From Propionibacteriaceae bacterium (lineage in GTDB: Bacteria; Actinomycetota; Actinomycetes; Propionibacteriales; Propionibacteriaceae): a stretch of 64,000 nt of DNA. The translations under genes were made by a program, and so were the position numbers. The notes under the pieces are model-generated. The model was not told where the DNA came from and ran no database searches. It saw only the letters and a program-made list of their open reading frames with translations. Positions within the stretch are counted from its first letter, which is position 1. Each line of letters begins with the position of its first letter. The stretch spans positions 1 to 64,000 of the forward strand of contig WRIC01000004.1 in assembly GCA_009782915.1 (NCBI GenBank), given 5' to 3'. This document shows, piece by piece, positions 1 through 64,000 of this stretch.

Positions 1-77
1 CCGCCGAGATCAGACGATGCCTCAAACGCTACATCGCCCGCGAAATCCACAAACACCTCACACCCCTAGGACTCTGA
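1..77 (+). CDS. C-terminal tail of a probable transposase (partial)
   Basis: An open frame enters from the left window edge (codons from base 3) and stops at TGA 75-77. The 24 visible residues include CLKRYIAREIHKHL, which I recall as typical of the last helix of actinobacterial IS transposases, possibly the IS110 group. Only the tail is visible, so the family is an inference. It is followed by a REP-like stretch, a perfect inverted repeat at 247-295 and the outermost 36-bp repeat, which suggests that an insertion sequence borders the array on its distal side. Confidence 0.45.
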   Translation, partial: AEIRRCLKRYIAREIHKHLTPLGL

Positions 78-114
78 AACACACCACCCCTGATTGACAA
101 AACCCATAAAAGGG

Positions 115-200
115 TCTGCGCGAAGTCGCAGAATCCAGACTCAACAGTCAAACAACTGGTGTTTGTGGACCCCTGCGAGTCGCAACACTGCGCACAGAAG
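115..200. repeat. REP-like intergenic element
   Basis: Contains CGCGAAGTCGCAGAATCCAG and, about 50 bp on, CCCTGCGAGTCGCA. Both are variants of the motifs found again in the gene-free gap at 17.38-17.79 kb. The element is therefore dispersed in this genome rather than part of the neighbouring transposase gene. Confidence 0.5.
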
Positions 201-246
201 CATGGTCAGTGTCGCCCATGGAACCCCGACTAGAGCGAATATTGCC

Positions 247-295
247 TTCGTGTGCACAGTTAACGCCCATCCAAGTCGTTAACTGTGCACACGAA
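247..295. repeat. Perfect 19-bp inverted repeat (hairpin)
   Basis: TTCGTGTGCACAGTTAACG at 247-265 is followed after 11 bases by its exact reverse complement at 277-295. AATATT motifs flank both arms, extending the symmetry imperfectly. It lies between the transposase tail and the first 36-bp repeat. It could be a terminator, an element end or a recombination site; there is no T-run after it on either strand, so a simple terminator is less likely. Confidence 0.7.
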
Positions 296-424
296 CACGA
301 ATATTGGTGATCAGAGGTGTTTGGGTGGCAAGTAAGTCGCGGATGGCTGGTCAGTTTGGTCTGCCGATTGGTATGTCGCCCATAGCAAGGTGACATACCG
401 CACGTTATCAGGCTTGTTGCCACC

Positions 425-561
425 CTAATGGTGCTCCGTATGGCGACTCTACTGCGCTACTGCTCGATACGGAAACGAACAGCGCCCAAGTCATTCCGCT
501 GGCTAGCAAAGAAGTGCTCCAGCAGATGTATCTTGACCACCGTGTCAGTGGTGGTGGTTAG
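425..561 (+). pseudogene. C-terminal gene fragment cut by the repeat at 389-424
   Basis: Right after the repeat one plus-strand frame is open from 427 to the TAG at 559-561. It encodes about 44 residues of protein-like composition (starting NGAPYGDSTALLLDTE, ending DHRVSGGG) with no start codon of its own. It reads as the 3' end of a gene whose 5' part is missing at the repeat boundary. I do not recognise the protein. The next gene starts five bases after its stop, so the captured piece seems to be part of an operon. Confidence 0.5.
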
Positions 562-565
562 AATA

Positions 566-1036
566 ATGGATATGGGCACTAGTTCAATTCCAATGGTCGT
601 GGAGCTAAACGACCAAGACATGTCTGCTCAACTCCCCGCCTGGCTGATGACGGCCAAGCAGTTGGGTGACTGGTTGCGTTCCGAGCTTGCTTGCGATCCA
701 GTGGACGTGAATTTTATGTTGCGAACTATCGCGCACGAATCCGATCAATGGCTGAAAGATTCTATGCTCCCTGGTGCCGTGGAGGAACCCGCTTCCACAG
801 GCGATCAGCGTTGGGATGCCTTGCTGGAAGGCGTGGTTGCCTATAGGTCTCACCAGAAGAAGCTCAAGCAACCTCAGTGGACCAAGCGCACGAGTCTGGA
901 GGTTGGCTGGAATCCGCGTGACGACTCGGAGACGCCACAAAGTGTCGAGTATGCATTGATGGACACCTTGGATACCCCTGTAGAGATACTGGATAAAGGT
1001 GTGACCTATTCGTATAGAAACATGGAGTTGCTTTGA
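566..1036 (+). CDS. Hypothetical protein, first gene of a putative toxin-antitoxin-like pair
   Basis: The ATG at 566 (or 572) gives about 156 residues, acidic, soluble and without a signal peptide or membrane segment. Upstream codons in the same frame overlap the preceding gene fragment and look unnatural, so I prefer the internal start. The stop TGA overlaps the ATG of the next gene (TGATG), which indicates translational coupling. Its partner is a nucleotidyltransferase, and such enzymes are often encoded with a small upstream partner in abortive-infection or toxin-antitoxin loci. That role is inferred from position only; no known domain was recognised. Confidence 0.55.
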   Translation: MDMGTSSIPMVVELNDQDMSAQLPAWLMTAKQLGDWLRSELACDPVDVNFMLRTIAHESDQWLKDSMLPGAVEEPASTGDQRWDALLEGVVAYRSHQKKLKQPQWTKRTSLEVGWNPRDDSETPQSVEYALMDTLDTPVEILDKGVTYSYRNMELL

Positions 1037-1815
1037 TGGCTGAGAATCAGAAGATGCTCGACAGAGCGTACATGGAACACTTGCTCCGCAAACTTGACGA
1101 GGTGCTGGTGGAGCGAGGACAGCGAGCAGTGGTCTATGTGGTTGGCGGGGCCAACATCGCCATGGCCTTGGACGCCTCCCGTACAACTCGCGACATTGAT
1201 GTGGTGGTTAAGCACGGAGACGGCATTGTTTTTGATGCCGCTCGCAAGGTCGCTGAAAGCGAAGAGGGCCTGGCCGACGACTGGCTCAACAATCAATTCA
1301 CTGGTGGTACCAAAGAAGGCGGGATGACATGGCCGTGGATTGATAATAAGGACTTAGACGCCCCACTCACAGTGTTTGCTGGAGATGGCTTGGTCGTCGA
1401 GTTAGCTTCCCGAGAAATGATGCTGGCATTAAAAACTCTCGCACAGCGTCCTCAAGACCTACCGGACATTTATTTACTGATGCGCGAACTGGGAATCGCT
1501 ACCCCAGAAGGCATAGGGAAAAACTTGGCCCGGTTCACTGGCGAGAGGATTTTCCGTGCTCAAGGAACCGCTGGCATGTTCATCCACATTGACCCGAAAT
1601 TTCGTCGTATCTTCGACAACGCTCCAAAAGATTTACGACCGCCAAAGTCGCCCTCTTTACTCGAAAAAGTCTCTGGGACACGGCAACGATGTGGATCAAC
1701 CCAGGAGAAAGAGACGCTTGAGAACAGATGTGTTATTCGCATTGAGTTAAGGAAGTGTCGGCGTATTCACGGTCACCAGGGTAAGCATAGGTACGGACCA
1801 TGGAGAGCCAACTGA
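1036..1815 (+). CDS. Nucleotidyltransferase-fold protein (AbiEii/DUF6036-like), probably frameshifted near its end
   Basis: The first half carries VYVVGGANIAMALDASRTTR followed by DIDVVV, the GG...(R)xTxDID pattern of MNT/AbiEii-type nucleotidyltransferases, with the acidic pair as metal ligands. Such proteins transfer nucleotides to RNA or protein and often act as toxins in phage defence. The start codon overlaps the stop of the upstream gene. After about residue 197 the frame becomes unnatural. A one-base slip in the AAAA run at 1626-1629 opens a frame beginning RFTTAKVALFTRKSLW and ending at the TGA at 1719-1721, a more plausible C-terminus. I infer a homopolymer frameshift or sequencing error there; the native end would then be 1721, not 1815. 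Confidence 0.6.
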   Translation: MAENQKMLDRAYMEHLLRKLDEVLVERGQRAVVYVVGGANIAMALDASRTTRDIDVVVKHGDGIVFDAARKVAESEEGLADDWLNNQFTGGTKEGGMTWPWIDNKDLDAPLTVFAGDGLVVELASREMMLALKTLAQRPQDLPDIYLLMRELGIATPEGIGKNLARFTGERIFRAQGTAGMFIHIDPKFRRIFDNAPKDLRPPKSPSLLEKVSGTRQRCGSTQEKETLENRCVIRIELRKCRRIHGHQGKHRYGPWRAN

Positions 1816-2050
1816 AAATGGCAATGCCCCACGGTTGCCACGCTAAGCCCAACTATTCTACCCGATTTTCAATTGCGCACATTGGTTCAAACAGACCCCT
1901 CTTCCACCCCACGTTTTTCAGCGCATTTTCCCTGTTTTCGTGCCACAAAATTTGCCCCCTGGAACCGTAAGAGAATTAGAGGCACGATTCGCGTGCTTCG
2001 CCCATCGGCCAGGGAGCAAACAGGCCGACAAGATGACGAAGGAGGCTCTG

Positions 2051-2227
2051 ATGAGCCAAAGAAAAACTGGGGGAACCGCAACCCATAGCGGTAGGGGAAG
2101 AAATAGCTGGCGAGCACGACTGCTCGCTATGTTTTCAGCATTTATGGTGATGTGCGGAATGGTGATGCTGGGTAATCCAATCCCCGCGCAGGCAGCCACA
2201 ACAGTCCAAGGATTCGGGCCAGGGTAG
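2051..2227 (+). pseudogene. N-terminal fragment of an exported protein, cut by the repeat at 2227
   Basis: The ATG at 2051 follows a strong ribosome site (GAAGGAGG). About 58 codons encode a basic n-region, a hydrophobic segment (LLAMFSAFMVMCGMVML) and a signal-peptidase-like IPAQAA site. The mature part is then interrupted: the stop codon TAG is formed by the last two segment bases and the first base of the repeat. A complete secreted or transfer-system protein was evidently cut here. The 3' part is not on the other side of the repeat, where a minus-strand gene ends instead. Confidence 0.6.
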
Positions 2228-2286
2228 GTAACATAACGCACGTTATCGGGCTTGTTGCCACCTCCAGTCGAGTGCAGGAGGTGCCA

Positions 2287-3045
2287 TCAGTCACCATCCA
2301 ACCCAAGGTAGTAATACCCACTCAACGAGGTAATCTGGCGTGTCTCATAAATCTCTTCCAGCGACACATTAGTATCGAGCTTCCAATCCCCATCCTCCCA
2401 AATCATGATGTACTCATCCGCAAAATAAATCGATCCGCCCTGAGCTGATGCTTCAGCGGCAACATCGACCCGAGCATGAAACCCGTCATAATCCAGAATA
2501 CGATATCCCCTCAGATTAAACTCCATCTGGTTTGCCAGATCCCTATCAATTTCATCTGCAATCGAGAGGATGTCCTCACGGTTCTCACCCTTGCTCAGTC
2601 TTTGCTTCTGTACTGTCACCCAATCAAGCTCCGGTGATAGCTGTTGCGCGTTTCCCCATACTGCTGCGAACAAGGCACCCTCCGGCGTGCGTGCGAAACA
2701 TGAGGCTATGTTGGTGTCAGGATCAATGTAGCCGGGGCCAATTCCTTTGACAGTGGGAACACCGAGTCGGTACACATAGGTCCACTCACTAGGCTTAAAC
2801 CCCATCGGTCCAGTCGGATTACTGTCATCCATCTTCACAGCCTTCAACCCACAAAATGATTTCATGTCATGCTGTGGTCCGGAGTGGTGGGTGTCACCAC
2901 CAGTGGTGGGATCAGCCGCATCCGTGATGCCCGGCTCCGGGGTCTTATCACCCTTACCAATGTTGACACCAACCATGATCCCAAGGGCAGCAACAACCAC
3001 CATCACCGCTACAGCCAGAACCAGCGTAATATTTCTCTTATTCAT
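2287..3045 (-). CDS. Membrane-anchored conjugation-type protein (DUF8175-like)
   Basis: About 252 residues. The ATG at 3045 is preceded by GGGGGA; an in-frame TTG at 3057 is possible. Residues about 5-27 form one transmembrane helix, then comes a Pro/Gly/Asp/His-rich linker and a soluble domain with ASCFARTPEGALFAAVWGN near the middle. This layout resembles membrane-anchored accessory proteins in conjugative elements of actinobacteria, a role like VirB8/TcpC scaffolds; the family name is from memory and not verified. It lies downstream of the small pilin-like gene in the same inter-repeat segment, consistent with a captured piece of a transfer operon. It is complete: its stop lies 24 bp before the repeat at 2227. 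Confidence 0.55.
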   Translation of the reverse strand: MNKRNITLVLAVAVMVVVAALGIMVGVNIGKGDKTPEPGITDAADPTTGGDTHHSGPQHDMKSFCGLKAVKMDDSNPTGPMGFKPSEWTYVYRLGVPTVKGIGPGYIDPDTNIASCFARTPEGALFAAVWGNAQQLSPELDWVTVQKQRLSKGENREDILSIADEIDRDLANQMEFNLRGYRILDYDGFHARVDVAAEASAQGGSIYFADEYIMIWEDGDWKLDTNVSLEEIYETRQITSLSGYYYLGLDGD

Positions 3046-3168
3046 AATGTCCCCCAATGGACTTATCTCTCAGCAGCCACCATGACCGCCAACAACAATC
3101 ATATTCACCACAACCGACTCTCGTAGGTTGTGGTCACAATCCAACAACCGCGGAACCATCACAGGACC

Positions 3169-3474
3169 TCACAAGAAAACATCCAGGATCGCAAAGGTGC
3201 TACTCAGCAAAATGATCCCAAGTATCACCCACAGCACAGCCTTAAACCCCTCAGCCTTCGCATGACCAAGAGCACGAGCAATCGCCAAACAAACCGCTGC
3301 AACAAACGCACCCAGGGCAACCCACCTGGACGCATACACCAGCCACCCCAGTATCTTCTCAATAAACGGTCCCACCCCCGGCGGTGCCTCAGGGTTAACC
3401 CGGGGAGCATCCAAAATCGGAGCCCAATTAAACTCAAGCACAGGCAGCCCTGCTAGCCCCGTCAGTAGTTCCAT
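3169..3474 (-). CDS. Small two-helix membrane protein, VirB2/TrbC-like
   Basis: About 101 residues. The ATG at 3474 is preceded by GAGGAGG; TTG at 3480 is less likely. Two hydrophobic helices (starting WVALGAFVAAVCLAIA and VLWVILGIILLSSTFA) are separated by a short polar loop (GHAKAEG), with a Pro-rich N-terminus. This is the usual architecture of small pilin-like subunits in conjugative type IV systems of Gram-positive bacteria. The gene starts only about 30 bp inside the repeat at 3504, leaving just its ribosome site between gene and repeat. It is followed on the same strand by the membrane-anchored protein at 2287-3045. Function is inferred from architecture and neighbour. Confidence 0.55.
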   Translation of the reverse strand: MELLTGLAGLPVLEFNWAPILDAPRVNPEAPPGVGPFIEKILGWLVYASRWVALGAFVAAVCLAIARALGHAKAEGFKAVLWVILGIILLSSTFAILDVFL

Positions 3475-3539
3475 TGTCAATCTCCTCCTCTACAGCCTTT
3501 GCCGGTGACATAACGCACGTTATCGGGCTTGTTGCCACC

Positions 3540-3595
3540 ACATCAAGATTCGCAGGTAAAGCAACACGTTTCGTTCGTGGCTGTGACTCACCCAT
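3540..3595 (-). pseudogene. N-terminal gene fragment running into the repeat at 3504
   Basis: An ATG at 3595 opens MGESQPRTKRVALPANLD and the frame then enters the repeat, reading VATSPITCVMSP and continuing to a stop at 3434 inside the next gene's region. The first 18 residues look like a genuine protein start; the rest does not. It is probably a 5' gene end cut at the segment boundary. The 36-bp repeat preserves frame, so a fusion peptide could be made. Confidence 0.35.
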
Positions 3596-3750
3596 GTTTG
3601 TGATCCGATCCTTGGCCGCTTGGTTCCCCGACCACCAGGAGGAAAACACACCGATCGCGTGTTCTCTACTAGATAAGACCACTCCCACACACCACGACAC
3701 CCACCAGTCCAACGATCACGCGGGGTTGGTGGGTGGGTGTTTCCAGGTGT

Positions 3751-4398
3751 CTAGCTTTCGTTCCACCCCTGTGACAGTGGTGTATCACACTGGGCCGACT
3801 CATGTGGTGGAAGTTCTGTTAACGTGATGAGTTTCGCGTCTTGCAAGCTACGCAACAATGTCGAATCAGTCATCGGATCAACAAGGATCACGTTACCTGT
3901 GGGGAACGGCAGGAATGACCCATCCTGGTTAATAAAACTCGTTGTCACACCCACAATCGGGTACGGATATGGCCATATTGCACCCACCAAAACAGGCAAA
4001 CCTGTATTAGTGCAGGACGCTAAAACCATGTCCTCGGTGATGACTTTCGGATCATCATCATCAACCATGGTGAATGATTCAGCAATAGCCCTTGCACGCT
4101 GTTCGCGGGTCAAATTTTGCCAATCCACACCCAGGTCATCACACATGATGGCGGTGTGAAAATCTCGAATAATCCACGCATATTTTTCAGCGCACATCAT
4201 ACGGGCCTCGAACGATTTCTGGGCAACCCATTCGTTTCGACCTAAACCGCCGCGAAACTCATCATCAGCAGTGTCATACCAGCCGGGAATCTTGTCGTAT
4301 CCTGGTTCAAGTTTTGCCACCAAATCGGTGAGGGTGTCACCATCCACCACTGTGTCACCACTAGTGAACCTGTATCGTTTCGTTTGTTTACTGGTCAT
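3751..4398 (-). CDS. Hypothetical soluble protein of a mobile element
   Basis: The ATG at 4398 is preceded by GAAGGAAAAC and gives 215 acidic residues without signal peptide or membrane helix. I do not recognise the family. Visible features are an N-terminal TSGDTVVDGDTLTDLVAKLE segment, a run of four Asp (VDDDDPK) near residue 115 and an aromatic IWPYPYPIVG stretch near residue 140. It is the only complete gene in the 973-bp segment between the repeats at 3504 and 4513 and lies downstream of a hairpin that separates it from a truncated upstream gene. By context it is accessory DNA of a plasmid, ICE or phage. Confidence 0.5.
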   Translation of the reverse strand: MTSKQTKRYRFTSGDTVVDGDTLTDLVAKLEPGYDKIPGWYDTADDEFRGGLGRNEWVAQKSFEARMMCAEKYAWIIRDFHTAIMCDDLGVDWQNLTREQRARAIAESFTMVDDDDPKVITEDMVLASCTNTGLPVLVGAIWPYPYPIVGVTTSFINQDGSFLPFPTGNVILVDPMTDSTLLRSLQDAKLITLTELPPHESAQCDTPLSQGWNES

Positions 4399-4432
4399 AC
4401 TTTGTTTTCCTTCGATCCTTGGCTAGTTGGTG

Positions 4433-4454
4433 AGCCTAGAAGGGATTCTAGGCT
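4433..4454. terminator. Perfect 9-bp hairpin between fragment and gene
   Basis: AGCCTAGAA and TTCTAGGCT pair perfectly around a 4-base loop. The hairpin includes the stop of the gene fragment at 4448-4512 and precedes the gene starting at 4398 on the minus strand, so it may be a terminator for the truncated upstream gene. No T-run follows. Confidence 0.4.
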
Positions 4455-4512
4455 GCTACTTGCTGGAGCTTACTGTCCGGCACTGACACGGGATCATCGG
4501 ATGTTTGATTCA
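4448..4512 (-). pseudogene. C-terminal gene fragment after the repeat at 4513
   Basis: From the repeat edge a minus-strand frame encodes 20 residues (NQTSDDPVSVPDSKLQQVAA) and stops at 4448-4450. It has no start and a natural-looking polar composition, so I read it as the 3' end of a gene cut at the repeat. The frame differs from that of the fragment on the other side of the repeat, so the two are not simply one split gene. Confidence 0.4.
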
Positions 4513-4548
4513 GGTGACATAGCGCACGTTATCGGGCTTGTTGCCACC

Positions 4549-4618
4549 TTCCTGCCTGGCTTTCTTGACCGCCGTAGTTAGTTCGGTGGCCTGGTTAAGA
4601 AGTGTTGTGGTTTCCATG
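4549..4618 (-). pseudogene. N-terminal gene fragment running into the repeat at 4513
   Basis: The ATG at 4618 follows a good ribosome site (CTGGAGG) directly after the stop of the gene at 4620. It encodes METTTLLNQATELTTAVKKA plus RQE, then reads through the repeat as GGNKPDNVRYVT and ends at a TGA immediately after it. The strong start signal and helical composition indicate a real gene whose 3' part was lost at the repeat boundary, leaving a 35-residue fusion peptide. Confidence 0.5.
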
Positions 4619-4619
4619 A

Positions 4620-4913
4620 TTAATCCTCCAGTGGTTCCAGGCGCTCGAAGTAGCACTTTTGGCCCTCATTAACGACGGAAGAAATCCTGCATAGGTACGA
4701 GTCAACCCCGTCATCATAAACAGAGACGATATCGCCCACTTTGAGAGTGCCGATCATTCTGATTGGCAAGCTGGACTTAAACTGATTCGCGTACCCAAAC
4801 CTTGTATGGTCAACCAAGTCGAACATCGCTGGGCAGGAGAAAACATTAGCGCGCCCGAATCTTGCATGGTCAGCCCACAAATTTTGGTAATCGTTTGTCA
4901 TAGTTGCTGTCAT
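4620..4913 (-). CDS. Small protein, paralogue of the gene at 4910-5134 (copy 2)
   Basis: 97 residues, start ATG at 4913 overlapping the stop of the upstream paralogue (ATGA). It shares with its neighbour the framework WxDHxxFGxAN, a central (I/L)xVGDxVxVYxD and a C-terminal YLCxxxxVxNxGQxxxFERxE. It has an extra middle stretch containing a second DHTRFGYAN motif, so the N-terminal motif itself is duplicated. No catalytic signature, signal or membrane helix is visible. The short beta-rich pattern could be an SH3-like or similar small barrel, but I do not recognise the family. It lies in the 689-bp segment between the repeats at 4513 and 5238. Confidence 0.55.
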   Translation of the reverse strand: MTATMTNDYQNLWADHARFGRANVFSCPAMFDLVDHTRFGYANQFKSSLPIRMIGTLKVGDIVSVYDDGVDSYLCRISSVVNEGQKCYFERLEPLED

Positions 4914-5134
4914 AACTCTATGCGCTCAAAACGGTAGGTCTGTCCGCCGTTAAATACCTCAGTGACTTTACACAAGTATGGGGCGATGCTGTCGCCATAC
5001 ACCCACACCTTTTCACCGACACTGATTCGCCCAATGTCCTCGATGGCGACATTGGAAATAAATATGTTCGCTTTCCCAAACCAGCTATGGTCAACCCAAA
5101 TAGTCTGGCAAACACTAGCTGTCGCTACTGCCAT
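4910..5134 (-). CDS. Small protein, paralogue of the gene at 4620-4913 (copy 1)
   Basis: 74 residues, start ATG at 5134 after AAAGGAGAAG. The motifs VDHSWFGKANIF, ISVGEKVWVYGDS and YLCKVTEVFNGGQTYRFERI align with the next gene, which makes them a tandem duplicate that may act as a pair. Its start overlaps the 3' end of an upstream truncated gene. Function unknown; context is mobile-element cargo. Confidence 0.55.
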   Translation of the reverse strand: MAVATASVCQTIWVDHSWFGKANIFISNVAIEDIGRISVGEKVWVYGDSIAPYLCKVTEVFNGGQTYRFERIEL

Positions 5135-5237
5135 TGTTCTTCTCCTTTGCGGTACGCGGATTGAATTTGTCTGAAAGTGACCCCCATAAAGAGCCGAGAT
5201 AGGCCCTTACATCTGCCAATTCCTCGTCTGAGAGTTC
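5115..5237 (-). pseudogene. C-terminal gene fragment after the repeat at 5238
   Basis: From the repeat edge the minus strand encodes 40 residues (starting ELSDEELADVRAYLGSLW) ending at TAG 5115-5117. Composition and the acidic helical start mark it as real coding sequence. The frame is open back through the repeat (GGNKPDNVRYVT) but differs from the frame of the gene cut on the other side, so its 5' part is missing. Its end overlaps the start of the paralogue at 5134, as in a compact operon. Confidence 0.5.
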
Positions 5238-5273
5238 GGTGACATAACGCACGTTATCGGGCTTGTTGCCACC

Positions 5274-5629
5274 GAATACAACGCGGTCACGTCGTCAATA
5301 GTGAGTTCTTCGCCATTGCTAATCATGTAGCGCTTCATTTTGTTGTGAACGGTTCCCATCGGATCACTATCCAACACGACAGGCGGTTTCGCATCACGGG
5401 TATGCCTCAGTTTCAGTTCACGAGCCACCAAGGTTTCCACGCGGTCATAAACATTCTCAGGGTCCCACAGCGTTTCATCCATGACTGGGAGGGCCTGGGT
5501 CTCCTCTTCTACGCCATAGCCCCCAAGAGAATCGAGACTCGCCTGCGCGCCATGATGATCGCGAGCTTGGCTAGTTCCTTTGATCTGGTGCTGGTTGGTG
5601 CCGATCCCGCCACCTGTTTTGCTGGTCAT
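5274..5629 (-). pseudogene. Gene truncated at its 3' end by the repeat at 5238
   Basis: The ATG at 5629 is preceded by AAAGGCGG. About 118 residues follow, Gly/Gln-rich at first, then a folded-looking part (LWDPENVYDRVETLVARELK, MISNGEELTIDDVTALYS). The frame then enters the repeat (VATSPITCVMSP) and stops nine residues later at 5207. The abrupt change at the repeat indicates that the native C-terminus is lost. Not recognised. It belongs to the 971-bp segment between the repeats at 5238 and 6245, downstream of a complete 76-residue gene. Confidence 0.5.
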
Positions 5630-5758
5630 GGTCCGCCTTTCTGAGCTTCTATGTATATAGATGCGTCAGCAAGGAAAAAGGGTCGGGCTTGTGCTCCCCA
5701 GCCCGCTAGGGTGACCAGCGGTGTGCTCGGCTGTTGTTACCTGGTTTTAGCGAGAAAG

Positions 5759-5781
5759 CGGCGATATCTTCAGTATCGCCG
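5759..5781 (-). terminator. Hairpin downstream of the 76-residue gene
   Basis: CGGCGATA and TATCGCCG form a perfect 8-bp stem with a 7-base loop, starting five bases beyond the stop of the minus-strand gene at 5786. There is no strong T-run, so terminator function is likely but not certain. Confidence 0.45.
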
Positions 5782-5785
5782 TAGT

Positions 5786-6016
5786 TCACCAGCCAGCCTC
5801 TAGTTCCATGAGCAAACCTTCGTCGGGTACGGACAGACAGAATCGCGCGTCATCCATGTCCCGAGCAAACATCACGTGGCACCGCAATTGCTTGGCCCGA
5901 TCTTCGTCAGAGAGCGTGCGCGCAACATAGTCAGTCACAACTCCTGGCACGGAGCGCTTGGCTAGCGTCTCATCCAGCAGTTGCTGTCTTTCCTCGTTCA
6001 TATGATTTTCAAGCAT
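5786..6016 (-). CDS. Hypothetical small acidic protein
   Basis: I chose the ATG at 6016 because GAAGAAGG lies just upstream. It gives 76 residues; an upstream in-frame start at 6103 would add a poorly protein-like stretch. It is acidic and helical (NEERQQLLDETLAKRS, RTLSDEDRAKQLRCHV) with no membrane segment. Family unknown. A hairpin follows at 5759-5781. Complete within its inter-repeat segment. Confidence 0.5.
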   Translation of the reverse strand: MLENHMNEERQQLLDETLAKRSVPGVVTDYVARTLSDEDRAKQLRCHVMFARDMDDARFCLSVPDEGLLMELEAGW

Positions 6017-6099
6017 CGTGTCCTTCTTCCCTTCACCTCTTATGTACCCGATTGGTGGACAATCGGTCCTACCCTTTTCAGTACGCGACCAACAAGCAG

Positions 6100-6244
6100 T
6101 CACGAACCTAGTACACCATCTCGATACGACAAAGCGGCTTCGTAATCATCTTTCCCAAACATTTGGACTGGTGGTGGGTTGTCTACAGTAGCCAGGATAC
6201 TCACCCACATCGACCCTGGCGGGTGATCGTAAGCCTCGTTGATC
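6100..6244 (-). pseudogene. C-terminal gene fragment after the repeat at 6245
   Basis: The minus strand from the repeat edge encodes 47 residues (INEAYDHPPGSMWVSILATV, VQMFGKDDYEAALSYRDG) to a TAG at 6100-6102. It is natural-looking protein with no start, in frame with MSP of the repeat. On the other side of the same repeat lies another 3' gene end on the opposite strand. Each would need its 5' part where the other sits, so the two segments cannot be contiguous parent DNA. Confidence 0.5.
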
Positions 6245-6280
6245 GGTGACATAACGCACGTTATCGGGCTTGTTGCCACC

Positions 6281-6360
6281 TTGAACTGACTCCAGAGATC
6301 GCAACAGAACTGGAGAAGCAGATACATGGTATTCTGGTCGATGCATGGAAGGGGGCGTAA
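6281..6360 (+). pseudogene. C-terminal gene fragment on the plus strand after the repeat at 6245
   Basis: The plus strand reads ELTPEIATELEKQIHGILVD plus AWKGA to a TAA at 6358-6360, directly abutting the ATG of the next gene. There is no start codon; the 5' part is cut at the repeat. This shows that the 423-bp segment between 6245 and 6704 was placed with its coding strand opposite to its neighbours. Confidence 0.5.
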
Positions 6361-6573
6361 ATGATCGTCACTGTCAACCAAGAAATGCCGACTGTCGAGG
6401 AATGGGTTGAGATGGCTCTCAGGGGAATTGTCATGACCGGTGGGAACAAAACGACAAGATTTGAACTTGCTCTATGCGGTTTGGCTGATCTTGGAGATTC
6501 TGCCACTCCTGCTGACATCGACTGCGTTCGCCAAATCGGTCTCGCAGATCAAGCTGAGAGAGAAGCTGACTGA
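6361..6573 (+). CDS. Hypothetical small protein
   Basis: 70 residues, ATG at 6361 directly after the preceding stop (TAAATG), with GGAAGGGGGC upstream as ribosome site. Starts MIVTVNQEMPTVEEWVEMAL, acidic, no membrane helix. No family recognised. It is the only complete gene in its segment; 6574-6703 holds nothing I can identify. Confidence 0.5.
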   Translation: MIVTVNQEMPTVEEWVEMALRGIVMTGGNKTTRFELALCGLADLGDSATPADIDCVRQIGLADQAEREAD

Positions 6574-6784
6574 ACTTCCAAGTTTGATACCCGTTGGCTT
6601 TGAGTTTCGGCTCGTATTGTGAGTGAACTTGGTTTGATTCCGTCCCGGCCTTCCTTGTGTGAGTGACCTTGTTCGCAAGTTGTTCGTACCAACTGCTTAT
6701 TAGGGTGACATAACGCACGTTATCGGGCTTGTTGCCACCTCAAACGAACGACAACGAACAGGCTACGAACACTCAGGTAATACA

Positions 6785-6812
6785 AAACCCCGCACCCTTT
6801 GGGTCACGGGGG
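6785..6812 (-). terminator. Rho-independent-type terminator
   Basis: On the minus strand a GC-rich stem (ACCC/GGGT and CCCCG/CGGGG around TTT, with a small internal loop) is followed by TTTTG. It sits about 20 bp after the stop of the gene at 6833. Confidence 0.55.
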
Positions 6813-6832
6813 TAAGCGAATCTCAGCGGAAA

Positions 6833-7084
6833 TCAGACTGGCATAGGTATAGGAGATTTATCATCATCCCATTCTTTACGCCAAACGCCTCTAGCACGCA
6901 TTCTCTCTTCTATCGCATCAAAGTCAGCCTTAACTTCTGCATAGAACGCCTCCGGGTCTTTAGCATACTCAGCGTCTATACGCGCCCACTCTTCCTTGAC
7001 AAAGGCTTGGACTTCTGCCGCTTCCGCACGACCTTCAGGAGTGCTGATGTTAATGCCTGGCGCTTCACCATCTCGCATCGACAT
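6833..7084 (-). CDS. Hypothetical acidic helical protein
   Basis: I chose the ATG at 7084 because AAAGGAG lies upstream; the frame also extends through the repeat at 7110, which I treat as incidental. It gives 83 residues, strongly helical and charged (EVQAFVKEEWARIDAEYAKD, DFDAIEERMRARGVWRKEWD). It resembles phage or plasmid accessory proteins or a small antitoxin, but no family is recognised. It is the only complete gene of the 370-bp segment and is followed by a terminator. Confidence 0.5.
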   Translation of the reverse strand: MSMRDGEAPGINISTPEGRAEAAEVQAFVKEEWARIDAEYAKDPEAFYAEVKADFDAIEERMRARGVWRKEWDDDKSPIPMPV

Positions 7085-7145
7085 GATCTCAACTCCTTTC
7101 AGCATCGTTGGTGACATAACGCACGTTATCGGGCTTGTTGCCACC

Positions 7146-7244
7146 TCTAGGGTTTTTCTTGAACTCTCCCAGATGAGCATCGAAGCCGTTAACCTCCGGC
7201 TCTCCCGATAATGCTCCGGAGAGTTTCACTAGCGCACTAGACAT
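7146..7244 (-). pseudogene. N-terminal gene fragment running into the repeat at 7110
   Basis: The ATG at 7244 follows AAAGGAATCAG. It encodes MSSALVKLSGALSGEPEVNG plus 13 more residues, then reads through the repeat as GGNKPDNVRYVT and ends NDAERS-stop, overlapping the ribosome site of the next gene. This is the fourth gene of the compact operon in the 841-bp segment. Either it was cut at the boundary, or the frame-neutral 36-bp repeat lies within a short native gene. Confidence 0.45.
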
Positions 7245-7256
7245 TCTGATTCCTTT

Positions 7257-7472
7257 CTATTTGTATGCTGTACAGGTGATGGACCAGCCGTCGCCGTTGC
7301 CGTCGCCGTAGCCATCGCCGTAGCCATCGCCGTAGCCATCGCCGTAGCCATCGCCGTAGCCGTAGCCATCGCCGTCGCCGTAGCCGTCGCCGTAGCCGTT
7401 GCCGTAGCCGTTGCCGTAGCCGTTGCCGTTGCCGTCGCCGTAGCCGTAGCCGTAGCCGTCGCCGGTACTCAT
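7257..7472 (-). CDS. Gly/Asp/Tyr repeat protein (GDGYG repeats)
   Basis: 71 residues made almost entirely of G-D-G-Y and G-N-G-Y units, encoded by a 12-bp microsatellite-like repeat, ending GWSITCTAYK. It starts two bases after the stop of the upstream gene, with good operon spacing. The Asp/Gly/Tyr pattern could bind metal or nucleic acid or form a flexible, phase-separating polymer; this is speculation. Length is probably variable between strains by repeat slippage. Confidence 0.6.
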   Translation of the reverse strand: MSTGDGYGYGYGDGNGNGYGNGYGNGYGDGYGDGDGYGYGDGYGDGYGDGYGDGYGDGNGDGWSITCTAYK

Positions 7473-7473
7473 G

Positions 7474-7761
7474 TCACCACCGTGCCTCTATCACAGCGAT
7501 CACAGCATGAACGGTGATACACCCAATAGGGTCACGCTTGTAATCGTCCTTGTAGTCAGGATCAGCGAGCGCCCCGATTCCTTTACCATTCGACCATGAG
7601 CGCACCACCGAGGCGTTAGTCAATGAGACTCTGCCCAGGTCATCGAGTTGACCGTAGCCCTCAAAAATCCAGCCATTAGTAGCGATCACGATCAGATGAT
7701 CCGTGCCAGTCGCAGACTGAATCTCGTCAGCCTTCACATATTCGATTCCATCAATAATCAT
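7474..7761 (-). CDS. Hypothetical small protein
   Basis: 95 residues starting MIIDGIEYVKADEIQSATGT; its ATG overlaps the upstream stop (ATGA), so translation is coupled to the helix-turn-helix-like gene before it. Mixed alpha/beta, soluble. The beginning resembles small proteins common in actinobacteriophages, but I do not recognise a defined family. Confidence 0.5.
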   Translation of the reverse strand: MIIDGIEYVKADEIQSATGTDHLIVIATNGWIFEGYGQLDDLGRVSLTNASVVRSWSNGKGIGALADPDYKDDYKRDPIGCITVHAVIAVIEARW

Positions 7762-7952
7762 TGTCTTTCTTCTTTCTTGTATTCATTTTCTAGTTCCCGC
7801 ACCCATCGGCGAAGTTTCGTTGACAAGGTGACAGGGTTGTAACCCAAGACGCGGGCTATCTCCACAAGATTCCGTTCCCCGTCAACATGATCTAACTCAG
7901 TAACCATTTCACGGCGGGAGAGTTTCGGTGGTTTGCGAACCTTCCCATACAT
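7758..7952 (-). CDS. Small basic DNA-binding-like protein (helix-turn-helix)
   Basis: 64 residues from the ATG at 7952 (AGGAG four bases upstream); the frame continues upstream through the repeat at 7987, which I treat as untranslated. A basic N-terminus (KVRKPPKLSRREM) is followed by LVEIARVLGYNPVTLSTKLR, a helix-turn-helix-like segment, and a charged C-terminal helix. It is first in a four-gene operon (7758, 7474, 7257, 7146) and may regulate it. Family not identified. Confidence 0.55.
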   Translation of the reverse strand: MYGKVRKPPKLSRREMVTELDHVDGERNLVEIARVLGYNPVTLSTKLRRWVRELENEYKKEERQ

Positions 7953-8048
7953 GGCTCTCCTGACCCGTGCCCGCTTGTGAGCTATTGGTGACATAACGCA
8001 CGTTATCGGGCTTGTTGCCACCCGAGTCCGACAAGGGGAAATGATCCC

Positions 8049-8375
8049 TTAGAAATACAATGCTAGCAGTTCAGGGTGTTTTGCGGGCGTAACGGGCATT
8101 CCATCAACATACAGCATTGAACGCGAGTAGGCCTTTTCCGTGACCTCGAAAGCAACGATCCTTCCATCTGAGGGCAGATGGCCACGTATTCTTGCTTCCT
8201 CCCGAGAAGCAGACCAGCGATCCGGGAGAAAACGAGCAAAAGCCGTGGAGTGTATGCGATGGAAACCCTCACTCATCAACCAATTGACAAATACCTTGGC
8301 GACCTGGCGTTGAGCCTTAGACCGTGAAGGAAGATCGAAGCTGACCAACAACCACCGACCGAAAGATTCCGTCAT
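8049..8375 (-). CDS. cas2: CRISPR-associated protein Cas2
   Basis: 108 residues, typical Cas2 length. The ATG at 8375 is preceded by GGGGAGG. WLLVSFDLPSRSKAQRQVAK matches the first strand and the conserved FDLP aspartate; GFHRIHSTAFARFL matches the second strand and dimer interface; the C-terminus PELLALYF resembles the PEQLLLF tail of type II-C Cas2 proteins. Cas2 dimers bridge two Cas1 dimers in the spacer integration complex. It lies 19 bp downstream of the broken cas1 and 26 bp before the proximal repeat. It seems intact, while its partner cas1 is not. Confidence 0.85.
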   Translation of the reverse strand: MTESFGRWLLVSFDLPSRSKAQRQVAKVFVNWLMSEGFHRIHSTAFARFLPDRWSASREEARIRGHLPSDGRIVAFEVTEKAYSRSMLYVDGMPVTPAKHPELLALYF

Positions 8376-8394
8376 ATGTCACCTCCCCATCAGA

Positions 8395-8952
8395 CTATTC
8401 GTCATCGGGCAATTCAATTCCTGAATCCGCATCCTTGAAAGTGCCGTCCCAAGCGGGCACCTGGAATTTCGGAGCCCCCTCAACAAATAGGCCAAATCGA
8501 CTGGCAAGTTTTTCAAATTCGATCGCAACCGAAGAAGCTCCCTCAAACACAGGTCTTGCACATGCCAGTGCAAGGAGTCTCTTAGTCTCCGGTTTCTTCA
8601 AACTCGAATACGGCGGAAGATGAACAACAGCATGATCGATAATCGGACGAAACGGCTCCATGAGGTCACTGAGCACAGCTCGAATCCCATGGTTACGTAA
8701 AATCCCGTACCCATAATTCAACAAGGCATTGAAACGATCACCACCCGAAGTATCCCGACGAAAATCCTTTCCCTTAAGCCTGCTCCAATAGTATCGAGCA
8801 GCGACAGCTTCAACGGAGGAAGGATCATTTTCGCATGGACAAGTTGTGCCCATACATCGTCCAACCTGGATTGATCAACACAGGCCTGCGCGATCTGCAT
8901 CGAGGGTGCCACGAGCTCCAGTGAGATCAAGGATTCTCCAACTCTTTGCCAT
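8395..8952 (-). pseudogene. cas1: cas1 pseudogene with internal deletions
   Basis: Three Cas1 pieces are visible. MAKSWRILDLTGARGTLDAD from the ATG at 8952 resembles a type II-C N-terminus, then meets a stop. A second frame gives ACVDQSRLDDVWAQLVHAKM, the helix before the active site. The first frame resumes with VEAVAARYYWSRLKGKDFRR, NALLNYGYGILRNHGIRAVL and DLMEPFRPIID. Whole Cas1 is about 290-300 residues; here about 185 codons remain. Missing are most of the N-terminal beta domain, about 30 residues between AKM and VEA, and about 25 between AVLS and DLMEP, which includes the catalytic histidine. Cas1 is thus inactive in this copy. No cas9 is upstream; a different gene ends 10 bp away. Confidence 0.8.
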
Positions 8953-8961
8953 GTCTGGGCG

Positions 8962-9564
8962 CTAACCTAAGCCTTTCTTCACTAAGAAAATGCTGATCGC
9001 TGCTGAGGACAAGCCAATGCCTAAGGCAATCGGTGTGGGTATGTCCTTGTTGAAAGGCAAGGCCAGCCATAAGAAAGCAAGTCCGATGACAAATAAGACC
9101 ACTCCCGCGACCAGCTGCCGTTCATGTGATTTTGCTTGTGGTGTCGTGGCCTTGAGCGCGTCTGGGTCAATGGGTTCCACAATTGTCAAAGTAGGCTGAC
9201 GAGGCCACCATTGGTCATCCGATTGTAGATCACAGACCAACCCCTCACAGGATGTGGTGATGGCGTGGAGAAGCTCTTCGATGTCCTCGAAGACTTCCCC
9301 CACGTTGTAGATCACCTGGATATTCGACTGCTCATCGTAAGCGAGACCACTATCCCATATTGCTTCATTCCACCCAGAATCCGTACGAGTAATGGGCTCG
9401 ATTTCACACAGAAGATACTCTTCTTCATTGTTGTTTCCCGGAGTCACAAAGCTGATTCTTCCGTAGGAATCGATTGTGACATGTTTGTTGTGAGTCCTCC
9501 CCAGAGCCTCCCACTCATCAGTGGTGAGCACTCGCTGACCGTACACCGTAAAATCCATGGACAT
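8962..9564 (-). CDS. Hypothetical membrane protein with two C-terminal helices
   Basis: I chose the ATG at 9564 (about 200 residues; a TTG at 9582 would add six). The soluble N-terminal part is acidic with several Trp residues. Two hydrophobic segments follow near the end (VAGVVLFVIGLAFLWLALPF and PIALGIGLSSAAISIFLV), placing the bulk of the protein on one side of the membrane. Family not recognised. It ends 10 bp before the cas1 remnant, where cas9 might be expected, so the border of a deletion may lie here. Confidence 0.5.
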   Translation of the reverse strand: MSMDFTVYGQRVLTTDEWEALGRTHNKHVTIDSYGRISFVTPGNNNEEEYLLCEIEPITRTDSGWNEAIWDSGLAYDEQSNIQVIYNVGEVFEDIEELLHAITTSCEGLVCDLQSDDQWWPRQPTLTIVEPIDPDALKATTPQAKSHERQLVAGVVLFVIGLAFLWLALPFNKDIPTPIALGIGLSSAAISIFLVKKGLG

Positions 9565-9675
9565 ATCGTCAGAGTAGCACAATAGGTATTAGTTGGGCTA
9601 TACAATAGCTACACCACAAGGGTTCTATGGATATGTGGTGATGAATTGTTACAGGTCTGACTAGGGGTTTTACAG

Positions 9676-9749
9676 TGGGACCGGAGGGGCTCGAACCCTC
9701 GACCAAAGGATTATGAGTCCTCTGCTCTGACCAGCTGAGCTACGGTCCC
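9676..9749 (-). tRNA. tRNA-Met (CAT)
   Basis: On the minus strand a cloverleaf folds from GGGACCG to CGGTCCC with D-loop AGCTCAGCTGGTCAGAG, anticodon loop CTCATAA (anticodon CAT) and T-arm GAGGGTTCGAGCCCCTC. CCA is not encoded. The GACTCATAATC context is that of elongator tRNA-Met rather than tRNA-Ile2. It lies between the accessory region and the pyrimidine genes and could be an integration landmark. Confidence 0.9.
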
Positions 9750-9903
9750 TCAGCGTCTAGTGATTCTATCAAAACCCCACGGTGTATGTGGGCAACCGGT
9801 TCCTGGCGTACATCAGGGTGTCTGGACAAGGACGCCCTACGGAGCGACGGGGAGGGTCCTGCGGAGTGACAGGGTGGGTCCTGCGGAGCGACGCGGGTTC
9901 TCA

Positions 9904-10707
9904 TCAACTGGTCAGGACTTGGTCAACGGCTTGGTGCAATCGGTGAGGATCGGGGCCAGCAAGGAGAACCTCGCGGCTCACGGACGGCAGTAGTAGCGCT
10001 GGGGTGTCAGCGAAAGAGGATTCCAACCCGGAGATGGTTCCCCCTTGGGCGCCGATACCGGGAATCAGTAACGAGGAAGAAAAACCAGTGAGATCGATTC
10101 CTAGATCACTGTGGGTTCCACCGACCACCAGGGAGACAGTGTTGACGCCCGTGGATTGGTTCCACTCTTGAGCCTGATCAACAATGCTCTGAGCAATACC
10201 ATGGCCACCTTGTGTTGTTCCCAGTTGGAGGTCGGTTCCTTCCTGATTAGAGGTACGCGTGAGAACGTAGACCCCCGTGTCGTGGGCTTGAGCCATCTGA
10301 AAAGCCGGGGTAAGAGAACCAAAACCCAGGTAGGGGCTCACGGTGATGGCATCCACCTCGAGAGGACCGTTGCTGAGATAGGCACGAGCGTATGCTTCCA
10401 TCGTCGATCCGATATCACCGCGTTTGACATCCAAGATAGTCAACGCGCCAGTGTCACGGATCGCCGAGATGCATTTTTCGAGAAGCGAAATTCCGCGGGA
10501 ACCCCATATTTCGAAGAACGCTGATTGGGGTTTGAAACATGCTACGTGATCACCGAGAGCGTCAATCACTCCTAGCGCCATGGTTTCGACGCCCTGCAGG
10601 TCATCACTGACTCCCCAAGCCTGAAGTACGCCAGGATGTGGGTCGAGCCCCACACATAAGGCACCCACCTTTGCGCAGCGTGCCGACAAACGATCAAAAT
10701 ATGGCAT
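9904..10707 (-). CDS. pyrF: Orotidine 5'-phosphate decarboxylase
   Basis: Decarboxylates OMP to UMP, the last step of pyrimidine synthesis, in the cytosol. Start ATG at 10707 (MPYFDRLSARC), preceded by GGGAGAA; a longer frame to 10749 overlaps pyrD and is unlikely. About 267 residues, the longer type 2 form found in actinobacteria. LCVGLDPHPG lies near the N-terminus and LDVKRGDIGST carries the catalytic Lys/Asp. It is last in the efp-nusB-carA-carB-pyrD-pyrF run, 16 bp after pyrD. Confidence 0.93.
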   Translation of the reverse strand: MPYFDRLSARCAKVGALCVGLDPHPGVLQAWGVSDDLQGVETMALGVIDALGDHVACFKPQSAFFEIWGSRGISLLEKCISAIRDTGALTILDVKRGDIGSTMEAYARAYLSNGPLEVDAITVSPYLGFGSLTPAFQMAQAHDTGVYVLTRTSNQEGTDLQLGTTQGGHGIAQSIVDQAQEWNQSTGVNTVSLVVGGTHSDLGIDLTGFSSSLLIPGIGAQGGTISGLESSFADTPALLLPSVSREVLLAGPDPHRLHQAVDQVLTS

Positions 10708-10723
10708 AAATTCTCCCACTGTG

Positions 10724-11794
10724 TCACCCAGCCTTGGCCTGGCGGTCATTGATAGCGGACACTAATGCGGGTCCGCAGTAGATAAACCCCGTATAAACCT
10801 GAACAAGCTGGGCACCCAGATCAAACATAGCAGTAGCATCATTCACACTCATGATTCCCCCAGATGCGATCACTGGTAACCCGGATGTGACCACCTGGGC
10901 CACCACTTCACGAGCGCGACAACTCAGTGGCGCCCCAGATAGTCCCCCCTCTTGGCGAGCAAGACCGCGATCACTATCGTGGAGGCCCTCGCGAGAGAGA
11001 GTCGTGTTGGTGGCAATCAGACCTGAAGCTCCAGACTCCACAACAGCACAGATAAGGTCATCTATGTGGTGAGCATCCAAGTCTGGAGCGATTTTGACGA
11101 AGATGGGCACAGGTGGAGAACCCAGTGACTCTGCTTCCTTGACCAGGGCACCCACCAGTTCGATGACCTGTCTTTTGTCTTGGAGCTGGCGTAACCCTGG
11201 GGTGTTAGGGCTCGAAATATTGACCGCCACATAGTCGGCATAAGGTTGGACAGCCCTCAAGGAGACCAAGTAATCCTCAATCGCTTCTTCCACCGGCACG
11301 ACTTTGGTCTTTCCAATTGAAATACCCAGAGGAATCCCTAGGGTTTGCTCACCACGGCGTACCTGCCAACCCTCAAGTCGGGAGGCAAGAGACTCGGCAC
11401 CCAAGTTGTTGAAACCCATGCGGTTAACCAGCGCACGGGACTGTTTCAAACGGAAAACCCGTGGGTGTGGATTGCCGTCTTGCCCTTGGGCTGTGACCGT
11501 ACCCAGTTCAGCAAACCCAAACCCCAGGCTCGCCCACATGCGTGCAGCGCGACCATCCTTGTCGAGTCCGGCAGCTAATCCAACCCGCCCTGGAAACTGA
11601 ATCCCCGCGACCTCACAGGGGCTCGAAGGCGAACCGACAGTGAACCTCGCGAGCGCAGCCAGCGGCGATGAAGCGACCTTCTCGAGTAAAGAAATCATGT
11701 CCTCATGGATCTTTTCAGCATCACCACCATGGGAACCAAACAGGACGGGGCGAAGCAGGTTCTCGTACCCAAAACCAATGAGCTGTGTTCTCAC
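10724..11794 (-). CDS. pyrD: Dihydroorotate dehydrogenase (quinone), class 2
   Basis: Oxidises dihydroorotate to orotate with FMN, passing electrons to quinone at the membrane. 356 residues, with the N-terminal helical extension of class 2 enzymes. [14 protein letters not shown] contains the catalytic serine; IATNTTLSR and VIASGGIMS are FMN-binding loops. The start overlaps the end of carB by four bases (coupled translation). Confidence 0.94.
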
Positions 11795-14700
11795 TTTCCT
11801 GGCCGCATCGCTTCAGCCCACTGCTGCAAAGGGCGTACGGTGATCGTACCTTTGCGGGCAGCGGACATACCTTGCACCACGGCAATTAACCCTTGGATCG
11901 TCGTCACACAGGGAATATCAGCCATGATTGCTGCTGAGCGAATCCCGTAACCGTCGCGACGAGTTGAACCCGAACTTGCGCCGGAGTACGGCGTGTTGAT
12001 GATTAAGTCGACTTCATGGTTGAGAACAAGATCGACCACAGTCTTCTCCCCTTGAGGGCCAAGACCCTCGGAGCGTTTACGAACCGTGCGCGCATCAATG
12101 CCATTGCGCCTCAGAACCTCGGAAGTTCCTGTGGTGGCCAGAATCTCGAAACCCATGTCGGCGAGCATCTGCATGGGCAAGATGGCGTGGCGCTTATCAG
12201 AGTTAGCAATCGAGACAAAGACACGCCCCGAAGTCGGCAATGACCCGTAGGAGGCTGTCTGGCTTTTGGCGAAGGCGATCCCAAAACTAGAATCCAACCC
12301 CATGACTTCACCGGTTGATCTCATCTCCGGACCCAACAGTGTGTCCACCGATTGCCCCTCTGATGTGTGGAAACGGTTGAAAGGCATCACGGCTTCTTTC
12401 ACGGCCACCGGTGTGGTGTCCGGGGGGTATGAGCCGTCGTGATCCGCCCAAAGAATCCCTTGTTTCCTCAACTCTTGAATCGTCGAACCCATCATGATCA
12501 GTGCAGCAGCTTTGGCTAGTTGAACATTGGTGGCTTTGGAAACAAAAGGAACAGTACGCGATGCGCGGGGATTGGCTTCCAGAACATAGAGCGTGTTTCC
12601 TGCCAGTGCGTATTGAATGTTGAGCAACCCGCGTACACCCACACCGTCAGCGATCGCCAACGTGGAGGTACGAATCCTCTCAATCACTTCGGAACCCAAG
12701 GTGATCGGCGGAAGAACACAAGCCGAGTCACCGGAATGAACCCCGGCTTCTTCGATATGCTCCATGATGCCACCGATATAGAGATCGGTCCCATCGTAGA
12801 GAGCATCAACATCAATCTCTGTGGCATCATCGAGGAACTTATCGATCATCACCGGATTGGTTTCAGAAGCCACCGTGACCGTGGTGACATAGGTGGTCAA
12901 AGTCGAGTTATCGTAGACGATCTCCATACCGCGACCACCCAGCACATAACTGGGACGAACGAGTACGGGGTAACCAATCTTGGAGGCAATATCTAGTGCA
13001 TCAGCCGATGAGGTAGCCATGTCATATCGTGGGGCAGGAAGGCCCGCCTGGGCTAGGACCTCCCCGAATTCTCCACGGTCCTCAGCAAGATCGATAGCTT
13101 GCGGTGATGTTCCCACCAGTGGCAGATGGGCTGCTTCTAACCCTTGGGCTAGCTTCAATGGTGTTTGTCCACCGAGTTGAACAATGACCCCAGCTACCTC
13201 ACCCACCGCTGCCTCAGCTGCGTAGACCTCCAGGACATCCTCTTCGGTCAGAGGCTCGAAATAGAGTCTGTCGGAGGTGTCATAGTCGGTGGACACTGTT
13301 TCAGGATTGCAGTTGATCATGACTGTTTCGTACCCAGCTGACGACAACGCCATCGAGGCATGGACACAGGAATAGTCGAACTCAATCCCCTGCCCGATAC
13401 GGTTGGGCCCTGAGCCAAGAATGAGTACGGCGGGTTTGGTGCGGGGACGCACCTCTGTTTCCTCGTCATAAGTTGAATAGTGGTACGGGGTCAGGGCAGC
13501 AAATTCTGCAGCGCAGGTGTCCACGGTTTTGTAGACGGGACGGACATTCAAATTCCAGCGCAGATCACGGATGTCATGCTCATTGACCCCGCGAATCTCA
13601 GCTATCTGCCCATCAGAGAGTCCATGACGTTTAGCCTTGCGAAGAAGGGTTTCATCAAGGTCGCTAGCTTCGGCGAGCTCATGAGCCACATCGAGGATGA
13701 TCACCAGTTGATCAAGGAACCAGGGGTCGATGCCAGTGGCCTCGCGTACTTGCTCTACGGTGGCACCAGCGCGGAAAGCTTGAACCACGTCTTGGAGGCG
13801 CCCATCATGCGGGCGGGCTGCCGAGGTGAGTGCCTCCTGTTTCTGCATGAGAGGGCCACTGAGTCTTAGTGGTGCACGGGAATCTTCCAAGGAGCGAAGA
13901 GCCTTGCCCAGAGCCTCCGTGAAGTTACGACCTATAGCCATCGCTTCACCCACCGATTTCATGTGGGTGGTCAACGTGTCTTCTGCCCCAGAGAACTTTT
14001 CGAAAGCAAAACGAGGAACCTTGACCACAACGTAGTCCAAGGTGGGTTCGAAACTTGCTGGGGTCTCACCGGTGATATCGTTGGGTATCTCATCCAGGGA
14101 ATACCCCACTGCCACCTTCGCGGCAATCTTGGCAATCGGGAAACCTGTCGCTTTTGATGCCAAAGCAGAAGAGCGCGATACACGAGGATTCATCTCAATG
14201 ACAATGATGCGCCCATTATCGGGGTTGACCGCGAACTGGATGTTGCATCCACCAGTATCCACCCCCACTGCCCGGATAACAGCGATCCCAATATCGCGCA
14301 AACGCTGATATTCACGGTCGGTGAGCGTGAGTGCTGGTGCGACTGTAATCGAGTCCCCAGTATGAACCCCCATCGGGTCGAGGTTTTCAATCGAACAGAC
14401 CACCACCACATTGTCTTTTCGATCCCTCATGACCTCCAGTTCGAACTCTTTCCACCCCAGGATTGATTCTTCGACCAACACTTCCGTGGTGGGTGAGGCA
14501 TCAAGACCAATCTCGGCCATGAGGCGTACTTCTTTTTCATCATGGGCAAAACCAGAGCCTTTTCCACCCATCGTGAACGAGGGCCGCAAGACGACCGGAT
14601 AACTGAGCTTCGTGGCGGCTTCCACCACCTCGTCGATCGTGTGGCAGGTGAAAGATCTGGCCACCTCGGGAGCGCCCCCAGGAAGATCACCGAGTGAGGC

Positions 14701-15108
14701 GACCACTTCCTTGAATTTTTCTCGATCCTCACCGCGCTCGATCGCATCGATATTCGCGCCAATCAGTTCCACACCGTACTTATCTAAAACCCCACTTTGA
14801 GCAAGGGTCACTGCCGTATTGAGAGCCGTCTGCCCACCCATGGTGGCAAGAAGAGCATCAGGTCTTTCCTTGACAATGATTTTCTCGACGATCTCGGCGG
14901 TGATTGGTTCAACATAGGTGGCATCAGCGAACTGCGGATCCGTCATGATCGTCGCAGGATTCGAGTTCACCAGAATCACCCGATATCCCTCTTCGCGTAA
15001 GACCCGACAGGCTTGGGTGCCCGAATAGTCGAATTCGCAGGCTTGACCAATGACGATTGGCCCTGATCCGATGACCAGAATCGAGGAAATATCTGTTCTC
15101 TTAGGCAC
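11791..15108 (-). CDS. carB: Carbamoyl-phosphate synthase large subunit
   Basis: Makes carbamoyl phosphate for pyrimidine and arginine synthesis together with CarA. 1105 residues, full length. Two homologous ATP-grasp halves: the first begins with [19 protein letters not shown], the second with [19 protein letters not shown] near residue 560. The C-terminal MGS-like regulatory domain contains [12 protein letters not shown]. The start overlaps the end of carA by eight bases. Nothing unusual. Confidence 0.96.
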
Positions 15109-16228
15109 GACTGGACTCCATCATCGAAGCGAAACGATCAAAGAGGTAACCCGCATCGTGGGGCCCAGCAGCCGCTTCAGGGTGGTATTGCACCGAGAAA
15201 CCCACAAGCTGACCGTCCCGGTGAAGCTCCAACCCTTCCACCACCTGGTCATTGAGACAGATATGGCTCACTGAGGCTTGACCGTACGGGGTTTCCACCT
15301 CACCATCGAGAGGAGCATCCACAGCGAAACCATGATTATGGGCTGTGATTTCCACGATCCCGGTGCCCAAGTCTTTCACCGGTTGATTGATACCCCGGTG
15401 ACCGTACTTGAGCTTGTAGGTCTTAAATCCTAAAGCCCGACCAAAGATTTGGGAACCAAAGCAGATTCCAAAGTACGGAACATGGTCGGCCAACAAGGTC
15501 TTCAACAGTTCCATCTGTCTATCAGCTGTTGCTGGGTCACCAGGTCCGTTCGAGAAGAAAACCCCATCAGGTTTGAGTGCCATGATGTCTTCAAGAATCG
15601 CGGTGGGGGGAAGAACATGAACCTCCATCCCCCGCTGGCTCATCAAATGTGGAGTCATGGATTTGATTCCCAAGTCGAGGGCAACAACCGTGAACTTCTT
15701 CTCCCCTTCGGCCTTGATGACATAGGGCTGATCGACACCAACCTCGCAGGCCAAATCAGCTCCAGCCATGACCGGAGTATCGCGTACCTTCTTCACCAAA
15801 GACCCAGGATCAAGGTCGTGGGTGGAGATCCCCACACGCATCGCCCCACATTCACGCAGGTGACGGGTGAGGGCTCGGGTGTCGATCCCTTGGATACCCA
15901 CGATCCCTTGGGTCTCCATCTCGTCAGTGAGAGACCGGTTCGCTCTCCACGAGGACGGACGTGGGCTCAGGTCACGAACCACATAACCCGCAACCCAGAT
16001 GCGAGTCGACTCATCATCCTCGTCATTCCAACCGGTATTGCCGATGTGTGGTGCGGTCGCAATCACCACCTGGCGACAGTAACTAGGATCGGTGAGGGTC
16101 TCTTGGTATCCACTCATTCCCGTGGAGAAAACAGCTTCACCAAAGGTCTCCCCTGTAGCGCCGAAAGACTCACCGAAAAAATGACGACCATCCTCTAAAA
16201 CCAGGAGTGCGGGGATTGATGGTGCCAT
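15101..16228 (-). CDS. carA: Carbamoyl-phosphate synthase small (glutaminase) subunit
   Basis: Hydrolyses glutamine and channels ammonia to CarB. 375 residues. The N-terminal CPSase domain begins [19 protein letters not shown]; the class I glutaminase domain has the nucleophile in [16 protein letters not shown] and the dyad histidine in [12 protein letters not shown]. It follows nusB with a 10-bp gap, so translation factor, transcription factor and pyrimidine genes are probably cotranscribed. Confidence 0.95.
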
Positions 16229-16238
16229 GTCTTAGAGC

Positions 16239-16706
16239 TTATCCTGTCTTCTCAACTGTTTCAGCCTCTGTCCGCGGGATCAAGGTGGCCACGTGACCCA
16301 GTGCCCCGGTCAAAAAGGACGCTGAGGCATCGGTGGAGAGTTCTTTCGCGAGACTCACCGCCTCAGAGATTGCTACTGCAGGGGGAAGGTCAGCATAAAC
16401 CATCTCAAAGACGGCGATACGCGCCAAGCATCGATCGATCGTAGCCATTCGGGTCACCGACCAGTCATTGCCGAGACTGGGTGTGAGATAACCATCAATG
16501 ACTTCCACGTTGTCGACCACACCGTTGACCAAGGTGAGCGAATAGTCGGGGGTGTCGTGATCCGACATTCCACGATAGTTGTCGATGGCTTCCTCCACGG
16601 ACACGTCGGTGAGGTCAGCGGAATAGAGGATGTCGAGGGCGTACTTGCGTGCCTTGCGCATCCGTGAGCGTTTAGGCGCCTCAGACACGGGAGAGGTACG
16701 AGCCAT
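16239..16706 (-). CDS. nusB: Transcription antitermination factor NusB
   Basis: RNA-binding helical protein that joins NusE in rRNA antitermination. 155 residues; [18 protein letters not shown] matches the N-terminal RNA-binding helix, and [30 protein letters not shown] matches the conserved C-terminal helices in outline. The start at 16706 overlaps the end of efp by 26 bases; a shorter start at MRKARK is possible. Confidence 0.9.
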
Positions 16707-17238
16707 CGCGGGTGTCCACTTTCACGCGTTCACCCTGGGTGATGAACAAGGGCACCTGAATCTGGAAACCAGTCTCCAAAGTAGCCGGTTTCGTACCCGC
16801 ACTGGAACGATCGCCTTGCAAACCAGGTTCGGTGTAGGTGATCTCTAACTCCACCGAGGCAGGAAGCTCGATGAATAGCGGGTTTCCTTCATGGATAGCA
16901 ACCAGGGCCGTACCATTTTCCAACAGGAAGTTCTTTGCGTCGCCGACCATCTCGTCGGTGAGGGTCATCTGGGAATAGTCGTCGGTGTCCATGAACACAT
17001 AACCGTCACCATCCTGGTAGAGGTATTGCATTTCGCGGCGATCAACTTGAGCATCCTCAACCTTGGTGTCCGAGTTGAAGGTCTTGTCAACGACCTTGCC
17101 GGAGACGACATGCTTCAATTTGGTTCGTACAACCGTGTTTCCTTTGCCTGGTTTGTGATGCTGGAACCAGATCACACTCCACAGTTGACCATCCAGGTCC
17201 AAAACCGTGCCGTTCTTTATATCATTCGTCGAGATCAT
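16681..17238 (-). CDS. efp: Translation elongation factor P
   Basis: Relieves ribosome stalling at polyproline. 185 residues from ATG 17238 ([20 protein letters not shown]) with AAAGGTG upstream; a longer frame lacks a good start. The loop [16 protein letters not shown] holds the tip lysine, and the C-terminal OB domains end [18 protein letters not shown]. First gene of the run reading through nusB and the car/pyr genes. Confidence 0.94.
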
Positions 17239-17892
17239 CGAACACCTTTCTTCAGCGCCAAGACATTGTACCGGAATCGACTCCCCTCCCGCTCTCACCC
17301 TGGTTCAGGATGTGGAACACTCTCCGCAACCGATGACTGATGTGAGTGGTATTCGCTCCCCAGAGTGTGACCCATATCCGTCATTCCGCGCGAAGTCGCG
17401 GAATCCAGATACTCGATTATCTACAAGTGGGGAGCCTGGTGATTGTGAATGTGTTCGGCAGACTCAACAATGTGACGCGTGTGGTTTCTGGACCCTGCGA
17501 GACGGTGTTCCTCGCTTCGCTCGTCACCCGTCCGCAGGGTGACGGGAGTAGGGCGATCTTCACTCCGCAGGGTGACGGGAGTGGAGCGATCTTCACTCCA
17601 CAGGGTGACACCGGCCCCGTCATTCCGCGCGAAGTCGCGGAATCCAGACTAGTGATGATCCACCGTGGTGGAGTCTGGTGGTGGTGGTGGTGGTAGTGAG
17701 TGTGTTCGTCAGGCTAAACAATGTGGCGCATATGGATGCTGGATTCCGCGAGTCGCGCTGGCGCGCTCCGCAGAATGACCGGTTGGATGAGTTCAGTCAC
17801 TACGCGACGTTTCTGCACGTCTGCCACTGGACAGTTGCGGCCGCAGGGAGGCGGGGAAACAGCCGCCACCGTACGTTTCTGCGACTCGGACG
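17239..17892. repeat. Gene-free gap with REP elements and a 33-bp tandem repeat
   Basis: No gene is supported here. ATTCCGCGCGAAGTCGCGGA with GTC/AATCCAGA flanks occurs near 17381-17412 and 17618-17650, and a degenerate inverted partner (GGATTCCGCGAGTCGCGC...) near 17738-17785, giving a REP/MITE-like paired structure. Between them a 33-bp unit beginning TCCGCAGGGTGACGGGAGT starts at 17531, 17564 and, partly, 17597. A GGT run lies at about 17672-17691. Related fragments occur at 115-200 and possibly at 9830-9900. Confidence 0.7.
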
Positions 17893-18513
17893 TCAGGGAC
17901 GAGCCTGGTCGACCCTGGCTTCACGGGCGGCAATATGGGGCAAAGAGACCTCACGCATCCGCGAAGCTAACCCCGGACAGGATGAATCTAGATGGGAGGC
18001 AATGGTCTCGATCTCCCCCGCCGACAGATTCTGGGAGAGTTTCGACTTAGCCTCAATGTCGGTGATCTTGATCTCGACACCCACACATGCTTTGGTCTGC
18101 CCCTCCAGCCAGTCACCGTCATAGTCCTGGTTGGTTTTCTTTGAGTATCTGATCATGATGTCTTGGAAAGAGTTGATGATCCACTCGGGTTCACGGTGGA
18201 TCACCAAGTCACCGTACACATGGACTGTCTCGTAGTTCCACGAGGGTGCTGCACCATCCCTCAACCATTCTTCGGAAACATAGGAGTCCTCACCCATGAA
18301 AATCACTAGAGCTTCCCCGCTGTGGAGGGCTTGAGAGTTAATCACACCAATATGGGTAGTCAAGGTGTTGTTCTCGGTGAACACCCACGGTAGAAACGAG
18401 GCAACGATGCGACCAGTATCAGGATCTGTGGTGATCAGGGTTCCTGTGGTGACCTGACTCAAGAAGGCTTTCAAGTCTTCTGGGGAAGTACGAAAATGGT
18501 CACGGATATACAT
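17893..18513 (-). CDS. FMN-binding negative regulator, PaiB family
   Basis: 206 residues starting MYIRDHFRTSPEDLKAFLSQ. The split-barrel flavin-binding fold is suggested by SFLPWVFTENNTLTTHIGVI, SWNYETVHVYG and SKLSQNLSAGEIETI, all typical of PaiB proteins. In Bacillus PaiB represses sporulation and protease genes; in actinobacteria the role is not established. The start lies two bases from the end of aroKB, so it is the last gene of the alaS-to-aroKB run. Confidence 0.85.
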   Translation of the reverse strand: MYIRDHFRTSPEDLKAFLSQVTTGTLITTDPDTGRIVASFLPWVFTENNTLTTHIGVINSQALHSGEALVIFMGEDSYVSEEWLRDGAAPSWNYETVHVYGDLVIHREPEWIINSFQDIMIRYSKKTNQDYDGDWLEGQTKACVGVEIKITDIEAKSKLSQNLSAGEIETIASHLDSSCPGLASRMREVSLPHIAAREARVDQARP

Positions 18514-18515
18514 CT

Positions 18516-20150
18516 CTACTCCGCGATGGCCTTGTACGCGTCCTCTAAGATCTCCTCATCAATGTCGGCGACAATAGTGGTCTTCCCTATCGATTCCAAG
18601 AGAACAAATTTAAGGCTCGGACCACGTGCCTTCTTGTCCCTGCTCATCGTCTGGCGCAAGTCGGCAAACGCAGCCGAAGAGTACGTGATCGGTAGACCCA
18701 CCGACGACAAGGTTTTTCTGTGTAAATCAACAATGTCGGAAGAAATCAAACCCAAACGTAGCGCGACTTCAGCGGCGTACACCATTCCTACACTGACTGC
18801 TTCGCCATGAGACCAGGTGTAATTCTCTTGTTTCTCAATGGCGTGACCCAGGGTATGTCCATAGTTGAGTGCTGCTCTTCCACCAGTGGAATCCGGGGAG
18901 AACTCTGGGTAGTCAATGGCTGTCTCTCGGAAATCACGGGAAACTACTGTTGCTTTCACTTCAATTGCTCGGTGGAGCACATCAGTGAAAACCTCACTGG
19001 AGACATCAAGGATATTCACATCATTCTTGGTCACCGCAGTGAGAATCTCCACGTCAGAAATGAACCCACATTTGATGATTTCCGCCAGACCACCACGTAC
19101 TTCTTCGATGGGTAAGGTCTCCAATAAATCCAGGTCACACAGAACAAAGGACGGCTCGTAGAAGGCACCCACCAGGTTCTTACCCTCGGGCAGATTAATA
19201 CCGGTTTTCCCACCCACAGCAGCATCGGCCATCCCTAGAACAGTGGTAGGGATACTCAGAAACTTCACTCCACGAAGATAGGTGGCAGCCACGAAACCAG
19301 CAAGATCAGTGGTTGACCCGCCGCCAAGTCCAATGATGGCATCAAGCCGGGTCATTCCAAGGGTGGCCAGATGACGCCAACAGGATTCCAGGGTAGCCAC
19401 AGTTTTCGCTTCTTCACCAGTGGGAACCTGATACGTTGAAGAATTCGGCACCAATCCTTGGATGTGGCGTGCTTGGTCAGCCAAAGCAGCAGGGTGAAGG
19501 ATCACGACTTGTGAAGAGTGAGAGGTGGCCCGAGAGACATCTGCTACTCCCCCTTGCCCCAAACAATAGGCCTCGCTATAGACCAGTCGCTCAAGGATCC
19601 CTCGACCGATCCCAACCTTGTAATCTTGGTTGCGAGGTCCGCCAACACGGACAATGGTGGTCCTATGCAACCAATCAATGATCTGGGTAACAATCTCCTC
19701 GATCTCCCGCAAACCGGACACAACAATGTCCGCAAGCCCCTGATAGAGGTGGAGGCGTTCACGAGCAAGATCGTCTAGTTGAACAACAATGTCGCGATCT
19801 AGCAATGGACGATGGGAACTCGATGAAACCCTATGCAGCAAGGGCAGAGTACCCATATCCAACCACACCACCTGATGGTCATTGAGGAGGGTACGTACCT
19901 TCTGGCTTAGGATCGCTCCCCCACCCAGAGCCACCACACCAGCTGTGTTCAGGGCCTTCTCGGTGGCTTTTCCCTCCAAGTAGCGGAAATTATGTTCCCC
20001 TTGTTGGGCGAAGATCTCGGTGATGAGTAAACCAGTGTCTTGTTCGATCATCTCATCGGTGTCGAGGAAGTCAACCCCCAGTTCCGCAGCCAAGGCAGCA
20101 CCCACCGTGGATTTACCAGCCCCGGGCATTCCGATCAGTGCGATACTCAC
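18516..20150 (-). CDS. aroKB: Bifunctional shikimate kinase / 3-dehydroquinate synthase
   Basis: 544 residues joining two steps of the shikimate pathway. The N-terminal about 170 residues are shikimate kinase: [15 protein letters not shown] (Walker A), a DTDEMIE substrate segment and ALGGGAIL. The rest is 3-dehydroquinate synthase: [20 protein letters not shown] (NAD/metal region), [10 protein letters not shown] and [14 protein letters not shown] with Zn-binding histidines. Separate enzymes are usual, but this fusion is known in Propionibacteriaceae. The start overlaps aroC by four bases. Confidence 0.93.
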
Positions 20151-21334
20151 CAGGAGCCTCCAAGTCCAGCCTTGTCCACGCGGTTGCGGTAAAACTCCAG
20201 GGCAGCTTGTATATCACCGACAGTATCACCGCCGAATTTCTCCAACAGCGCCCGAGCGATCTCCAAGGCCACCATGGCTTCGGCGATAACACCAGCAGCA
20301 GGAACAGCGCACACATCGGAACGCTGATGGTGAGCCACATCGTTTGACCCTGTGGCCACATTCACGGTGGGCAGAGCTTGAGGTACGGTCGGGATAGGTT
20401 TCATGGCAGCACGAAGACGAATCACTTCACCATTAGATATTCCGCCTTCGATTCCCCCAGCGCGATTCGAGGTACGGCGAATCTTGCCCTCAACAATTTC
20501 CATGGTGTCATGAGCTAATGAACCCGGCACCTGAGCCAAAACATACCCGTCCCCGATCTCGACGCCTTTGATGGCTTGGATACCCATGAGAGCTCCCGCT
20601 AGACGCCCATCTAGACGCTGATCACTGGAGACGTGAGAACCCAACCCAGCTGGGCAACCTGAGACAAGAACCTCAACAACGCCACCGAGAGTGTCCCCTT
20701 CCTTGTGGGTCTTCTCAATGAGGGCCTGCATCTTTTTGCTGGCCTCAGGGTCGAAACACCTCAGAGGATCTTGGTCAATCCTGTCTCGGTCGCCAGGGGT
20801 AGGCAAGGAATCTTGCGCAGCAAACACCGGGCCAATCCCCACAACATGGCTCACAATCTCAATACCCGCAACCTGTCTCAGGAACAACCGTGCCACTTCA
20901 CCTGCGGACACTCGTGCAGCAGTTTCGCGCGCTGAAGCCCTCTCCAAGATAGGTCGTGCATGAGCAAAATCGTATTTCTGCATTCCGGCCAAATCAGCGT
21001 GTCCGGGGCGAGGGCGGGTGAGCAATTCACCGCGAGCAGAATCAGCCAACTCAATCTCATCAGCGGACATCACTTCCGCCCACTTTTCCCATTCGCTGTT
21101 AGCAATCTCGATACACACCGGCGAACCGATGGTCTCCCCTTGAATCACACCAGCAGTGATGCGTACCTCATCTTGCTCGAAACTCATCCGAGCACCACGG
21201 CCTACTCCCAAGCGTCGACGCGCCAAGGCATGAGCGATCTCGGAGGTAGATATCCGTACGTGGGCGGGAATCCCCTCCAGGATGGCCGTCAACTGGGGGC
21301 CATGGGATTCACCAGCGGTGACATATCTCAACAC
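20147..21334 (-). CDS. aroC: Chorismate synthase
   Basis: Converts EPSP to chorismate with reduced FMN. 395 residues. Signatures: [45 protein letters not shown] and the C-terminal [20 protein letters not shown]. Overlaps aroKB downstream; nine bases separate it from aroE upstream. Confidence 0.95.
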
Positions 21335-21343
21335 AGCCCTAGT

Positions 21344-22123
21344 CTACTGGTCAAGTGCACGTCGCAAGATATCGAAGGAAATAGACTGACCAGTCATATG
21401 GCGAATCTGCCCGACCCCTTGAGCAGCGAGAAGGTCAAGCCCGCTGATGCAACGTGCACCATGAGAGCTAGCCCAGGCAGCCAGAGGGGTTGGCCAAGGA
21501 TCATAGGCCACATCGAACACCACTTGAGGATCAGTTGATTCGATCCAATTGCGTGCAATCTGCGAAGGGATTGTGGAAATAACGACCTGAGGATTGTCGT
21601 GGGGACCCAGGACCTTGACACCCCATCCCTGAGCCTGGTCAGCCACCTGGTCGCGTTTATGATCATCCCTGGCTCGCAGGTGAACCTGATCAACACCCAG
21701 GTGCCCCAGAGCGTATAGCGCCGATCGCGCTGTTGCTCCCGTACCGAAGACCTCCACAGACAAGGAAGGATCCTTGTCCAGGACTCCCCCCAAGAGCATT
21801 TCGAAACCAGTAACATCAGTGTTGTGGATGTGGGTTGTGGTCGGATTACCGGGCATTGATTCGAACACCATTGTGTTACCCACACCCAAGGAAGCGACCA
21901 CCTCATCGGGTTCACCCAACTCCACAATTGCTTCCTTGCAGGGCATCGTTACTGACAGTCCTCGCCACGAAGAATCCAGACCATTCACGAACTGGGCGAC
22001 ACCGCGTGCGGACACATCATGGGCCTCATAGGTCCAATCCAGACCGAGAAACTCATAGGCTGCTCGGTGGACTGCTGGCGAGAGCGAATGAGTGATAGGT
22101 GAGCCAATAACTCCAGCTTTCAC
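21344..22123 (-). CDS. aroE: Shikimate dehydrogenase
   Basis: NADP-dependent reduction of 3-dehydroshikimate. 259 residues. The substrate loop SPITHSLSPAVHRAAYEFLG and the lysine in SVTMPCKEAIVE form the active site; FGTGATARSALYALG is the nucleotide-binding turn. Overlaps mltG by four bases. Confidence 0.93.
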   Translation of the reverse strand: MKAGVIGSPITHSLSPAVHRAAYEFLGLDWTYEAHDVSARGVAQFVNGLDSSWRGLSVTMPCKEAIVELGEPDEVVASLGVGNTMVFESMPGNPTTTHIHNTDVTGFEMLLGGVLDKDPSLSVEVFGTGATARSALYALGHLGVDQVHLRARDDHKRDQVADQAQGWGVKVLGPHDNPQVVISTIPSQIARNWIESTDPQVVFDVAYDPWPTPLAAWASSHGARCISGLDLLAAQGVGQIRHMTGQSISFDILRRALDQ

Positions 22124-23244
22124 TTGCAGATATCCGGGTTAGCTCGACACCACTGCTGGTAGACACGCACATTAGCTTGATGCTGGGAGTCGTTCTCGGC
22201 GAAGCGTGTCTCCCCTGTCTCAAGGTTGACTGTCACCCAGTACAGGTAATTATTGTGTACGGGGTTCACGGCAGCTTCGAGAGCCTTCTTGCCTGGCAAG
22301 GAGATAGGAGTTGGTGGAAGACCCTCATGGAGGTAGGAGTTGTACGGCGTATCTGTTTGAAGGGCTGCGTTGTCGAGGTTGGCATATCCCGACCTATTCA
22401 TCCCATAGTTGACCGTGGTATCCATTTGAAGCTTCATTCCCCGGTCAAGACGGTTATAAATCACTTGAGCTACTTGAGCGCGATATTCGTCGCGGTTCAC
22501 CTCGGCTTCAATAATGGAGGCAACGATCACGGCATCATAGGTGGATATGCCTAATTCTTGGGCTTTCTTCTCGAACTCTAGCTCCTTGAGCACAGTATTG
22601 AACTGCAGAGCCATCCGCGACAGCACCCCTGCCGGGTCCTCAGTATCCATCGGTGGGTAGAGAAGATAAGTGTCGGGGAAAAGAACCCCTTCCAAGCGAT
22701 CCTTGATAGCCACTTTGACGTTGATTTGGGTGGGATCCTCCATGACCTTTTCCATGGATTCATCGATTTGTTCCTGGGTCATTCCCAGTTCTTCGATCAT
22801 CAGCGGGAAGATATCGGCAACACGCGTCCCCTCTTTCACAGTGAACTTGATATAGACCTGATTGGCTCGATCATTGAGTAATTCTGCTGCCGTCCTAGCC
22901 GGTAGTTTGGTCAACAGTTTCCATGTTCCCGGTTGGGGGCCATCGTTGAGTCTCAAAGCTTCCCTCTCAAAAAGACTGGGATCTCTGATGACATCAGCGG
23001 CAACCAGGGAGTCAGCTACGATAGCCCATCCTTCACCAGGATTGACGATGAACTCAATGGGTTCCTCGCCACTGCCGATGTAGTCATCCTGCTGGCGCCA
23101 ATCCATATAGAAACCGAAACCCTTCCAGCTCACCACGGCGATGCCTGTCAGCAGAATGAGGAAACTCAAACTCACTGCGAGGGCACTTTTTGCCCTTCGT
23201 GCACCCTCAGGTGCAATCCAGCTTGTTTCATTGCTGTCCTTCAT
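22120..23244 (-). CDS. mltG: Endolytic transglycosylase MltG
   Basis: Membrane-anchored peptidoglycan transglycosylase thought to end glycan strand growth. I chose the ATG at 23244 (AGGAG seven bases upstream), giving 374 residues. One N-terminal transmembrane helix (ALAVSLSFLILLTGIAVVSW) is followed by a LysM-like region and the YceG domain, with catalytic glutamate in VASIIEAEVNRDEYRAQVAQ and substrate region MDTTVNYGM. Overlaps ruvX upstream by 17 bases. Confidence 0.92.
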   Translation of the reverse strand: MKDSNETSWIAPEGARRAKSALAVSLSFLILLTGIAVVSWKGFGFYMDWRQQDDYIGSGEEPIEFIVNPGEGWAIVADSLVAADVIRDPSLFEREALRLNDGPQPGTWKLLTKLPARTAAELLNDRANQVYIKFTVKEGTRVADIFPLMIEELGMTQEQIDESMEKVMEDPTQINVKVAIKDRLEGVLFPDTYLLYPPMDTEDPAGVLSRMALQFNTVLKELEFEKKAQELGISTYDAVIVASIIEAEVNRDEYRAQVAQVIYNRLDRGMKLQMDTTVNYGMNRSGYANLDNAALQTDTPYNSYLHEGLPPTPISLPGKKALEAAVNPVHNNYLYWVTVNLETGETRFAENDSQHQANVRVYQQWCRANPDICK

Positions 23245-23710
23245 GGATCTCCTCTTGATCGAGTACTTCTGTGATGTCCACCCCACGTTCGAGGGCACAC
23301 AACACACTCTCTAGAATACCAACTGCTGCTTGAGCATCGATGATTCCCCGTGAATTCTTGGTGGTTTTCCCTGCTTGGCGTAGCTTCTTGTGTGCTTCAG
23401 CACTAGACATTCTCTCGTCGACAAGATGGACTGGCACTGGTAACAAACAGGCCAATTCTCTGGCCTGCCTGCGAATATGATGGGCCGCTATCCCCTCGTC
23501 ACCAGCAAGATTCCTGGGATAACCCACAATCACTGCAACGGGGTCATATTCCTCAACCAAAGCAAGGATGGACTGTTCACTTTTCTGCCCAACCTGGATC
23601 ACCCCCACAGGATAAGCAAGGCTACGACGTGAATCACAGGCTGCCACCCCAGTACGAGACTTCCCCAAGTCCAGGCACATCAGCGCCCCTGATGACTTAC
23701 TTAAGTCCAT
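23228..23710 (-). CDS. ruvX: Holliday junction resolvase-like protein RuvX (YqgF)
   Basis: 160 residues. RNase H-like fold: CLDLGKSRTGVAACDSRRSL near the N-terminus, AVIVGYPRNLAGDEG in the middle, VHLVDERMSSAEAHKKLRQ and SRGIIDAQAAVGILES near the end supply the acidic residues. Proposed role in 16S rRNA 5' end processing or recombination. The start overlaps the end of alaS; the alaS-ruvX-mltG-aro order is common in actinobacteria. Confidence 0.92.
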   Translation of the reverse strand: MDLSKSSGALMCLDLGKSRTGVAACDSRRSLAYPVGVIQVGQKSEQSILALVEEYDPVAVIVGYPRNLAGDEGIAAHHIRRQARELACLLPVPVHLVDERMSSAEAHKKLRQAGKTTKNSRGIIDAQAAVGILESVLCALERGVDITEVLDQEEIHEGQQ

Positions 23711-26366
23711 CTGCCACTGCCTTTAAAGCCTCGGCTGCACTACTGCCATCAGAGCCACCACCTTGGGCAAGATCAGCTGATCCACCACCACGACCGCCCA
23801 TCGTTGTTGAAGCAGTCTTCACCAGATCACCTGCATGGCACCCCAGCTCACGCGCAGGTGATGTGGTGGCCACCACTACAGAAACCTTGGGGGACGTGGA
23901 GATCAAACAGACCACGCCTGGACTGGCACCAAGTTTTGCTCGTACCTCACCGGCGAGAGCCCTCAGATCCACCCCAGGGGCAGGATCGATAGCCCCCACG
24001 AAAGAAACCTGTCCCACATCAACTGCCTGGTGGGCAAGCTCACTGGCCAAAGAGTCAGCTTGGGTTTTCTTCAACTGGGCGATCACAGTCTCAGCCTGCT
24101 TCAGTTGATCCAGCAGTTTCGCTACGCGCTCTTCCAATTGTCCAGTTTGAGTCTTCAGCGTACGCGACAATGAAGCCACAATTGCTCTGTCGGAAGCAAG
24201 ATGCTGGAAGGCATCAGTAGAAACCAAGGCTTCCACACGGCGTACGCCTGAACCAATCGAACTTTCAGAAATCAGTGACAACAAGCCAATACGAGACGTC
24301 GACTCAACATGGGTGCCACCACACAGTTCACGAGACCATGGTCCCGCCAATTCAACCATGCGCACAATGTCGCCATATTTCTCCCCAAACATGGCTTGGG
24401 CACCCAAAGACTTTGCTTGGGCAATTGGCATCTGCGAGGCTGTGACCTCCCAGTCGGCGCGAATAGCCTCATTGGTTATCCCCTCCAATTCCTGCTGCAT
24501 CGCCACACTGAGAGCCCCCACACTATTGAAGTCGAAACGTAAATAACCCGGTTTGTTGTAGGAACCAGCTTGGTGGGTTTCTTCTCCCAATATTTGGCGC
24601 AAACCAGCGTTAATAATGTGGGTGGCGGTATGTGCCTGGCAGGCACCAAAACGATGGGGACCGTCCACGGTTGCCTCCACCGTTGTGCCCACTTCTACCG
24701 TTCCATCACTGACACGACCACGGTGAACAATCAATCCAGCAACAGGAGATTGAACATCAATGATGTCCACAGTGAGCCCAGCAGCGCTGATCACGCCCAC
24801 ATCGGCGTCTTGGCCTCCGGCTTCAGCATAGAACGGAGTCTGATCCACGATGATCTCAACATCATCACCCACCTGAGCTGTGCTCACCTGCTGGCCATTA
24901 ACAATCAATCCAAGAATTGAACAGGAGGACTGCAATTCGCTATGCCCACAAAAGACAGACTCACCGGCTTTACGCAATTCAGAATAAGCAGCAGTTGATT
25001 CTTGGTTACCTTTCTTGAGTTTGGCATCGGAACGAGCACGAGTTTTTTGTTCATTCATGAGCTCAGTGAACCTGGCAGTATCAACGCTCAGACCACGCTC
25101 TTCAGCCATCTCCATGGTCAAGTCGATGGGGAACCCATAGGTGTCATGCAGGGCAAAGGCTCGTTCACCAGGAAGAGTTGATTCGCCAGCGCTGGCAAGG
25201 TCCTGGACAGCCATATCAAACAGTTGGGTTCCCGAGGTCAGCGTACGCCGAAAAGAATCCTCCTCAGCTGTTGCAGCGCTCGAGATGCGTGCCCACTGGT
25301 CATCGATTTCTGGATAACTCGACACCATGAGATTCTTTGAGGTGGTGAGAAGCTCAGTGAGGATAGGTTCATCAACACCGAGCAGGCGCATGGATCGAAT
25401 AGTGCGCCGCAGCAAACGACGCAAGACAAACCCTCGACCTTCGTTTCCTGGTGTCACCCCATCAGTCATGAGCATGAGTGCCGAGCGAATATGATCAGCA
25501 ACCACGCGCATACGGACGTCGTCCTCCACACCTTTGCCGTAAACCTTTCCCGAGAGCTCACTTGCTTGTGTGATCACCGGATAGACCTGGTCAATTTCAT
25601 AGAGATTATCGACCCCCTGGAGAAGGAAAGCAGTTCTTTCCAAGCCATTACCTGTGTCGATGTTCTTCGTCGGTAGTTTCGACGCCACATCAAAATCGTC
25701 CTTGCGACGAACAGCCGACAGATCCTCGGTCTGGAAGACAAGATTCCAAATCTCCAAGAACCGGTCCTCATCAACCTCAGGTCCACCATCCGGGCCGTAC
25801 TTCGGGCCACGGTCCACATAGATTTCTGCACAGGGCCCACCAGGGCCAGGGACCCCCATATGCCAGTAGTTGTCTTTCAGCCCACGTTGCTGAATCTGTT
25901 TCGGGTTAACCCCAACCTTCAGCCACAAATCGAGAGCTTCCTTATCTCCCTGGGGGTAATCCGGATGTTCCCCAGGACCCAAGATCGTCACCCATATCTT
26001 GGCTGGATCAAACCCAAAGAAACCATCGGATTGACTTCCGGTAACCAACTCCCAGGCGTACTCGATGGCCTCTTTCTTGAAATAGTCCCCGAAGGAGAAA
26101 TTACCGTTCATCTGAAAGAAGGTTCCGTGCCGGGTAGTTTTACCCACTTCCTCAATGTCGAGGGTACGCACACACTTTTGGACGCTCGCAATCCTAGGGT
26201 GTGGGGCTGGTTCCAGACCCGTGAAATATCCTTTGAAAGGCACCATTCCAGCGTTGACAAACAACAAAGTAGGGTCGTTGTAGAGCAGGGACGTCGACGG
26301 AACAATCGCGTGATCACGGGATGCAAAAAAGTCCAAAAAGCGCTGTCGAATCGTGACGGTGTCCAT
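23697..26366 (-). CDS. alaS: Alanyl-tRNA synthetase
   Basis: Charges tRNA-Ala. 889 residues from ATG 26366 (GGAGAAG upstream). Catalytic class II core: HGTFFQMNGNFSFGDYFKK and GNGLERTAFLLQG. Editing domain: HTATHIINAGLRQIL and CGGTHVESTS bind zinc. The C-terminal coiled coil and C-Ala domain end in a Gly-rich GGRGGGSADLAQGGG segment. Normal length. Confidence 0.96.
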   Translation of the reverse strand: MDTVTIRQRFLDFFASRDHAIVPSTSLLYNDPTLLFVNAGMVPFKGYFTGLEPAPHPRIASVQKCVRTLDIEEVGKTTRHGTFFQMNGNFSFGDYFKKEAIEYAWELVTGSQSDGFFGFDPAKIWVTILGPGEHPDYPQGDKEALDLWLKVGVNPKQIQQRGLKDNYWHMGVPGPGGPCAEIYVDRGPKYGPDGGPEVDEDRFLEIWNLVFQTEDLSAVRRKDDFDVASKLPTKNIDTGNGLERTAFLLQGVDNLYEIDQVYPVITQASELSGKVYGKGVEDDVRMRVVADHIRSALMLMTDGVTPGNEGRGFVLRRLLRRTIRSMRLLGVDEPILTELLTTSKNLMVSSYPEIDDQWARISSAATAEEDSFRRTLTSGTQLFDMAVQDLASAGESTLPGERAFALHDTYGFPIDLTMEMAEERGLSVDTARFTELMNEQKTRARSDAKLKKGNQESTAAYSELRKAGESVFCGHSELQSSCSILGLIVNGQQVSTAQVGDDVEIIVDQTPFYAEAGGQDADVGVISAAGLTVDIIDVQSPVAGLIVHRGRVSDGTVEVGTTVEATVDGPHRFGACQAHTATHIINAGLRQILGEETHQAGSYNKPGYLRFDFNSVGALSVAMQQELEGITNEAIRADWEVTASQMPIAQAKSLGAQAMFGEKYGDIVRMVELAGPWSRELCGGTHVESTSRIGLLSLISESSIGSGVRRVEALVSTDAFQHLASDRAIVASLSRTLKTQTGQLEERVAKLLDQLKQAETVIAQLKKTQADSLASELAHQAVDVGQVSFVGAIDPAPGVDLRALAGEVRAKLGASPGVVCLISTSPKVSVVVATTSPARELGCHAGDLVKTASTTMGGRGGGSADLAQGGGSDGSSAAEALKAVADGLK

Positions 26367-26433
26367 GACTTCTCCTGGTGTGGTCAGCGGGTTCAAGGAA
26401 GGTCCTCACCCACAGTTGCACGATTCTACCGTG

Positions 26434-27810
26434 TCACTGCCCTGAGACTCGACCCAGGATGTCCTCAATGACTTCCAATCTCTGGGCGATTTGAACCTCC
26501 TGGCCATGGTCAGTGGGTTGGTAGTAGAGAGCTGAGAGAAGATCGTCGGGGAGATAGGTCTGCTGGGCAACACCATGGGGATAGTCGTGAGCATACAGAT
26601 AATCCACACCATGACCATAGGCCTCTGCTGATGAATAGTGGGCATCGCGTAAATGCAGAGGAACTGGTCCACCTTTACCTGCGCGTACGTCTCCTAGAGC
26701 AGAATCAATAGCCGTGATGACAGCATTAGATTTTGGTGCTGTTGCGCAGGCGATCACGCCGTGGGCAAGAATGATTCTTCCCTCAGGCATGCCGATGAGT
26801 TGAACTGCCTGGGCCACCGCCACACACAGATTCAGTGTCTGCGGTGAGGCCATACCAATATCTTCACTGGCAAGGATCATGAGACGTCGGGCAATGAACC
26901 TGGGGTCCTCCCCAGCTGAGATCATGCGAGCTAAGTAATGCAAGCTTGCCTGAACATCTGATCCCCGAATCGACTTGATGAAAGCACTGATGACGTCAAA
27001 GTGCATGTCACCATCGGCGTCATATCTCACCACCGCACGATCCACAGCACTGGCAAGAATCTCCGGGGTGATCAAGGTCTGGCCCTGAGCTTGGGCAGTG
27101 GCAGCCGCCTCCTCCAGATAGGTCAACACCCGTCGCCCATCACCTCCACCGAGTTGAATGAGCGACTGACGTACCTCATCGTCGAGGGTGTAGGACAGAC
27201 CTTGGACAGTACGCAACCCACGTTCATCGACCAAGGCACGATCAATGAGTTTTCCCAATTCAGAAGAATCCAGCGGCTGAAGGGTGAGCAACAAGGAACG
27301 AGACAACAACGGCGCAATCACCGAGAAAGAAGGATTCTCCGTTGTTGCAGCAATCAAGGTGACCAGGCGATTCTCCACAGCAGGAAGAAGCACATCCTGT
27401 TGGGTCTTAGAAAACCGATGAACCTCATCAATGAACAGAACTGTTTTCCGGCCTCGCGCTAGTTCACCGCGGGCTGTGTCCAAGGCAGCTCGTACCTCTT
27501 TCACCCCCGCAGTGACAGCACTCAACTCAACGAAGAGTGAACCAGTAACCTGGGAAACAACTGAAGCAATCGTGGTCTTTCCCACCCCTGGTGGACCCCA
27601 CAGGAAAACCGACATCGGCTGGCCTTCGACCAGTCGACGCAAAGGAGAACCAGGGCCAGTGAGATGATCTTGACCAATAATCTCATCAAGACTTCGAGGG
27701 CGAAGACGTACAGCAAGAGGGCTGTGGTCACCAGCCTCAGACAGGGAGCCGCGCGGGGCTGGTCCCGTGGTGATATTGCCGAAAAGATCCTCGATCATGG
27801 ACTTAGACAT
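26434..27810 (-). CDS. rarA: Replication-associated recombination protein A (RarA/MgsA)
   Basis: AAA+ ATPase related to clamp loaders, acting at stalled forks. 458 residues from ATG 27810; the longer frame overlaps parE. Walker A GPPGVGKTTIASVVS, Walker B VLFIDEVHRFSKTQQD, and the C-terminal MgsA tetramerisation region with SDVQASLHYLARMISAGEDP and YLPDDL. Its first bases overlap the stop of parE. Confidence 0.92.
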   Translation of the reverse strand: MSKSMIEDLFGNITTGPAPRGSLSEAGDHSPLAVRLRPRSLDEIIGQDHLTGPGSPLRRLVEGQPMSVFLWGPPGVGKTTIASVVSQVTGSLFVELSAVTAGVKEVRAALDTARGELARGRKTVLFIDEVHRFSKTQQDVLLPAVENRLVTLIAATTENPSFSVIAPLLSRSLLLTLQPLDSSELGKLIDRALVDERGLRTVQGLSYTLDDEVRQSLIQLGGGDGRRVLTYLEEAAATAQAQGQTLITPEILASAVDRAVVRYDADGDMHFDVISAFIKSIRGSDVQASLHYLARMISAGEDPRFIARRLMILASEDIGMASPQTLNLCVAVAQAVQLIGMPEGRIILAHGVIACATAPKSNAVITAIDSALGDVRAGKGGPVPLHLRDAHYSSAEAYGHGVDYLYAHDYPHGVAQQTYLPDDLLSALYYQPTDHGQEVQIAQRLEVIEDILGRVSGQ

Positions 27811-29905
27811 CAATCCGTTCGGAGTCCACCGTGTAGGCGCCTTCGATAATGAGTTTCTTGCGCGGACCAACCTCATTACCCATCCAGGTGTCAAAGGACA
27901 CTCGGGCGGCTTGCTCATCAGAGATGTTAAGCCGACGAAGAGTACGGTGGGTAGGATTCATCGTGGTTTCAGAAAGTTGATCTGCATCCATCTCACCCAA
28001 ACCCTTGTAGCGCTGGGGCTCCTTGAACTTGATATTCTTCTTTGTCAGCTCCATCACCTTGCGTTGATACTCAGGGTCAGAAAAAGTGTAGATGTATTTC
28101 TCCTGCCCCCTCTTCGGGTTAGTCAACTCGAAGCGATGAAGAGGAGGTACGGCGGTATACACACGTCCTGCTTCCACCAGTGGGCGAAGATAAGTGAAAA
28201 ACAATGTGGCAAGAAGGCATCGGATGTGAGCACCATCGGCATCAGCATCCGCCATGAAAATAACCTTCGAATATCGTGCCCGCTCCAGATCGAAACTGCG
28301 TCCAGAACCCGCCCCAATCACCTGGATAATGGACGAACACTCTGCATTCTTCAACATGTCGTTCACTGAGGCCTTGTGGACGTTGAGAATCTTGCCACGA
28401 ATAGGCATCAGAGCCTGGAATTCAGAGTTTCTTGCCAGTTTTGCTGTTCCAAGAGCCGAGTCACCCTCAACAATGAACAACTCAGTCTTATCAGCATCAT
28501 TAGATCGGCAGTCAGAAAGCTTCGGTGGCATCGACGATGAAGCAAGAGCATTCTTGGCTCTAACAGCTTCACGATTGACCCGCGCTTGTACCCTCGTACG
28601 CGAGGCTTGAACCACTTTTTCCATGACAGCTCTGGCTTGTGGTTTCGTACTCGCCTTCGACGAGGTAAGAAAACTGGTCATCTCTCGTTCAACAACACCA
28701 GCAACAAGTTTTTGTACCGCTGGAGTTCCCAAGACCTCCTTGGTTTGACCCTCAAACTGTGGTTCAGCAAGTCGGACAGTTACCACGGAAGTCATTCCCT
28801 CACAGATGTCGTCTTTGACGATCTCATCAGAGGCCTTCGTGAGCCTCGTACCCTCCAACACCTTGGTGAAAGCCCTTGTCAACCCACGCTCGAACCCTTG
28901 AACATGGGTTCCCCCCTTCGGGGTAGCAATGATGTTCACAAAAGAAGTAGCGCGGGTTTCATAATCTCCGCTCCATCTCAGAGCAATATCAACATCAAGA
29001 TCACGCTCAACATCAGTGGGGATCATGGCCCCGTGGTCATCCAGCATGGGAACAGTTTCAGTGAAAGTCTCATGGCCTTGTAAACGAATAACATCACTGA
29101 CAGGCTCGCCTTGGGTCAGGTATTCGCAGAATTCCGTGATTCCCCCCTCGTGGTGAAACACCTCGGTTTCTTCCACACCATCACGTCGATCAGTCACACT
29201 GATGGACAATCCTGCAATGAGAAAAGAAGTCTGGCGGGCACGCTGGGTCAGACGAGACAAAGACACCTCGGCTGTAGACAAAAAGATTTGATCATCAGGC
29301 CAGTAGCGCACCCGCGTTCCAGTGGTTTTCTTCGATGTTGAACCAATGACTCTTAGCTCGGATTTCTTCTGAAAAGGAGCTTCAGGGCCTTCCCCATCAA
29401 AGACACCTGGAACACCACGTTGGAAACTCATGGCATAGGTCTTGGAGTTTCTATCAACTTCCACATCCATCCGTGAGGCAAGCCCATTAACCACAGACGA
29501 CCCAACACCATGCAAACCACCAGCAGCCTGATAGGTTCCAGAGCCAAACTTGGCTCCGGCATGGAGTTTCGTGAACACGACTTCTACACCGGTCAGTCCC
29601 GTTTTAGGTTCGATGTCCACCGGGACACCGCGGGCATGGTCATGAACCTCCAAGGAGCCATCGGCGTTGAGGAAGATCTCAATCGATGAACCGAAACCCG
29701 CTAGTGCTTCGTCAACAGCATTATCGATGATTTCCCACAGGCAGTGCATGAGCCCTCGCGAGTCAGTAGACCCAATGTACATTGCTGGACGTTTGCGTGC
29801 AGCTTCCAAACCTTCAAGAACGAGCAGATGATGGGCGGCATATTCTCCCGAGGGATGGGTGGAACGCCTCCTGGTAGATGGTTGGTTTTCTTCTTCGACA
29901 CTCAC
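27803..29905 (-). CDS. parE: Type IIA DNA topoisomerase subunit B (ParE/GyrB)
   Basis: 700 residues from a GTG at 29905; an upstream extension would overlap the preceding gene on the same strand. GHKL ATPase: EIIDNAVDEALAGFG and AAGGLHGVGSSVVNGLAS. TOPRIM: LFIVEGDSALGTAKLARNSE and FMADADADGAHIRCLL. C-terminal signature YKGLGEMDADQLSETTM. Located next to sigA as parE is near hrdB in Streptomyces, so ParE is preferred over GyrB; no parC is in the window. Confidence 0.85.
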   Translation of the reverse strand: MSVEEENQPSTRRRSTHPSGEYAAHHLLVLEGLEAARKRPAMYIGSTDSRGLMHCLWEIIDNAVDEALAGFGSSIEIFLNADGSLEVHDHARGVPVDIEPKTGLTGVEVVFTKLHAGAKFGSGTYQAAGGLHGVGSSVVNGLASRMDVEVDRNSKTYAMSFQRGVPGVFDGEGPEAPFQKKSELRVIGSTSKKTTGTRVRYWPDDQIFLSTAEVSLSRLTQRARQTSFLIAGLSISVTDRRDGVEETEVFHHEGGITEFCEYLTQGEPVSDVIRLQGHETFTETVPMLDDHGAMIPTDVERDLDVDIALRWSGDYETRATSFVNIIATPKGGTHVQGFERGLTRAFTKVLEGTRLTKASDEIVKDDICEGMTSVVTVRLAEPQFEGQTKEVLGTPAVQKLVAGVVEREMTSFLTSSKASTKPQARAVMEKVVQASRTRVQARVNREAVRAKNALASSSMPPKLSDCRSNDADKTELFIVEGDSALGTAKLARNSEFQALMPIRGKILNVHKASVNDMLKNAECSSIIQVIGAGSGRSFDLERARYSKVIFMADADADGAHIRCLLATLFFTYLRPLVEAGRVYTAVPPLHRFELTNPKRGQEKYIYTFSDPEYQRKVMELTKKNIKFKEPQRYKGLGEMDADQLSETTMNPTHRTLRRLNISDEQAARVSFDTWMGNEVGPRKKLIIEGAYTVDSERIDV

Positions 29906-29978
29906 GTGGGAGAGTTTATCGTTCACGGGATGTTGGATTGCTTCGAAACCAATGCGTGTTGAAACCTCACAAGAGTTT

Positions 29979-30698
29979 TTAGGAGAAATGATAAGGAACA
30001 GGGTCCTTGGGAAGAAGACCATGCATCTGGCGTACCTTCCCTGAAGAATCCAAGACAATTTCCAAGCGTGAAGAATCTTCGAAAGTAAGCACCAATTGAT
30101 CGCCTCGATCCTCCAAGGGGAGGTTGTGTGCTCCAGCGAACACGGCGATGATGTCCTTGTGGTTTCCAATTCCATAGGACGTGGCTGAGGTAATGATCTT
30201 TGGGGTAGTGAAAGCTGTGGGGGTTTCCAACGAAAGTCGAGGGTCGGTGACCACCACATATATCCTGCCACCAGCGGAAGGAGCTGAGAAGATGGCAGTA
30301 CCCAGGAGTTGAGGGCTGGCAACCATAGCAACAGTCGCCCCCGGGGTCATCCCAAGATCAAGGATCCCTTCCATAGCGAAACGAGGTTGAGTGAATTCCC
30401 ACAGCCCAGCTTCTTGACCAAATTGTCGAAGAGGGTGGGCCCGCTGGATACCTAAAGCCTCCTGATCGACTGTTTCATCTGCCCAGGACCACAGCCATGT
30501 GTTGTCTGCCTGGGCCACTGAGCCAATGACAGCACAGGTGAGACGGATTCCATTCAAGGTGAGAAGCCCCTTGGACAAAGATAATTCCCAGGAGGGGGTA
30601 TCAGTGCCAATGACCGAACTCAACCGCGTTTGACCATCAACCAGCAAGGCTGTGTGCACGCTAGCCCAGGTGTTGAGAAGAGTGTGATCAGCAGTCAT
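29979..30698 (-). CDS. DUF6882-like hypothetical protein
   Basis: 239 residues, soluble. The NTWLWSWADETVD motif and the HPLRQFGQEAGLWEF region are typical of DUF6882 proteins as I recall them; function unknown. It sits three bases downstream of sigA and 73 bp upstream of parE on the same strand, so it may be cotranscribed with the principal sigma factor. The family assignment is from memory of motifs. Confidence 0.65.
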   Translation of the reverse strand: MTADHTLLNTWASVHTALLVDGQTRLSSVIGTDTPSWELSLSKGLLTLNGIRLTCAVIGSVAQADNTWLWSWADETVDQEALGIQRAHPLRQFGQEAGLWEFTQPRFAMEGILDLGMTPGATVAMVASPQLLGTAIFSAPSAGGRIYVVVTDPRLSLETPTAFTTPKIITSATSYGIGNHKDIIAVFAGAHNLPLEDRGDQLVLTFEDSSRLEIVLDSSGKVRQMHGLLPKDPVPYHFS

Positions 30699-30701
30699 GT
30701 C

Positions 30702-32516
30702 TTAGTCCAAATAGTCGCGAAGCACCTGGGAACGTGAAGGGTGACGAAGCTTCGACATTGTTTTCGACTCTATCTGCCTAATACGTTCACGGGTGACCCC
30801 ATATACTCTACCAATTTCATCCAAGGTCTTGGGTAGCCCATCAGTCAAACCAAATCTCATCGAGACAACACCCGCCTCCCTTTCAGACAAAGTGTCGAGA
30901 ACATCATGGAGCTGTTCTTGGAGCAGAGCGAAGTTGACCGCATCGGCAGGAACCACAGCCTCAGAGTCTTCGATCAGATCACCAAATTCTGAATCCCCGT
31001 CCTCCCCCAAGGGTGTATGCAAGGAGATGGGCTCACGGCCGTACTTTTGAACCTCGACAACTTTTTCTGCAGTCATATCCAGTTCATAAGCCAACTCTTC
31101 AGGGGTTGGTTCGCGTCCAAGGTCCTGGAGCAACTGTCTTTGCACCCGAGCGAGCTTGTTGATGACTTCCACCATGTGAACAGGGATTCTGATGGTACGC
31201 GCCTGGTCAGCCATGGCGCGAGTGATCGCCTGTTTAATCCACCAGGTGGCATAGGTCGAGAACTTATATCCCTTGGTGTAGTCGAACTTTTCAACAGCAC
31301 GAATCAAACCAAGGTTTCCTTCCTGGATGAGATCCAGGAAGAGCATTCCACGACCGGTATAGCGTTTCGCCAAGGAGACAACCAAACGGAGATTAGCCTC
31401 CAGAAGGTGGTTTTTCGCCCGCCTGCCGTCTTCACAGATCCATCTCAGATCTGATAAATCGTCGTCAGTGACCGCTGCTTTCGGGTCATTGACTCTCTCT
31501 TCAGCAAACAGCCCGGCTTCAATACGCTTGGCAAGAGAAACCTCCTGTTCAGCATTCAACAAGGCAACCTTGCCAATCTGCTTCAGATAGTCCTTGACAG
31601 GATCAGCAGTTGCTCCCGCAGCGAGAACCTGCTGCTCGGGTTCATCGGTCTCATCAGCGTCCGACAGTGAGAAACTCTCATCCTCAGTGAGCTCTGATTC
31701 CAGTTCAGCTTCCTTCTTGGGTTGGAACTGTGACTCATCAACATCATCAAGACTTCGTTTCACTGTGAATTCCACGTCACCACCCTTGAGAGTGGCGAGT
31801 TTCAGGTCTTCAGCTGACACTCCCAAAATAGCTTGGGCAACCGAGGGTTCAGACGAATCTTCTACCTGCGCGGTTTTCTTGGAGGTACGAGGTTTCGCTG
31901 GGGTTTTCACCTGTCCCGCTGGCGATTTGGCAGTAGTTTTCGCACTGGTCTTTGTTGCCGGTTTGGCTGGGGCCCTGGTGGCAGTCTTTGCTGGAGTCTT
32001 GGATGCTGGTTTTGCCGCGGATGTGGTGGCAGTCTTCGTCGGGGCCTTGGTTGTGGGTTTTGTCGCTGTCTTGGTGGCAGTCTTCGCTGCGGTCTTCGTT
32101 GCCACCTTGGCGGGAGGCTTCGCAGCTGGTTTTGCTGGTGCTTTCGTCGCAGTCTTTGCTGCTGGTTTGGCGGTGGTCTTGGCTACTGGTTTGGCAGTGG
32201 TCTTGGCTGGAGTCTTAGTTGCAGTCTTGGCTGCAGTCTTGGTTGCAGTCTTGGCAGGGGTCTTGGTTGCTGTGGTCTTCGTCACTGTGGTTTTTGCAGA
32301 TGTCTTGACCGCTGCCTTGGTCTCTGGTTTAGTCGCGGGTTTAGTCGCGGGTTTGGTGGCAGTTGTTGCAGGTGTTTTGGCTGGTGGCTTAGTCGATGTT
32401 TTCACCGGCTTATCCTGCGATGTGGTGACGAGGGCCTCAGGTGGTTGTTTCGAGGTTGTCGGCTTCTTTGTGATCCTTGCCTTAATATTCTCCAACACAG
32501 TCTTGCGAGAAACCAT
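30702..32516 (-). CDS. sigA: Principal RNA polymerase sigma factor
   Basis: 604 residues. Residues about 20-220 are a Lys/Ala/Thr/Pro repeat region (KTATK, KPAAK, KTPAK units), as in long actinobacterial HrdB/SigA proteins. Then come region 1.2 ([20 protein letters not shown]), region 2 with [20 protein letters not shown] and [18 protein letters not shown], region 3, and region 4 with [20 protein letters not shown]. Start ATG 32516, with GAAGGAT upstream. It is transcribed divergently from sigB. Confidence 0.95.
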
Positions 32517-32717
32517 CAATCATCCTTCGTTCCTGCTCAACGAACCGATACCAGGGTAAGAGACATCCTGCTGTGGTCAAGCAGACCAATTATGCACGAC
32601 CACATAGCTTCTTGCAAGCCACGCCCCATGAATACCCAAAAAGTCGTGCCAGTGCTGGGAATGAAAACCCTCACTCTGGTGTTCCATTCTATGAGACTTC
32701 TCATGAAAGGGACCACC

Positions 32718-33647
32718 GTGACAGTCCACCTCGAGCCAGTGCCCACAGAAATGGTCGAACATCGCGATAGTGTCGGTGCATACTTAGCATCCATCGCACG
32801 CCATCAACTACTGACTCCCAGTGAAGAAATCGATTTGGCTAAGAGAATCGAAATCGGGCTCTTTGCCGAACACCTTCTCCAAAGCGACCATAGGAATCGA
32901 ATCGTCAAAGGAAGCGAGGAAGAACTCTCCAGAATCGCTGAAGAAGGTGCGGCTGCTCAACAGCGCTTCATCTCAGCTAACTTACGCCTAGTGGTGTCCA
33001 TTGCACAGAAGTATCGTCGCGAATCACTGCCCTTTCTCGACATCATCCAGGAAGGAAACTTGGGGCTCATCAGGGCAGTAGAAAAGTTCGACTATTCCAA
33101 AGGATTCAAGTTCTCCACCTATGCAACCTGGTGGATTCGCCAATCTATTTTCCGAGGGATTGCAGCCCATGGACATGCGGTGAAACTTCCCGTACACATT
33201 GCCGAACAGATTTCCAAGATTCAAACGTCATATCGGCGACTGTGCAATTCCCTGGGCCAGGAACCAAACCCGAGTCAGCTTGCACAAGACGTAGGCCTTC
33301 ATGAAGCCGAAGTCATAGAACTCACCTCATATATTCGCTCCCATGCGTCCTTGGATGCACCACTGACTGAAGGGGAAACCTTCACCCTCGGTGATCTCAT
33401 TGATCTCACCGACCACACAACCTCCACCATGGCGACCAGTCAGGATGACCTTGAAACCATTGAGACAATGTTGCGTGAACTCGACGAACGCTCTGCGGAT
33501 ATCGTTCGCAGACGTTTTGGCCTCCACGATGGGCGACCGAATCGACTCATCGACATCGGGAAACATTGGGGGATCAGCGCCGAACGAGTACGCCAAATTG
33601 AGCGCACAGCATTAGAGAAACTACAGTCGCTGTCCTTAGCGGCCTAG
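32718..33647 (+). CDS. sigB: Sigma-70 family factor, SigB-like
   Basis: 309 residues from GTG 32718, which has AAAGGGA at good spacing; ATG at 32703 is possible. The frame is open far upstream only because it runs antisense to the sigA Lys/Ala repeats. Region 1.2 (DSVGAYLASIARHQLLTPSE), region 2 ([40 protein letters not shown]) and region 4 (HWGISAERVRQIERTALEKL) are complete. Without the long N-terminal extension it is a primary-like, probably stationary-phase or stress, sigma factor. The end meets the usp gene tail to tail. Confidence 0.9.
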   Translation: MTVHLEPVPTEMVEHRDSVGAYLASIARHQLLTPSEEIDLAKRIEIGLFAEHLLQSDHRNRIVKGSEEELSRIAEEGAAAQQRFISANLRLVVSIAQKYRRESLPFLDIIQEGNLGLIRAVEKFDYSKGFKFSTYATWWIRQSIFRGIAAHGHAVKLPVHIAEQISKIQTSYRRLCNSLGQEPNPSQLAQDVGLHEAEVIELTSYIRSHASLDAPLTEGETFTLGDLIDLTDHTTSTMATSQDDLETIETMLRELDERSADIVRRRFGLHDGRPNRLIDIGKHWGISAERVRQIERTALEKLQSLSLAA

Positions 33648-34507
33648 CGATTGACCAAGGCCACCGGACAATTCGAATGAGCGAGAACTGCTCGCACAGG
33701 TCCACCTACCACGATGGCAGGACGTGGTCGTACGCCAAGAACGAGAAGATCAACCCGTGAAGACTCTTGAATCAGTTCCTCCACCAGCACACCACGTTGG
33801 GACTTGATGGTGATCTCAAGGTCGGGATAGTCGAGCTGGACAGGTTCAACAACCTGCTCGATGCCTGCTAAAACCCGAGCCTCCCACTGGCTTGTTTGAG
33901 CTGGAGACGCAGGAATAAAAGACATCACGGTCGCTGGCTGATCAGGAATAATGTGAATAACCTCCACCTTGGCACCACGCAGCTGCGCTTCCTGGCACCC
34001 CCAGCGTAAAGCAGTATCTCCGGACCCGCCCATAGCCACGGTGATCACACCACAATCACCAGTGAGTTCTGGAGTGGACGCTGCCGAAATGACAACCATG
34101 GGGCATGAAGAACTCGCCACCAGAGACGTTGAGGTGGACCCCACAAACATTCGCTCCAGTCCCGAACTTGCCCGCCTACCCAGAATCAGGATCTCGGCTC
34201 TCTTCGAAAACTCAGACAGAACCCCAACAGGATTGCCGATCACAACATCGCTGTGAATCCTCGCGGAATCAATCCCAAGAGAAAGGGCAAGATCACAAGC
34301 CTGCTGCACGGCAGCCTGACCAGCTTCTTTCAAAATGGAGGGGTCATACATGACTCCCCAGCCTCCTGTGGCCACCGAATCATCAACGCCGTGAACAAAC
34401 CACAGGTCCCCTCCGGTCATTGATGCACGGCCAATGGCAAAACGAGCCGCCCGAATCCCGTCCTCAGATCCGTCAATACCTACCAATATTCTCCCGTGAT
34501 CCGTCAT
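33644..34507 (-). CDS. Tandem universal stress protein
   Basis: 287 residues with two UspA domains. Domain 1 starts ILVGIDGSEDGIRAARFAIG and ends with the ATP-binding loop LGRRASSGLERMFVGSTSTS; domain 2 has VAMGGSGDTALRWGCQEA and GVRPRPAIVVGGPVRAV with the analogous glycines. Such proteins bind ATP and act in stress or dormancy. Its stop overlaps that of sigB on the other strand. Confidence 0.9.
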   Translation of the reverse strand: MTDHGRILVGIDGSEDGIRAARFAIGRASMTGGDLWFVHGVDDSVATGGWGVMYDPSILKEAGQAAVQQACDLALSLGIDSARIHSDVVIGNPVGVLSEFSKRAEILILGRRASSGLERMFVGSTSTSLVASSSCPMVVISAASTPELTGDCGVITVAMGGSGDTALRWGCQEAQLRGAKVEVIHIIPDQPATVMSFIPASPAQTSQWEARVLAGIEQVVEPVQLDYPDLEITIKSQRGVLVEELIQESSRVDLLVLGVRPRPAIVVGGPVRAVLAHSNCPVALVNR

Positions 34508-34509
34508 CG

Positions 34510-35406
34510 CTATCCTGCCTCAGGGTTGTTGTCAGGGAAAGTGGTTTTCCCTTGGAGGCTTGCTGCGAGAAGATCATCGACACCATCAGCAACGGTGGCC
34601 ATCTCTTCCACAGCAAATCTCAGATGGGCGGGAACAAAAGGAACGGCGTAGAGCGACAACACAGCGATGATTTTGTCTCTAACCAGCGAGAACCTCACCC
34701 AGCGACTGTGGGAATTCACGTCGTTGAGTACCTCTGCTGCCCTTGAGCGCCCCGTAATGTCGTGGACCAAAACAGAGAAGAGCCGAATTTCCTGACCATC
34801 ATCGGTGAGTCGAATGAAGATCATGGCTGAGCCCACGCGAATGGCGAAATCACCATCATGGTCTTTCATGGGTGAGGTGCCCAAGATCTCAGCTAGTTCC
34901 TCGTGAATGGCTGCTTCCAATTCAACCATGGTGCGGTAGGCCGTCACCCCTGTGTCGTGGTTCGCCATATCTTCGCCATGTAAACCCTCCACCACGACTG
35001 GTTCAGTCAGCACATCATCGAGAACATTAGAGTGGACGAAAACCGGATGGTCCAAACCAAAGACCATTCTCAAGACATCAACAACCTGTACGGAAAGAAT
35101 CTCGGTTTGCTCCTGGGATTCCTCACGAACAAACTCGCCTGCTTGTTCCTGCCAACCAGCATCAACCAAGGTGGCGATATGGTCAGGTGATAGAAGTTGG
35201 TGATGGAGTTCTGATGGGACACGAGCAGTCAGTTTAGAATTGCGTTCGCGAGTGAAAGTCACATAGTCCTGGGAGGTTTCCCCACCCGATGACCGAAGGA
35301 CTAATGCTTCGGTCTCATCCATCATGGACAAAACTGCAGCTAGCCGAACAGCGAATTTCTTCCAGGCCTGCTCGACGGATTGATCAAAATTGAATTCATC
35401 TGTCAT
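34510..35406 (-). CDS. YbjN/CesT-like (TY-Chap) chaperone-fold protein
   Basis: 298 residues, acidic, soluble. The C-terminal half (FAIRVGSAMIFIRLTDDGQE, IRLFSVLVHDITGRSRAAEV, LNDVNSHSRWVRFSLVRDKI) follows the pattern of YbjN/type III secretion chaperone-like domains common in actinobacteria; in this family the molecular role is unclear. The stop is two bases before the usp start, so the two are probably one transcript. Family assignment by pattern only. Confidence 0.65.
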   Translation of the reverse strand: MTDEFNFDQSVEQAWKKFAVRLAAVLSMMDETEALVLRSSGGETSQDYVTFTRERNSKLTARVPSELHHQLLSPDHIATLVDAGWQEQAGEFVREESQEQTEILSVQVVDVLRMVFGLDHPVFVHSNVLDDVLTEPVVVEGLHGEDMANHDTGVTAYRTMVELEAAIHEELAEILGTSPMKDHDGDFAIRVGSAMIFIRLTDDGQEIRLFSVLVHDITGRSRAAEVLNDVNSHSRWVRFSLVRDKIIAVLSLYAVPFVPAHLRFAVEEMATVADGVDDLLAASLQGKTTFPDNNPEAG

Positions 35407-35448
35407 CAGTGTTCACGCTAGCATGACCGAGCACGCTAGCACCACCAT

Positions 35449-38241
35449 TTAGCTACAACCAGATGTCGCTCCGCATCCTTCACAGACATGGCAGGACCCT
35501 GCGGGCCTCATCTTGGTTCCACAGGTCATGCACAAGGGAGAATCCACTTGCGGTCCTTGGGAGTCCAGCAGTTCAGCAGTGGTATGGGGGTCAATCAAGG
35601 AGGGCTGGCGTGCGCCTGGTCCATCAATAGTGAGATTGTCGGCATCATCATTACGTAGGGCCTGAGAATCAAGAAGTTGACTCTCGTCTTCCTCACTGAG
35701 ATATGAACCCGTGTCCACATAGCGAGCCCGTTCAGCGGCAGTGTAGACACCCAATTCAGATCTTTCATCAAAGTCGAGATAGTCCAAAGCCAAGCGCCTA
35801 AAGGCATAATCCATGATGGATTGAGCCAGACGAATATCAGCGTCATCAGTCATGCCCGCGGGCTCAAACTTCAAATTCGTGAACTTCTGAACAAAGGTTT
35901 CCAACGGCACCCCGTACTGCAAGCCAATCGAGACAGCGATCGAAAAAGCATCCATGACCCCCGATAATGTGGAGCCCTGTTTACCCAGTTTGAGGAAAAC
36001 CTCACCCAAGCGACCATCATCATAAGCCCCAGAAGTCATATATCCCTTGGCTTCCCCCACCTTGAATCGAGTGGTACGCCCCACCCGTGACTTAGGCAGG
36101 CGATGACGATGTGGACGATACTCCGCAGGAGCCTTCACCTGTGGCTCTGGTTTTTTCGATGTTGACAGTGGCTGACCGACCTTGCAGTTATCCCGGTAGA
36201 TTGCCACAGCCTTCAAGCCCATTCTCCACCCCTGCATGTATACCTCGGCGATGTCATCGATGCTCGCTGATTCTGGGAGGTTCACTGTCTTGGAGATAGC
36301 CCCAGACAGGAATGGCTGAACAGCAGCCATCATCTTCAAGTGCCCCATCGGCTCAATGGATCGTTGCCCAACAGCACAATCAAAGACAGGATAATGCTCA
36401 CTGCTCAGATGGGGGGCATCAACCACATGACCATGTTCGGCGATATAGTCCACGATTTCCGTGGATTCGTCGCGGGAGTAGCCCAGATTCTTCAGTGCAC
36501 GACTGACAGTAGAATTGACGATCTGCATCGAAGAGCCATCCACCATCTTCTTCAATTTCACCAGTGCAAAATCCGGCTCAATGCCAGTCGTATCGCAATC
36601 CATCATGAATCCAATGGTGCCTGTCGGAGCAAGAACAGAGACCTGGGAATTTCTGAACCCAGACACTCGCCCCAGATCGAGGACCTTCTCCCACTCAAGG
36701 GATGCAGCTTCATTGACTTCACACGCTGCCCCAGAGTCTCCGACAACATAATCTTGCTGTGCCCTGTGGTGTTTCTCCATGACAGTCACATGTGGCCCCG
36801 CATTAATTTCGTAACCATCATAGGGCCCCACGATTTGTGCAAGTTCAGCACTACGCCGGTACGCAGTTCCAGTCATGAGCGATGTGATAGCTGCGGCAAC
36901 ACTGCGTCCTGCATCCGAGTCATAGGCCAGCCCTAAGGCCATGAGCAAAGCGCCTAAGTTGGCGTACCCTATGCCCAATTGACGGAAGGTTTTGGTGTTG
37001 TCTGCAATAGCGTCTGTGGGGAAATCAGCAAAACAAATTGAGATTTCCATAGCCGTGATGACATATTCCACGGCAGCGACAAATCGCGAACAATCAAAAC
37101 GATCCTGGTCATCCAAGAAATGCATCACATTGATCGAAGCAAGGTTGCAAGAAGAATTGTCGACACTCATGTATTCACTACAAGGGTTAGACGCTGTGAT
37201 GGGTCCCGAGTGTGGGATTGTGTGCCAGGCATTAATCGTGTCGTCGTACTGAATCCCAGGATCAGCACAATGCCAGGCAGCAGTAGCAATCTTGGTGAAC
37301 AATTCTTTCGCTTTAACTTCGCTCACGGTATGACCATCCAGTCGAGCTTTCAGAGCAAAATTTCCATTCGATTCCACGGCGCGCATGAAGGCGTCCGAGA
37401 CTCGTACTGAATTATTGGCATTTTGGTATTGAACAGAAGAAATATCTGCTCCACCGAGATCCATATCAAACCCAGCATCTCTCAGAGCCCAGATCTTTCT
37501 CTCTTCTCTTGCCTTGGTTTCAACAAATTCTTCAATATCGGGATGATCGACATCCAAGATCACCATCTTGGCGGCACGGCGAGTCGCACCCCCTGATTTG
37601 ATGGTTCCCGCAGAAGCATCGGCTCCCCGCATAAAACTCACCGGCCCCGAAGCCGAGCCACCCGAGGAGAGCAATTCTTTACTCGAACGTATCTTGGACA
37701 GATTCACTCCAGCCCCAGAGCCTCCCTTAAAAATGAAACCCTCATCGCGATACCACGAAAGAATTGAATCGATGGAGTCATCTACGGACAAAATGAAACA
37801 AGCCGACACCTGTTGTGGAGACGAGGTGCCCACATTGAACCACACTGGTGAATTGAAGCTAAAGACCTGATGCACCAGCATCCAGGTCAACTCGTCAGCA
37901 AAGATGTCGGCCTGCTCGCGGTCAAAATAACCATGGGTCACCCCAGCATCCCGATAGGTTTTCACCACACGATCGATGAGAGTCTTGAGGCTTGATTCAC
38001 GCTCGGGCGAACCGAGGGCTCCGCGGAAATACTTGGTGGCTACGATCGTTGAGGCATTCACACTCCAGGAGTCTGGAAATTCAACACCATCTTGTTGGAA
38101 GACAGTTTCACCAGTTTTCCAGTTCTTCTGAACCACATCTCTTTTACTCCAGGTGACCTCATCGTAGGGATGGATACCAGCAGTAGAGAACACGCGAGTC
38201 GTCAAGGGTTTCAGCCTGGGAGCAACTAGGGTGTCGGACAT
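35449..38241 (-). CDS. nrdJ: Ribonucleotide reductase, B12-dependent (class II)
   Basis: Reduces ribonucleotides using adenosylcobalamin, without oxygen. 930 residues. FILSVDDSIDSIL, NPCSEYMSVDNSSCNLASIN (active-site region) and LAPTGTIGFMMDCDTTGIEP fit NrdJ. The C-terminus CMTCGTKMRPAGSCHVCEGC carries paired cysteines for redox transfer or zinc binding. It follows nrdR by 28 bp; use of class II enzyme implies cobalamin supply. Confidence 0.95.
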   Translation of the reverse strand: MSDTLVAPRLKPLTTRVFSTAGIHPYDEVTWSKRDVVQKNWKTGETVFQQDGVEFPDSWSVNASTIVATKYFRGALGSPERESSLKTLIDRVVKTYRDAGVTHGYFDREQADIFADELTWMLVHQVFSFNSPVWFNVGTSSPQQVSACFILSVDDSIDSILSWYRDEGFIFKGGSGAGVNLSKIRSSKELLSSGGSASGPVSFMRGADASAGTIKSGGATRRAAKMVILDVDHPDIEEFVETKAREERKIWALRDAGFDMDLGGADISSVQYQNANNSVRVSDAFMRAVESNGNFALKARLDGHTVSEVKAKELFTKIATAAWHCADPGIQYDDTINAWHTIPHSGPITASNPCSEYMSVDNSSCNLASINVMHFLDDQDRFDCSRFVAAVEYVITAMEISICFADFPTDAIADNTKTFRQLGIGYANLGALLMALGLAYDSDAGRSVAAAITSLMTGTAYRRSAELAQIVGPYDGYEINAGPHVTVMEKHHRAQQDYVVGDSGAACEVNEAASLEWEKVLDLGRVSGFRNSQVSVLAPTGTIGFMMDCDTTGIEPDFALVKLKKMVDGSSMQIVNSTVSRALKNLGYSRDESTEIVDYIAEHGHVVDAPHLSSEHYPVFDCAVGQRSIEPMGHLKMMAAVQPFLSGAISKTVNLPESASIDDIAEVYMQGWRMGLKAVAIYRDNCKVGQPLSTSKKPEPQVKAPAEYRPHRHRLPKSRVGRTTRFKVGEAKGYMTSGAYDDGRLGEVFLKLGKQGSTLSGVMDAFSIAVSIGLQYGVPLETFVQKFTNLKFEPAGMTDDADIRLAQSIMDYAFRRLALDYLDFDERSELGVYTAAERARYVDTGSYLSEEDESQLLDSQALRNDDADNLTIDGPGARQPSLIDPHTTAELLDSQGPQVDSPLCMTCGTKMRPAGSCHVCEGCGATSGCS

Positions 38242-38269
38242 TTTCTTGAGCCTTTCTTTCTGTTGTGGA

Positions 38270-38722
38270 TCAGGCCACCAGCTGACCGCGAAGTTCAGCT
38301 ATCCCTGTTTCAAAGTCTTCGATGGAGCCATAATTTTCATAGACCGAGGCGAACCGAAGGTAGACAACCTCATCTAAGTCACGTAAAGGGGTGAGGATAG
38401 CTAAACCAATCTGTTCAGCTGGGACTTCGGCCAAACCCATGGAGCGAATGGAGTCTTCCACCGATTGCCCCAATTTCGCCAAATCATCTTCGGATACTGG
38501 GCGATGTTTGCAGGCCTTGCGTACTCCTTGGACGACTTTTTCCCGCGCAAAGGGTTCCACCACTCCCGAGCGTTTCACTACGGCCAATTGAATCTGTTCG
38601 ACGGTAGTAAAACGCTTTTCACACTGAGGGCATGAGCGACGTCGTCGAATGTAAGAACCGTCGTCAGCAACCCGTGAATCAGTGACTCGAGAGTCCGGGT
38701 TTTTGCAGTACGGACAGTACAT
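38270..38722 (-). CDS. nrdR: Transcriptional repressor NrdR
   Basis: 150 residues from ATG 38722 ([18 protein letters not shown]). The zinc ribbon has CPYC and CPQC pairs with [18 protein letters not shown]; the ATP-cone covers about residues 49-139. It senses (d)ATP and represses ribonucleotide reductase genes. Next gene is its target nrdJ. A partial palindrome ACCACATCTAGTGGT lies on the minus strand about 70 bp upstream and might be an NrdR site. Confidence 0.93.
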
Positions 38723-38949
38723 ACTCTTCTCCAAAGGTAGTCATGAGGATCCAGTGGAACCACAATAGATGGGATAATTACATCAGTGTAACCACTAGAT
38801 GTGGTGATTCTACACGTTGTCGTGATGTGGTCAACAACCATGAATCACTAGGAAAGGAAATTCACCATACCCGTCAATGAAAATGCCGTGTCACTAGCGG
38901 TGTTGATGAAAAAATCTTGTCCATCTCCATGGGCATGTCGGCGTGTTGC

Positions 38950-39075
38950 TCACGGCAAAGGGGTGTTCGGTATGGATGAGAATCCCACTACCATCCCCCA
39001 AATCATCACAGCAAAAGTCAGGCTCACTGTGACCAACTGAGCGATCAAACGAGCTTTTACATAAGCTACCTTCAT
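38950..39075 (-). CDS. Small membrane protein, putative SOS-induced division inhibitor
   Basis: 41 residues from ATG 39075, with GAAAGGTAAC as ribosome site. Sequence starts MKVAYVKARLIAQLV and has one hydrophobic segment (LVTVSLTFAVMIWGMVVGF). LexA boxes at 39087-39102 and 39130-39145 lie directly upstream, divergent from lexA. In other bacteria this position holds damage-induced division inhibitors (Rv2719c, DivS), and SidA of Caulobacter is an equally small membrane protein. The function here is inferred from position and regulation; homology was not recognised. Confidence 0.55.
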   Translation of the reverse strand: MKVAYVKARLIAQLVTVSLTFAVMIWGMVVGFSSIPNTPLP

Positions 39076-39086
39076 GATGTTACCTT

Positions 39087-39102
39087 TCGTACGGTTGTTC
39101 GT
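39087..39102. promoter_or_regulatory. LexA (SOS) box
   Basis: TCGTACGGTTGTTCGT matches the actinobacterial LexA consensus TCGAAC-N4-GTTCGA at most positions. It lies 11 bp upstream of the 41-residue membrane ORF, overlapping its probable promoter. Confidence 0.7.
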
Positions 39103-39129
39103 TTATTATGTAACATGCCTGCGACATTG

Positions 39130-39145
39130 TCGTACATTTGTTCGC
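39130..39145. promoter_or_regulatory. LexA (SOS) box
   Basis: TCGTACATTTGTTCGC matches the same consensus with two differences. Central in the gap between the small ORF and lexA, it could serve either gene. Confidence 0.75.
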
Positions 39146-39203
39146 TATCGGCGTGTCGTATATTTATCAAACACCACACGTACGACGAAAATTCCCTCGA
39201 CCC

Positions 39204-39219
39204 TCGAACAATTGTTTGA
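39204..39219. promoter_or_regulatory. LexA (SOS) box of lexA
   Basis: TCGAACAATTGTTTGA matches the consensus with one difference and lies 31 bp before the lexA start, which indicates autoregulation. Confidence 0.85.
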
Positions 39220-39250
39220 TATTTGTCCTAGTGTGGGTTAGGCTTGCTCC

Positions 39251-39949
39251 ATGACATCAACCAGTAATACTTCAACGCAGGGGTCGCGTCGCTCACCAGG
39301 TTCGATCGCTGATGAGTCTCTTCGCAACATCGACCAACTCACCTTGCGTCAACGTCAGGTTTTGTCCGTGATACAAAACTCCGTTTCTACTCGCGGTTAT
39401 GCTCCATCTGTTCGTGAAATATGTGAAGAAACAGGGCTATCGAGTCCATCGTCGGGAGCCCATCAACTGCGTGCCCTAGAGAAACGAGGGTTCATCCGTC
39501 GCGACCCGAAACGACCACGTGCCATGGAGTTGTTGGTGCCAGCTGACGATGGCGCTGTGCCAGGTGGGAGTTCCTCTTTCGTCTCAGTGCCTGTGGTCGG
39601 CAGAATCGCTGCTGGCGCTCCTATCACTGCCGAAGAGAATCACCAGGACACCTTTGCCCTCCCAGCGCAGTTGGTTGGCTCAGGCACCCTCTTCATTCTT
39701 GAGGTGCATGGCGATTCCATGGTTGATGCTGCTATCTGCGATGGTGATTACGTTGTCGTACGTCAACAACCAACCGCTGAGAATGGTGAAATCGTTGTGG
39801 CCTTGCTCGGTGAAGAAGCCACAGTGAAAGTCTTGAAACGAACCCCAGGTCAAGTATGGCTCCTGCCCCAAAACCCGCTGTACTCCCCTATTGATGGCAA
39901 CCAAGCAACAATACTGGGCAAGGTGGTCTCAGTTTTGCGTCGAGTATAA
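39251..39949 (+). CDS. lexA: SOS repressor LexA
   Basis: 232 residues. Winged helix: [20 protein letters not shown]. The self-cleavage site Ala-Gly is in [10 protein letters not shown], the catalytic serine in [15 protein letters not shown] and the lysine in [12 protein letters not shown]. Represses DNA-damage genes until RecA-stimulated autocleavage. Three LexA boxes lie in the upstream gap. Confidence 0.96.
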
Positions 39950-39953
39950 CCTC

Positions 39954-41366
39954 TCAGGGCTGGAGAAAACGTGACAGCGTTGTTGGGCGGGACCCATCGA
40001 ACAACGACCAGGATAACCTGAGGAATCTTTGAGCGCGTGTGATCCCCACATACAGCAGCCGTTTTTCTTCGGCTAGCCGTAGATCACTTGTTGCCAGTCG
40101 ATGAGGCAGGGATCCCTCGTGGAGTCCACCCAGGTTAACTGCAGCGAATTCCATTCCTTTGGCACTGTGTAAGGTGCCCACACGAATTCCATTGTTCTTC
40201 TCCAGGTTCTCACCACTGACCCACACCCAGGGAAGACCGTGTTCTACCAGCACCCTAGCGAAATCCTCGCCTTGGGCCTTCGTACGATAGAGCACAGCCA
40301 TCTGATGATAATCGAGGCCTTGATCATGGAGATCGATCAGCCACTTCACGATACCTTGGGATTCTGCTGCAAAATCACGATTGCTGGACATTTCTACGGG
40401 AGCACCACTGGGATGGAAGGCAGATAACTTAACCCCGGAAGTTAGCTGATTAGCCAAGGCGAGAATTTCGGGGGTTGAACGGTAATTCTTCGTCAGCGAC
40501 AAGGAGTATGCTCCCTGATGGGTGTCAGCAAACTCTTCCAAATATTGCGAACGCGACCCAGCGAAATGATGGATAGTCTGTGCTGGGTCACCGACCACGC
40601 AGACATCTGGTCGTCCTCCCACCCATAGCTCAACTAACCGCGCCTGAACAGCCGAGATATCCTGGTATTCATCGAAGATGAAATGTCGGTAGGTGTGATG
40701 GACCTTCCGGCGAACCTCAGTCTCTTCAGTAAGCAGGGCCACCGTACACAGCAGGACATCGTCAAAGTCAATGACGCAGGCTGCCTGCTTGACTTGTTCA
40801 TAGGCCACCAGGGCATCTGCCACAGTGTCCACCTCCAGGTCGGATGTCAAGCGCTGATCTTTTGTGGCCAAATCACCATAATCCTCAACGAGAACATTGT
40901 TCTGCTTGGTCCACGATATCTCCTGTCCCAGGACTAACAGATGCCCGGGTGTGACAGGTATTCCCACCCGTTCACAGGCTGCCAAGATCATAGGATCGCG
41001 GCGATCTTCCAGGGGAGGCAAGCTCGCTTGATACACCTGTGGCCAGAAATGTGCAGCCTGGCGTAACGCCGCCGAGTGGAAGGTACGTGACTGCACTCCT
41101 TGAACACCCATCCCATGAAGGCGTGAGGTGAGTTCATCTGCTGCCGAAGTGGTGAAAGTCACTGCGAGAGTAGACAAGGGATCAATGACACCCAGCTGAG
41201 CCGCATGACACAATCGATGGGTCACCGTATGTGTTTTTCCCGTCCCTGCACCAGCAATCACACTGACAGGCACGGCGAGTTTCTCCACGACTTCTCGTTG
41301 TTCGTCATTGAGCTGGTCGACGTCCACAGGGTTCACATGGTCTACTTTGCCACCTTTGTCTGACAT
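39954..41366 (-). CDS. UvrD/Rep-type (SF1A) DNA helicase, short form
   Basis: 470 residues from ATG 41366, shorter than full UvrD (about 700). Walker A AGAGTGKTHTVTHRLCHA, motif II FIFDEYQDISAVQ, motif IV-like LTKNYRSTPEILALANQL, motif V GTLHSAKGMEFAAVNL and motif VI LLYVGITRAQRFLRL are all present, so the motor core looks complete with reduced 1B/2B insertions. Probably a repair or replication helicase resembling UvrD2. Divergent from recC and convergent with lexA. Confidence 0.85.
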   Translation of the reverse strand: MSDKGGKVDHVNPVDVDQLNDEQREVVEKLAVPVSVIAGAGTGKTHTVTHRLCHAAQLGVIDPLSTLAVTFTTSAADELTSRLHGMGVQGVQSRTFHSAALRQAAHFWPQVYQASLPPLEDRRDPMILAACERVGIPVTPGHLLVLGQEISWTKQNNVLVEDYGDLATKDQRLTSDLEVDTVADALVAYEQVKQAACVIDFDDVLLCTVALLTEETEVRRKVHHTYRHFIFDEYQDISAVQARLVELWVGGRPDVCVVGDPAQTIHHFAGSRSQYLEEFADTHQGAYSLSLTKNYRSTPEILALANQLTSGVKLSAFHPSGAPVEMSSNRDFAAESQGIVKWLIDLHDQGLDYHQMAVLYRTKAQGEDFARVLVEHGLPWVWVSGENLEKNNGIRVGTLHSAKGMEFAAVNLGGLHEGSLPHRLATSDLRLAEEKRLLYVGITRAQRFLRLSWSLFDGSRPTTLSRFLQP

Positions 41367-41433
41367 TGATTCTTGGCGACCCCCTGGTGGGCATTGATGG
41401 CGCCCTGTTGCAATGTGGGTTAACGTGGACACT

Positions 41434-44400
41434 GTGATTCGCTACCGAAGCTCCAGCCTTGAGGTTCTCGCTGAGCACCTTGCCCAGATTCTGAGCCCAG
41501 GGCTCGATGATCCTTTCCGCCAAGATGTGGTGCTCACCCGTGGCGGTGGTCTCGGTCGCTGGATAACCCAGTATCTCGCCACCCGCCTGGGAGTATCCAC
41601 ATCAGACTCCCAGCAGTCTTTTTCCGATGGAATTGTGGCAGGAATAGAGTTTCTCACCTTGTCCACCTGGGAGAACAGGCTTCGCCACAGACCCTCACCA
41701 TGGTCAGCCCAAGAGCTTCTCCCCCATGTGCTCACCTGCCTTGATGACCTAACAGATCAGCCACACTGTGAAGCAGTGATCAGCTATCTTTCCCAAGGAG
41801 ACAATCGCCCGCGTCGGAAACTCGATCTCGCTCGCAGTGTCAGCCACCGATTGAGTGCCTATGCCACCTGGTATCCCGAGGTCATGAAGTCCTGGAGCCA
41901 GGGATCCTATGTTGACCGGCAGGGTTGCCCTATCGCTACCACCGATCTGTGGCAGCCTCACTTGTGGAATCTCCTGTGTTCGGCCAGTGGGTCAACCCCT
42001 GACGATGATCAACAATTCCTCATCCAACAAGTCGAGTCTCAAGGTCTCGACTACGGTCGCGTGGTCTTGTTCTGCCCTGAGTTCATTTCGCCCACTCACA
42101 GGATTCTTTTAGAGAGTCTCGATCGGTTGCGCCCAGTCACTGCGTTGACCTTGACCGCCTCTTGCTCTGCCAGCGATTGCCTTGAGCAGTGGACAACAAA
42201 ATACAGTGTGCTTGATAGTGGGGTTGACACCGAGTTGTCTCAGATCACCAGCGAAACACAGGTGTTACCAGGAAGCCAACAATCGCCATCGATGCTTCAC
42301 GGGATACAGAACTACCTTTTTCATGGTGATTCCACTCACTATCCTTGCGATGATTCCCTCCAGATTCACACCACCTCGGCTCACAACCTTCCACAGTTAC
42401 TTTCCACTCAGGTGGTGAATCTGCTCAACAGCGATCCTGGTCTTCAACCCAGAGACATTGTGGTCTTGGTTGATTCACTTCAGGATCATGTCGATCTTCT
42501 GAATGCCCACTTTACTGCTGATAGTGATCCTGCCACCCTAGGGCGTCACCAGATCCGTGCCTGCGTACTCGGGGAATCCAGTACCGATCCCAGTTGTGAT
42601 CTCATCGATGTTCTATTTCACATTCTTGACTCGCGGGCAACCTCCCAAGACCTACTGGATCTGCTCGCTTCCCCGCTGGTGATGGACAAGTTTGGACTCT
42701 CCACTGGTGACTTGGATCGTTTGGCCACTCTCATCGAATCTTCAGGTATCAGGTGGGGAATCACTGCTGAACATAGAGAAGTCGACCAGATGGAGGATTT
42801 CCCGCACAACACATGGATGGCAGGGTTATCCAGAATGATCCTGGGTGTCGCCCTGGGTGAAGATGAACTCCTGTGGAGGGGTCGAGTGTTTCCCCTCGAT
42901 GTCGTTGATGGCGATTCTGTACGTCTGGTGGAAGCTCTCTCCTTGATCATTGCCCATGTGCGGACGTGCAGCCAGCAGTGGAGTACGCCAACAAGTATTG
43001 ACGGCTGGGGAACCAGAATTCACCACACCTTGGAGACTTTGACTACGGGCGGTCCATCCCTGGGACACCAGATTGCCTATCAGATGGAAAACCACCTGGG
43101 CCCGCCCATGACCCTTGCTCAGGCTCGAAGAGAATTCCTTGACCGGTGCCAGGAGTACCGTACTTCACCTTCACTGCTCAATGGGACATTAGGAATCGTT
43201 CCACTGTCAACGATGGCTTTAGTCCCCCACCGTGTCATCATCGTGTATGGACTGTCGGCAGACACCTTTCCGCATCAAGCCATCCCTTGCGGTGATGATC
43301 TTCTTGGTCCCCCCCATGATTCCCGCGCAAAAGACCACCAGAGGTTTGTCGATTGTTTACGATCAGCTCAAGAGAAACTGATCATCATTCGTAGCGACAC
43401 CGATTCGATGACTGGTCACCGACTGCCACAACCCAGTGTTGAAGCCGACCTGCTGGGTTTAGCCAGTGAGATTGTGACACCTGGTGAAGATATCGCGACA
43501 CTCACCTACCACCATGACTACTCCTTTGACCGTGTGCCCACTTCAGTTGCTGCCTCAACGCTGGGGCTCACTGCGAGGGCCGACCGTGATGATTCGACTC
43601 CCCCAGACCAAGAAGAAACATCTGTGAGCATCGATGACATAGCCAACCATCTGGTCAATCCTGCTGCAGCATGGCTTCGTCGTTACGTGGGAATCACACC
43701 GGGTGCTTTATCGGAATCCACCCCCAGCTCCACCTCATTAACCTTGGACTTAGATAGTCTGGAGACCTGGACAATAACCGATCGAATGTTGCGCCTACTG
43801 CGTACGGGTCAAGAACCCAACTCTATCCTGGAAACTGAATTACGCAGAGGTTTCCTGCCCCCAGGGCCCATGGGAGTGACGATTGCTCGCAGATGCCTGA
43901 CCCAAGCACAAACAATCCTTCGCCGTGGTGACGAATTCACCCAATATCCACCAGTAGGACTCAATGTTCACATGGAGTGTTCCTCAGGCAAGACACTCAC
44001 CGGGCACGTCGTTGTCCGAGGTTCGGCCATGGTGGTCCTGCAAGCTGGCAAGGTCCGGCCCCATCACCAAATCGCTGCCTGGGTGAAACTACTGGGACTT
44101 GGTGCCTGCCACCGGCAAACCACCTGGACAGCACACTTGGTAGGCGCCTCCCATGTTACCCTCCAGGCTCCAGGAGCCGACCAGTGTCGAGCGCACCTTA
44201 ATTACCTTGTGGACCTTGTCACTGGTAGCGCTCGTTCACCGCTGCCCCTGCCGCCAGCTCCCAGCGCACTGTTCGCCCGATACTCGTCGAGGTCGACGGA
44301 CATCAACACTCCTGCCATCCTGGAACGAATGACCAGTACGTGGGCCCAAGACTCCAGCTGGTCCCTACTGTGGCCAACACCACAAGACATGTGGTCAGAA

Positions 44401-44502
44401 CCATCCGACCAGCATGGAAAACATGACCGCTTCAGTTCGCGGTTCGAAACCCTCGCCCATGAGGTCTACTCCCCGGTTCTCACAGCTGGAGGTGTGTCAT
44501 GA
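41434..44502 (+). CDS. recC: Exodeoxyribonuclease V gamma subunit
   Basis: About 1022 residues from GTG 41434 (VIRYRSSSLEVLAEHLAQIL); ATG at 41413 is an alternative. QDVVLTRGGGLGRWITQYLA and the overall length fit RecC, the Chi-recognising, nuclease-less helicase-like subunit. Nothing else is distinctive. Its end overlaps recB by four bases; order recC-recB-recD. Confidence 0.9.
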   Translation: MIRYRSSSLEVLAEHLAQILSPGLDDPFRQDVVLTRGGGLGRWITQYLATRLGVSTSDSQQSFSDGIVAGIEFLTLSTWENRLRHRPSPWSAQELLPHVLTCLDDLTDQPHCEAVISYLSQGDNRPRRKLDLARSVSHRLSAYATWYPEVMKSWSQGSYVDRQGCPIATTDLWQPHLWNLLCSASGSTPDDDQQFLIQQVESQGLDYGRVVLFCPEFISPTHRILLESLDRLRPVTALTLTASCSASDCLEQWTTKYSVLDSGVDTELSQITSETQVLPGSQQSPSMLHGIQNYLFHGDSTHYPCDDSLQIHTTSAHNLPQLLSTQVVNLLNSDPGLQPRDIVVLVDSLQDHVDLLNAHFTADSDPATLGRHQIRACVLGESSTDPSCDLIDVLFHILDSRATSQDLLDLLASPLVMDKFGLSTGDLDRLATLIESSGIRWGITAEHREVDQMEDFPHNTWMAGLSRMILGVALGEDELLWRGRVFPLDVVDGDSVRLVEALSLIIAHVRTCSQQWSTPTSIDGWGTRIHHTLETLTTGGPSLGHQIAYQMENHLGPPMTLAQARREFLDRCQEYRTSPSLLNGTLGIVPLSTMALVPHRVIIVYGLSADTFPHQAIPCGDDLLGPPHDSRAKDHQRFVDCLRSAQEKLIIIRSDTDSMTGHRLPQPSVEADLLGLASEIVTPGEDIATLTYHHDYSFDRVPTSVAASTLGLTARADRDDSTPPDQEETSVSIDDIANHLVNPAAAWLRRYVGITPGALSESTPSSTSLTLDLDSLETWTITDRMLRLLRTGQEPNSILETELRRGFLPPGPMGVTIARRCLTQAQTILRRGDEFTQYPPVGLNVHMECSSGKTLTGHVVVRGSAMVVLQAGKVRPHHQIAAWVKLLGLGACHRQTTWTAHLVGASHVTLQAPGADQCRAHLNYLVDLVTGSARSPLPLPPAPSALFARYSSRSTDINTPAILERMTSTWAQDSSWSLLWPTPQDMWSEPSDQHGKHDRFSSRFETLAHEVYSPVLTAGGVS

Positions 44503-47500
44503 CCACGCCACTGCCCCAACCAGGAACCCTCCATGTCATCGAGGCAAGTGCCGGAACGGGGAAAACCTGGGCTATGTCAACCCTCGCAGGTCGTTTTATT
44601 GCCCAAACACAGACCCCTATCTCCCAATTAGCGCTCGTATCCTTCTCCCGAGCCTCCACTGCTGAGATGCGCCAGCGTACCCAGGCGCGACTAGTGGAAC
44701 TAGCTCAAGAATTAGCCGCGGACACACCACCGGAGGTAGACACTGGTTTGTGGGTAGACGACCCAACACTACGCCATGAATACAAGACCCGATTAGAACA
44801 AGGTGTTCGCGACTTTGATAGTGCTACCATCACCACGATCCATGGCTTTTGCGACCGCCTGCTGTCTTTGATGGGGATCAGCGCTGACCATGACCTCAGC
44901 GACCAGATGACAGCCTCCTTTGATGACATCATTCAAGAAGCCACCACTGATCACTACTGCCGGTTGGCCCAAGAATCTACCCCTTGGTTTACTCTTGATC
45001 TCGCCCAGAAGTGGGTCCGTGCAGCACTCCAGGATCCCAATGCTCAAATCCATCCCCTGGGTGAAGAAGCACAATTCACCCAGGAAGTACGTAGCAGTGT
45101 CTATCGTCGCCTACGCAGACATGGCCTCTACACCTTTGACGACATGATCACTCGTTGCCGTCAAGGACTCATCAATGCCTGTGACGATGTTGCTGGGCGA
45201 GTGTCGAGGGCGTACCCCATTCTTCTCGTGGACGAATTCCAGGACACAGATGAGGCGCAATGGGAGATTATAGAACGCGGGTTTGTTGGCAGATCAACTG
45301 TGGTGCTGATTGGTGACCCCAAGCAATCCATCTACTCTTTTCGAGGGGCAGATATCAAGGCCTATATGAAGGCCACCCACGGCGCTACGACCACAACTCT
45401 GACCACCAACTTCCGTAGCTCTGCCAAGGTCGTCAACGCTCTGAACCATCTGTTGGGTGGGGCAGAACTTGGTGAGACCACCATCAAAGTCACACCAATA
45501 TCCCCCTGCGAACATCCGCCACACCTGGCTGTAGAACCTCCCTGGGATCAGCCCATTCGCTTGCGCCTACCATCGGACTTAACACCGCGTAGCGCCACTG
45601 AGGCACGCGACATGATCACCACAGATCTTGGTCATGATGTGATACGCCTGCTGAACTCTTCGGCACATTTCCAATCACATCCGTCGGTGGAGCCGCGCCC
45701 ACTACGTCCAGACGATATTGCTGTGCTGGTCTCCACTAATGACCGTGGTTTAGCCATTGCCGAGCACTTTCAACACCATGGAATACCGGGACTATTTACT
45801 GGTAGTAGCTCAGTTTTCTCCACCCAAGCAGCCCAGGATTGGCTACGGCTCTTGCGGGCCATGGATTTTGGGACTCCAGGTGAAATTCGTCTCAGTAGCC
45901 TCACAAGTTTCTTTGGTTGGGATCTTCACCACCTCGTTGGTATTGACTCAAACCAATTCTCTGCCTTAGCGGTCACCATCCGACATCTGGGCACGCTCAT
46001 GGACCGTGGTGGGGCCCACCTAGTGCTCGAATGGTTGAGCGACCATAGCGACCTCACCCAGCGTCTCAGTGGCGATGCTACTTCGGCTCGTTGCCTCGCT
46101 GACCTCCATCATCTCGCCACTCTCTTTCCAGTGCGCGACACTCGTGGTGCTCTGGGGTGGCTGGAGCATCAAAGGATGGCTACCACCAGTCGAGATGAAA
46201 CCTCGCGGACTATAGCCACCAGCAGTGATGCTGTGAGGATCTTGACGGTGCATCAAGCCAAGGGCCTTCAATTCCCCGTGGTCTATTGCCCACAACTGTC
46301 GGATCGGTTCGACAGCATTTCATCAAAAAAACCCGTGGTAGCCCATGACAGTGAAGGAAACCGGGTCCTCGACTTGGGCATCGGGACCACCACCTCGCCA
46401 CTACGGGCTATCGCCCAACAGGAGAGTGCAGCGGAGTCTTTGCGCATGTGTTATGTGGCTTTGACTCGCGCAAGTACGCAGATCACCACCTGGTGGGTCC
46501 CCACCATGAAGACCACTACCTCCTCCCCCTTGCACCGCTTGTTGTTTTCCTCAACTGACACACCGCCTTCATCCATCCCCATGGAAGGATGTGACCCACA
46601 TGGGCTGACTATTCCTGGGCTGGCCGTAGAAACGATCAATGCGAGTAGTGAACCCACCGGCCACATATCGCAGAAGGAGACTCCACCACCAGTGGGCGAA
46701 CCTCTGGAGTTGCACCGCCCCATCGATACCTCCTACCGACGTACCTCTTTCTCCTCGCTGACTGCGCAAGCTCACCATTCCTCCACGATGGATCAAGCCA
46801 ATGCCCACGGCGAGGATCCAGAGCTGAACCAAGTGTCCCCACTAGCTGATTTTCCTGGTGGACTGGCTTTCGGTTCCCTGGTTCACAATGTTTTCGAGTA
46901 TGCCACCCCAGGAGAGGATCTCACAGAATTGATCTCAGCCACGATGCGCAAGGAAGGATTCACTGGTTTTTCTCCCGCCACTCTTGCTGAAGGGTTGCAA
47001 CCTGGCCTTGATACTCCCCTGGGTGACATAGCTGGGGGGCGGTCTCTATCTCAGATCCCTCTTCGTGATCGTCTAGCTGAACTCAATTTCGAGTTTCCGT
47101 TATCCCTAGGACAACAATCTTTCACATTGACGGCTATCGCCAGTTGCCTGCGAAGCCATCTTGAACCCGATTCTCTCCTGAGCACCTATCCTGATTTCTT
47201 TGATGATTCTCTCGATCTACGCGATCTTCGAGGGTACCTCTCGGGGGCTATTGATGCGGTTCTACGTGTGAATGACCGTTATGTTGTTGCCGACTACAAA
47301 ACTAATCGGTTGGCTCCACCAGACACCCCACTCACCTTGGGCCACTACACCTACCAGCCCATGGCGCTTGCCATGATGGATTCCCACTATCTTCTCCAGG
47401 GGTTGATTTACCAGGTGGCCCTCCACCGCTTCCTGCGCTGGAGAATAGATGCCTATGATCCCGAGGTTCACCTAGGGGGGATGGCTTATCTCTTCGTTCG

Positions 47501-47621
47501 GGGAATGGCCGGAGAAGAAACACCAGTACGCCAGGGCACCACCTGTGGGGTATTCACGTGGATTCCTCCTACTGCGATGATCCTTGAGCTTTCTGATCTC
47601 TTCTCGGGGGTGATCCGATGA
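44499..47621 (+). CDS. recB: Exodeoxyribonuclease V beta subunit
   Basis: 1040 residues. N-terminal SF1A helicase: Walker A IEASAGTGKTWAMSTLAG, motif II ILLVDEFQDTDEAQWEI, motif VI MCYVALTRASTQITTWW. C-terminal nuclease domain: GAIDAVLRVNDRYVVADYKT carries the catalytic Asp/Lys. Forms RecBCD with its neighbours for end resection. Overlaps recD by four bases. Confidence 0.94.
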   Translation: MTTPLPQPGTLHVIEASAGTGKTWAMSTLAGRFIAQTQTPISQLALVSFSRASTAEMRQRTQARLVELAQELAADTPPEVDTGLWVDDPTLRHEYKTRLEQGVRDFDSATITTIHGFCDRLLSLMGISADHDLSDQMTASFDDIIQEATTDHYCRLAQESTPWFTLDLAQKWVRAALQDPNAQIHPLGEEAQFTQEVRSSVYRRLRRHGLYTFDDMITRCRQGLINACDDVAGRVSRAYPILLVDEFQDTDEAQWEIIERGFVGRSTVVLIGDPKQSIYSFRGADIKAYMKATHGATTTTLTTNFRSSAKVVNALNHLLGGAELGETTIKVTPISPCEHPPHLAVEPPWDQPIRLRLPSDLTPRSATEARDMITTDLGHDVIRLLNSSAHFQSHPSVEPRPLRPDDIAVLVSTNDRGLAIAEHFQHHGIPGLFTGSSSVFSTQAAQDWLRLLRAMDFGTPGEIRLSSLTSFFGWDLHHLVGIDSNQFSALAVTIRHLGTLMDRGGAHLVLEWLSDHSDLTQRLSGDATSARCLADLHHLATLFPVRDTRGALGWLEHQRMATTSRDETSRTIATSSDAVRILTVHQAKGLQFPVVYCPQLSDRFDSISSKKPVVAHDSEGNRVLDLGIGTTTSPLRAIAQQESAAESLRMCYVALTRASTQITTWWVPTMKTTTSSPLHRLLFSSTDTPPSSIPMEGCDPHGLTIPGLAVETINASSEPTGHISQKETPPPVGEPLELHRPIDTSYRRTSFSSLTAQAHHSSTMDQANAHGEDPELNQVSPLADFPGGLAFGSLVHNVFEYATPGEDLTELISATMRKEGFTGFSPATLAEGLQPGLDTPLGDIAGGRSLSQIPLRDRLAELNFEFPLSLGQQSFTLTAIASCLRSHLEPDSLLSTYPDFFDDSLDLRDLRGYLSGAIDAVLRVNDRYVVADYKTNRLAPPDTPLTLGHYTYQPMALAMMDSHYLLQGLIYQVALHRFLRWRIDAYDPEVHLGGMAYLFVRGMAGEETPVRQGTTCGVFTWIPPTAMILELSDLFSGVIR

Positions 47622-49333
47622 CTGTCACTTTGAGCGAGTTAGTGGAAGCTGAGGTGTTCACCCCAGCAACCGTACGTATGGCCCGACATCTGGGGTTCCT
47701 CTATGGCGAGGAAGACGAACTGGTGGTCATGGCTATCTCCTGCACCCTGGTTGCACTGGGTGCAGGGTCGGTGTGTTGTGACCTCGGTCAACCTGACTAT
47801 CTTTTCCGCGGAAACAACCAACCTATCGAGTGGCCTGAACCGCAGGCCTGGGCTGAGGCTTTGATGGCTTCACCTGCTGTGAGCGCCAGCGATGACCAAG
47901 GTGATGGTGCTCTCATCGTGCAAGGTACGACCTCATATCTTCGTCGATACTATCGTGAACAGAGTTTCATTGCCTCGTGGATTACCCAGCGCAGTCAACT
48001 CACCCAAGCAGACAACCGGTGGGTGGACCTTTTTTTCGCTGATGAGTACGCCAACCAAAGAACCGCGGGAGCTCGCGCACTATCGTCACAGTTCTGTGTT
48101 GTTGCTGGAGGTCCGGGAACAGGGAAAACAACCATTGTTGCCCGGCTGTTAGCGGCTCTTGCACAAAACCGCCCATCTGGAATTCACGTTGTCTTGGCTG
48201 CCCCAACAGGAAAGGCTGCCGCGCGCCTCGATCAGGCAGTTCGAGAGAATCTCCAGGTCTGCTCCCAGATTCCTGGAGCAGATTATCAACTCACCTGTGA
48301 GTCGGGGACCATCCACAGAATCCTCCAGATGACTCCCTGGGGAAAAGTCGGTCGCGATGCTAACAATCCCATCCCTGCTGACATTGTTGTTGTCGATGAG
48401 GCGTCGATGCTGTCCTTGCATCTGATGACCCTGCTTCTTCATGCCACCTCGGAGTCTACTTCACTGATTCTTGTGGGTGATCCTGATCAGCTTGCTTCGA
48501 TTGAGGCTGGCGCTGTCTTGTCGGATATTGTGTCTCAAGACCAGGTGGTACCTGTAGCTCGGTTAACCACCACGTACCGTTTCTCGGGCGCCATCGCCGA
48601 CCTGGCAGAGTCTATCCGCTGTGGGGATAGCGACACGGCCTTGAATATCCTGGGTTCTGGTTGTGAGCAGATCCAATGGATCGATGCTGACCTTGACTCC
48701 ATGGACACCTCCCATGATGTGCTTGATCCTTTGCGTGAGGATCTTCTTCAGCAGCAAAAGAAGCTCACCGAGTTTTCTGCGCGTGGAGCAGCCAGCGATG
48801 CACTGTCGACTTTGGAGTCACACCGCCTCCTGGTGGCTCACCGTCATGGAGTCAGTGGTGTGAGTTTTTGGACCCATGAGGTACGGTCATGGTTGTTCGA
48901 CCACCATCTTGCTCCCCCGGCCCACGTGCAGTGGTATGCAGGTCTACCCCTTCTCATCACGAGGAATGATGACGTTCTGGGCATCTACAACGGTGATAGT
49001 GGGGTGATGATCAACGACAACAATTCGCTGGTCGTCGCTATGGAGACCAACTCGGGGGTGCGCACCATCGATCCGGGTCTCATCCAAGGGTGGGAACCAC
49101 TGTTCGCCTCCACTATCCACAAGGCACAGGGCTCTCAATTCGACACCGTGAGTGTTCTTGTCCCTGGCTCGTCTGCTTTGATCTTGTCCAGGGAGTTGCT
49201 CTACACAGCTATCACCCGAGCTCAGCGTCGCCTGAGAATCATCGGTTCTGCCTCAACATTGTCCCAAGCAATCCAGTCCCCTGCCTTGAGAGCATCAGGG
49301 TTAGCTACCCAACTATCAGCCCCACGCAGTTAA
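47618..49333 (+). CDS. recD: Exodeoxyribonuclease V alpha subunit
   Basis: 571 residues, the 5'-3' helicase of RecBCD. Walker A VVAGGPGTGKTTIVARLLAA, motif II VVDEASMLSLHLM and the C-terminal STIHKAQGSQFDTVSVLV are present. Full length. It is the last host gene before foreign island sequence starts, within about 10-100 bp of its stop. Confidence 0.93.
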   Translation: MTVTLSELVEAEVFTPATVRMARHLGFLYGEEDELVVMAISCTLVALGAGSVCCDLGQPDYLFRGNNQPIEWPEPQAWAEALMASPAVSASDDQGDGALIVQGTTSYLRRYYREQSFIASWITQRSQLTQADNRWVDLFFADEYANQRTAGARALSSQFCVVAGGPGTGKTTIVARLLAALAQNRPSGIHVVLAAPTGKAAARLDQAVRENLQVCSQIPGADYQLTCESGTIHRILQMTPWGKVGRDANNPIPADIVVVDEASMLSLHLMTLLLHATSESTSLILVGDPDQLASIEAGAVLSDIVSQDQVVPVARLTTTYRFSGAIADLAESIRCGDSDTALNILGSGCEQIQWIDADLDSMDTSHDVLDPLREDLLQQQKKLTEFSARGAASDALSTLESHRLLVAHRHGVSGVSFWTHEVRSWLFDHHLAPPAHVQWYAGLPLLITRNDDVLGIYNGDSGVMINDNNSLVVAMETNSGVRTIDPGLIQGWEPLFASTIHKAQGSQFDTVSVLVPGSSALILSRELLYTAITRAQRRLRIIGSASTLSQAIQSPALRASGLATQLSAPRS

Positions 49334-49344
49334 TGTGGTTGGAG

Positions 49345-49655
49345 TTATATCCAGGCTGTCTGCTTTCCTCGCGCCGCTGCCGGACAGAACCGCCAGCGAA
49401 TAGTCGAAAGCCGCGAATTTGTCAAATCTACTGAGAAGTATATTTCGGCGTCTACCAGCACGTCGAATTTTATCTTCATTCCGGGGAGGTCATCAACATA
49501 AACGGCTTTTACCGTAATTTCGGAAAGCTCGGCTGTGTGTATATGGCGCACGATAGTATCTGGAAATTCCAGCGAACGAAATACTCGGAAACCGCGCCGG
49601 ATAATTCGTTATAATATCGGTTTGAAATATGATCCTTAAAGGATCGTGCCGCCAT
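49345..49655 (-). pseudogene. Broken gene at the left edge of the restriction island
   Basis: From ATG 49655 one frame encodes MAARSFKDHISNRYYNELSG and about 15 more natural residues; coding quality then switches to another frame (PDTIVRHIHTAELSEITVKA, MKIKFDVLVDAEIYFSVD). A frameshift therefore lies near 49560. The last about 25 codons look non-native and probably belong to the host side of the junction with recD. No family recognised. It is on the strand of the restriction genes and downstream of them. Confidence 0.5.
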
Positions 49656-49687
49656 GATACCGCCCCCTTTCCTTGCCGTTTGTTGCC

Positions 49688-52600
49688 TTATCCCTGCACC
49701 AGCTTCCATAATTCGTCGTAACTGTCCACCACGGCGTATTCCACGCTTTCGCCGCTGATAGCGCGGAAATGCTCGCGGGCGCAATGGGTTTTTGCTTCTT
49801 CAATTTTACGAAGCTCCATTGAGGACATATCGCCTTTTGTTTCGGCGACGAAATATATGTGCTTCACCTTGCCGTCATAGAACGCTATCGCCCAATCGGG
49901 GTTGTATTTGCCGACAGGTGTGCTGATATAGAACCCCCTCGGCAGTTTAACATAGACCTCGACTTCTTGCTGGTGCGCTTCCAATTCCGTGGCAAAGTCG
50001 CGCTCGTTGGTAGAATCGTATATCACATAATCGTACAGGTGCCGCTTCGCCTCCATAGCGTTCACGCCGAGCTTGCCTTTTTTCAAATCCGGCTCGGTAA
50101 ATATCTCGGTGCCGAAAGCGGCGGTCAGCCTGTCGTATGTTATATGTTCGATAATTGCCGTGGCCTTTTGCTCGTTGATAATGTTGGCGGCGCGGATAAT
50201 AAATTCCTCGGGGTTGTTGCCGAATTGGTCGAACACGGATTTATCAATACCCGTCAAAATGTCCGCCACGGCTTTACGGGTCAGACCGGTTTCCGCGACG
50301 ATTTTTCCGACAAGGTCATATCGAACCGAGGAGCTTGCGCTCATAGTCAGATTCGGGGAGGCGTCCTCCCGCTTGGCGGTGCTTTTTACAAACCCTTCGC
50401 CAGATTGTAGTTGTTCCTTGGATTCGATGTTTCGGGTTTGCTCGCCTTCTTCGACTTTGAAATACACCTTAGAAACGCGCAGTCTATCGTTAAGTGCCGC
50501 AATCGCTTTTTTAACAAGCTCGCTTTCCGTAAATTTAACGGTGTAATAACTCCTGCCATTTATGCGCGACCACAATTCTTGGAACGCGCGGCTGTCCAGC
50601 TTGCCCTTATCGAGCGTGACCTCGACGGTATTCTTCCGGGCGTCCTCCGGCCTGTTGGCGTTCGGATCATAGACGGAATCAAGCACCGCGATAACGTCGG
50701 CGGCGCGGCCTTCCGCTTCGTCGGGAACGGCAATCGCGCCGTTCTTTTTGTCATCATAGTATTTTTCGGTAAGCTCGCCACGCTTGATATAGCCGTTTAC
50801 GATAAGGCTATCAATAATATCGAGGGCGGTATCGTCGCCGAATTTTTCCGTAAACAGCTTCGCTTCCACTTTGAGCGGACGGTCGGCGACGGCTTCGGCG
50901 ATTTCGCTTTGCAGCCCTTTGGCGAAGCTGTCGTAGCTTTCGTTGGCGATAACCGTCAGCACGTTGATATTATGTACTTCTTCGCGGCTCATAATGTTTT
51001 CATCCATACGCTCGCCGCTCTGATTGACCGAAAGGCGAAGACCGCGCCCGACCTCCTGCCTCTTGCGAACGTCGCTGCCGCTCTGCTTTAATGTGCAGAT
51101 TTGGAACACGTTGGGGTTATCCCAGCCCTCACGAAGCGCGGAGTGGGAAAAGATAAACCGTACCGGCTCGCGTCGGTCAAGCAGGCGTTCCTTATCTTTC
51201 ATAATCAAATCGTAGGCGTCCGCGTCGTCGGAGGTGCGCTCCTTTTTGTCGCCGAGTTTGCTGTCCACCATGCGCCCGCTTTTTTTGTCGATGGAAAAAT
51301 AACCGGCATGGGTGCGCTCGACGGGTATGCCGGTGAGGTATTTCAAATACTCTGGTGAATCGTCGAAAGTAAGCTGCCTATTGCTGACGATGTTGTTGTA
51401 CTCTTCCTCGAACATCTGGGCGTAACTGCCGCCGGTGGCATTGCCTTGGGCGTCATATTGCTTGTACTTGGCTACCTCGTCGATAAAGAACAGCGAAAGC
51501 ACTTTAATACCTTTGGTGAATAGCTGCCGCTCACGCTCAATGTGAGAAAGGATGGTTTCCTTGATTTGGATGCGGCGCAATTGTTCTTCCGAAACGGAGC
51601 CGATCACGTCGCCAGCGAAGAGTTTTTTGCCGTTGGTGAATTCCACGGAGGAGTCGCGGCCATCAATCCGCAGCACCGTGTAGCCGTCTTTGTATTCGGC
51701 AAGTTCGCCCGAATTGTCGAATAGGCTGTACCCCTCGGTGACTTTGCGGGAGACTTTGCGGACTCCGGAGCTACCCTTTACGTCGAACTCGATTGTGGCT
51801 GTGGGGTTGCCCTTGGAGAGGTTGATGCTCTGGATGTAAACGTAGCCTTCGGTGGCGGTGCTGCCCGAAACGGAGATGCCTTTGACGGCTATCTTCTTCA
51901 CGAGGCGCTTGTTGTAGGCTTCCAGCGCGTCAAGGTGATAGATCATGTTGTACATGCTGTCCGCTTTGTGCGTTGCCGAGTAGCGGAGCGTCATTAGCGG
52001 TTCGAACTCTTTCAACCGTTCCTTGGTGGCCGCGCCCTCTACGGACTGCGGCTCATCGATAATCAAGATCGGGTTGGTTTTGGCCAGAATATCGATTGGG
52101 CGGCGGGAACGGAACTCGTCCAGTTTCATGTAGATACGACGAGCGTCTTTGCCACGAGCGTTGAACGCTTGGCTGTTGATAATCATGACGTTGATTCCGC
52201 TATCGGAAGCGAAACGGTCAATATCCGTTAGCTGTGCCGAGTTGTAGATGAAGTACCGGATTTTCTTGCCGTAGTCTTCAGCAAAATGCTCTTCCATCAC
52301 CTGAAATGACTTGTACACGCCCTCACGGATAGCGACGCTGGGCACAACGATGATGAACTTGCTCCAGCCGTACCGTTTGTTAAGCTCGTACATGGTCTTT
52401 ATATAGGTGTAGGTTTTGCCTACGCCGGTTTCCATCTCCACGGTCAGGTTGTAGCGGCCGTCAAGGGAAACGGACGGCTTGATATGCCCCAACCGTTGGA
52501 TGGCGTGGATATTCTCAAGAACTTTGTCATCGCTGATGGCCACAGGCTCGTTGTTAAACCCAGTCCACTGCTGGTGCTCGGTCAGGGACATTTGCCCGAG

Positions 52601-52711
52601 ACCGGGGTCAATCATATATGTCGGTTCATGGAAAGGCTGGCCTGCAAACACTTTACAGACTGCCGCTGCCGCGTCTGCTTGAAATGGCTGATGCCGAAAT
52701 TGCAGTTTCAT
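49688..52711 (-). CDS. Type III restriction enzyme, helicase-nuclease subunit (Res)
   Basis: 1007 residues. SF2 helicase: the Q-tip region, Walker A METGVGKTYTYIKTMYELN, motif II ILIIDEPQSVEG, motif VI KRQEVGRGLRLSVNQ. C-terminal PD-(D/E)XK nuclease: GKYNPDWAIAFYDGKVKHIY then FVAETKGDM. It cuts DNA after ATP-driven scanning between unmethylated sites and needs Mod. Lys/Ile/Tyr-rich protein and AT-tolerant codons differ from host genes and suggest origin in a Firmicute. It starts 15 bp after mod. Confidence 0.93.
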   Translation of the reverse strand: MKLQFRHQPFQADAAAAVCKVFAGQPFHEPTYMIDPGLGQMSLTEHQQWTGFNNEPVAISDDKVLENIHAIQRLGHIKPSVSLDGRYNLTVEMETGVGKTYTYIKTMYELNKRYGWSKFIIVVPSVAIREGVYKSFQVMEEHFAEDYGKKIRYFIYNSAQLTDIDRFASDSGINVMIINSQAFNARGKDARRIYMKLDEFRSRRPIDILAKTNPILIIDEPQSVEGAATKERLKEFEPLMTLRYSATHKADSMYNMIYHLDALEAYNKRLVKKIAVKGISVSGSTATEGYVYIQSINLSKGNPTATIEFDVKGSSGVRKVSRKVTEGYSLFDNSGELAEYKDGYTVLRIDGRDSSVEFTNGKKLFAGDVIGSVSEEQLRRIQIKETILSHIERERQLFTKGIKVLSLFFIDEVAKYKQYDAQGNATGGSYAQMFEEEYNNIVSNRQLTFDDSPEYLKYLTGIPVERTHAGYFSIDKKSGRMVDSKLGDKKERTSDDADAYDLIMKDKERLLDRREPVRFIFSHSALREGWDNPNVFQICTLKQSGSDVRKRQEVGRGLRLSVNQSGERMDENIMSREEVHNINVLTVIANESYDSFAKGLQSEIAEAVADRPLKVEAKLFTEKFGDDTALDIIDSLIVNGYIKRGELTEKYYDDKKNGAIAVPDEAEGRAADVIAVLDSVYDPNANRPEDARKNTVEVTLDKGKLDSRAFQELWSRINGRSYYTVKFTESELVKKAIAALNDRLRVSKVYFKVEEGEQTRNIESKEQLQSGEGFVKSTAKREDASPNLTMSASSSVRYDLVGKIVAETGLTRKAVADILTGIDKSVFDQFGNNPEEFIIRAANIINEQKATAIIEHITYDRLTAAFGTEIFTEPDLKKGKLGVNAMEAKRHLYDYVIYDSTNERDFATELEAHQQEVEVYVKLPRGFYISTPVGKYNPDWAIAFYDGKVKHIYFVAETKGDMSSMELRKIEEAKTHCAREHFRAISGESVEYAVVDSYDELWKLVQG

Positions 52712-52726
52712 CTACGCACCCCCCCC

Positions 52727-54640
52727 CTAAATGACCTTGACCGTGGTGTTCGGGGAGAGGAGCTTGAAAATCTCGAACACGTTAATCTTCTCCGGCGAAC
52801 TGGTGAAACCGCTGTCGCGGAATACGGCACGCAGTGGCTTGCGTTCCGCGATCTGGCGAACTACGCTCTCGGGGACATTTTCCTCAAAACAGGCAATCAG
52901 GTCGCCGTCGTTGTATGTATGGACGGTGAACCCGTTTATCTTCTCGTGGGTATGCGGCATGGATAGCGGCAAGCCCCAATCGAGCAGGCAGCCGTACAAT
53001 AAGTCCATATCTGTGCGGTCGTCCTTGATATTGCTTTCCATCGCCAGCACCAAGTCCTGCGTATAATCGCCCGCCGCATAGTACACGTCGGTCATATTGG
53101 TGTCGTCGAGCTTGAGAACGCGGAAACCGATGTCGAGGTTTTGCGCGGTCAGCCCCGCTTCCTCTTTGATTTTATCTCCGGCGCGGCGTATGCGCTCTTT
53201 GCCGATTTCGCAAATAGTGGAATAACCCGCCTTTGCCGCTTCCGTATCTTCGGCGCATACTTCGGGTAGCTGTACCATGATAAATTTACGCTTTCCACCA
53301 TCTTCGGCATTAAGCCGCATAACGGCATGGGCGGTGGTAGCAGAGCCGGAAAAGAAGTCGAGAATGATGTCATTACTGGTCGTTGATAATTTCAGCACTC
53401 TTTTTATTGTACCAAGAGGTTTCGGCTTCGGGAAAATTCTTTTATCGAAACCTAAATCAATAAATTGTTCCGTTCCCCGTTCGCTATTGACATCTTTGAA
53501 TGTCCACGAGCTTGTTGGTTTTACAAACCCGCGTCCTTCTAAATAATCCTTTTGCATAATACCCCAGACTTTTCTTGTAGGCATAAATTTTGCGACGAGG
53601 TCGTCAATTTGTTTTTCAGCCGTGTCTAACCCCCATCGCCAGTTTCCTTCTTTGCCGTCCTCTCGCTGCGGATAAATTGATATAAAGCCATTTGGAGCGT
53701 CCTTTTCCCGCGTAGGATAAAATTCTCCCGTTTGTTCGTTATAATGGAAATAATAAAAGAGGTTTGGCCTATCTTCCCTCAAATCGTTTTCGCCTGTTTT
53801 ACGCAAATCAATTTCACGGTATTTCATGCCTTTTTCATCTGTTTTGTTATATCGCCTTGTAATTTCTTCTGTTGGCTCAAATCCATACCAAACCAATGCT
53901 GTTATATTCTTGGCGTAAACTAAAAGATATTCATGTGCAGTTGCAATGTATTTATCGTCAGAACGGCCTTTGGGATTGTTGGTATTAGCAACGCAGCCAA
54001 TAAAGTTACTAACCCCAAGGATTTCATCGCACAATTTACAGATATTATGAATCTCGTTTTCATCAATACTGATAAAAATGACGCCATCGTCGCGGAGCAT
54101 ATTTCTCGCCAAAACAAGGCGCGGATAAATCATACTGCACCAATCGGAGTGGAAGCGCCCGTTGGTTTCGGTATTGCGATATAAGCGGTCGCCGTCCTCG
54201 TCATACGCGCCCGCTTCCTCGTCGTAATCCTCGCGGCTCTGCGTAAAATCGTCGCGGTAAACAAAGTCGTTGCCGGTATTATACGGCGGGTCAATATATA
54301 TCATTTTTACTTTGCCGAGATAACTCTCTTGGAGCAATTTCAACACGTCGAGGTTGTCGCCCTCGATATAGAGGTTTTCGGTCGTGTCCCAATCCTTGCT
54401 TTCCTCCACGCAGGGGCGGAGGGTTTTACGGATCGGGCGCCCGGCTTCGGCAATGGCGGCGCGTTTACCCACCCATGTAAATTCGTAGGCCTCGTCGGTA
54501 AATACGTCCTCGCCCAGCATGGAGCGGAGCAGGTCAAAATTCACCTTACCCTCAGTAACAACGCCGGGGAATTGTTCGGCGATTTTCGCCACGTTCTCGG
54601 CGGTGAGGTTTGGGGTTTCAAATTTCATTTTATCAGACAT
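52727..54640 (-). CDS. Type III modification methyltransferase (Mod)
   Basis: 637 residues, beta-class N6-adenine methyltransferase. The catalytic motif DPPYNTGNDFVYRDDFT lies near residue 117; the target-recognition region follows; the SAM-binding motif ILDFFSGSATTAHAVMRLN lies near residue 440. It protects host DNA and gives Res its specificity. The start overlaps the stop of the truncated upstream gene (ATGTCTGA). Codon use is foreign, as in res. Confidence 0.93.
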   Translation of the reverse strand: MSDKMKFETPNLTAENVAKIAEQFPGVVTEGKVNFDLLRSMLGEDVFTDEAYEFTWVGKRAAIAEAGRPIRKTLRPCVEESKDWDTTENLYIEGDNLDVLKLLQESYLGKVKMIYIDPPYNTGNDFVYRDDFTQSREDYDEEAGAYDEDGDRLYRNTETNGRFHSDWCSMIYPRLVLARNMLRDDGVIFISIDENEIHNICKLCDEILGVSNFIGCVANTNNPKGRSDDKYIATAHEYLLVYAKNITALVWYGFEPTEEITRRYNKTDEKGMKYREIDLRKTGENDLREDRPNLFYYFHYNEQTGEFYPTREKDAPNGFISIYPQREDGKEGNWRWGLDTAEKQIDDLVAKFMPTRKVWGIMQKDYLEGRGFVKPTSSWTFKDVNSERGTEQFIDLGFDKRIFPKPKPLGTIKRVLKLSTTSNDIILDFFSGSATTAHAVMRLNAEDGGKRKFIMVQLPEVCAEDTEAAKAGYSTICEIGKERIRRAGDKIKEEAGLTAQNLDIGFRVLKLDDTNMTDVYYAAGDYTQDLVLAMESNIKDDRTDMDLLYGCLLDWGLPLSMPHTHEKINGFTVHTYNDGDLIACFEENVPESVVRQIAERKPLRAVFRDSGFTSSPEKINVFEIFKLLSPNTTVKVI

Positions 54641-54925
54641 GGGTGGTTTCCTCCTCGGTATTATAAGTGAAAGAATATTTGTGTTGTGCCGTTTGTTTGC
54701 CAGTAACTACCGTTGTTCGTCGAATTTCCAATAAATCCATGTAGCAGAATTTTATTATAAATATGCCACATGAGTTAAATGCGGAGATTGCATTTCCGCT
54801 CTTAAATTCTATAACGGTTTCTTCTCGCCCCATCAAGCAACCAGCAAAATTCTTGTCAATAAACGGCACAAGAACAGGTTGGGCGTTAGGGGTAGGCGGG
54901 TAAATTTCTAAGGGTTCTATTTCAA
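54633..54925 (-). pseudogene. 5'-truncated gene at the right edge of the restriction island
   Basis: One frame is open from the stop at 54633 up to the edge of tRNA-Pro, without a convincing start (GTG 54869 is internal). Residues such as IEIEPLEIYPPTPNAQPVLV, PFIDKNFAGCLMGREETVIE and FKSGNAISAFNSCGIF read as real protein. The N-terminus was probably lost where the island joined the tRNA. Family unknown. It overlaps the start of mod, so it was the first gene of the donor operon. Confidence 0.55.
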
Positions 54926-55001
54926 TGGTCGGGGCGAGAGGACTCGAACCTCCGATCTCCTGCTCCCAAAGCAGGCGCGCTAGCCACTACGCTACGCCCC
55001 G
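54926..55001 (-). tRNA. tRNA-Pro (TGG)
   Basis: Minus-strand cloverleaf from CGGGGCG to CGCCCCG plus encoded ACCA; D-arm TAGCGTAGTGGCTAGCGC, anticodon loop TTTGGGA (anticodon TGG), T-arm GGAGGTTCGAGTCCTCT. Its 3' end touches the restriction island; no copy of the 3' end was found at the other island edge, so tRNA-directed integration is not shown. Confidence 0.92.
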
Positions 55002-55071
55002 AGGGTTTTTCAAACACCTCGTTTCCGACTGGTTATTCTACTGTGATCGAAGGCTCCATGGCGAATCTACG

Positions 55072-55677
55072 TCATCGTCCCAGGAACCCCAGGACCCCCT
55101 CAGCCATCATTTGGACGGCGATAGCAGCGAGCAAGACTCCAGCAATACGGGTGAGCAAAATTGTTCCGGCCTCCTTCAGGATTCGATGCAAAGCAGTGGA
55201 AAACACCAGGATCAACAAGACCGTGGCCATCGCAAAAACTAGCGCTGCACCAATCAACACATAGTCAAGTCCTGAGGCACTATGGACGGCAACCATGATG
55301 GCCACAATAGCGCCGGGGCCTGCCAACAAGGGTGTTCCGAGGGGAACAACAGCGACAGTGAGACCATGGGTCTGTTGATCATCGACTTGATCCATTTGTC
55401 CAGTGAGAAGCTGGAGGGCAACAAGCAGGAGCAACAGCCCGCCAGAAACTTGCAGAGCCTCCAAGGAAATCTGAAGATAAGTCAAGATCACCTGCCCGAA
55501 CACAGCAAAAGAAGCGATCACCCCTAAAGCCACCAGGGAAGCGCGCAGGGCCGCAGTATTGCGCTGGCGAGAGTCCATGGATTTGGTCAACGACAAGAAC
55601 ACTGGAAGCAAACCCGGCGGGTCGAGAATAACCCACAACGTGACAAAGGTAGATAAAAACAGATAGGTGTGGCTCAC
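55072..55677 (-). CDS. MarC family integral membrane protein
   Basis: 201 residues with about six transmembrane segments. Conserved features: WVILDPPGLLPVFLSLTKSM, VVPLGTPLLAGPGAIVAIMV and the C-terminal RIAGVLLAAIAVQMMAEGVL. MarC proteins were once linked to multiple antibiotic resistance; their transport function is uncertain. Stand-alone gene, divergent from trmB. Confidence 0.9.
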   Translation of the reverse strand: MSHTYLFLSTFVTLWVILDPPGLLPVFLSLTKSMDSRQRNTAALRASLVALGVIASFAVFGQVILTYLQISLEALQVSGGLLLLLVALQLLTGQMDQVDDQQTHGLTVAVVPLGTPLLAGPGAIVAIMVAVHSASGLDYVLIGAALVFAMATVLLILVFSTALHRILKEAGTILLTRIAGVLLAAIAVQMMAEGVLGFLGR

Positions 55678-55726
55678 CTCACTATCGTACTGCCAGGTTC
55701 AAGAATCACTGAGGTAGGATTTCGCT

Positions 55727-56446
55727 GTGAATAGTCCACGCGGTGAGGATCAAACACATAGATCCATCGTCAGTTATGTACGCCGCAGTCCTCGCATGAC
55801 ACCTTCCCAACACCGGTGGTGGCAGACCCATTCACCCCAGTGGGTTCTTCAGGTCACTTCCACACCGCGAATCACGCTCATTGGCCCTCAAGCACACCTC
55901 GACCTTGAGTTCGTCTTTGGTCGAGGTGCCCCACTGATCATTGAAATTGGTTGTGGGCATGGGGAAACCCTGATTAGGGCCGCCCAGGCCCATCCAGAGG
56001 TGAATTTCCTGGGCTTTGAGGTCTTCGAAGCTTCCCTAGCAACAACCTTGGGCAAGATTGCCTCCCACAATCTCAACAATATCCGTCTCATCTGCGGCGA
56101 TGCAGTCACAGGACTCACCCATCTCATCCCCAACCACGCCGCCGAAGAAATCTGGGTTTTCTTTCCCGATCCTTGGCCCAAGGCCCGTCACCACAAACGC
56201 CGACTGATCAACCATGACTTTGTTGATCTCACCAAAGCGAAGCTCGACTCAACAGGCACACTTCGCATAGCCACCGATTGGGAGAATTACGCCCGCAGTA
56301 TCAAGGAGACCTTCACAGGTGTTTCCGGCTTTGAATTGGTGGGCACCACACGCTTTGCCCTGCGCCCACTGACAAAATTTGAGTCGCGAGGGATCGCTGC
56401 TGGTCGAGCAATTGTCGATCTCACCTATCAGAAGAGCCCATCATGA
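55727..56446 (+). CDS. trmB: tRNA (guanine-N7-)-methyltransferase
   Basis: 239 residues from GTG 55727 (GAGGTAGGA upstream). The N-terminal VSYVRRSPRMTPSQHRWW matches actinobacterial TrmB; the SAM loop is IIEIGCGHGETLIRA; IWVFFPDPWPKARHHKRRL is the family's catalytic signature. Methylates G46 of tRNA. Overlaps truA by four bases. Confidence 0.93.
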   Translation: MNSPRGEDQTHRSIVSYVRRSPRMTPSQHRWWQTHSPQWVLQVTSTPRITLIGPQAHLDLEFVFGRGAPLIIEIGCGHGETLIRAAQAHPEVNFLGFEVFEASLATTLGKIASHNLNNIRLICGDAVTGLTHLIPNHAAEEIWVFFPDPWPKARHHKRRLINHDFVDLTKAKLDSTGTLRIATDWENYARSIKETFTGVSGFELVGTTRFALRPLTKFESRGIAAGRAIVDLTYQKSPS

Positions 56447-57270
56447 GACTACGTTTGGATCTGTCCTACGACGGCACGCATTTCTCCGGCTGGGCTCGCC
56501 AACCCGAGCTTCGAACAGTGCAATCAACTCTCGAGTCCGCTCTGAAACAGGTGCTGAGGCTTCCTATGGACCCTCTCACTGTCTGCGCAGGACGTACTGA
56601 TGCAGGAGTTCATGCCCGCGGCCAAGTCGTGCATGTTGATCTCGAGCATCCTTTGGTCACTGCCCATGGTCAAAGCCATCCCTGCTTGGATGTCCTGCAA
56701 AAATCCTTACCTAAGGCGCTACCGCCAGACATCGTGGTCCGAGGAATCATGGAAGCACCCGAGGGTTTCGATGCGCGTTTTTCTGCAGTAGGTCGGCGTT
56801 ATATCTATCGATTGTGGGACCACGCCCAGTACGATCCCCTCACCCTCACCTACACCACGTACTATCGGCATACCCTGGACACAGAACTCATGAACCAGGC
56901 TGCGCAGCAACTGGTTGGACTCCACGACTTTATTGGCTTCTGCAAGGCTAAACCTGAGGGAACCACCATGCGCCATCTTCGCCATCTCTCTGTGGCCCGC
57001 CAACAAGACTCCTCCATCGCCATCACAGCAGAAGCAGATGCCTTCTGTCATTCCATGGTTCGATCTTTAGTCGGCGCACTGGTGAATGTGGGGCGCCAAC
57101 GCCGTACTGTTGCGTGGCTAGCAGACTGTCTCCAGGCAGCGGGTCGCCTCGGTGACATCGTGGTCATGCCACCGCAAGGTTTGACCCTCGAAGAAGTCAC
57201 CTATCCACCCGATCATGAGCTGGCAACTCGCGCCGGGGAAGCTCGTCGAAGAAGAGATGATCTATCATGA
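56443..57270 (+). CDS. truA: tRNA pseudouridine(38-40) synthase
   Basis: 275 residues. LRLDLSYDGTHFSGWARQPE at the N-terminus; the catalytic aspartate is in CAGRTDAGVHARGQVVHV; RRYIYRLWDH and FCHSMVRSLVGALVNVG are conserved. Modifies the anticodon arm of several tRNAs. Coupled to trmB and the next methyltransferase by ATGA overlaps. Confidence 0.93.
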   Translation: MRLRLDLSYDGTHFSGWARQPELRTVQSTLESALKQVLRLPMDPLTVCAGRTDAGVHARGQVVHVDLEHPLVTAHGQSHPCLDVLQKSLPKALPPDIVVRGIMEAPEGFDARFSAVGRRYIYRLWDHAQYDPLTLTYTTYYRHTLDTELMNQAAQQLVGLHDFIGFCKAKPEGTTMRHLRHLSVARQQDSSIAITAEADAFCHSMVRSLVGALVNVGRQRRTVAWLADCLQAAGRLGDIVVMPPQGLTLEEVTYPPDHELATRAGEARRRRDDLS

Positions 57271-57869
57271 GTCACTATTTCACCTCACCTCAAGGTGACA
57301 GTGAGGTCTCAAGTTTCCCTGCGAATATCTGGGGTCATGAGGTCCGGTTGTTCAGTTCGACCGGGGTCTTTTCTTCGAGGCGCTTGGATCCTGGCACCAC
57401 TGTTCTCTTCCGGCTCACCGAACCACCCAGCGATCTGCAGGGGCACTTTCTCGATTTAGGGTGTGGGATTGGTCCGATCGCGGTAGGGCTTGCCCTGTCC
57501 TGCCCGCAAGCGCACGTTGATGCCATAGACATCAACTCTCGTGCCCGTGAACTGACTGCACTCAATGCTGAACACCTGGGAATCGACCAGCAGATCACTG
57601 TGAGTGCTCCAGACCAGATTGACCCTTGCGTCACCTATGACGAGATCTGGTCTAATCCCCCGGTACGAATCGGAAAACAAGCCCTTCACGACCTCCTGAA
57701 TACGTGGTTGGTGCGATTGAAACCAACCGGGAAAGCAACCCTGGTGGTGGGCAAGAATCTTGGTGCTGATTCACTGAAATCCTGGCTGGAAACCCAGCAA
57801 TGGCTAGTAACAAAACTCGGTTCTTCGAAGGGTTTTAGGGTTCTGGAGGTACGCCCTGGGCTACGATAA
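57267..57869 (+). CDS. Class I SAM-dependent methyltransferase (RsmC/MTS-like)
   Basis: 200 residues. The SAM loop is FLDLGCGIGPIAVGLALSC; the motif WSNPPVRIGKQALHD is the NPPxR signature of MTS-domain methyltransferases that modify guanine in rRNA (RsmC/RsmG-type substrates). The N-terminus SHYFTSPQGDSEVS and FSSRRLDPGTTVL match short actinobacterial members. Target is inferred; truA upstream supports an RNA-modification role. Confidence 0.85.
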   Translation: MSHYFTSPQGDSEVSSFPANIWGHEVRLFSSTGVFSSRRLDPGTTVLFRLTEPPSDLQGHFLDLGCGIGPIAVGLALSCPQAHVDAIDINSRARELTALNAEHLGIDQQITVSAPDQIDPCVTYDEIWSNPPVRIGKQALHDLLNTWLVRLKPTGKATLVVGKNLGADSLKSWLETQQWLVTKLGSSKGFRVLEVRPGLR

Positions 57870-57873
57870 GTCC

Positions 57874-59103
57874 GTGACCGATATCGAAACCCAAGAAAAC
57901 GCAGAACCGGCATCGACAGTGTCGCGGATGAAGAAACTGTGGTGGACCATACCTGTGGTGGCTTTACTGGTGCTGAGTTTGGCAGTGGTGACTTTCTTGT
58001 CTGGGTGGATTCCAGGATTCGGACCACGACCTTTTCCCGCACGCCAGGGAGGCCTGTTTCTCGTCAGTCCAGGAATAGGCGAAGGACTCGACAAGGTCAC
58101 ATTCACCAGACTGTCTTCCTTCCCCTATGCCTCGGATTTCGATTTTGGAGCCGAAGGAAATGTCTTCGTCCTTCAACGAGGTGAAGTGTGGTCGTGGGGC
58201 CCCAACAATGATTCAGGCCAATTAGGTAGTGGTGACATTTTGCCCGTAGACCAGCCCATTGTCATCGAAGGTCTTCCTGAGATTAGGTCTATCTCAGCTG
58301 GGATGGTTGATGCTTATGCCCTCGACACTGCTGGCCAACTGTGGGGGTGGGGGCAGAATCTACCGCTACCTGCTGGGTATTCGGCCAGTGATTCTCTTGT
58401 GCCTGTGCCTATCCCTGGATTGCCACCTATCGAATCCTTTGTCTCCGGCGAGTTTGCCACCTATGCCCTCGACACCAGTGGAACAGTGTGGGGTTGGGGC
58501 TGGGATGTATCAAGGCTTTTCGGCAACGACGATGACCAGGGACGTTTGGCTGTGAAAATCCCAGAACTCGATCACATTACGTCTGTGTCTGCCAGCGAGC
58601 ATGTGGGCCTGGCTTTAAAAGATGACGGTACGGTATGGGCCTGGGGTTATTCGCCCTATGGCGAGATTGGTGACGGTACTGTTTCTCAACTGACTGTTCC
58701 CGTCCAGGTGCCTGACCTGACCAATGTGGTCAGCATTGCCCGGGGTTCCTCGACCAGTTATGCCGTCCAGGCCAACGGAACAGCCTATTGTTGGGGGTCA
58801 AATTATCTCCATCAATGCGGTGTGACTGGCGCCGATATTGATGACGGCGTGATGTTCCTCACCCCCACGGTCATCGCTGGGCCAGCTTCCCTCCATCACA
58901 TCATCGCAACCAATTCAATGGCCTATGGTTTCTCTGAGGAAGGACTATGGGCTTGGGGGCAAGGCTGGGGCGCGACCCTTGTTGAATCTTCTGAAGAAAA
59001 TCTTTTGCCTGTTCCAGCTTCCCTTCCCGATCTGCCGGGTTTCCTCTCGATCGCTGAAGACGAGTCACACACCATGGTTTTTTTCGCGAAATTACAGCGT
59101 TGA
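57874..59103 (+). CDS. RCC1-repeat protein with N-terminal membrane anchor
   Basis: 409 residues from GTG 57874. One transmembrane helix (WWTIPVVALLVLSLAVVTFL) lies near residue 25-45, so the rest is outside the membrane. Five or more RCC1-type blades follow, each with a W-x-W-G core (VWSWGPNNDSGQLGSG, LWGWGQN, VWGWGWD, VWAWGYSPYGEIGDGT, LWAWGQGWG), forming a beta-propeller. Binding partner unknown. Possibly cotranscribed with the methyltransferase before it. Confidence 0.85.
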   Translation: MTDIETQENAEPASTVSRMKKLWWTIPVVALLVLSLAVVTFLSGWIPGFGPRPFPARQGGLFLVSPGIGEGLDKVTFTRLSSFPYASDFDFGAEGNVFVLQRGEVWSWGPNNDSGQLGSGDILPVDQPIVIEGLPEIRSISAGMVDAYALDTAGQLWGWGQNLPLPAGYSASDSLVPVPIPGLPPIESFVSGEFATYALDTSGTVWGWGWDVSRLFGNDDDQGRLAVKIPELDHITSVSASEHVGLALKDDGTVWAWGYSPYGEIGDGTVSQLTVPVQVPDLTNVVSIARGSSTSYAVQANGTAYCWGSNYLHQCGVTGADIDDGVMFLTPTVIAGPASLHHIIATNSMAYGFSEEGLWAWGQGWGATLVESSEENLLPVPASLPDLPGFLSIAEDESHTMVFFAKLQR

Positions 59104-59223
59104 GAAACTGCGGCAAGACTCAGTCCCTACTGGCGAGACATTGCCAGGATTTAACCTAGGGAGCCAGGAGAAGAAGTGATAATCTGAACGTGGTCACACC
59201 CGTGGCGCGAAAGGAGCATTCCC

Positions 59224-59622
59224 ATGACTGATCAGAACGTGAACGAAGAATTCATCGACCAACCCGAAGAGGGCCGTGGCGACCTTGCCGGTAAGGCAGA
59301 AGAGGTCATGGGAAAGGTCAAAGGAGCTGCTGGACCGCTGCTTGAAAAGGTCAAGGGCGCTGCTGGACCCGCCCTCGACAAGGCTAAAGGTGCTGCTGGA
59401 CCCGCCCTCGAAAAAGCCAAGGGTGCCGCAGGACCCATGCTTGACAAAGCTAAGGGAGCTGCCGGACCCGCCTTGGATAAGGCCAAGAGCGCTGCAGGAC
59501 CAGCCCTCGACAAGGCCAAAGGTGTGGCAAGCCCTATGCTTGACAAAGCTAAAGACGCAGCTGGTGATGTGATGGGTAAGGCCAAGGGTCTTATCCAAGA
59601 AGACAAGGATTCACAGGCCTAA
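59224..59622 (+). CDS. Amphipathic 11-residue repeat protein (CsbD/LEA-like)
   Basis: 132 residues with GAAAGGAG just upstream. After an acidic start it has about nine imperfect 11-residue units of the form KAKGAAGPALD, ending DKAKDAAGDVMGKAKG. Such repeats make amphipathic helices and resemble LEA or CsbD-type stress proteins; no signal peptide. The repeats at DNA level (about 33 bp) could change in number. Neighbour sodA suggests a stress role; that is inference. Confidence 0.75.
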   Translation: MTDQNVNEEFIDQPEEGRGDLAGKAEEVMGKVKGAAGPLLEKVKGAAGPALDKAKGAAGPALEKAKGAAGPMLDKAKGAAGPALDKAKSAAGPALDKAKGVASPMLDKAKDAAGDVMGKAKGLIQEDKDSQA

Positions 59623-59688
59623 TAACGGCTCCTGGTCATATTCACTACCCTTCATATCTCCTCCACTACCCCTGATAGAGAGTCAACG

Positions 59689-60303
59689 ATGTACACCCTG
59701 CCTGATTTAGATTACGACTATTCCGCACTCGCGCCGTCGATTTCCCCTCAGATCATGGAGCTTCACCACTCCAAACACCATCAAGCCTATGTGACGGGTG
59801 CAAACACTGCCCTAGAGAAGCTTGCCTCAGCTAGAGACAGCGGTGACTATTCCATCTTGCCCAAACTAGAAAAGGACCTTGCCTTTCACCTGGGAGGACA
59901 CTTCAACCACAGTATCTTCTGGAAAAATATGTCCCCTGATGGCGGAGGGGAACCTACTGGTGATCTGGGACGAGCCATCGAGTTGTACTTCTCCTCATTC
60001 CCGTCCATGAAGGCTCATTTCACTGAAGCAGCGATGAGTCTTCAAGGCTCAGGGTGGGCAATCCTTGCCTGGGATACCCTGGGCAAGCGCATGAATATTT
60101 ACCAGTTGTACGACCAGCAGTCGAATCTTCCTGTCGGTCAGATCCCTTTGCTGCAACTCGACATGTGGGAACACGCCTTCTATTTGCAGTACCTCAATGT
60201 CAAGGGTGACTATGTCAATGCATGGTGGGATGTCGTCAACTGGCAGGACGTTGCTCAGCGTTATCAGCAAGCCTCGTCACACTGTGGTTGCGTGGAGGCC
60301 TGA
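59689..60303 (+). CDS. sodA: Superoxide dismutase (Fe/Mn)
   Basis: 204 residues. Metal ligands: [18 protein letters not shown] (first His), [17 protein letters not shown] (second His) and [20 protein letters not shown] (Asp and last His). Family of cambialistic Fe/Mn enzymes known from propionibacteria. Its last 40 bases overlap the glycosyltransferase gene on the other strand. Confidence 0.95.
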
Positions 60304-61388
60304 AGCAAAGAGCTGTGGACCTCGAGCATTGAGTCGATAGCCCTGCTCCAGGGATATTTTTCTGCATGAGTGCGTGCGGCTTGGCGTAGGGTTTGCTCAC
60401 TTTCTTTGAGTCGCGCAACCATCCTCAGCACGGCATCGGCTAGAAAAACAGGATCGGGGCTCGCCCATTCTGCACAGCTGGAATCCACGACTTCTCGCGC
60501 TCCGCCTCGATCAGCAGTCACCACGGGTGTCCCGCAAGCCAATGATTCGAGGACTGTCAGACCAAAGGTTTCCACCGGGCAGACTGACAAGACGATATCT
60601 GCATTTTGATAGGCTTCACGCAAAGCAGTACGGGAGTCCAGATAGCCATGGAAGAACACTGGGGCCTCTCCTGCAAGAACTCGCAGTTCTTCAAAATGAC
60701 GTCCAGTGCCGTACACGTCAAGCTGAATATCATGCCCTCGACGATTCAGCTCAACAGCAGTGGCCACTGCCAGGTGGGGACTCTTTTCCCGCGCTAGTTG
60801 TCCGGCATACACCAATCTTGATCGCCCCTTGGATTGTTCTGGACGCTTCGATGGTGTGAACTCATCAAGATCCACTCCTAGTGGGCGAACCATCAAAGAA
60901 GCAGAGGTATTGATCCATTCCCCTGCGCTATAACGCGTGGTGACAACTATGCGGTCATAGAGACGTGCAAGATGACGATTCATCCGGTGTATCTGTCCAG
61001 TGACATCCAGTTCGAGAAAGAAGGAAGCCAGATCATCGAGTCGATCGTGAGACAGCAGAACACTGGGTATCTGACGACGCTTGCCCCATCGAGCTACCCA
61101 GGTCATTGTCCACCGATCGGAAACCTCCAAGTTGGTGGGTCGGAAACGCGTCAAAACTTGGCGTACCTTCGTCATATTGGTGATCACACGATCACCCGAC
61201 ATCATCGATGGTGATGAGATGCTCACTAGTGTTCCCGAGGGGCCATGTGACACTGAATCCGTAGTTCCAGGAATGATGAGCAATCGACAGTGACCACCAC
61301 GAACATATCCTTCCCCGAGTGACTCCACTGATCGGCGTAACCCATCCGAGGTTGAGGAAATGAAATTCGCTACTTGTGCAATACGCAT
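60264..61388 (-). CDS. GT4-family glycosyltransferase
   Basis: 374 residues of GT-B fold. The N-terminal Rossmann part starts [20 protein letters not shown]; the donor-binding half has [33 protein letters not shown] and the E-x7-E signature in [20 protein letters not shown]. Related to actinobacterial mannosyl- or glucosyltransferases for glycolipid synthesis; sugar and acceptor are not determined. Followed on the plus strand by the converging sodA. Confidence 0.85.
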
Positions 61389-61397
61389 ACGATATCC

Positions 61398-62810
61398 TCA
61401 GTATTTCGGACGTACCCGATGGACATAAATAGTATTGGTTTTCCCTGCCACACCCATGGGAACCCCATAGACGATGACTATTCTGTCTCCAGGATGAGCA
61501 AGATTTTGCTCAAGAAGGATCTCGTCCATCTCAGAAATCATATCCTCCACATCGTGAGACTGGGAGATATAAACACTCAGCCCCCACACGATCGCTAATT
61601 CACGTTGTGTACGGCGTCGCGGGGTGAAACACAAGATAGGAATGGTGGGTCTCAATCTGGCTAATCGTCGAGCAGTATCCCCACTGAGTGAGAAACCCAC
61701 AATGTATCGCGCTTCAAGTTGTTCAGCGATCCCCACCGCGGACCAGGTCAAAGCCCCCGGTGTTGAGTGGGGATCCCAGGCAATAGTATCAATTTTGAGA
61801 TTATTATGATATTCCACTGCGCAGATGATCTTTTCCATGGCCTGAACAGACTCCACAGGATAGTGGCCGACTGCTGTCTCCCCTGAGAGCATCACAGCAT
61901 CGGCGCCATCCATGACAGCGTTAGCAACATCGGAGGCTTCCGCTCGCGTGGGTCGCGGTTCAGTAATCATCGATTCGAGCATTTGAGTGGCAACAATGAC
62001 CGGTTTCGAAGCTAACCGAGCAGCAAGAATGATTCTCTTTTGCGCCATGGGTACGTCTTGGAAAGGCAATTCCACTCCCAGGTCACCGCGGGCCACCATG
62101 AACCCATCAAAGACACTAATGATTTGGTCAAGATGTTCCAGAGCTTGAGGTTTTTCTATCTTGGCAATGATGGGAACAGTGATCCCCATTTCTTTCATCA
62201 CCGCGCGGATGGGAACCACATCCTCAGCAGTGCGCACAAAAGAAAGGGCGACCATATCAATGCCTTGGTTCAGACCCCAGCGAAGATCTGCCTCATCCTT
62301 GGGGGACAAAGCCGGAACATTAACCGCAATACCTGGAAGGTTCATTCCTTTGGAATTGGATAGTGTTCCCCCAACTTCCACTTCACAGATCACCTCAGTG
62401 CCACGTGCCTGGGTGACACGAAGTTGGACCCGACCATCATCAAGCATGATGGTGTCACCTTCGGACACATCACCCACAAGCCCACCATAGGTGGTGGAAC
62501 ATCGCAAAGCGTCGCCGAGAATCTCTTCGGTAGTGATAGTGAAGGTCTGTCCTGGTTTCACCTCGACTGGCGGGTCCCCGAATTTTCCTAGGCGAATCTT
62601 GGGGCCCTGGAGGTCAATAAAGACACTGGCTTGAAGTCCAGTGGATTGGCAGGCAGCTCTCACATTGGCCAGCATCTCCTGGTGGGTGTCATGGTCACCA
62701 TGGCTCATATTGATTCGGGCCACGTCCATTCCGGCCCTGAGAAGCTCACTGAGGACCTCCACAGAGGAACAACTCGGACCAAGGGTTGCCACAATTTTCG
62801 CGCTTTCCAC
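61398..62810 (-). CDS. pyk: Pyruvate kinase
   Basis: Makes pyruvate and ATP from phosphoenolpyruvate. 470 residues from GTG 62810 (MESAKIVATLGPSCSS). RINMSHGDHDTHQEM, the catalytic IAKIEKPQALEHLDQIISVF, MVARGDLGVELPFQDVPMAQ and ATQMLESM are conserved; the C-terminal regulatory domain is present. Upstream gene of the glycosyltransferase on the same strand. Confidence 0.95.
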   Translation of the reverse strand: MESAKIVATLGPSCSSVEVLSELLRAGMDVARINMSHGDHDTHQEMLANVRAACQSTGLQASVFIDLQGPKIRLGKFGDPPVEVKPGQTFTITTEEILGDALRCSTTYGGLVGDVSEGDTIMLDDGRVQLRVTQARGTEVICEVEVGGTLSNSKGMNLPGIAVNVPALSPKDEADLRWGLNQGIDMVALSFVRTAEDVVPIRAVMKEMGITVPIIAKIEKPQALEHLDQIISVFDGFMVARGDLGVELPFQDVPMAQKRIILAARLASKPVIVATQMLESMITEPRPTRAEASDVANAVMDGADAVMLSGETAVGHYPVESVQAMEKIICAVEYHNNLKIDTIAWDPHSTPGALTWSAVGIAEQLEARYIVGFSLSGDTARRLARLRPTIPILCFTPRRRTQRELAIVWGLSVYISQSHDVEDMISEMDEILLEQNLAHPGDRIVIVYGVPMGVAGKTNTIYVHRVRPKY

Positions 62811-62867
62811 ACCACAACCCTACGGTATGGATGAGTTCCACATCCACGAACCGATGAAATCCCTTGA

Positions 62868-63770
62868 TCACACCAAGGATTCCAGGAGATCCTCGGGATA
62901 GTCACAGGTGTAGGTCATCATCTTGCCTGAGCGCGGATGAATGAACCCCAGTTCTTTTGCATGAAGCCATTGGCGTTGGACGCCGAGTTCTTCAGCCAGT
63001 CGCGGGTCTGCCCCATAGAGGAGGTCCCCGACCAAGGGGTGGCGGATACTGGCCATATGAACACGGATTTGATGGGTACGACCTGTCTCCAGTCTCAATT
63101 CCACCAGGGAGACTCGATCGCGGGTTTCGAGGACTCGAAAATGGGTGAGTGCCTGCTTGCCTCGTGGTGACACTTCCATCTTCCATTCATCAGTTCTGGT
63201 ATGGGCAATGGGAGCATCGATGGTCCCCACGGGAGGTTGGAGATATCCCTGGCACAGTCCGTGGTAAATCTTATGGACCTGTCGTGAAGAGAAAGCCTGC
63301 TTGAGTTTCTCGTACGCCACCGCAGACTTCGCTACGACCATGAGCCCTGAGGTTCCCACATCTAAGCGCGAGACAATTCCAGGACGTTCTGGTGGCCCTG
63401 ACGGGCAGGGGGGAAATCCCGCGGCTAGCAAGTGTTCCACCACGGAAGGACCATCCCACCCCTGTGACGGGTGGGATGCCACCCCTGGTGGTTTATCCAC
63501 AACAACCAGATCTGCATCGTCGTCAACGATCCTCATGCCTTGAACAATCATCGCAGTCATCTGCAACGGACGGGGTTCATCGAGATGGACCTCAATCATT
63601 GCTCCAGCGTTGAGGCGATGGGACTTGACCACGGGCACCTGGTCGACCAGTAGCTTGCCTTGTTCAGCGGCTTGTTCGATACGTGAGCGACTCACTCCAA
63701 ACAGCCGAGCTGCTCCAATATCGGCACGGAAACCAGCGAGCCCCTCAGGAATGATCGCCAGGGCCATCAC
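62868..63770 (-). CDS. rluD: RluD-family rRNA pseudouridine synthase
   Basis: 300 residues. S4 domain: VSRSRIEQAAEQGKLLVDQV. Catalytic domain: IVSRLDVGTSGLMVVAKSAV holds the catalytic aspartate; RLETGRTHQIRVHMASIRHP is the RNA-binding motif II. Modifies large-subunit rRNA; whether it is RluD or RluC/A-type is inferred. Overlaps lspA by four bases, the usual actinobacterial order. Confidence 0.9.
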   Translation of the reverse strand: MMALAIIPEGLAGFRADIGAARLFGVSRSRIEQAAEQGKLLVDQVPVVKSHRLNAGAMIEVHLDEPRPLQMTAMIVQGMRIVDDDADLVVVDKPPGVASHPSQGWDGPSVVEHLLAAGFPPCPSGPPERPGIVSRLDVGTSGLMVVAKSAVAYEKLKQAFSSRQVHKIYHGLCQGYLQPPVGTIDAPIAHTRTDEWKMEVSPRGKQALTHFRVLETRDRVSLVELRLETGRTHQIRVHMASIRHPLVGDLLYGADPRLAEELGVQRQWLHAKELGFIHPRSGKMMTYTCDYPEDLLESLV

Positions 63771-64000
63771 GACTCCTGAGGATCAGACTTTGTCCGCCAG
63801 GAGACAATGATCGCCAGACCCGCTGCACAGGTGAGAAAGATATCCGCGACATTAAAGACCGCGAAATGCTTCAAGGAAATGAAGTCGATCACATGTCCAC
63901 GAAACACTGCTGGTGGCTGGAAGAGACGATCGATGAGATTACCTATCACACCAGCCATCCCCATCCCAATAATCACGGCCCACATTGCGGACCTCACCCG
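63767..64000 (-). CDS. lspA: Lipoprotein signal peptidase (partial)
   Basis: Cuts lipoprotein signal peptides in the membrane. The 3' part is visible (about 78 residues); the 5' end is outside the window. GVIGNLIDRLF and VFNVADIFLT carry the two catalytic aspartates of the aspartyl protease, followed by the last membrane helix and a short polar tail. Confidence 0.9.
   Translation of the reverse strand, partial: RVRSAMWAVIIGMGMAGVIGNLIDRLFQPPAVFRGHVIDFISLKHFAVFNVADIFLTCAAGLAIIVSWRTKSDPQES

Follow-up and report, generated by a model that had tools for sequence, protein, structure and literature searches.

Does the open reading frame of only 41 codons that lies divergent from lexA in a Propionibacteriaceae MAG encode a functional protein, and what would such a protein do? 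The window, which is the whole stretch of 64,000 nucleotides that was analysed, lies within contig C4 of an assembly of 1.64 Mb that is 93.5% complete. The nearest named matches of its lexA are Propionibacteriaceae MAGs, several of which presumably originate from termite-gut samples, judging by their isolate names. The neighbours of the open reading frame are lexA on one side and, in its own direction, nrdR and a gene for a class II ribonucleotide reductase. A palindrome upstream of nrdR-nrdJ, CCACTAGATGTGGTG at window positions 38780-38815, may be an NrdR box. We propose that the product of the frame is probably a reduced descendant, without LysM, of the SOS division inhibitors of the lexA-linked ChiZ/Rv2719c type, and that it would delay septation through an FtsW-type target.

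The open reading frame and its predicted protein

The features of the locus are listed below in window coordinates.

38950..39075 (TGA included), minus strand: open reading frame for a 41-residue single-helix membrane protein, MKVAYVKARLIAQLVTVSLTFAVMIWGMVVGFSSIPNTPLP, identified from reading frame, profile, alignment and AlphaFold2
38953..38982, minus strand: juxtamembrane tail FSSIPNTPLP (F32-P41), with the motif F[LF]x[VI][SP][ND]xP from the genus and Propionibacteriaceae alignments
38983..39048, minus strand: hydrophobic helix core, about residues 10-31, within the modelled helix 2-33
39083..39088, minus strand: ribosome-binding site GAAAGG, at the same place as in relatives
39087..39102, no strand: LexA box 1, TCGTACGGTTGTTCGT, which begins 12 bases upstream of the ATG
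39105..39133, minus strand: possible promoter ACGACA-17-CATAAT, a weak sigma-70 match by consensus only
39130..39145, no strand: LexA box 2, TCGTACATTTGTTCGC, by box match
39204..39219, no strand: LexA box 3, TCGAACAATTGTTTGA, lexA-proximal, by box match
39251..39949, plus strand: lexA, divergent from the open reading frame (Pfam LexA_DNA_bind 1.6e-23, Peptidase_S24 3.6e-33)

The open reading frame consists of 41 codons between an ATG start and a TGA stop. The next in-frame stop is nine codons 5' of the ATG, and there is no further in-frame start between them. Therefore, the protein cannot be longer than 41 residues, its N-terminus is fixed, and a longer product extending upstream was ruled out. 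The ribosome-binding site, which the earlier note had called strong, is located 7 nt 5' of the ATG and matches AAGGAGG at four of seven positions, which makes it adequate rather than strong. The single membrane helix claimed by the same note is borne out by a hydropathy of 2.24 and by the AlphaFold2 model, which contains one helix formed by residues 2-33 (mean pLDDT 86.6) followed by an eight-residue tail. Lysines 2 and 7 and arginine 9 precede the helix, and no charges follow it; this distribution predicts an N-in/C-out topology. The tail segment FSSIPNTP fits the family motif with one departure, a serine in place of leucine or phenylalanine.

The 41-residue sequence has no match in Pfam, LysM included, and only eight residues follow the helix. 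No significant family was found in Pfam and NCBIfam for this sequence or for its LysM-less relatives, and a search of the PDB with an 80-residue relative as the query gave no match. The surrounding 10 kb is overlapped by 115 open reading frames of at least 30 residues; thus, the frame by itself does not stand above chance, but its positional homology does.

LexA boxes and the SOS context

LexA binding is predicted at three boxes in the intergenic region, which differ from the actinobacterial LexA box TCGAACNNNNGTTCGA at two (39087), two (39130) and one (39204) positions. LexA operators between the two genes had been noticed before, but they had been counted as two instead of three. The three-box layout is common to most members of the genus, and the distance from box to ATG is conserved at ~26-28 nt in near relatives. 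A stretch beside box 2, GACACGCCGA, located between boxes 2 and 3, is common to three aligned genomes (L002, L003 and L005). In the candidate promoter, the -35 element shares bases with box 2, and the -10 element is closely followed by box 1; two promoter-like sites were found, compared with 0.7 in shuffled sequences. The sequence TCGWACNNNNGTTYGW occurs at only four places in the genome. Two of them are at this locus, and the other two are at SRAP/DUF6504-dnaE2-like loci (C1:10683-10698, L192, and C27:1415-1430, L195), named from a reading of their translations, which are separate copies with a near-perfect LexA box each. The presence of LexA boxes at these loci indicates that the motif fits the SOS set of the genome.

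No match to recA was found in the window assembly; without recA, the SOS switch would not operate normally. However, each of the other 18 genus genomes contains recA. Neither MiaB nor its homologue RimO, whose genes flank recA in the relatives that were read, has a match in the window assembly. A missing contig is therefore likelier than the loss of recA, and the possibility that SOS is dead in the window genome for want of recA was set aside. One genus assembly with 7% contamination, G006, contains two recA neighbourhoods (L223 and L224), which suggests a mixed bin. In other Propionibacteriaceae genera, a search for lexA at E 1e-40 gave no match in the five g4 genomes searched and in most g20 genomes, and in G021 there was no lexA match at E 1e-3.

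Conservation and kinship with longer lexA-linked proteins

Of the 19 genomes of the genus, 16, counting that of the window, encode a one-helix protein with a common ending, F[LF]x[VI][SP]NxP, at the lexA-divergent position. The ending has diverged in G007 and is missing from the 92-residue one-helix protein of G011, and no relative was found on the lexA-divergent strand of G004. The earlier note had staked its proposal on conservation of the frame in relatives, and the proposal survives this comparison. The relatives are 78-177 residues long, the 41-residue window protein being the sole exception, and their last ~41 residues, from 16 other genus genomes, align with it ungapped. F32, P36, N37 and P39 are invariant across ten genus members. 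In a profile search based on the relatives, with the window sequence withheld, the frame comes first among the 1891 open reading frames of the window (E 4.7e-7, next best 0.19), which confirms the coding frame of 41 residues beside lexA. The frame is still first when the most similar relative, L005, of 80 residues, is also left out of the profile (E 0.0022, next best 0.09).

Comparison of the last 20 codons with those of L005 identified 4, 5 and 15 differences at codon positions 1, 2 and 3, respectively (pS 0.95, pN 0.22). The excess at third positions demonstrates that the peptide has been under constraint, and from these alignments it is clear that the constraint acted during the history shared with the relatives. 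It could, however, pre-date the truncation. This bears on the explanation that the frame is a non-functional, decaying remnant of an ancestral inhibitor, whose N-terminus disappeared as the genome shrank. The window assembly is indeed the smallest in the genus (1.64 Mb, compared with 1.7-3.3 Mb), and the missing N-terminus, the leucine-to-serine change in the motif and the weaker boxes are consistent with decay. Nevertheless, the frame is intact, the deletion is in frame, and the start codon, ribosome-binding site and all three operators have been kept; the start, the ribosome-binding site and the box distance align with those of relatives of 80 and 81 residues. The last seven residues are identical to those of L005, even though six of the seven codons differ, all synonymously. 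Furthermore, another small genome, G163, encodes an independent short form of 62 residues that starts just before an LTERG motif (L052), which indicates that N-terminal trimming occurred more than once. We consider decay unlikely. As the sequence comes from a MAG, the short form could be a misassembly, although misassembly would not be expected to favour an in-frame join with both start and end preserved.

The descent of the window protein can be followed through the proteins that occupy the same position in other actinobacteria. In Nocardioides, Kribbella-like bacteria, Cellulomonas, Jiangella and others, the position holds a protein composed of a variable N-terminus, an LTRRGR motif, a helix and a LysM domain. 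The full-length Kribbella-like form L026 matches Pfam LysM at 9.7e-9 and NCBIfam YneA at 3.8e-11, the latter below its cut-off. These ChiZ/Rv2719c-type proteins agree with the earlier assertion that the locus has the position of damage-induced division inhibitors. A home-made profile built from LysM-bearing loci was used for scoring, some loci being cut short; in a mixed set of 89 loci, it found LysM at 60, and those without LysM were mostly from Propionibacteriaceae. The same profile found LysM at none of 101 Propionibacteriaceae loci. An LTRRG-like motif precedes the helix at 55 of these loci, 42 carry the juxtamembrane motif, and 67 have either, whereas the opposite-strand control gave two and zero for the two motifs. 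The juxtamembrane motif reads F[LF]x[VI][SP][ND]xP[LVI] in 37 Propionibacteriaceae rows; since a looser pattern was used to select these rows, the figures for conservation are biased toward the motif.

The LTRRG motif is absent from the window protein and present in its congeners G005, G007, G009, G012 and G017. All of these except G007 carry LTRRG and the tail motif together, and thus link the LysM-type and LysM-less forms. The putative homology between the window protein and the LysM-bearing proteins is based on its position and on these intermediates, and not on direct similarity. The genus splits into two groups, one with LTRRG and one in which it has been lost. In the LexA tree, the window falls within the LTRRG-less group (97/89 support), among species with proteins of 78-171 residues. 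Therefore, the loss of the N-terminus is derived in the window lineage; the cytoplasmic N-terminal part has disappeared from the window protein, and the start codon, ribosome-binding site and operators have stayed. In the DNA alignment, the truncated N-terminal region is too diverged for the end points of the deletion to be placed.

Proposed mechanism and comparison with known inhibitors

Like the window protein, ChiZ/Rv2719c-type proteins of Mycobacterium and other actinobacteria are encoded divergently from lexA behind LexA boxes and contain one helix. They share the LTRRG-transmembrane region with the intermediates in the window protein's family. The window protein differs from them in lacking LysM, LTRRG and the cytoplasmic domain, and, as the earlier note had recognised, it is much shorter (41 residues, compared with about 140-250 in the loci read). 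The LysM of ChiZ appears to be unnecessary (PMC3989709). DivS of Corynebacterium glutamicum, compared by description, is an SOS-induced division suppressor without LysM that is encoded near lexA (PMC3989709, PMC6851548). SosA of Staphylococcus, also compared by description, is encoded divergently from lexA, has one helix and no LysM, and requires conserved residues in its segment just outside the membrane (PMC6851548). It belongs to another phylum and, at 77 residues, has a long outer part, but by analogy its need for these membrane-proximal residues is the closest parallel to the motif described here. The Bacillus inhibitor YneA, which is SOS-induced and has a single helix, binds FtsW through this helix, at TM7, and AlphaFold 3 models suggest a similar contact for ChiZ, SosA and SidA (PMC13396833). 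YneA requires its LysM, which the window protein does not have: deprived of LysM, the YneA helix still localises but no longer inhibits (PMC13396833). A tail of fewer than ten residues might therefore not suffice.

Based on these comparisons, a mechanism can be proposed, in which a division role is likely by analogy. LexA bound at boxes 1 and 2 would repress the open reading frame. DNA damage would lead to LexA cleavage, which would free the promoter and enable synthesis of the 41-residue protein. The protein would insert into the membrane with its basic end inside and its tail outside. Its helix may then dock on a late septal wall synthase, most likely FtsW, as would be expected by analogy from YneA and SidA and from the complexes predicted for ChiZ and SosA; septal wall is synthesized by FtsW/FtsI, and the window genome encodes an FtsW/RodA family protein (C4:72285-73337). 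The outer motif IPNTPLP probably acts at the outer face of the membrane, so that septal wall synthesis would pause and septation would be delayed. The losses of LTRRG and of the N-terminus, the serine in the tail and the two mismatches in each of the two proximal boxes count against this proposal.

Small SOS-induced membrane toxins, such as TisB, offer a different comparison. The small size of the window protein and its single hydrophobic helix under predicted LexA control would also suit a toxin or stress peptide that depolarises the membrane and is not a divisome-specific inhibitor. We regard this as very improbable, since a conserved outer tail, and an ancestry among longer proteins encoded beside lexA that include a cytoplasmic part, are more in keeping with a protein-protein contact. 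The least probable explanation is another SOS-controlled role at the envelope or septum, for example that of a divisome-associated adaptor that does not inhibit division, for which there is room in that our literature search found no tested member of the LysM-less family, but the characterised lexA-linked Gram-positive genes of the same architecture that are named in PMC6851548 all encode division inhibitors.

The lexA-linked kind of membrane protein is known, and the unusually short variant is new; a search of the literature on lexA-linked proteins in Propionibacteriaceae found no papers. If the window protein is a reduced division inhibitor, it seems to be the most strongly reduced member of a family thought to pause division after DNA damage. 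It is debated by what means small membrane proteins of the SOS response arrest septal wall synthesis: YneA needs LysM, SosA lacks it, and ChiZ may not need it. Propionibacteriaceae provide a natural deletion series beside lexA, in which LysM is gone family-wide, a conserved motif lies just beyond the membrane, and the cytoplasmic part is missing as well in the window protein. The series thus offers a sharp test of which part inhibits, and suggests which small part may be enough. We speculate, tentatively, that in Propionibacteriaceae the active role passed from LysM to the motif and the cytoplasmic part became dispensable, so that the inhibitor could consist of a helix and an outer motif of ~9 residues. 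The locus also draws attention to a set of very small genes that may escape standard annotation.

The likeness in size to SidA of Caulobacter, an SOS-induced membrane protein of 29 residues that acts on FtsW (PMC4211646), had been put forward in the earlier note. The resemblance is in size only: SidA comes from an unrelated organism, and common descent is unsupported. The relatives reveal the window protein as a shortened member of a ChiZ-type lineage, which reduces the comparison with SidA to an analogy.
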